Part shown: piece after piece, positions 1-30,488 of the stretch
Position numbering within the stretch: position 1 is the stretch's first letter
Layout: the number at the start of each line of letters is the position of its first letter
From: Spirogloea muscicola
Lineage: Eukaryota; Streptophyta; Zygnematophyceae; Spirogloeales; Spirogloeaceae
Direction of reading: 5' to 3'
NCBI GenBank assembly: GCA_009602725.1
Contig: WELB01000045.1
Span: 376,231-406,718, forward strand
DNA length: 30,488 bases
The notes under the pieces: generated by a model
The model's input: only the letters and a program-made list of their open reading frames with translations
The model's database searches: none
Told to the model about the DNA's origin: nothing
Made by a program: the position numbers and the translations under genes

Positions 1-466
1 TCACCGCTCTTAGGCCCCTCTGAACCTTTGTGAATTCTTTTTGGGCTGGCTTTTCGCAGCCCTTGCCCCCATTGGGAGTGCCACTTCTTCTCTGTTTTAC
101 CATAGCATCCTCAGGCCCCTTTGTAGCTGCTCACCGCTCTTAGGCCCCTCTGAACCTTTGTGAATTCTTTTTGGGCTGGCTTTTCGCAGCCCTTGCCCCC
201 ATTGGGAGTGCCACTTCTTCTCTGTTTTACCATAGCATCCTCAGGCCCCTTTGTAGCTGCTCACCGCTCTTAGGCCCCTCTGAACCTTTGTGAATTCTTT
301 TTGGGCTGGCTTTTCGCAGCCCTTGCCCCCATTGGGAGTGCCACTTCTTCTCTGTTTTACCATAGCATCCTCAGGCCCCTTTGTAGCTGCTCACCGCTCT
401 TAGGCCCCTCTGAACCTTTGTGAATTCTTTTTGGGCTGGCTTTTCGCAGCCCTTGCCCCCATTGAA
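1..466 (+). repeat. 130-bp tandem repeat (LINE 3'-UTR unit), about 3.6 copies
   Basis: Four units begin at 1, 131, 261 and 391 with TCACCGCTCTTAGGCCCCTC. The first three are essentially identical and 130 bp long. The fourth diverges after CCCCCATTG at about 464, where an A-run begins. The same unit occurs at 7347-7675 (+) and, inverted, at 16541-16810. In those places it directly follows the stop codon of a LINE ORF end, so it is most simply the 3' UTR of that retrotransposon family, amplified in tandem. Each unit contains the hairpin GGGCTGGCTTTTCGCAGCCC. The array runs off the left edge of the window, so the copy number is a minimum. Confidence 0.85.
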
Positions 467-818
467 AAAAGGAGTTGGGAGTGCCACTTCTTCTTCTACT
501 GAGGCGACAGCCGTGATTGACCAATCCTGAAAACAGATTGGACAAAATGTCAAAGGGGCCAGAAAAGCGCTGAAGTTGAGCAGCCGCATGTCAGAGAAAG
601 TAGTCTTCGGGTAGGCCTTTTTTGGAAGAAAGGGCTCGCCCATTGAGGATAATTCTCGTGTTTTTGAAATAAACGAAGGCCAAATGGCCAAGTACAAAGG
701 CAAGATTGAGGATAGGGGCTGGGAAAAGCCTTCGGAAGAGCTGCTTCGTCCTCCTCGTTCTGTACTGGCTTGAATTGGCCTCCCTTTCATTTCATGCGCC
801 CCGCGCGCCTTCTCTCTC
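467..818 (+). repeat. Degenerate repeat debris ending in a LINE-tail motif
   Basis: No gene is visible here. The stretch contains pieces shared with other repeats in the window, such as the CTCGCCCATTGAG-type block near 635, related to 4620 and 8170. It ends at about 770-818 with one copy of a roughly 50-bp motif: ACTGGCTTGAATTGGCCTCC, then TTCATGCGCCCCGCGCGCC, then CTTCTCTCT. That motif recurs at least eight more times in the window, in both orientations, at the ends of truncated LINE copies. It lies about 155 bp upstream of the HAD-gene start codon, so it may be in or near that gene's promoter or 5' UTR. Confidence 0.6.
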
Positions 819-974
819 TGGCTGCTTCGGGCCTTTCTGTGCCCCGTTTACTGGAACAGCTCATTGGCTCAGCTTGGTCTGCACTACATCTCATTCGCAC
901 CGTCTCCCCCTTCACCGCGGACGACGCCGCACGCCGCGCGCGGCTCTCGCGCACTCTGCGGCGGCGTCGACGGG

Positions 975-3900
975 ATGCTGTGCGGCTTGGCCACGCCGCC
1001 GCCGTCGCCGCCGCCGCGCCTGCTGCTGCAAGCGCCGCTAGGGAAGCCGGAGCCGCCGCGGGCTTCGCCGCTGCGCTCTGAGCCGGATCTGTGCTTGGCC
1101 GCATACGCGCCGCCTGGACGCGGCGGGAGAGCCAGGCGGCGGCCGCTACCTTGCTTACCTACTCAACGTCGTCTCTGTACAGGATTACAGGTACCAGCTC
1201 TGAGCACCATGCTCGAGCTTCTGTGCGAGCCTCTGCGCTCAATTCCAGGGCAGCACTGCATGCACTCCTGAGCTGTGATTGGCAGTTGCTCAATAGAAGT
1301 GCATGTAACGTTGTTAATTATTGAGCGCAGCTGCATTAGTGACGCTTCCCGTTTTTTCTCGTGCAGAGTCTACGTTGTCATAGCCAGACAGGCTGTCTGC
1401 AAGCGGTCTGCAGTACTTCTGGAGCATCCAAGGATGACGAGGCTGGAGACTTGGGAAGCTTCAGCTCCTTGGCGAGGCGTGGAGGCGACCTTTTCGCCAA
1501 GGAGGTGAGTCCTCTTGTTTATTAGTACGAAGTTGTGAGCTCTATTGAGCAATTCCTGCTGCTTGACAGCTATTGGTGTCCACCACAATTTGTTGAGACT
1601 GTGAGTACAGGTGCTATCAGTATGATGTTGTTCAAGAGCTCCGGCGTCGTTCGTTGTTGACGACTAAGCACTGCTGACTACTCGTGCAAGTAGCTAAGCA
1701 GGTTGAGTCTCTTTTGAGTATCCTCAGGAAATTGGTGCTGAACATGGAGAAGGCTTCGCGACCTTCAGACCAACAGGGCCTCTGCATGTTGATGTAGTGC
1801 GTGCCCCAACATCTCTCGCGATCTTAAAGTTCTATTCAGAGCTTCACCATATCTTACTGTGATGTTTGAAATTGTTGTATCACTTTCACAGCTGTTGTGC
1901 AATGCTTGCTCGCTGCTTGCGTTTTGGGCAATACTATGCACTTACTGCATCTTTGAGGTGGCCCCATCTTGCAACTGTTTGCAGGATTACCTCAATGACC
2001 GGATGAAAGAACGGGGCCTTGAGAGGATTCGTTATGCCATGAAGCCTGATGAAGCATTCGGCTTGATCTACTCATGGGATAACGTGCTGGTGGGCAGCTC
2101 ATGCCGATAGCCCTTTCTCCTTGCGGCAGATGTGATGTTGTTTGCCTGTGGAGAAATGTATCCCCTGAGACGAGGTGCTCGTTCGCCTAGCCACCTAGAC
2201 ATGAGGTTGCAGGCTGTCAGCTTGTTTCCTGGTTTCTTGCAGGCTGACACACAAGCTCTGCGAATGGTAGCCTGGAAAAGGCTGGCAAATGAGGAAGGTA
2301 TGTCACTGCCTGGTCCTGGTTGCCATGAGGATCATAGCGCTCGATGAGCATGTTTTCATGCCCTTCCAGCTTACAAGGCTGTCAGTATTGCAATACTCTC
2401 TTATACACAGCGACTCCAGATGGTTTTGTGCACTCTCTTTGAATTGGATCAGGCAGGCCTTTCCCTGAGAAGCAAGAAGTTCTCCGCCAACTCCATAGCA
2501 TGGGGCCAGAGCGAGCCGTTCAACAGGTAAGCACGAGGATGTGATTGCTGCACCACATTATACTGTATGGGAAGGTGACTGATACTCTCTGTCACAAGTT
2601 TCTGTACCTTGGTTCCTTGAAAGTAATCGAAATTTTTCAAAGCTTGCCTTAATGATGTCGAATTTTATGTGTTTTGCCATCCTTTCTGCAGCTATTAGCC
2701 TGGACACAGAATAGATCAGAAGCTCAGCGGTTGACAGCTCGTTTAGCAGAGCTCTACTGCGAAGAATTTGCCAAGGTTACTGCAACTCCATCTACAGACA
2801 GTGTCTGCATATTTGTCTTTCCACTGTCAGCATTCGGCACGCTTCTCTTGTGCTGGTGCAGGTACTGAACAATCTAGGGGCATCCTTATCTAGGGGCAGC
2901 CTGATACTTATGCTTAAGAGCACTATTTGGGGCGGCTCTTTTGCTGCAGGTGCGAGTTCCAATGGAAGGTGTCAAAGAGTGGCTAGAAGCCCTGAGCACT
3001 GCAGGAGTTCCGTGTGCAGTTGCGAGCTCCATGGACCGCATCTCTCTCATGGGTGCACTAGATAGAATAGGTCTTCGCAAGCATTTTCGGGTAAGGACGA
3101 CCTGTCAAGTGACTGGTACACTGGATTCGTTGGCATACTGACATGAGCTTCTTATGCATTGTACAAGCTCAGCATCAATGATGCCTGTGCTATCCAAGGT
3201 AGCCCACATGCTCAGGGCACTTTCTACACCTGCCAGAAGGTGATCATGACATGCCCCATTAGTGGTTTTCAGGCTGTGGTTACAGAGGAGGATGGCATGG
3301 AGTCCATCGCCCACCGTTTTCTTTCTGCTGCCGTGAAGGTTCTCTGCTTGTTTGCCATCTATGTACTCCTGAAGTATCAGAACTTGGATAATTCTGCTGA
3401 ATTTGAGGAACTGGCTGGGATCTGAAAGTGATGAATCCAAATTGAATGTCCACCCTCTGTTCACAAATCTGAAGCCCTGCGAGCCTTTTGGTGCCTTACT
3501 ATGTGTCTGTGTCTACATGGTCCTTCACAGAGTCAGCTGTGCTCGTTCTCCTCTGTTCCACTTGTGAGCAGTTGAGTGTGATCCTGTTCATTACTGAGAA
3601 GCAGCGGTGGGTTGCAGTTGGACAGGCCGCCAGCCAAGTGCGTGGTGTTTGAGGATGACCCTCGAGCCATTACTGCTGCACACAACTGCTCAATGAAGGC
3701 TGTGGCACTCATAGGCCCGCACCGAGCGTGAGTTTCCTTTAGCTTGCTTGGACGTGTTGGTGGACGGTTGCCTATAGAGTGTCTTTGTGGAAAGGAATCA
3801 CTGTGCCCTGATCACAGGCATGTGATTGTTGTAGACTTGACAAGCTGCTGTTGCACATTCACAAGATCAGAAGATTTTGTGAGTGAGTCTGATTGCGACC

Positions 3901-4102
3901 AAGTGTCTGTTGTGTGCTTGTGGCTGCGTGCAGATACGAGCTGACGCAGGCGGACCTGGCGGTGAGCAGCTTCACGGAGCTCTCAGTGATCAACCTTCGG
4001 CGGCTATTTGCGAACAGGGGTGCAGAGTTTATGGACCTGCAGAAGCAGCAGGAGCCAAAGAAGCCGCCGAAGCGGCGGGTGCGCAATGATGTCCTCTTTT
4101 AG
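975..4102 (+). CDS. HAD-like hydrolase family protein, probably plastid-targeted (11 exons, 407 aa)
   Basis: Exons: 975-1190, 1367-1504, 1728-1793, 1985-2089, 2243-2297, 2453-2526, 2692-2775, 2950-3090, 3273-3338, 3618-3727, 3934-4102. All introns are GT-AG and all phases agree, giving 407 residues. The first ATG of the frame (975) opens a Pro/Arg/Leu-rich stretch without acidic residues, typical of a transit peptide. The HAD fold follows: motif I region GLIYSWDNVL with S170 and D172, motif II CAVASS (272-273), a Lys at 315, and motif IV VFEDDP (325-330). The conserved block TEEDGMESIAHRFLSAAVK and the C-terminal tail ending in NDVLF resemble the plant chloroplast HAD family related to pyrimidine (riboflavin-pathway) phosphatases. 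Oddly, the usual nucleophilic Asp of motif I is Ser, so catalysis is doubtful and the substrate is unknown. The exon 1 boundary is the least certain. Confidence 0.88.
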
Positions 4103-4117
4103 CAATGGGCAAGCATG

Positions 4118-4122
4118 TGTAA
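4118..4122 (+). terminator. Possible green-algal poly(A) signal TGTAA
   Basis: TGTAA lies 16 bp after the stop codon of the HAD-like gene. TGTAA is the usual near-upstream polyadenylation element in many chlorophytes. I do not find it consistently after the other genes here, so this may be chance. Confidence 0.3.
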
Positions 4123-4560
4123 CACTGATGGCCTAGGCCGGGCTGTGCCCTCTCATTGGAGGCAGGGCTTATTGGCTTGGGGCTGAAGAATGTTGTCCCA
4201 GTGTTCTGGTCAGGCGCTGACATGAGGCCACCAAGTTAGTGAGAAGCGTTATGGGCCGAGCATCGAGTGGTCACCTGTCGCTGTGTGCTTTAGCGCGTTT
4301 CTGGTCCCTTCATACTTGCTTCATTCTTTCTCCTGAGCTGGCCGGTTACAGCCATCGCCCTCTAGTGGAAGTGTCTTTCTCTCATTTCATTTTGAATGGC
4401 CATTTTCAGGCCAATCCATCACTCATCAAATCCACACTATATTAACCTTAACATCAGCAGCCGACATTCTTCTTAGAAGTCTTTATGTTGCTCACTCGCG
4501 GGTACTGAGTTTCCTTAGTGTGTTGCCGTGTTTGGTGAAGTAGTCCTTTTTCGGCACCTC
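4123..4560. other. Intergenic / 3'-UTR stretch, nothing recognised
   Basis: About 440 bp between the HAD-like gene and the next repeat block. No frame resembles coding sequence, and no tRNA-like or other RNA structure was seen. Part of it is probably the 3' UTR of the HAD-like gene. Confidence 0.5.
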
Positions 4561-4584
4561 TTTCGTTGGCTTTGGGCATTGTCC

Positions 4585-4660
4585 ATTGTTTTTGGGCTGG
4601 CTTCGTCAGCCCCTCTTCTCTATGGGCGAGCACTTTCTGCCAGCCCCTCTTATCTCCGGC
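4585..4660 (+). repeat. Variant retroelement 3'-tail block with hairpin
   Basis: TTTTTGGGCTGGCTTCGTCAGCCCC followed by CTATGGGCGAGCA is a variant of the tail block at 8125-8180 (on + as GGGCTAGCCGTTGCCAGCCC then CTCTGGGCGAGCA) and of the 16620-16650 block. The stem GGGCTG/CAGCCC is kept while the loop differs from the 130-bp unit. It is interpreted as a retroelement 3'-end remnant. Confidence 0.5.
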
Positions 4661-4687
4661 AGTCCCAAGGCTCCTCCACTCCTCCCG

Positions 4688-4703
4688 CATCCTCCGCCGC
4701 CGC

Positions 4704-4734
<31 letters not shown>

Positions 4735-4737
4735 GCG
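4688..4737 (+). repeat. (CCG)n microsatellite
   Basis: About 50 bp of nearly pure CCG/GCC repeat, interrupted once by GCTGCC. In the forward frame it would read as poly-Ala just upstream of the trihelix-like left arm. It may be a homopolymer tract of the former protein or a simple expansion. Confidence 0.8.
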
Positions 4738-4739
4738 AA

Positions 4740-5114
4740 GCTGCACAAGAAGCTGGCAGCGGCGGCCCAGGACGGCTGTGCCAACGGCTGTGCCAACGGC
4801 AGCAGCTCCAATTTGGAGGCCGCCCGGGAGAGGGCCACGAGCGGCGAGGCGGCCTCAACTCCTCGCAGAGCGGCCGAGACTTTCAACTTCATCGACGCAT
4901 GTCAGGGATATCAGGCACTACAGTACATCTTGACAGCGCCGGCTGCTCTGCCGATCTTTCGGGCATGGCGCCCAGACAGGAGGCCTCGACAAGTCAGCGG
5001 AAGAGGAAGGCCGAAACACAGCTGGATCTGCTGGAGGCGCTATTGACTCGACTTGTAGGACTTGTAGAGCAACTGCAAGCGGATTTGCGGTCCCTGCTCA
5101 GCAGACGTGATTGA
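4740..5114 (+). pseudogene. Left-arm copy of the trihelix-like C-terminal region, frameshifted
   Basis: The frame reading AAAAKLHKKLAAAAQDG and then SGEAASTPRRAAETFNFID matches the minus-strand copy (RGEAASSLRGSAAEFFDIMD) until about 4910. A one-base loss after GATATCAGG relative to the right arm moves the homologous frame. The rest, LDSAGCSADLSGMAPRQE, a KRKAETQLD core and a Leu-rich coil, continues in another frame and stops at 5114. The segment is therefore a broken paralogue. Its Leu-rich end (LLEALLTRLVGLVEQLQ) looks like a short coiled coil. No start or upstream exons were identified. Confidence 0.45.
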
Positions 5115-5620
5115 GAAGCTGTAGTAAGGGCCGGCAGCAATTTGATTGCAAGAGGTTGTTGTATAGATACTTCTCAGACCGTCAACCAATCTGCTTCTTT
5201 CCAAGATGTTCGCAGGATTTCGAACATTTTGGAAAGAGGCAGATTTGTTCGACAGTCTGAGAAGTATTTGTACAGCAACCTTTTGCATTTAAATTGCTGC
5301 CGGCCCGCACTGCTGCTTCTCAATCAACCTCTGCTGAGCAGGGACTTAACGTCCCACATCGCTTGCAATTGCTCTACAAGTCCTACAAGTCGGGTCGATA
5401 GCGCCTCCAGCCGATCCAGCTGTGTTTCGGCCTTCCTCTTCCGCTGACTTGTCGAGGCCTCCTGTCTGGGCGCCATGCCCGAAAGGTCGGCAGAGCAGCC
5501 GGCGCTGTCAAGATGTGCTGTAGTGCCCTGATATCCCCGATGTGAGTCCATGATGTCGAAGAATTCGGCCGCACTGCCGCGGAGGCTTGATGCTGCCTCG
5601 CCGCGAGCGCGCCTCATCCT
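4835..5620. repeat. Large inverted repeat (near-palindrome), arms about 390 bp
   Basis: The left arm (about 4835-5222) matches the reverse complement of the right arm (about 5228-5620) at roughly 85-90% by eye, with the centre near 5225. Matching landmarks are GATATCAGG, CTTGACAGCGCCGGCTGCTC, GGCATGGCGCCCAGACAGGA and GAGCAACTGCAAGCG on the left, with their complements on the right. Even the inner 70 bp around the centre can fold: ATCTGC-TTCTTTCCAA against TTGGAAAGAGGCAGAT. The arms carry two diverged copies of the same C-terminal coding segment, so this is an inverted duplication of a gene or element end, not simple foldback noise. Confidence 0.8.
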
Positions 5621-6300
5621 CTTCTCCTCCTTGTAGATTTCTTCGAGGCTCCTGTACTTGGTTAGGCAGGCTAGAAAGGTCTTGTCAAAGCTCGGATGCT
5701 TCTCGACAATGGTTGCGAAAATTTGACCCCACTCAGCAAGCGGTTGGCCTGAAGGAGACAAGAGGAGGTGAGTGGTTCAGTGACACCAGTTGTCGCGGAA
5801 GACCGTCCCGCAACGATGACGCAACAGTGCAGACCGGTGTTCACCTCGTTTGATCACGCCGCTCTTCTTGGCCACATCAATGGCTCCTTTAGCGTGTACA
5901 AGGGTGACCACCAAGTCATGTCTTCAGATGCCCCCGCCGTCGTCGGCTGGGCTGCTGCCTGCGCCTCCACCACGGTCCAGCACTGGCTGCTCCCGGACGT
6001 CCAAGTTAAGGTCGGGAATGCGCGCCATACCCCCGCGCGCCGAAGTGCCCGGCCAGCTGCGCTGTTGGCGCTGCTGGCACTGGCATCGGCGGCGAGGAAT
6101 CGCTGCCGCTGTCGCAGCCTGCGCCCTGCATGTCAGCTGCTGCCATGGCAGCCAACAGCTGCAGCTGTCCCGCCGACTGCGCGGCATTGGTGATCAGGCT
6201 GGAGCTACGACAGCGCTGCAGGCCAGAGCTGCCGGGAGGGGGGCGGGAGGGCGCGCCACCTCGCTCCTGATCAGGAATGGATGCGGCTGCTGAAAATGGA
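5324..6300 (-). pseudogene. Trihelix (Myb/SANT-like) protein fragment
   Basis: The clear part is 5761-5324 on the minus strand, about 140 residues. AEWGQIFATIVEKHPSF, then a Cys-Leu-x-Lys-Tyr-x-Ser-Leu-Glu-x-Ile-Tyr-Lys stretch, resembles the second and third helices of plant trihelix / Myb-SANT-like DNA-binding domains. FFDIMDSHRGY and a Leu-rich coiled-coil end follow. Just upstream on the minus strand, after a CTTCAG-type acceptor, 5850-5770 reads TLVHAKGAIDVAKKSG, like the first helix of the same domain, but with a stop before the join. Further upstream, 6300-6030 is Pro/Ala/Ser-rich and codon-like. It could be a degraded gene or a transposon-associated Myb-like protein (PIF/Harbinger elements carry one). 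I could not build an intact frame. Confidence 0.42.
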
Positions 6301-6412
6301 CAAGCTACTGATCCGGAGAGAAACGCGTGTGTATTATGAGATGGGGAGGCCATGTGTGGCCAAGAACAATGGCAAGCACATTGACAAATGTACGTCACCT
6401 GCTGCTAAGCTG
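6295..6412 (-). repeat. Dispersed repeat, second copy of the 7850-7950 core
   Basis: The reverse complement carries ACATTTGTCAATGTGCTTGCC, then CTTGGCCACACA and CCTCCCCATCTC, in the same order and spacing class as 7870-7945 on the plus strand. Two diverged copies in opposite orientation about 1.5 kb apart identify a dispersed element. It has no coding potential. Confidence 0.6.
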
Positions 6413-6530
6413 ACCCGCTCAGTAACCACGAGTCAGCACATAGAGGTCGATAGCTGATGCTCGAATACCGGAGAGGGGAAAGGCGCGGTGCGCATGGAAC
6501 GAAAGGGAGGTAATTCAAGCCAATACTTTG
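6413..6530 (-). mobile_element. LINE 3'-end remnant (minus) with tail motif
   Basis: On the minus strand 6445-6416 reads DLYVLTRGY then stop, the C-terminus shared by all LINE remnants here. Upstream in the same orientation (6528-6478) lies a copy of the tail motif, TTGAATTACCTCCCTTTCG and then GCGCACCGCGCC. The order tail, then truncated ORF end, is the same as in the plus-strand array at 6845-7098. Confidence 0.6.
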
Positions 6531-6744
6531 TTCAGGCAGGGGGAGGAGGGTAGGCGGGGGCGAACGGGAGGTTGGTCAAGCTTCCCCGGTTCTGCCGACG
6601 GGGGGGCGAGGAGTGGAGTTGGGGGGGGGGGGCCGGTGCCAACTGTGCCTTTTCGGAAACTGACCACCCCCGGGGCGACCACTTCTTCCCATGCGCCATG
6701 GACATATACGGCGGCTATGGAATTAAGTGGTCTGCCCTCCTCCA
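6531..6744. other. G-rich stretch without a recognised gene
   Basis: It contains runs of G (a 12-G run near 6622-6633 and several 4-7 G runs at 6537-6610). On the plus strand it could form G-quadruplex-type structures. The flanks belong to LINE debris; no protein similarity was seen. Confidence 0.5.
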
Positions 6745-6945
6745 TCGCCTGGCACTGCATGTTGATGCCCGCCGACGTAGTCGGGCGGGTAGCTTAGGCC
6801 ATTCTAGCGTCCCGCAAGCCATCATTGCATCATTGTATATTTAGCCTTGTTTAGTCTGCAGTAGCCTTCGCCTCAACAATGTACTGGCTTGAATTGGCCT
6901 CCATTTCAATTCATGCGCCCCGTGCACCTTCTCTCTGCATGCTAT
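6745..6945 (+). mobile_element. LINE fragment A with 3' tail
   Basis: 6745-6838 reads LALHVDARRRSRAGSLGHSS, which matches LAQHVDTGRQSRAGCLGHSS encoded on the minus strand at about 22310-22250 in another copy. The DNA there has a near-palindrome, CCCGCCGACGTAGTCGGGCGGG. At about 6845 the sequence passes into the tail AGCCTTGTTTAGTCTGCA, then ACAATGTACTGGCTTGAATTG and CTTCTCTCT. The same tail follows the LTRGY stop of the minus-strand copy at 8940-8800. The ORF is broken; this is a dead, 5'-truncated copy. Confidence 0.6.
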
Positions 6946-7190
6946 AGGATGAGGCTATCATTGAGTCTGCAGCGCTCCCAAGCACTCGCGATTCACCAGC
7001 GTGCTGGTCGTGCATTAGCCCAGGCTAATGGCTTCCGTGGTGGTTTGGCTCCTCAGTGTAGCTTGTCAGATATGCATGTGCTTACTCGGGGATATTAGTG
7101 TCCCCATTAGCCAGCCCAGCTACCAGGACATTTGTAAGGCTAGAATTGGCCTCCCTTTCAATTTCATGCGCACTGCGCGCCTTCTCTCTT
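6946..7190 (+). mobile_element. LINE fragment B (ORF C-terminus plus tail)
   Basis: 6946-7098 is an open end of the LINE ORF: YRMRLSLSLQRSQALAIHQR through SLSDMHVLTRGY and stop (TAG at 7096-7098). It begins immediately after the CTTCTCTCTGCA end of the preceding tail, so this copy appears inserted next to, or primed on, an older tail. Its own tail follows at 7099-7190: CTACCAGGACATTTGTAAGGC, AATTGGCCTCCCTTTCAATTT, CTTCTCTCT. The whole 250-bp unit is matched, inverted, at 22235-21970. Confidence 0.7.
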
Positions 7191-7346
7191 TCGAATCAGA
7201 TTGTCAGTGTCCCTCCAGCGGTCCATGGCCCATGCTCTACATCTGCGTGCTGGCCGTGCTCTCGCTGCGGCCTCCGGCTTTCGTCAGGGAGATAGTTTTC
7301 CGGCAGCTAGTCTGTCGGATCTGCGACTCCTCACTCGTACCTACTG
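7191..7346 (+). mobile_element. LINE fragment C (ORF C-terminus)
   Basis: In the frame starting at 7202 the sequence reads SVSLQRSMAHALHLRAGRAL and ends SLSDLRLLTRTY stop at 7346. This is almost identical to the last 45 residues of the longer LINE ORF on the minus strand at 16827-17861. It again starts directly at the CTTCTCTCT end of the previous tail, the third copy of the head-to-tail series. Confidence 0.75.
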
Positions 7347-7675
7347 AGTGGTCCATCCTTCCCCTGTTCTGACATAGCATCTTCAGGCCCCTGTGTTGCT
7401 GCTAATCGCTTGTGGGCCCCTGGGACCCTTTGTCAAATCTTTTTGGGGCTGGCTTTTCGCAGCCCTTGCCCCCATTGGGAGAGCCACTTCTTCTTTTCGG
7501 GCGGATCTGAGGCTCCTCACTCGTAACTACTGAGTGATCAATCCTCCCCCTGTTCTGACATAGCATCTTCAGGCCCCTTTGTAGCTGCTAAACGCTTGTA
7601 GGCCCTTCCGAACCTTTGTCAATTCCTTTTGGGCTGGCTTTTCGCAGCCCTTGCCCCCATTTGGAGTGCCACTTC
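7318..7675 (+). repeat. Two tandem copies of the LINE 3'-UTR unit (period about 180 bp)
   Basis: The first unit, 7318-7497, runs from the ORF end through the stop, CTGTTCTGACATAGCATCTTC, AGGCCCC and the GGGCTGGCTTTTCGCAGCCC hairpin to GAGCCACTTCTTC. The second unit, 7498-7675, repeats the same blocks, including the ORF-end DNA GATCTGAGGCTCCTCACTCG. The units correspond to the 130-bp repeat at 1-466 plus about 50 bp of ORF end. Confidence 0.8.
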
Positions 7676-7679
7676 AAAG

Positions 7680-8060
7680 GGAAAGTTCTCCAAAGGGGGG
7701 GTGGACGGCGGAGGGGGGGGTGGACCTGTTGCAAGCGAATGCATTCATCCCTGCCTATCAACCCTTGATACTGTCGAACCGTTGCACTAAATCATCTAGG
7801 AGGTGTCGCTTATGGTGGCTGCTTGCCCGGGCTCTCGTGGTAGCCACGCCTGGCAGGTCATGTACATTACATTTGTCAATGTGCTTGCCTTACTTGTACT
7901 ATTCTTTCTTAACTGTACTTGGCCACACAGGCCCTCCATCTCTTAAGACACAATCCATTTCCTGATTACTAAGTGGGGACGGTTAGACAGTATCAAGAGC
8001 TTAGGCAGGAAAGAATGCATTCCTTTCAACAACAGTGGGAGGGGAGCCCCCCCTTGTCCC
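7680..8060. mobile_element. Foldback / MITE-like element with inverted ends
   Basis: 7738-7785 (GAATGCATTCATCCCTGCCT, then CTTGATACTGTCGAACCGTT) matches the reverse complement of 8023-7980 (GAATGCATTCTTTCCTGCCT, then CTTGATACTGTCTAACCGTC). The complementarity extends weakly outwards through G-rich ends at 7700-7737 and 8024-8060. The interior of about 200 bp is non-coding and contains the dispersed core shared with 6295-6412. Inverted ends, small size and lack of coding capacity suggest a MITE. No clear target-site duplication was identified. Confidence 0.5.
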
Positions 8061-8119
8061 CGTCGGGGAAGGCGAGACGGGGCCGAGACGGCCCAGTCTA
8101 CTAGGCATCTTTCTTGCCT

Positions 8120-8190
8120 CTTGAATTTTGTCCATTCTTTTTGGGCTAGCCGTTGCCAGCCCCTCTTCCCTCTGGGCGAGCAATTCGGCC
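8120..8190 (+). repeat. Variant retroelement tail block with hairpin
   Basis: TTCTTTTTGGGCTAGCCGTTGCCAGCCC followed by CTCTGGGCGAGCA keeps the outer stem GGGCT/AGCCC of the 130-bp unit with a different loop. It resembles 4585-4660. It lies just beyond the end of the minus-strand LINE fragment at 8266. Confidence 0.45.
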
Positions 8191-8265
8191 AAGTGGCCTC
8201 ACGCTGAGGCGCCCTGAGTAAGAAAGCAACAGCGTCTCCAGATTGACTGGTGCCTGTGGGACTTC

Positions 8266-8580
8266 TTCATATTCACGTTGACCTCGAGTCAGGAAGTGCA
8301 AGTCAGAATAACTAGCAGGCGGATAGACGTTGCCCTGATGGAAACCGGAGGCAGCAGCCAAGGTGCGGCCTGCACGCAAGTGGACAGCGAAGGCAAGGGA
8401 CCTCTGCAAGGAAATGGCCAAGCGCATCCTAAAATACTTGAGCAAGGGACCCGGCGGCATTGAAGCCAGGGTGCTCGCTCTGCTGCCCTTGGCAGCGGGC
8501 CACCGCACGCTGCGCAAGGCGCTGAAGCAGGTCAAGCCATCGCGTCCCAAACGCCCCGTGGACGTCGACAGCGAAAGGCC
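8266..8580 (-). mobile_element. LINE fragment D, 5'-truncated
   Basis: The minus strand reads LSTSTGRLGRDGLTCFSALR, then FRMRLAISLQRSLAFAVHLR and SDLHFLTRGQ, with the usual stop position read through. Compared with the 344-residue LINE ORF it keeps a stretch upstream of the conserved YRMRLS block and the C-terminus. Its truncated 5' end at about 8580 abuts mitochondrial-derived DNA. Confidence 0.65.
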
Positions 8581-8582
8581 CT

Positions 8583-8798
8583 TCATGAACCTATGCAAAC
8601 AGGACTAAAAGCCGTTGATATTTAAGTTCCTAATGGACGAGGTCAACTTGAACTTATTGTTGGAGATAGACAGACTGGGAAAATTGCGATTGCTATTGAT
8701 ACTATTCTAAATCAGATAATGATCAATACTCAAGGAAAATCAGAAAGCCGGAAGTTACATTGTGTATATGTGGCCGTTGTAAGAAACATTCTGTAAAG
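8583..8798 (+). pseudogene. atp1: Nuclear insert of mitochondrial atp1 (ATP synthase alpha) fragment
   Basis: In the frame starting at 8584 the DNA reads HEPMQTGLKAVDI, stop, [19 protein letters not shown] (Walker A, with the final Thr replaced by Ile), then [20 protein letters not shown] and LHCVYVAV. After a small deletion the frame continues as KKHSVK. This order is diagnostic of the nucleotide-binding region of the F1 alpha subunit. The HEPMQTGLKAVD and CVYVAV blocks are of mitochondrial rather than plastid type. The stretch is conspicuously AT-rich compared with its neighbours. An in-frame TAA, a deletion and changed core residues show it is dead. It is flanked on both sides by LINE debris. 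Confidence 0.88.
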
Positions 8799-8799
8799 A

Positions 8800-9055
8800 A
8801 GAGAGAAGGCGCGCGGGGCGCATGAAATGGAAGGGAGGCCAATTCAAGCCAGTACATTGTCAGGCAAAGTCTAGTGCAGACTAAACAAGGCTACATGTAC
8901 CTAAAGTAAGGTGCCTAAGGTGGCATCAATAACCACGGGTGAGCACAAACAAATCTGACAAGCTAACTTGGGGAGCTGGAGCGCCGCCAAGAAAAGAAGA
9001 AAGGAGGCGCGAGGTGCGCATGAAATGAAGGGGAGCCTGATTCAAGCCAGAACAT
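8800..9055 (-). mobile_element. LINE 3'-end remnants with two tail motifs (minus)
   Basis: Tail copies on the minus strand lie at 9052-9000 (ATTCAGGCTCCCCTTCATTTC, GCGCACCTCGCGCC) and 8862-8802 (ACTGGCTTGAATTGGCCTCC, GCGCCCCGCGCGCC). Between them 8970-8940 encodes SLSDLFVLTRGY followed by the intervening sequence AGCCTTGTTTAGTCTGCAC. The series has the same order as 6845-7190. The older tail is about 250 bp upstream of the dehydrogenase start codon. Confidence 0.65.
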
Positions 9056-9305
9056 CGTTTCAGGAGAAGCGAACGGAGGCCGCCACCTCCTGCCCCGCTT
9101 CCCACGTGGCCGGGACCCGCCATGCACACGGCGCGCCCGGCCGCCATGCGCGCCCCGCCGAGCTCCGCCTCCGCCTCCGCCTCCATGCCCAGCTCCACCT
9201 CCAGCTCCAGCTCCAGCTCCAGCTCCGCTCCTCGCCTCCTTCTCCTCGCTCGCCGCCATCGCCGCCGCCGCCGCCGAGAAGGGAGCTCGCCCGCCGCCTG
9301 CCGCC

Positions 9306-11333
9306 ATGGGGCTGCTGCCCGCGTCCTCGCCGGACGCCCTCAACGCGCTGCTCAACGTGACGCTGCTGCCGCTGGCGCTGCTGCTGCTCGCCTTCGCCTG
9401 GCCCGTCCTCGCCGCCATGCGCGCGCTCTCGTGGGTCGTCCGCCGCAACCGCCAGGTGGCCAACCGCGTCGTCGTTATCACCGGCGCGTCCTCCGGCATC
9501 GGAGAGGTGGGCGCTGGCCACTCCCAACTTGCATGTACGCGAGCTCCTGCCACTGCAATCCGAGCTTGCCGTGATCGCCTGCTCATGGCTTCAGATGAGC
9601 CCAACAAGGCCGCCATAGCTCAGTCCTCTCTAGAGCTCTCAGATGGCCTGACCCATATCTTAATCAGCTCACCTCAGTGGGGTTGGTGCCTGCAGCACCT
9701 GGCATATGCGTACGCCAAGCGCGGCGCGAAGCTCGTCCTCGCCGCGCGCCGAGAGGAGGACCTCAAGAACGTGGCGCAGCAGTGCTGGCTCAAGGGCTCT
9801 CCGGAGGCCGTCTCCTTTGCCTCGGACGTGGCCATCGAGGACGACTGCAAGAAGCTGATTGACTTCACGATCGCGCACTTCAAGAGATGTCAGCATTGAT
9901 CTGCCTTGCCTGTGTAGAGCTGCGCAGCTTGGACAAAGTATGTCGATGTGGAGACAGGGCAAACTGTTAAGCCAGAGTTCAAAAACTTGTGTTTCGCCGA
10001 TGACAGTAGCTTGTCGTCGATGTCAGTCGAAGGAGCAAAGGGACTGACTTGAGCAATGCTTGCTGGCGGCTGCAGTGGATGTCTTGGTTCTGAATGCTGG
10101 CATCTCCAACGCTTTCCTTTTCGAAGATGCAGAAAATTGCGGTGCATTCAAGCCAGTCTGGGTGCGTACTCCAAACCAGTGACAGGTTCTTTTCCTTCTC
10201 TCCATGCATGGTAGCACCTGCAGCTTTTATCCTGCTCACGTCCTCCTTCGATGATTTGCTACACAGGACACGATCTACTGGGGAGCTGTGCTTCCAACAT
10301 TCTATGCGCTTCCACACCTGCGTCGTGTCAAGGGCCAGATCTTGATCACCAACTCCATCGTGTCCTTCGTACCGATTCCAGCTCAGAACATTTACAATGT
10401 GAGGCCTTGGTGCAGTTTAATCGGCACGCTTGTGGACAGAATGTTGCAGCCATGCTCCTTGTATTTTTGCTTGCTTGATGCTGGAGAGAAGCACCATGCA
10501 AGCTCCTTGCTCAGAGCCCCATTTGAACTGTTGCATGCAGGCATCCAAAGCTGCAGTACTGCAGCACTTTGACACGATGAGGTGTGAGCCAGTTGGAGCA
10601 GACATCACCATAACGCAGGCCATGCCTGGGCCGATTGCCACTGAGCTGACAGCCGGGAAATTTGTGGATGAGAAGGGCGAGATGGTGGTCGACACGGGAA
10701 GGCGCGATGTAGGCACCATTGAGTTGATCCGGCACTTTGCAAGAACTTTGTTGTGGCACAAAGACATGCACAATAGATTGCCTGTAATGGTTGGCCTCAC
10801 TGACGGTGGACATTATTTGATGAATTTGCTGATCACAGGCGGTTATTGGACCACTTCCCATGGCGAAGCCAGAGACGTGTGCAGAGGTCATGTTCCAGGC
10901 TGCCATCCACAACAAGCACTACGTCATCATCCCGAATTGGTTCAGCACACTCCTGTTGTACCGCATCCTTGCTCCCGAGCTCATGTTCCTGCAGATGCGC
11001 TCCATGTTGATGACGAGGCGGTTGGAGGGCAAGCCAGCAAGCCAGCTTGTGAGTTGGCTGTAATCATGCACATGCACGCAACATTTGCCGATGCTACTGC
11101 GTATCTTGCTTGATGCAGGAGTGGCCACCTGTATTATATACTGCGCTCAAAGCTGCCTGATTTCGTTTCTCAAATATAAGAGTCCTGACAATCTGACATC
11201 CCGCTGTTTGGTTTGTGGCCAGATTATGGAAGCTGTTCCAAAGGAGTTGTTCTACGACACACCGGCGGTCAAGCCAGAAGAACAGATGAAGCCATCTGCC
11301 CTTCAGGAAGCGCGCAAGGAGAAGGCCAAGTGA
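9306..11333 (+). CDS. Short-chain dehydrogenase/reductase, 11-beta-HSD-like, membrane-anchored (7 exons, 366 aa)
   Basis: Exons: 9306-9506, 9696-9888, 10076-10161, 10267-10398, 10541-10708, 10839-11048, 11223-11333. All are GT-AG with consistent phases. Residues about 10-38 form a hydrophobic signal anchor rich in Leu/Ala, as in ER-bound SDRs. The cofactor motif TGASSGIG is at 59-66, NAG at 138-140, and the catalytic triad is S190, Y203 and K207 in YNASK, with the expected 13-residue Ser-Tyr spacing. PGPIATE follows the fold as in classical SDRs. An NAD(P)(H)-dependent oxidoreductase of lipid or steroid-like substrates is likely; the substrate cannot be read from sequence. The start at 9306 gives the anchor directly before the Rossmann fold. 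Several upstream ATGs (9122, 9146, 9185) occur in the GC-rich leader. Confidence 0.92.
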
Positions 11334-11848
11334 ACATAGATAACCACGGGCTGGCCTTCTGTAGTCAGGTCACCCAGATTCATTTGTCCACATGGTGTTT
11401 TCAGGTTGCAGAGCTCGACGATCAGGGAACTTCAGCTCAAGCAAATACAAGTCTTCTGCTTCGGGAGCCTTAGCACGATTGTTAGAAACTTGTGCTTGTA
11501 TTGGTAAAGTGCAAGCGTACCCATGCGAGCTCGCTAGGCAGCAAGCAGCAAATTATTGCTTGGAAGTGATGTTGCTCAGAAGCGAATTTGCTCTGAAGGG
11601 TGCATAGCTCAGGACTAGTGTGTTCAAGACCCTTTGGTACATTGACAAACATTGACCATTAATCAACCACGTTCAAAGTTGTAGTAGAAGGGGAGCAAGT
11701 AGAACCAATAGGAAATTGTTGGAAGTCAATCTTGCATTCGTCCTACCACATGGAATCAGGACGAGCATCACAAATCCTCATTTTCTGACTGCCATCAACG
11801 GGCATTGTGGACAATGGACAAGCTAAATCAGAAAAAAATGATCACCAT
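11334..11848. other. Intergenic region between convergent genes
   Basis: About 515 bp between the stop codons of the dehydrogenase (+) and folylpolyglutamate synthase (-). It must hold both 3' UTRs. No coding frame, RNA gene or repeat known from elsewhere in the window was recognised, and no TGTAA signal was seen near either stop. Confidence 0.6.
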
Positions 11849-14800
11849 TTAATGAAGTAGTCTAAGCAGGTCCCCAACAAGGTGTAGAGAGCCGGTCACC
11901 AGTACCTGTCAACATGACCAGGAGGGAGAGATGTCCACAATCAATGCCAGGCTGTGGCAAGTGGTTGCACCAGACTGTTATGCAGCTTGCTTGGTCAAGG
12001 CATGTAGCCTCCTGCTTTGATGCCACCACTGAAGCAAGCATCCCTTGCACTCTAGTAAGATCACAGACATAAATTTCTATCCGCCAACCTGCAATCTTGT
12101 ATTGGGGCGGCGTAGCCTGCTACAGCTCCTGAGGTAGTCAAGAGCAGCTGGAAGAGACGGTATTACAGCACTGGTGCAACCTACAAAACTGCTGCAAGCT
12201 GGTAAAGTATGCAGTTGGGGACTCGTGGAAGAGCTGTTGCTGAGAGGTGAAGTGCAGGAAAGAAAGTCCAGTGGCATCTGCTTAACGGGCTGAACATCTT
12301 GAGAACCTGAAAGCAGCGATGACCACAGTAAGTGGTGGTTGGCAGAATGCACAATGATAGAGAGTGCTTGAAAGTGCAAATGAGAAATGGCCATTGCTGC
12401 AGAATTTGGCAATGCTCCCATGCCAATTAGTGCTGGACACTCAGGAGGAAGCCATAAGTTGCTGCGAACCTTCCTTTGCCAGGTGGGGCTTACCGGGACT
12501 TTTTGTGGTATTGCAAATTGCAGACTCCCAGACTTGCTGGAGAGACAGCTGCCAGGTGAGATCAGGTGGTGAGGAAGAGGAGGAGGATGACACAGGAGAT
12601 GTGAAAGAGCCAACTGCACTATAGCTGGAGAAAGTTGGTACAAAGAGCGCCCTATCTAGCCTGGTCCCTGCACACCATTGCCACACCAGAAAGTCCTCGT
12701 GACCACTCCATAGCTGAGCTGTTTTACACGCAGCTGAGATCAGGCCAATCGAGAAAATTCAACTTGTCTTGAGCTGCTGACGTACAGAAGGAGGCACAAC
12801 GGTTGCCTACGACAGTCAAGTGGAAAGGAAGGTGGCGATTTTGTACCGTGGTTTCGTACAGTTTGTAGAAGAGGAGGCAGGAGCTTTGCAGGATCCCGCT
12901 CGGGCATGCAGTTGAAAAGCAGAATCTGCCACCGAGAATGTGCAGATGGCGTAGACAATGCACAGGTCAGGAGTAGAGAGAGTAAAAGCAATTACTTTTG
13001 TAGCCCATTTACAATTATTACTATTGACTAGCGAGCCGCCTTCTTTGTCAATCGACAATTGCTTGAGCTGTTCAGCATTGTAGAGGCTCACTCTTTCGCA
13101 TGTTGAGAAAGTCGACTGCTGATCGTAATCAACCGCCGTTGTGGAGCTGTGATTGTCTTTGTACTCTTTCTCCCAACGATCTTGCTCTTTCTTAGTCTCC
13201 TGACAAAACCACTTAGCACATACTTCCATGCTCTCAGGAGTATGTGCCCCATCCAAGAAGAAGGTGAAACCTGGTATACCTCTACCATTCGTATCATCAA
13301 CAACTTGAGCTCGGCCAGGCCAGTGCGCAGTGGTCAGCCCCTTCTTGTAAGATTCTGGCAGATGCCGAGCTCTTATCGCCTGCGACAAGTGCAAGGTCAA
13401 GGTAGCTCACGTTAGCTGGGAAGCAGGGTCAAGGCTTCCAGCACATGGTAAAATTTGCTGCACTGGAATGTTACTGCTGTATAACTGGCGTAAATCTGTG
13501 GTTTGCATGCAATCTTCAGGTGAGATTGTGAAATTGTTACCTCATCAAAAGCGGCGACATGATCTTGACGCTCTGTCCGAGCAGCCCAAGCCCTGCAAAG
13601 CGCAACTGCTAGTGACGCATTTACGCGCTGATGTTCACCGGCAAGGCCAAGGCTTATTTGCTCCAGGATATCAGTTAGTAAGGGAGCTACTTGCAATTCA
13701 ACCTGCAAAGCAGCGAAAGTTTCTCTCTCAGCAAGTATGCATATTGCAAGTAGTACAGCTCAAAGTCTGTGTTAGGCCCTGACTCTGAACTAAATGGCGA
13801 CATGATACACCTGCTTTTAACCCGCTTGGCTCTGAAGATGCACGACAATGCTATGTTGCACTAAGCACAAGATAGTCTGCCTTCGTACACAAAGGCACAC
13901 CAAGAGCTCCTCACACGTCATGAGCTGTGAGAGCAGATCTGCTTACTCCCAGTTCATCCGCTCGCTGACGAAGTGTGGCAAGAGCATCTGCAGGCTGTGG
14001 AGAAGTTATGGCAGGAACATTCTCCTGCATATGCCAGTGTATACATAAGTGGCCGGCCACTCAAATATTGTGAACTTACAATATGCTAGTTATGAAAATG
14101 CAAACCAGCACCTGACTCTAAGAATGCACCTCATGTCTTAAGTCTTAAGCTCATGCATGCTTGAGGCAAAGAGGAGATGTCGGCATGGGCAGTTGCAAAT
14201 TTCTGAGGAGCAGTTGGCCAGAACAGGCACTGCTTCATGCACTTCGTGACTGGAGCACGAGGGGTGCAGGAGCTCAACCTTGAATATGCCAGCCTTCTCA
14301 CGAGCAATAGCAGGCAATGTGTCACCTGCATCCAGGCACTGCTGTGGTCATCATATCAGTCCAGCGAATCAGACCTGGGTCAAGCCTGTCCGCGTAATGA
14401 CTGTAGTACTTAGTCTCCGTGCTTGTCTGGTGCTTACCTAGGAGTTCTGTGTGGTCAAAACCAAGGGATGTAATGCCACATACTGCAGGCCTTTGAATCT
14501 GCACCACAGCAGCTATAGGCATCAGATCAATCTCATCCTGGCTGATTGGTCAGGAAGATGGCTTCATTGACTTTCTGAGTGAAAGTACAAGGTCTAACAC
14601 ATCATTGAAACATCGACGATCTTGAGAAGCCCAAGTAGCACCCTTCTCAGTGAGGATCAGATGTCTCACAACATTGGTTGCGTCAAAGCGACCACCAATC
14701 CCCACTTCAAGAAGCAAGACATCTACCTGGCAGATGTCCATGATCATACATAATGAATTAGCTCGATGCTTCTTATGTCATGACATGGAGTAGTCAAGTA

Positions 14801-16217
14801 CAACAAGGATATGCAACAAGGATATGTGATTCATGCAAATGCTGCTGCTTTACATTACAGGTCACATAGGAGAAGGAGAGGATGCAAAAAGATAGGAGAT
14901 CATTTACCTTCTCCTCTGCAAAAATGCGAAAGGCCAACAGGGTCAAGAAACGAAAATAGGCTGGCATTGGTACACTCTCAACCAGGGTAGACTTCTGCTC
15001 ATAGACAGCAATGTAAAAACATATTTGAGGTTCGAAGCAGAAGCTCTTCAGACTAGCCGAGTGCAAGCAAGGCCATCGAGTCGAGAGGACAGTGAGAGAG
15101 ACCTGCAGCTTGTCCCAACACCACCAAAAGTGGCTCAGAAAGACCTCCTTGCCAACCTCAACCCTGTCCATGTCAGGTGATGTCCAGACGGGCAATGAGC
15201 TCATTCAGGGATGAAGTTGCAAGACTCGAGCCCGCTCTTGCACATGCCATCTGCCCAAGACTTATCTGCAGCCTATGAGCCTTAGATGCTAGTACCTGTA
15301 TGCGAGTGCTCCGCACATGCAATACATTCTTTCCCAGGACCAAAGGGATGTCAAGGGGACTCCACGGCCTCCTTAGCATGAATACGATCAAGAGAGTCCA
15401 AATTGAGGTAGCAAGGTGGGTGTTCGTAGTAATGTAGGTAAGTGGTGTTTTACCCATCGAAGCGGAAGCGCTCCCGAATATCAATGAGGTGTGGGGAGGT
15501 GAACATCCCTGTGCGAAGTCCACAGGCTCTCAATATGCTTTCAGCAAAGGCACATGTGGAACCCTGAAGCAGTACATAACCCGATCACTTCAGCACATAA
15601 CTCAGTCCTTGTATCTGGACGTATGTTGCGCCCAAGTGACATAGTTGGAGGTGTTCAGGCAGAAGACGACTGCAAAGCTTGCCTCTCTGGGACTTCTGCA
15701 GAAACAGTTGGTGGCCAAGAGCGAGCTGCAGGCAAGTATGACGAGAACCTCGGTCGTTCGTTCGGGTGCGGACGCTACATTTTACAGGTGGCAACAGGAT
15801 ACTGTTGCTAAGAAGGGTAGCACGCTGCATGCACCTTCCCCTTTGTTCCGGCGACGTGGATGATGCTCAGTCGAGCCAGAGACTCATCCAGCTCCAACAT
15901 CTGTACCAAGCAGGCTAAGATTGATCCTCAGCTGTTACAGAAGCGGACAAGGACAACGCTAGGACTGCGCCACATCCATCACGCCTTGAAATTTCTGGTG
16001 CAGATTGTTGTATGCTGCTTGCGTCTGGAGGAGCAGGTGCTTGCCGAGCCAGTGCAAGGCAGGCCGGGCTCACTCTGACGTAGTCGAGCATGAGGGAGAA
16101 GGCGTCGCCCCAGTTGGACCCGTCGGCGCGCTTCCTCCGAGTGATCAGCGTGGACAGGGCCCTCAGTGCAGCCTCGTAACCCCGGTCGCCGTCGCCGGCG
16201 TGCGCCACCCCGGCCAT
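11849..16217 (-). CDS. FPGS: Folylpolyglutamate synthase (15 exons, 520 aa)
   Basis: It adds glutamates to tetrahydrofolates using ATP, retaining folates in the cell. Exons, 5' to 3': 16217-16074, 15900-15835, 15563-15454, 15163-15103, 14994-14908, 14726-14670, 14498-14438, 14325-14279, 14024-13947, 13702-13541, 13379-13092, 12925-12847, 12667-12494, 12180-12089, 11905-11849. All phases close to 521 codons. Signatures: [15 protein letters not shown] at the start, P-loop [11 protein letters not shown] (63-73), [27 protein letters not shown] (162-174), [34 protein letters not shown] (332-342) and the C-terminal [12 protein letters not shown]. The length is normal for the eukaryotic family. A charged, variable insert follows the DGAH motif, and a Ser-rich loop precedes [15 protein letters not shown] 16217 directly precedes the conserved start; the open frame continues upstream into repeat-like DNA, so a targeting extension cannot be excluded. 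Confidence 0.93.
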
Positions 16218-16540
16218 GGCGGGGAAGGCCAGGGCAAGAGAGGACGCTTTCCAGTGAAAGGCGGTGGCTGTGGAAAGGATGAACGAGGCCCAGAAAGGGC
16301 AGAAAGGCGCCAAAGCCACACAGCTGACAATAAGGGAGCTCTTCCAGAATTGGGCGGGGGTGCCGAAAGCCAGGACCACAAACAAAACAAGGAAAGAACG
16401 ATACCATGAACTAGGTCCAAAGGAGCCCGAAAACGTCGAGACCACTGAGGCACAGGCTATGCGTCTAGGTTTCGGGCAAGCCCGAAACCCTACTCCAAAA
16501 CCCATATCCTAACAAACTACTACTGTACGTCTAGAATAGA
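16218..16540. repeat. Repeat-like DNA upstream of the FPGS gene
   Basis: Blocks such as CCCAGAAAGGGCAGAAAGGCGCC and AGGTCCAAAGGAGCCCGAAAA recur in altered form at 530-560 and 26540-26610 (AGGTCCAATGGGCCGAAAGGCGCC). A family of dispersed elements distinct from the LINE tails is likely. A minus-strand frame stays open through it from 16505 into the FPGS first exon, but it looks like chance read-through. The FPGS promoter must lie in or just beyond this block. Confidence 0.5.
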
Positions 16541-16825
16541 GAAGTGGCACTCCGAATGGGGGCGAGGGCTGCGAAAAGCCAGCCCAAAAAGAATTCACAA
16601 AGGTGCAGAGGGGCCTAAGCCAGCCCCTCTTTCTTTATGGGCGAGCCTTTCCCCTAAGAGCGGTGAGCAGCTACAAAAAGAGAAGAAGTGGCACTCCCAA
16701 TGGGGGCAAGGGCTGCGAAAAGCCAGCCCAATAAGAATTCACAAAGGTTCAGAGGGGCCTAAGAGCGGTGAGCAGCTACAAAGGGGCCTGAGGATGCAAT
16801 GGTAAAACAGGGGGAGGATGGATCA
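16541..16825 (-). repeat. LINE 3' UTR, two tandem units (minus)
   Basis: In the minus direction, directly after the LINE stop codon: GATCCATCCTCCCCCTGTTTT, then the complete 130-bp unit (16810-16683) and a second, modified unit (16665-16541). The second unit has an inserted GCTCGCCCATAAAG / AGAGGGGCTGG block of the 4585/8125 type. This ties both tail block types and the left-edge array to the same element family. Confidence 0.8.
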
Positions 16826-16826
16826 C

Positions 16827-17861
16827 TCAATAAGTACGAGTGAGGAGCCTCAGATCCGACAGACTAGCTGCCGGGAAGCTATCACCCTGACGAAAGCCAG
16901 AGCCCGCAGCGAGAGCACGGCCAGCTCGCAGATGCAGAGCGTGGGCCATGGACCGCTGCAGGGATACAGAGAGGCGCATCCGATATAACTGAGCCCACGA
17001 GCCCGCGGCGTTGAAGTCGGCTGGCTCGCCGCGTCTGCGGGACACAGCCCGCCGCGCAAGCCTAGCCAATAGGTCAAGCCACTGGGACCCAAGAGCCCCG
17101 TGCACGTCCACCGCCAAGGGGACGAACTCGTCGGCAGGTGGGTGATCGGACTGCTTGGCCGCCTTGCAGCGAGCGGCCTTCGAGGCAGCGTGGCCGGCCC
17201 GCGAGGCAGAGAGCCCCAGGTTGGAGCGGTCGACCACATCGGTGGTGACTACATCGGCTATGATCCGCGCGCCACCTCCCGGCGTGGACGCCACCAGGTC
17301 CACACCACGCGTATGGTGTCCGTCAGCCCTCTCGAGGATGGGCATGACCGAGGCGTTCTCCATCGCTACCGTGTAGCCCGCCTCCTGAAAGATCCCGAAC
17401 ATAGCATCACGCAAGAGGTCGTGCGCAGCTGTTCGTCCGCCTCCAGTGGCGCAGCGGAGGAGATGCGCCGCCAGCTCCGCCGGGTCCGTCGACCGCTCCC
17501 CACATTCGCACTGCAGCACGCCCAGCAGGCAGGGCGGGGGGAGGCCCAGCAGGCGATGCGTGGCCGTGCGGAACAGCTCGTCCGGCAGCCTGAGCGCATC
17601 ATACAGTGGGAGCGCAGAGAGCCAGGCTGCCGCGCCGGGGGAGGCGGCCGACAGCAGCCGAGCACGGCCGCGCACGTCGCCTGCGGGGAGGAGCTGCAGC
17701 GTGTCCGTGAACGCCGCTTTGTCCACAGCAGCCATGTATCGCGCCTGCGCCTGCGAGTCGGAGGAAAAAGGAAAGAAAAGCCGTTGACCCGCCAGACGCC
17801 GTCGCAGGTGAAGAAGAAGGAACAGCTCTCCCAATGCTCTCGTGCTTATTGAGTGGTTCAT
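16827..17861 (-). mobile_element. LINE ORF C-terminal part: zinc knuckle plus restriction-like endonuclease region (344 codons)
   Basis: The open frame lacks the reverse transcriptase motifs but has the region that follows them in non-LTR retrotransposons. It reads ARLLSAASPGAAAWLSALPL and RLLGLPPP, a C-x-C...H-x3-C knuckle (C118, C120, H133, C137), then AHDLLRDAMFGIFQEAGY. RGVDLVA...IIADVV (about 186-206) resembles the PD-(D/E)xK core of restriction-like endonucleases in R2-clade LINEs. FVPLAVDVHGALG follows, then the C-terminus SLSDLRLLTRTY shared by all remnants in this window. It is a 5'-truncated copy, since nothing upstream (17862-18000) resembles reverse transcriptase. The ATG at 17861 may not be a real start. 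An element joining the endonuclease to an RT upstream would be the parent. Confidence 0.82.
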
Positions 17862-18015
17862 TACCCCACATCTGAGACGGCGCTTTTGGCTTGGATTGGC
17901 TTCGCCCGAGTGACATAATATTGGCTCGGCCAGGCCGCCTTCTCATGTCAATGCGTACCGCGCGACCCCTTCCCCTTCCAGAGCCGGCCAGCGCTCGCCC
18001 CGACGCTCGCCCTCC

Positions 18016-18876
18016 ATGGAGGGCCTGCCGGACGAGTGCCTGGCGGCGATCCTCGCCCGCGCCGCCTCGCCGCCCGCCCACGCCCCGCTCGGCGCCTCCG
18101 GCTGGCACCCGCTCGCGCACGTCTGCCGCCGCTGGCGCCGCCTGGTCAAGGCCTCCGTCACCGAGCTCGCACTGCGCGAGCGCAGGCAGCTCCGGGCACG
18201 GCAGGTGCCGTCGGTGCTCAAGAAGCGGGAGCTCGGCCCGGCGCTGGCCACAGCCTTCCCGAATCTCGCGCGGCTGCGCCTCACCGTCCACTTTTTCGCG
18301 ACGTTCTCCGACCTCCGCTCGCTGACGGCCGCCACTGCACTATCAGACCTGCGGGTCACCCTGCGGTCCAAGTGCCAACATCATGAACACATTCACGTAC
18401 AGGAAGAGCAGCTGATTGAGGGCCTAAACGATCGCGTTGCCCATGCACGGATCGTGCGGGGGCTGGTTCTCCAGCACCCCCCGGCCGTTCTGGTTCCCGT
18501 CATTGCCCAGCTCACGGTTCTTGAGAGCCTCTCCATGATTTCGTGCGACTTCTCTGGTAAGCTGCTACACTACTCTGTACTCCATGCTATGACCTAGATG
18601 CTTGCATTATGATGTGTTCGATACCTTGTTACTGCAGCGCAAATCCGCCTACCCTTCTTGTAAATAGTGGGCATTTGTTGGGCCGGTCTGATCGATAACG
18701 CCTTCTGCAGACGCGGACATCCAAAGTATCGTTGTTTCTTGCAAGCGTCTCACGGAGCTGGAGCTTGATATCTTCACGCGGCCCTCTAGATCTTTCACAG
18801 ATGCAGGACTTCTATACATCGCCAGCAATTTGCCGCAGCTACAATCGCTCCGCTTGACTGGCTGTGGGAACATCAC
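18016..18876 (+). CDS. F-box / leucine-rich repeat protein, 3' truncated at an N
   Basis: Exon 1 is 18016-18556 and exon 2 starts at 18711, with a GT-AG intron in phase 1. The protein opens with an F-box, MEGLPDECLAAILAR ... WHPLAHVCRRWRRLV (residues 1-50), which would bind Skp1 in an SCF ubiquitin ligase. Leucine-rich repeats follow: LARLRLTVHF, LTVLESLSMISCDFS, LTELELDIF, FTDAGLLYIASNLPQLQSLR, LTGCGNIT. The last are of the cysteine-containing type seen in F-box/LRR proteins. The coding sequence runs into the ambiguous base at 18877; beyond it the same frame soon stops and the opposite strand encodes a different gene. The substrate is unknown. The ATG at 18016 is chosen because the F-box starts immediately there. 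Confidence 0.8.
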
Positions 18877-18877
18877 N
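18877..18877. other. Ambiguous base N at a junction of two truncated genes
   Basis: A single N separates coding DNA of an F-box/LRR gene (+) from coding DNA of a bL36 gene (-). Both are cut within an exon, so the N probably marks a contig join or gap placeholder rather than a simple miscall. Confidence 0.7.
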
Positions 18878-18993
18878 AGGCCCTGGCGCTGCTTGTGCTT
18901 GGGGCTGGCGGAGCAGACGACGTAGACGCGGCTGCGGCGGCGCACGACGCGGCAGAACTCGCACAGCCGCTTCACGGACGCCCGCACCTTCAT
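18878..18993 (-). CDS. Organellar large-subunit ribosomal protein bL36, 3' end cut at an N
   Basis: On the minus strand from ATG 18993 the frame gives 38 residues: [20 protein letters not shown] ... [12 protein letters not shown]. This is the whole conserved bL36 core. The zinc-ribbon ligands C11, C14, C27 and H33 are all present. bL36 is a bacterial-type 50S protein, so a nuclear intron-era gene would serve mitochondria or plastids; the CEFCRVV variant looks mitochondrial to me. No targeting peptide precedes ATG 18993 in this exon; plant mitochondrial bL36 often lacks one or gains a C-terminal extension. The stop codon or an extension would lie beyond the N. Confidence 0.85.
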
Positions 18994-19208
18994 CGCCGGC
19001 GCCACCAAGGGAGAGAGCTCGGCAGCGCACAGTGCCAACGCGCTTTCACTTCAGCGCCGCGCCTGGCGGCGTCGGCGGCGGCGGCGGCGGCGGCGGCGGC
19101 ATCGGAGCCCGGCGTGGCGCTCGCTGAGGAAGCCCGCCAAGCCGTCGGCTGTGGCGGGCCTCCTACCCCCGCGCCGGTGCCGCGGGTCTGAGGGCTGTCG
19201 GGCCGGCC
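18994..19208. promoter_or_regulatory. Short divergent promoter region (bL36 / RRM gene)
   Basis: Only 215 bp separate the start codons of the divergent bL36 (-) and CFIm68-like (+) genes, so their promoters and 5' UTRs must overlap. The stretch is GC-rich and includes a GGC microsatellite at about 19070-19100. No TATA-like box is evident. If the N at 18877 is a misjoin, this side still belongs together. Confidence 0.5.
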
Positions 19209-21352
19209 ATGAACGAGGCCGGCGGCCCAGCGATGGTCAAGGAGGAGCTGCTGGACGATGACGAGGCGGCGGCTGGAGCCGCGGAGGACGCCGACATTGA
19301 CGGCGGCGGCGACGGCGGCGGCGATGAGGAGGACGACGACGACGCTGTGGAGAGCAGCTTCCAGTTCCAGGCAGCCTCTCGCAGCGTTGGTGGCGGTGGC
19401 GGCGACGTGGTCAAGGACGAGGCTGAGGAGGGGCTGGGAGAACCCTCTGGGAGGCTGGACGCGGCTACGGAAGCCGAGGATGACGGCAATGCCGAGCAGC
19501 CGACGACCGCCGATGGAGCCGACATTGAGGGCGGGGGAGCGCTCCAGGAGGACGACGTGGAGGAGGAGGAGGAGGAGGACGGGGACGAGGGCGACGAGGA
19601 GGAGCAGCAGGACGAGGACGACGACGACGACGGCGATGCCGACGGCGACGACGGCCTGGACCTCTACGAGGACGTCCACCTCGGCTTCCCGCGCGTGCCG
19701 CCGCCATCGACAGAGGCTGTGAAGCTGGCCGCCAGCCCGGCCGGCGCTCCTCCAGTGGCAGGCGCCGCCGCCGCTGCCACTACCTCTGCATCCCCAGCCA
19801 TTGGCGAAGGCGGGGGGGCTGCCCCTCCGAGCTCACAGGAGCAGCGGGCTGGGCAGGCGGCCGGCGCACGGGGCGCTGGGGCGTCCGGCGGCGGCACCGT
19901 GCTCTTTGTTGGGGAGCTCCATTGGTGGACCACGTAAGTCCTGCCCTGCCTCACGGCTATTGCATGATCAATCGCCACTAATTAGCATTTGATGGCCGAC
20001 TGCTCATAACCCTGCAGCTGCGCCTCGACTAGTTACTCTGACTGGTGGGCAAGCCGACATTCTCGTGCTACTAGGGCACACCGATATCTTGGAACGATCT
20101 AGCACATTGGGTAAGAAATGCTTCCCAATTTGCTCACCCTCCCCCTCCTTCTCCGAGGTGCAGTGACACCGAGCTCGAATCAGCCCTGTCCGAGTATGGA
20201 CGCGTTAAGAACCTCAAGTTCTTCGAGGAGAAGGCCAGCGGCAAGTGCAAGGGCTTTTGCCAGGTACTGGCTCCTGTTGCAGGTCCTGGTCGCATTCGAG
20301 CATCTGCTTGGTCGTTTGCTTTGACTAACATCTTGCAAGCAGAAGTCCTTGGTTTTATATACTTGTGAGATGCAAATGCAGCTTTGAGGCATAAATATGT
20401 AAGTCACGCGAGCAGGGTTGTCAACGTGCTTGCTTTTATTCCTCAGGTCGACTTTGAGGATGCAGCTGTAGCGAGGGCGTGCAAGGAGGGCATGCACGGC
20501 CGCTCCTTCCAGGGCCGCCCCTGCATCGTGGCCTTTGCCACCCCGCAGTCCATCAAGCAGATGGCGGCGCTGGCCGCGGGTGGGGGCCAGCAGCAAGGGT
20601 CGCAGCGTGGCAATGGGCAGGGCGCAAGGGGCAGGGCGGACCAGGGCGGGCGGGCGGGGTATGCCAAGCAAGGAGCTGCCAGCCGCAGCAGCCAGCAGTC
20701 GGGTGGCAGACTGGGAGCAGGCGGCGCTGCTGCAGCTGGCCGCGGAGGAAGGCCGCCTGGCGGCGGCGGCGGCGGTGGCGGCGGTAGAGGGCCGCTGCTG
20801 GCGGGGCCCTTTGGCCTGGGCAACCCGATGGGCCCTGCTGGCATGATGGCCGGCGGCAACTTTGACCCCGCTGCCACTGGCTTTGGGCCGATGCCGGGCC
20901 GCGGCTTCGGCATGGGCCTCGGCATGGGCATGTACAACCCCATGCGTGCGCCGATGTACGGTGGGATGGCCGGCATGGCCGGGCCGCCCGACTTCCCTCC
21001 AGGCCTGCCCGGCGTCGCGCCGCACATCAACCCCGCCTTCTTTGGGCGGGCCGGCGGCGTCGGCATCGGCGGCGTCGGCGGCGCTGCCAACGGCGGCGGC
21101 ATGGAGTCGTGGGAGAGGGAGGAGATGATGGAGCGCATGCGCCGCACCGATGACCCCGGCAGCGAGTACGGAGAGGGGAGGGTCACGCCTGAGAGGGGGT
21201 GGGGTGGTGAATGGGCCGAGGAGGCCAACGGCGACGGCGGCGGCATGTGGGACATGCGGCATCGGGGTGGAGGCCCCATGGGACGGCGGCACGACGGGGC
21301 TGGGGAGCCCGTCAAGCGCCGCCGCAAGGAGTCCGCACAGCTGCAGTTTTGA
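19209..21352 (+). CDS. RRM protein of the CFIm68 / CPSF6 type, mRNA 3'-end processing (3 exons, 576 aa)
   Basis: Exons 19209-19933, 20164-20263 and 20447-21352 are in consistent phase. The N-terminal 230 residues are low-complexity and very acidic (Asp/Glu runs at about 115-150). A single RRM follows at about 230-308: RNP2-like LFVGEL, the diagnostic HWWTTD, LKFFEEKASGKCKGFCQVDF with RNP1, and GRPCIVAFATP. The WWTTD and FFEEKASGK signatures are those of cleavage factor Im large subunit (CPSF6/7) and its plant relatives, which bind RNA with the 25-kDa subunit in the nucleus. The C-terminal half is Gly/Met/Arg/Pro-rich and ends with a basic cluster, KRRRKES, probably a nuclear signal. Human CPSF6 has Pro-rich and RS regions there; here the region is Gly-rich. 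Confidence 0.88.
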
Positions 21353-21969
21353 CCTGCCACGCTGTGCCAGCTTCCTTGCCCAGGCAGTGGTTGTGTACAA
21401 ATTTCACATTCTCACAGCCCCACAGTGAAGCATTCGTTTGCAGTCAGTGGCAGTATTGCCAAGTTAAAGGTCCTCGAGTCCTTGTGCTCCAACTACTGCA
21501 GATCCATTGCAGAAGTCCACAAGCAGCTTCAGGACACCAAGCCGCTATAGGATAACATCATAGCTTGCAGAGGTTCCAGGTCATGAAGAAAGCAGCATCT
21601 GTGGTCTTACACAGGTGCTGGCCTGCTGATGTGCACCTCACTTTTACATTCTTGCCCATAAAGACTTGGTAGTCGGGATCTCCTAGTAAAACTAGGACTG
21701 CCCGCAACCCGTACCGCTGTACATGAGACTGTGGTCATGTTTTGGGTTGTGTCAACGGCCACCTGAAGCATTGCTGCGACATGCAGCAAGAGCATGGGCA
21801 ACTGCTGGAGCAAGGGCTGCTCCCAGCATCAACCACACTAGCAGCTGGGGGCTTGCATGCAGCGGTACATTTTCAGCCGACCAACGCAGATTGACAACTT
21901 TCTCGTTGGCTTTGTTGCTTGTGAACATGAGTGCTACGCACAGAAACTTGTACAGTCCATTCACATACA
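21353..21969. other. 3' UTR and intergenic DNA, nothing recognised
   Basis: About 600 bp after the RRM gene. The beginning is presumably its 3' UTR. No coding frame with family resemblance, RNA gene or tandem repeat was seen. Confidence 0.5.
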
Positions 21970-22345
21970 TGAGAGAAGGCGCGCGGTTCGCATGATATTG
22001 AAAGGGAGGCCAATTCTAGCCTTACAGATGTCCTGGTAACGGAGTAACGAGTTGGCTAAGGGAAGCACTAATATCCTCGAGTGAGCACATACATATCTGA
22101 CAAGCTAAGCTGAGGAGCCAGACCACCACCATGGAATCCATTAGCCTGGCCTAATGCACGCCCGCCCAGCACGCTGGTGTATCACGAGTGCCAGGGAGCG
22201 CTGTAGTCTCAATGATAGCCGCATTCTATAGCAGGCAACGATAGTGTGCGGGACGCTAGAATGCCCTAAGCAGCCCGCCCGACTTTGTCGGCCGGTATCG
22301 ACATGCTGTGCCAGGCGACTAGGACTTGAACAACAAGTCGGACCC
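21970..22345 (-). mobile_element. LINE 3'-end remnant (minus), counterpart of 6745-7190
   Basis: The minus strand reads LAQHVDTGRQSRAGCLGHSS, then YRMRLSLRLQRSLALVIHQR. After a frame break, SDMYVLTRGY ends at about 22070. The tail TACCAGGACATCTGTAAGGC, AATTGGCCTCCCTTTCAATA and GCGCGCCTTCTCTC (to 21972) matches 7110-7190. Frame disruption shows a dead copy. Confidence 0.7.
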
Positions 22346-22588
22346 TGACATTGGTACCAGTAATTGGAACACTGAGAAGAAGTTAGGCGAATTCCCAGAA
22401 TAACCCAGGACCTGAAGAAGACTTGCGAAACTAAAGTGAGCAAGAAAACGTTTGCTTGTATGGTCAACAGTAAGATGTAATTTTTTAAGGGAACGTGGGC
22501 GGGACTTTTAGTCCCACACAATCTTATGTGGTTTAAGCGGGGAGGGCATGGCTGTTCACGGACTGCGCCAAATTGGCCACAGCCAGCC
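22346..22588. other. Downstream region of the EIN3-like gene
   Basis: No feature recognised. Part of it is probably the 3' UTR of the minus-strand EIN3-like gene that stops at 22589. Confidence 0.4.
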
Positions 22589-22840
22589 TCAGGAACCGAA
22601 GTACCATATGAGGTCCTCGTCCAGAAAGGTGTCGAGGCCACCACCAGGAATGAGGGCCCCCAAGCTGTCCATGCCAGCATTGACGACCATGGCTCCTGCC
22701 GGCCCACCGCTGCCGTCAAGCGCACCAAGGGGGGACGCCAGCTGGTTGGACTCTGGCGAGTGGAAATGCGGCTCATCAGCCAGCGGCTGCCGGGCATCTG
22801 GTGAACTCTCCCACGCCAACTCCATAAGGGCGGCCTCCGG

Positions 22841-22877
<37 letters not shown>

Positions 22878-24565
22878 TGCAGCTGGCGCTCAGTGCTGAC
22901 GCAGCCGTCTCCGCTGCCGCCACCGCCGCCCTCCTCCGCAGCCAGTGCCGGCACTCCCCTGTACAGTGGCTGCTTCAGCCTGAAGCTATCCAGGCCAGCT
23001 TCATAGCTTGGTTGCAGCTGCAACCCAGTGCCAGTGGCAGCACCATGTGGAGTGTGGTATGGCGCGCCAGCAACCTCGTGAGAAGCTTCCCCAAGCTGCA
23101 GCTGCTTGGGTGGCAGCAGCACCGCCAGGTCCACGCTGGCGCCAGGAAAGCCCGACTCACCAGCCGCCGATGCCCTCGCTTGCCACGGCTGGTGCGGTGC
23201 AGCTGGCGAAGGAGCCACGGGGTACGGCGCATACGTTTGCTGGTGGCCGAAGAAGCCCGGGCTGGTGGCATCGTGCAAGCTGCCACTGTACACGGCCAGA
23301 GGGTGCACGACAACGCCGCCGCCGCGGCCGCTAGCGCCGGCACCGTGGTTGTATGCTGGGTGCGGCGAGTGCAGCTGCTGCTGGAAGCTGCTGGCACCAT
23401 TGCCGGCCCGGTGCTCGGGGGCGTAAGGGCACGCGCTCTGGTGCGCTGCGCACGACGGCTGGTCTTGGAAGCTGCGGTGCCAGCTGTGGTGGGGGCAGCC
23501 CTCATGCGGGCACACAAACAGCAGCTGCTGATGGACCGTAGTCGCCACCGCTGGCCGGCTGGATGGAACCGCGCCCGTGAGAGCCGCCGCTGGACGAGCT
23601 CCTGGGACCCCCTGCGCCTGTGCTTGCACAGTGGCGCCGCCATCTGCGTGGGCTGTGGGTTGCCGCCGCTGCTCGCCGACCTGCATGACCCTCCCCAGCA
23701 GGACCTCTCGGCGCCGCTTCCCTGCCCTCTGTGCCTCTACGACCTCGGGTGCGGCAGACATTGGAGATGTTCCCCAGCCGTCCACCTGCTCCGCTGCCCC
23801 GCTGCTGGAGTTGCTGCTGCTGGCGGCAAGGTCCGCACTGCCGCTGCCAAGGGCCGCCGCACCGCCAACGTCATACTCATTGGGACTGTTGTCAGCCGTG
23901 CTGCTCTCGCCCTTGGGTGCTAAGATGACCGTCGACGCCGAGGGCTGCGGCCGGCGCCGTGCCGCGCTCGCCTCTTCCTGCTGCAGCACGGCCAGCCACG
24001 TGGCGCTCTCGCGTGCTGTCATCTTGTCCTGCGCAAACGAGCCATGGCCATCCTCTTTTGGCAACGGACCTGGCGAGCCACTCCAGAATGATATAAGTGC
24101 AATGGTTCTGCATTGCCTTTATTAGTAGGATAGCTGACACTCACCTGGAGGCACTTCGACTGGCGAACAAGGCGTCGGATGTTGGCTACGTCGGGCGACA
24201 TGTGCTTGATGACGGCGGTGAGGACGCAAACCTTCCACGCCTTCTTCAGGTCGTGCGGTTTGCGATATGGTGGCACCTCTTCTCCGGGCGCAAGACCGAG
24301 CTGTGCCCACCATGCAACGAGCCTCGGACGAATGTCAGCAGCCACTTGCATTCAAGCAATCAGATTTTGTGCCTGCCAAAGCAGACGCCACCGTTGGCTC
24401 AAAAGCCAATTGAGATGCTCGATTAGAGAAAAGCACCTCGCTCCACCAGCTCTCCCTGCCGGTGGGCCACCACGGTGGTGCCTGGCCCTTCTCCAGCGGG
24501 TAACGCCGTTGTGGCGGCTGGCAGTGCTGCATTAGTGCTGAGAGCAGAGATCCCAGAGTCGTGTC
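22589..24565 (-). CDS. EIN3/EIL-type transcription factor, 5' part missing
   Basis: Exons: 24565-24437 ([20 protein letters not shown] ... [11 protein letters not shown]), about 24344-24145 ([46 protein letters not shown]) and 24028-22589 ([15 protein letters not shown] onward, 479 aa). These blocks are the second half of the EIN3/EIL DNA-binding domain, a nuclear regulator that carries out ethylene responses in land plants. The last exon also has the family's Cys/His block, [14 protein letters not shown] ... HQSACPY, a glutamine run and an acidic end. The N-terminal half of the binding domain has no counterpart upstream; eRF3 exons are found there instead. The join of the first two exons is unclear: the obvious donor (24437) is phase 0 and the obvious acceptor (24345) needs phase 1. 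A weaker pair (24447/24322) keeps the frame. Confidence 0.85.
22838..22880 (-). repeat. CAG repeat encoding polyglutamine in the EIN3-like protein
   Basis: On the minus strand an almost pure CAG run with one CAA codes for about 14 Gln (with one Leu before) in the C-terminal half of the protein. Such runs are common in activation domains and length-variable. Confidence 0.9.
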
Positions 24566-24654
24566 CTGCAGAGGCCAGCCAACATTTCCACTACATCAAG
24601 GGAGCACCGGAAGGTGCGGCTCAGCAGATTTCCTGTGTCTCTCTCTGTGTCAGT

Positions 24655-24680
24655 CCCTCCCTCCCTCCCTCCCTCCCTCC
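24655..24680 (-). repeat. (GGGA)n microsatellite in the eRF3-EIN3 junction interval
   Basis: Six to seven units of CCCT on the plus strand (GGGA on minus), flanked by CA/GA-rich DNA. A longer run of the same motif in the opposite orientation lies at 25453-25486. Confidence 0.9.
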
Positions 24681-24742
24681 TGTCTCTGCTTCCCGTCCTG
24701 GCTCCCTCCTCTCCTCTCGTGTCTCTTTCACAAAGGTTTCAC

Positions 24743-26002
24743 CTTACCCTTCTTCAGATTGTACCCACACGACTTGAGGAAGGGCGTCATGCCGCCAACA
24801 ATCTCGTCGAATCTGCAAAACCCACCGATGGGTCTCAGATCCCATATCTCCAAGTAGAAGTGTGTAGGGGTGATGAGGTGGCCCACAAATTGGATGCATG
24901 GAACAGTTAGAGCCCTACCTCTCCTTGCTCCACTCCACAGACGCATCGTCCATCTTGTTCACAACGACGACGAGCTTGGAGACGCCGAGCGTCTTGGCGA
25001 GCTGCGCGTGCTCGCGCGTCTGCCCGCCGCGCTCGAACCCAGTCTCGAATTCTCCCCGCCGTGCCGCGATCACCTGAGTCGTCCCTCCGCCCATCCGTTG
25101 GCAGTTGTCAGCTCACAATGCCAGCTCTTTGTCAAAGATGGTGATAGTCCAATGCAACCGAAGGACAAGCAGCTGGTGGAGGCCCTTGGCCAAGTGTCTG
25201 AGAGCCTGACCAGGACGCCGACGTCGGCCTGCGACGCGCCGCTGATCATGTTCGGCACATAGTTCTTGTGTCCCTGCCAGCGCCGCAATGCAGCAAAAGG
25301 GAGGGAGTAAAGAAACGGGAGCATGAGAGTGGAGCAAGGAGAGTGGAGGGGGGTCATGGGAGGGAGGAGGAAGGAGGACGGAGGGAGGTGTGAGCCAGTA
25401 AGAGAGGTCAGCTTACGGTCAGAGCCACAGACAGACAGAGAGAGAGACAAAGAGGGAGGGAGGGAGGGAGGGAGGGAGGGAGGGGGAGAGAGAGAGAGAC
25501 CACGCCACATAACCGAAGGTGGCTGCAGCGGCTGTGGCCAAAAGATACACCGCTGGCAGGGAGGGCTGGCGCGCTACTCACGGGGCAGTCAAGGATGGTG
25601 TAGCGCCGGGCGGCGGTGCGGAAGTGCGCGCGCCCGACCTCCACGGTGATGCCCTTAGACCGCTCCTCCTCATTGGTGTCCATGATATATGCCATGTACC
25701 TATCGTAGCAGGGCAAGAAGAGGAGGGAGCAGAAGGAAGAGGAAGCACGGAGAGAGAAGAGGGGGGGGAGTGAGGAGAGGGGACACAGGAGACGTATGGC
25801 CGCTGCAGCAGTTGCTTGGGAAACACTGCACCGCCGCACATGAGTCGGCAGTGTCTTTGTCCTGGAGGCATGCCGGTGACGCTGGCTCACCAACTCTCGC
25901 GGTTCTTGTCCTTGGCCTCGCGCTCATACTTCTGGATTGTGCGCTCGTCCACCATGTCACTGAGGTACAGAATTTGCCCGCCAATGGTCGACTTGCCGGC
26001 GT
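24743..26002 (-). pseudogene. eRF3 (GSPT/SUP35-type translation termination GTPase), G-domain exons only
   Basis: Exons: 26002-25891, 25699-25582, 25273-25211, 25073-24919, 24812-24748, with matching phases. They read (D)AGKST (G1), YLSDMVDERTIQKYEREAK, the eRF3-specific MDTNEEERSKGITVEVG (G2), LDCPGHKNYVPNMISGASQ (G3), [24 protein letters not shown] (G4) and FDEIVGGMTPFLKSCGYN. This order separates eRF3 from EF-1A and HBS1. Missing are the exon giving the first half of G1 (no match in the 450 bp upstream, which includes an N), G5, and both beta-barrel domains, normally about 230 residues, needed to bind eRF1. The final exon ends at an AAGG|GTAAGG donor, and the next downstream exon belongs to EIN3. 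What is present shows no inactivating changes, so this could equally be two sides of assembly joins; called pseudogene because the gene is incomplete inside the window. Confidence 0.8.
25431..25499 (+). repeat. (GA)n-(GGGA)n-(GA)n microsatellite in an eRF3 intron
   Basis: ACAGACAGAGAGAGAGACAAA is followed by about eight GGGA units and then a GA run, within the intron between the second and third eRF3 exons (25581-25274). Confidence 0.9.
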
Positions 26003-26158
26003 CTGTGCCACCGCCACAGCAGACGCCAGACAGCGGCAGCACGACTTGGAGTGAGGTTGTAACAAAGGCAAAAGCGACCTCGCCAAGAAGACCAAGTGCA
26101 GGAGGAAAGCTGCAAAACAGGAGAACAAGAAGAAGGGGAGGGCAGAGAGAGAGGGAGG

Positions 26159-26159
26159 N
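26159..26159. other. Ambiguous base N upstream of the eRF3 fragment
   Basis: A single N in GAGGNCGGCGG at the edge of a CGG-rich tract. The eRF3 exon that should precede 26002 is not found on either side, so the N may mark a gap or join. Confidence 0.6.
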
Positions 26160-26400
26160 CGGCGGCGGCGGCGGCAGCGGCGGTCCCGCGGCGGGGCGGG
26201 GGGGCCGTGGGGGGTCCCGCGGTGCTCTGCACCTGGCCTCCTTCCCGGGGGGGGCCGAACCTGGCCTGTGAGAGCAAGCAGCCCACCGAACGGCCGCGCC
26301 GGGACGTGCTCGGGACGTCCCGTCCCGTTCGCTCGCCCCGTTTGGCACCCCTTGGGACGCACAACTCCAAACGGGTAACGAAAGCTCTTCCAAGCTCTAC
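26160..26400. other. Very GC-rich stretch, no gene recognised
   Basis: It starts with a CGG run and contains several G-runs of 6-8. Composition differs sharply from the purine-rich DNA left of the N. No protein or RNA family was recognised. Confidence 0.45.
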
Positions 26401-26402
26401 CA

Positions 26403-26960
26403 TTGGCCTCCCATTCAATTTTATGCGCAACGCGCGCCTTCTCTCTCTTCTAATCCAAGGCAATGGCTCCCAGCCACCAGTCAATTCGGCCGCGCTTCTC
26501 TCTTAAATGGCTGTAAGAAGGGAAAGAGCTCTATGAAAGCAAGGCAATGGTTGTGCGAGGCGAGCCCAAAGGAATGTACAAGGTCCAATGGGCCGAAAGG
26601 CGCCAAGATCACATTGCTATGCAAGAAACTACGCCGATGGGAGCTTAGTAAGCCCAAGTCAGCAGCCGCAAGTTGGAGACATGCAGCTGGAAAAGAGGCA
26701 CCCCGACGAGACCGGGAAGCAGCAGCCATGGCACGGCCTGCACGCAAGTGCACTGCGTGAGCCTGGGACCGCTGGAAAAGAGGCCGAGGCTGTGAGGGCG
26801 CACAGTGCGCATGGAATGAAAGAGAGGTTTGATTTAGCAATCCAGTCTCAATGCTGTTAAGGCAAAAGCTAGTGCAAAAAATTAAGAAACAGCTCTTCAA
26901 GGCAATGGCTGTGAGAGGCCGGCCCAAAGGCAAGGTCTGAAAGTGCTGGAAGGCGCAAAA
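26403..26960 (-). mobile_element. LINE debris: one plus tail and a minus ORF-end fragment
   Basis: 26403-26450 is a plus-strand tail motif (ATTGGCCTCCCATTCAATTT, GCGCAACGCGCGCC, CTTCTCTCT). 26850-26795 is a degenerate minus-strand tail (GCGCACTGTGCGCC). Between them, about 26790-26640 on the minus strand reads RSQAHAVHLRAGRAMAAASR and later LAAADLGLLS, the C-terminal LINE region without the LTRxY end. Blocks at 26530-26610 and 26890-26970 (CAAGGCAATGG...GGCCCAAAGG) are repeats of each other and of 16290-16430. Confidence 0.55.
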
Positions 26961-27202
26961 AGGACAACAAAGTTACGCTTTGTGAATCGTAAACTTTAGC
27001 CCACCCCACGTGCTGGTGCTGACCAGTGGCGGGTCATTTAAGATTTATATCTGTACAGGTGCTCGTCTTGAACTTTGCCACTCAGGTCCTCCATCACTCA
27101 ACAAAGATCTTCATCGCCCCCCCCCACCCAGCCCAATGCCACCACCTTTACCCTCCCCTTCCCATCGTCCTCCAAAGCATAGCCCACATCAGAGGCAAAT
27201 TG
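26961..27202. other. Downstream region of the CBS-domain gene
   Basis: No feature recognised apart from a short C/CCCA-rich run near 27117-27160. It probably includes the 3' UTR of the minus-strand CBS gene. Confidence 0.4.
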
Positions 27203-30200
27203 CTAGGCTTCCTTGTCCTTTGCATCAGCACCATTCAGACAGCCTCCTAAGAAGCCCTGGAAGTAATCCTGCGGCTCAGACACAAAGCAAGATATGATGT
27301 CTCGAAGAGTGACAACGCCTATCAGGCTGTTGTCGTCCCTCACTACGTGCACGCGGTGAATGTTTTTGGTCACCAGCCTTTCAATAACGTCAGCCAGTGT
27401 ATCCGTCTGCAAGCACGTAATGGGTGGTAATAGAAGTGGTGGCATGGCATCCTTTGATGGGTCAACAGGTAAACTTGAAACGATCTTTACAAAGTCCATC
27501 ACAGTCAACTCTCTGCACCCTCATCAGCCAAGAGAAGTGAAGGTCAGTGCTCAATCAGATGGCACTGCTTAACAACCTATCAACAGTTGATACAACTTTC
27601 CAAGAGCTGCCAGCTTCTTGTAGGGGAGAACAGATAGAAAGCGAAGAGCAGAAGTTGGATGGAAAAGTGAATAACAAGAGCTGGATGCAGATCTCAAATT
27701 TCAGAACTATTACTTTGATTGCAGACATGTCAAAGGCAGACTCCACAGAAGACAGACTGCAATGATGGGCTTCTCCATAAGCCCATCTGCTGGATGTGTT
27801 GAGGCCATCTCTTTCTCCAGCAATACTCACTTGCGACGAGCAAAGAGGTCTGGTTGGAGTAAAAGATAGCGCGAATCTCTGGTACTGATGTTCCCAATGA
27901 GCTTCTGGTGAGTATCGACCACTGGGATACCCCCAATCTCTTTCTCGCGCATCAATATGAATGCCTCCAGGACCAATTTGTCCCCCTCAACAGCAACAAC
28001 CTGCGCAACACAGTGACCAGTATCAGTGATGCTCAATTGTCATCTCCACTTGACGTTGCTTTAAGCTTTTGACATTTTCGTGACTTCACAGTGACCCTTC
28101 CATTTGCAACCAGCATGTAACGCTGCCCATCACAAGTCCTCCTTAACAGGAAACAGTATGGACACTGTTATCAAAGGACCACCTTCAGATCACAACCTAC
28201 AACCTTGAGCCGTTTGAAGCTCACCACTTACTGGCGACTGCTTGGCGCTAAAGCTGTAAACCTTACACCATGCAGTGGTTGTGGCATGTGCACTGTTGAG
28301 GAGAGGTAGATGCCTACCTGAGCTGGTGCCATAACTGGAAGTCCTAGGTCTTCAACAGCCCTGCTGGCTATGGAGTCAAACCACGCAAATCCCTTGCATT
28401 GTGCAAGGCCCCTGATTACTGATGATTGTGTCACCAGATTGTTTACCTGAAGATCATAGGCAGAGACTTCATCAAGTCAAGCAAAGCGGTACATTCACAG
28501 CCTTCAGCCAGATTGTACCACTGCACATTGCAGTGGTCCATGCAATTGTCAGTTGCTGCCATTGTTGCGCAGCCTGAGTATGATGCCGTGTAGCATGGAG
28601 TATCATCAGAATATGGGCAAGCCATTTTCTGAACTGGACCCTCAGCTCATGGCAGTTCAGGATCAGGCCATGATACTGTCCCAGTAGAGGTACAACTTTT
28701 GGGAGGTCTTGCCTGCGTGCTGTTGGAATCAATGACTGGAATGCTTCGAAGTCGATATTTGGAAAGCAGAAGCAAGGCTGTCAACATTGAATCATCTGCT
28801 TGCATTGGCAGGAAAGGGGCCCATCTGTAGCTTTTAGTGATATCTGAAACCTGACGGGACAACAGAAATCCATTCCCTTAGATTGCATGAAGAGGATGCA
28901 TGCCTAAGCAAAGAGCATATGTTATCCAACACAACATGCACTGACGATCATACACCATGTAAATGCTGCACATCTGCAGGCTTCCCTGCAGCTGCACACC
29001 TTAAATACAACTTGAGAGAACAGCTGACCAAGGGCGCCACTTTGTGCACCTTGGTTGACTTGAAGGGCTCTTCTCGAAGGATGACCTTGTAGAAGTCATT
29101 GCCCAATGCATCTGCCGCATGCTGAGGGTCTTGACCAACCCCACGTTCTGCTGCCACGCCCCCCGCTACGGCTGCCCCTACTGCAGCCACAGTGAGGCCT
29201 GCTACAGCAATAGGGCCAGTCATGCCCAGCGTCACAGCACCCAAAGCTCCCAGTGCTCCAGCTCCAACACCAGCCGCAGCTGCGGTGCCTGTGCAAAGTA
29301 AAGAGCAATCTTACTGAGCACTCATTTGCATCACCATAATCTCTCTGCTCAATGGCTGCAGAATGTAGCCAAGGTGTTCAGAGCGACTCTTGTTTAGGCC
29401 CAAGCAGCGGCAAAACCTTTCAACAAGTGCCTCTGGACGATCCTATATAAGAAAAGTGCCATACAAGACATCCCTATTGTACTTTCCATTGGATGCCATC
29501 TATGGATTGCAAAGCCAAAGCTCTACACAACTTTATCATGAAATTGAGAGGCCACAGTATAGTCTGTAGGGTCAACGACCTGCGGCAAGAGCAGCAGCTG
29601 CCAGCTCAGCTTGTTCTAGAACCCACACCACAACAGCAGGGAAGTCAACCATTCCTGCAGAGAGGACACTACCGCTTAGACCAGCATCCCTGCAACAAAA
29701 GCCGTCCAGCATTCTCGGCCACAAACGAGGGAGAGCTTGACGATTACGAAGCACTGGTGTTTGTGTAGAACAGGCTAGTCGCCGTATGTATATGAATCGT
29801 CTCCCAACTCGTGCCCACCATTGGGACAGCTTGTGTGCTCAACAACATTCATGCATTTGTTCTTCTACATGTATAACTGTGATAATCATTCTGCTCACCG
29901 AGGTATCGCTCCGTCCAGCTGGCACTTTCTGAAGCCGTCACGTCTCTCACAGGAGCAGACAAGACGTTGTTCTCGGAGAGAAGAACCACTGCCTCAGAGA
30001 TTGTCGCATCCGATGGGACCTCTACGACTACAGGAACAAGAGTCCACAAGTCATGCCTCTGAAACTCGTCCGAGAGCTACTACATGGACTCAAGCAGACT
30101 TGAACGACGACATGATTAGTATCAGCAAGGGAGCGCCTGACGCAAGCAGTCTCCACTTTATCGCTCTTTGCATGCAAATCTGTAGGTATCTGAAGCTCCG

Positions 30201-30448
30201 GGAGCGAGCCATGATGGGCGACGGGGTGCCAACAGTCGGGAGATAGCGCGGGATTGGCTCAGCAGAAGGCTCGAGGCCGGGCTTCACCCTTGCCGAGGTG
30301 CACGCTGGGGAAGGTGGAGACGGGGATCTTGGTGAAGGCGGAGTTGAGGAGCTGGTGCACCGCCGGCGGCACGCCGCGGCCGCCCTCGGCCCGGTGCTGG
30401 CTCCACAGCTCCTCGATGCGCTCCCGCACGCCCGCGCCGCCGTCGTCA

Positions 30449-30487
<39 letters not shown>

Positions 30488-30488
30488 C
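27203..30488 (-). CDS. SNF4 / AMPK-gamma-like protein with four CBS motifs, 5' partial
   Basis: Exons: >30488-30288, 30027-29899, 29654-29580, 29288-29050, 28850-28713, 28446-28318, 28000-27831, 27512-27203, in matching phases, at least 463 residues. CBS1: VVEVPSDATISEAV to SAPVRD and MVDFPAVVVWVLEQ. CBS2: WAPFLPMQADDSMLTALLLL to LRSIPVID, then LVTQSSVIRGLAQC. CBS3: LVLEAFILMREKEIGGIPVV, LIGNISTRD. CBS4: DTLADVIERLVTKNIHRVHV, GVVTLRDII. Pairs of CBS motifs bind adenosyl ligands; the layout matches plant SNF4-like gamma or PV42-type proteins, so a role with an SnRK1-type kinase is inferred. Exon 4 inserts about 50 Gly/Ala-rich hydrophobic residues (GVGAGALGALGAVTLGMTGP...) between CBS1 and CBS2. 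The intron 28712-28447 starts with GC. The start codon lies beyond the window edge. Confidence 0.9.
30452..30488. repeat. (CCG)n microsatellite at the right edge
   Basis: A CCG run (GGC on minus) lies in the 5' part of the CBS gene and would encode Gly in the coding frame or lie in the 5' UTR. It reaches the window end. Confidence 0.8.

Follow-up and report, generated by a model that had tools for sequence, protein, structure and literature searches.

An exact copy of eRF3 exons within an EIN3/EIL locus of Spirogloea muscicola most probably reflects a false gap fill

The stretch of Spirogloea muscicola DNA analyzed here, hereafter referred to as the window, spans 30,488 bases (C45:376231-406718) and contains two Ns, both single (26159 and 18877). 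On its minus strand, exons of an eRF3-type G domain run into an EIN3/EIL gene in the middle of its DNA-binding domain, an arrangement that the initial annotation had described and that our analysis recovered at the same coordinates. Further upstream on this strand lies a gene for a CBS-domain protein (27203..30488), which runs off the window and whose last exon matches the CBS domain (PF00571, E 5.3e-12).

Five eRF3 G-domain exons, all with GT..AG borders, were identified on the minus strand between 26002 and 24748. Exon 1 (25891..26002) starts at the Asp of the P-loop sequence DAGKST, with the codon of this Asp split, and is followed by exon 2 (25582..25699), exon 3 (25211..25273), exon 4 (24919..25073), which encodes NKMDD, and exon 5 (24748..24812), which ends at a phase-1 donor (AAGG|gtaagg) that is also found in the eRF3 gene on contig C47. 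Their translation comprises 171 residues (DAGKST...GYNLKK), and the six top matches of this sequence in the PDB were all eRF3 chains (E 5.9e-78 to 1.2e-70), followed in the same search by HBS1 (E 2.8e-53) and EF1A (E 9.1e-47). Comparison with the known eRF3 structures (PDB 4d61, 5lzt, and 1r5b) revealed that these 171 G-domain residues match nearly end to end, but the piece is a fragment that lacks the start of the protein, the G5 motif, and domains 2 and 3. Nothing precedes the P-loop residues DAGKST. In eRF3, the G5 motif lies just after GYNLKK, which is where the eRF3 piece of the window ends and EIN3 follows; neither this motif nor the two beta-barrel domains are present in the piece.

The first EIN3 exon present (24425..24565, minus strand, 3′ limit approximate) is native to the locus, collinear with the EIN3 loci on contigs C4 and C13, and covers positions 139-181 of the EIN3 DNA-binding domain (PF04873, E 8.1e-26). 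The remaining EIN3/EIL gene (22589..24315, minus strand, upper limit approximate) ends in a stop codon after ...EDLIWYFGS and supplies PF04873 positions 177-234 at C45:400372-400545; the DNA of the gene is 88.8% identical to C13 and 93.3% identical to C4. Thus, only positions 137-234 of the 252 in the domain are found at this locus, which retains the exon encoding DTTLGSLL and everything downstream of it, and, unlike C4, lacks the first half of the DNA-binding domain. In C4, about positions 46-99 are supplied by the EIN3 5′ exons (E 3.8e-32). The initial annotation had likewise described eRF3 as lacking G5 and both beta barrels and EIN3 as lacking its N-terminal half. A search of the assembly with the C4 DNA of these 5′ exons (861 bp) for the missing exons of the present copy returned a single match, C4 itself.

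The eRF3 and EIN3 exons are separated by 182 bp (24747-24566) that include a GGGA tract. The strong donor, AAGG|gtaagg, has its GT at 24747, and a second GT is found at 24742 (AAG|GTGAAA, after 24743), while the EIN3 exon starts at 24565, is preceded by ctgcag, and has an acceptor (ag|GACACGACT) that is also present in C4. Both candidate donors had been recognized in the initial annotation, together with the phase clash that we likewise found: the strong donor is in phase 1 and the acceptor in phase 0, and the two do not form a phase-compatible join. The description of this interval as one intron made of two halves also fits: the first part is a 5′ intron half from eRF3 and the second a 3′ intron half from EIN3, and the two meet in the GGGA tract.

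The origin of the eRF3 piece was traced by searches of the assembly (153 Mb in 471 contigs, from which short scaffolds may be absent). The published S. muscicola assembly is larger and more fragmented than this set, being given as 174 Mb in 17,449 pieces in the assembly figures of PMC9915684. When the eRF3 piece was searched against the assembly in six frames, 32 matches were obtained in total, including weaker EF-Tu-like paralogs; the set of exons was complete on C45, C47, and C46 and partial on C66. The window sequence from 24653 to 26158, which holds the five G-domain exons and their introns on the minus strand, is an exact copy of G000:C47:492677-494182 (L014:3178-4683), with 1506 of 1506 bases identical and no gaps, introns and microsatellite length included. 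Its identity to the other paralogs is lower: 95.9% in exons and 83.0% in introns for C46, and 95.4% and 84.8%, respectively, for C66, where only 819 bases were aligned (the exon limits behind these figures being approximate, within 8 bases). In terms of differences, 0 of 1506 bases in C47 compare with 4-5% of exon bases and 15-17% of intron bases in C46 and C66. The longest GGGA-type run measures 24 bases in both C45 and C47, 12 in C46, and 8 in C66; the equal length in C45 and C47 is what would be expected of a copy that has had no time to mutate.

On C47, the eRF3 gene continues on both sides of the copied block. Upstream lies its own intron, with an exon encoding NIVFIGHV further up, before the gene runs into a run of Ns; downstream follows an exon encoding DVQFLPISG, whose phase agrees with that of the AAGG|gtaagg donor (G|AT = D). 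Further exons on C47 match an EF-Tu-type domain 2 (E 7.2e-5 and 0.0016, below the Pfam curated cut-off) and an eEF1A-type C-terminal domain, that is, domain 3 (E 1.8e-11). A search for the missing exons elsewhere in the assembly, as proposed in the initial annotation, succeeded in part: the later eRF3 domains are encoded on C47, with further eRF3 copies on C46 and C66, and EIN3 5′ exons are encoded on C4, but the 5′ exons of this EIN3 copy were not found. The genome of S. muscicola is triplicated. With the foreign block left aside, the assembly holds three copies of EIN3 (C4, C13, and C45) and three of eRF3 (C46, C47, and C66). The number of EIN3 loci found here equals that of the S. muscicola EIN3/EIL proteins counted in PMC9136324, which gives three for this species.

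Both ends of the block fall within eRF3 introns, one at a gap mark and the other in a low-complexity GGGA tract. At the left edge, C47 departs from the window exactly at the lone N at 26159, the last identical base being 26158, and the two sides of this N match different loci: beyond it, the window continues into GC-rich DNA, whereas C47 continues into its own intron. At the right edge, the match to C47 stops at 24653, where a GGGA-type tract of 24 bases, followed by GGAC, comes to its end, while the homology of C13 and C4 to the EIN3 locus starts at 24680, the opposite end of the tract. This 28-base microsatellite (24653..24680, minus strand) consequently matches the eRF3 block as well as the EIN3 side of the junction. 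The initial annotation had pointed to a second, inverted run at 25453 as a possible partner of the GGGA run in recombination. We rejected this route, as the second run is part of an eRF3 intron within the copied block, and C47 has it in identical form.

The DNA on either side of the block is that of an ordinary EIN3 locus and is collinear with C13 at 81-89% identity. Immediately upstream, a native flank (about 26160..26342, minus strand) is 81% identical to C13:420052-420239, and the CBS-domain gene beyond it is a native neighbor, collinear with C13 and 86-87% identical to C13:410583-413931. On C13, the order is CBS gene, flank, 125 bp, a 1015-base run of Ns, GGGA repeats, and EIN3, so that the flanks of the block belong together, the CBS gene, flank, and EIN3 following one another in the same order on C13. 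On C4, the EIN3 5′ exons and VRFDRNGPAAMAQYQAE lead into a GGGA-rich stretch and then into the same DTTLGSLL exon; collinearity with C4 covers the EIN3 side only, since C4 reads N past its 5′ exons. As judged by the collinearity with C13 on both sides, the DNA flanking the block at either end belongs to the EIN3 locus, and the layout of C13 and C4 together indicates that the block sits in place of the EIN3 5′ exons. Runs of Ns in this genome can stand for withheld sequence as well as for gaps; the 1015-base run on C13 may mark an assembly gap, which would be supporting, though not decisive.

Control searches with native parts of the region gave a different picture from that of the block. The CBS region (27250-30300) returned three matches including itself, with C13 and C154 at 86%, and the body of the EIN3 gene (22300-24650) likewise returned three including itself, with C4 at 91% and C13 at 89%; neither had an exact match elsewhere. 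Overall, the native parts of the region differ by about 7-21% from C4 and C13. The corresponding genome search with the upstream flank was swamped by a dispersed repeat, the best 40 of 2884 candidates having been scored. The repeat lies at about 26517-26777 and is 80-88% identical in the best matches (again the best 40 of 2884 candidates).

These comparisons bear directly on whether two large, unrelated pieces of the genome were wrongly scaffolded at 24600-24750, rather than a gap being filled internally. Such an error would likewise place the junction at the microsatellite, but the CBS gene and flank on one side of the block and EIN3 on the other are collinear with a single contig, C13, where their order and orientation are the same. 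The large-scale order of the locus hence looks right, with only the 1.5-kb block being foreign, and a scaffolding error of this kind is extremely unlikely.

Judged from these sequence comparisons, the eRF3-EIN3 join is almost certainly a false gap fill, or local misassembly, and no real gene; the option of a misassembly, which the initial annotation had raised, is strongly supported. The observations behind this reading are the exact copy, the N at its edge, the microsatellite common to both loci, the native and collinear flanks, the continuation of eRF3 elsewhere, and the presence of the EIN3 5′ exons in a homoeolog. In the proposed sequence of events, this EIN3 copy would have been left unassembled in its 5′ part, which adjoins a GC-rich stretch. 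A gap-filling or contig-extension step may then have entered the GGGA microsatellite from the EIN3 side and exited it in the eRF3 locus of C47, where such a repeat closely follows an exon. The walk would have copied 1.5 kb of eRF3 and halted on reaching the far edge of the gap, with no overlap there, leaving the single N at 26159. In this account, the software step, the direction in which it walked, and an absence of spanning reads are inferred. A false fill would account for the exactness of the copy, its edges, the collinear flanks, the truncation of the genes on either side, and the phase mismatch, the last being explained by a donor that is eRF3's own phase-1 donor and an acceptor that belongs to EIN3.

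Real chimeric genes can arise by ectopic duplication; in these, the exons of two genes abut, some divergence is normal, and spanning reads are needed to establish them. The exons at the present locus abut likewise, but they show no divergence, and an N stands at one edge. A real and extremely recent duplication or ectopic conversion, in which 1.5 kb of eRF3 from C47 replaced the EIN3 5′ exons and left a dead EIN3 pseudogene, could draw on the fact that the block stands in the deposited sequence with its two ends in eRF3 introns, and the common microsatellite could have guided recombination. However, it would require that no mutation has occurred over 1506 bp, the length of the microsatellite included, and that one edge happened to coincide with an N, of which the 30,488 bases contain two. 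Moreover, at the two remaining EIN3 loci, the corresponding place is occupied by EIN3 5′ exons on C4 and reads N on C13. We thus regard a real duplication as very unlikely. If it were true, the transposed and unmutated eRF3 fragment would constitute a newborn chimeric locus, with one of three EIN3 homoeologs knocked out.

A functional eRF3-EIN3 fusion, spliced from 24743 to 24565, is a sub-case of such a duplication and presupposes it. The in-frame fusion through the weaker donor had been suggested in the initial annotation, and the frame arithmetic does permit an open frame, but beyond this arithmetic we found nothing in its favor. The product would have no eRF3 start, no residues before DAGKST, no G5 motif, neither of the beta barrels, and no first half of the EIN3 DNA-binding domain. 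Furthermore, the strong donor is eRF3's own and in phase with the next exon on C47, and on this ground the fusion by way of the 24743 donor was rejected; the probability that we assign to it is close to negligible.

The false filling of gaps in short-read assemblies is a type of error that has been discussed in connection with gap fillers, SOAPdenovo GapCloser among them (PMC9575681). The locus resembles errors of this type in that a foreign sequence is copied exactly, a residual N marks one edge and a low-complexity overlap the other, and the flanks are collinear with a homoeolog. In one table of the same paper, the changes in misassembly counts with GapCloser are small or negative, so that, as far as this table goes, frequent errors of this kind are not demonstrated in PMC9575681.

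Read as a false fill, the eRF3-EIN3 join would be without biological significance, and its use is that of a caution. Gene models built on this sequence could yield a spurious eRF3-EIN3 fusion, a spurious extra copy of eRF3, and a truncated EIN3 paralog, and both gene family counts and surveys of domain fusions in this organism could be misled. The signature can be screened for, as an exact copy of another locus whose edges coincide with a residual N and a microsatellite, between homoeologous flanks that belong together.

Lone Ns were further searched against the genome at five sites, namely 26159, 18877, and three more on C45 (the lone N on C13 at L026:3635 was left out). Exact foreign copies adjoin the N at two of the five, 26159 and 18877. 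At the three further sites, no exact copy of another locus was found next to the N among the best 40 of 119, all 5 of 5, and the best 40 of 2704 candidates, respectively; C13 DNA crosses the N at all three, and the C4 match ends near the N at two (7 bp before it and 20 bp after it). Given these three sites, the notion of a false fill at every lone N is not supported.

At 18877, the sequence to the left of the N (17900-18876, 977 bp) is identical to C60 and C117, that to the right (18878-19095, 218 bp) is identical to C68, and collinearity with C13 and C4 is broken from about 16273 to 19065. This site is possibly another false fill. The evidence is suggestive only, because the left side lies in a repeat family adjoining a high-copy one, where near-identity is expected; many diverged copies of 17900-18876 were found as well. 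The adjoining high-copy dispersed repeat (16679-17764) is represented on more than 30 contigs among the best 40 candidates, mostly at 97-99% identity with some copies at 88-90%, and looks like a recently active mobile element.

The searches also revealed several features of the other eRF3 copies. In C47, the start of the eRF3 exon that follows the copied block (ATGTGCAATTTCTGCC with its splice acceptor) occurs twice, at L014:4892 and 5055, 163 bp apart. The first copy soon departs from the eRF3 reading, which suggests a small tandem duplication within the intron. Runs of Ns precede the G-domain exons in each of the three other eRF3 copies, on C47 (L014:1-2231), C46 (L017:1-1228), and C66 (L018:1-2562), and these parallel the Ns beside the EIN3 5′ end in C4 and C13; GC-rich 5′ regions may be systematically missing from the assembly. 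Finally, among the weaker EF-Tu-like matches, a pair at G000:C6:766059-766647 and a pair at G000:C50:77168-77756 have identical scores and spacing and may represent another near-exact assembly duplicate.
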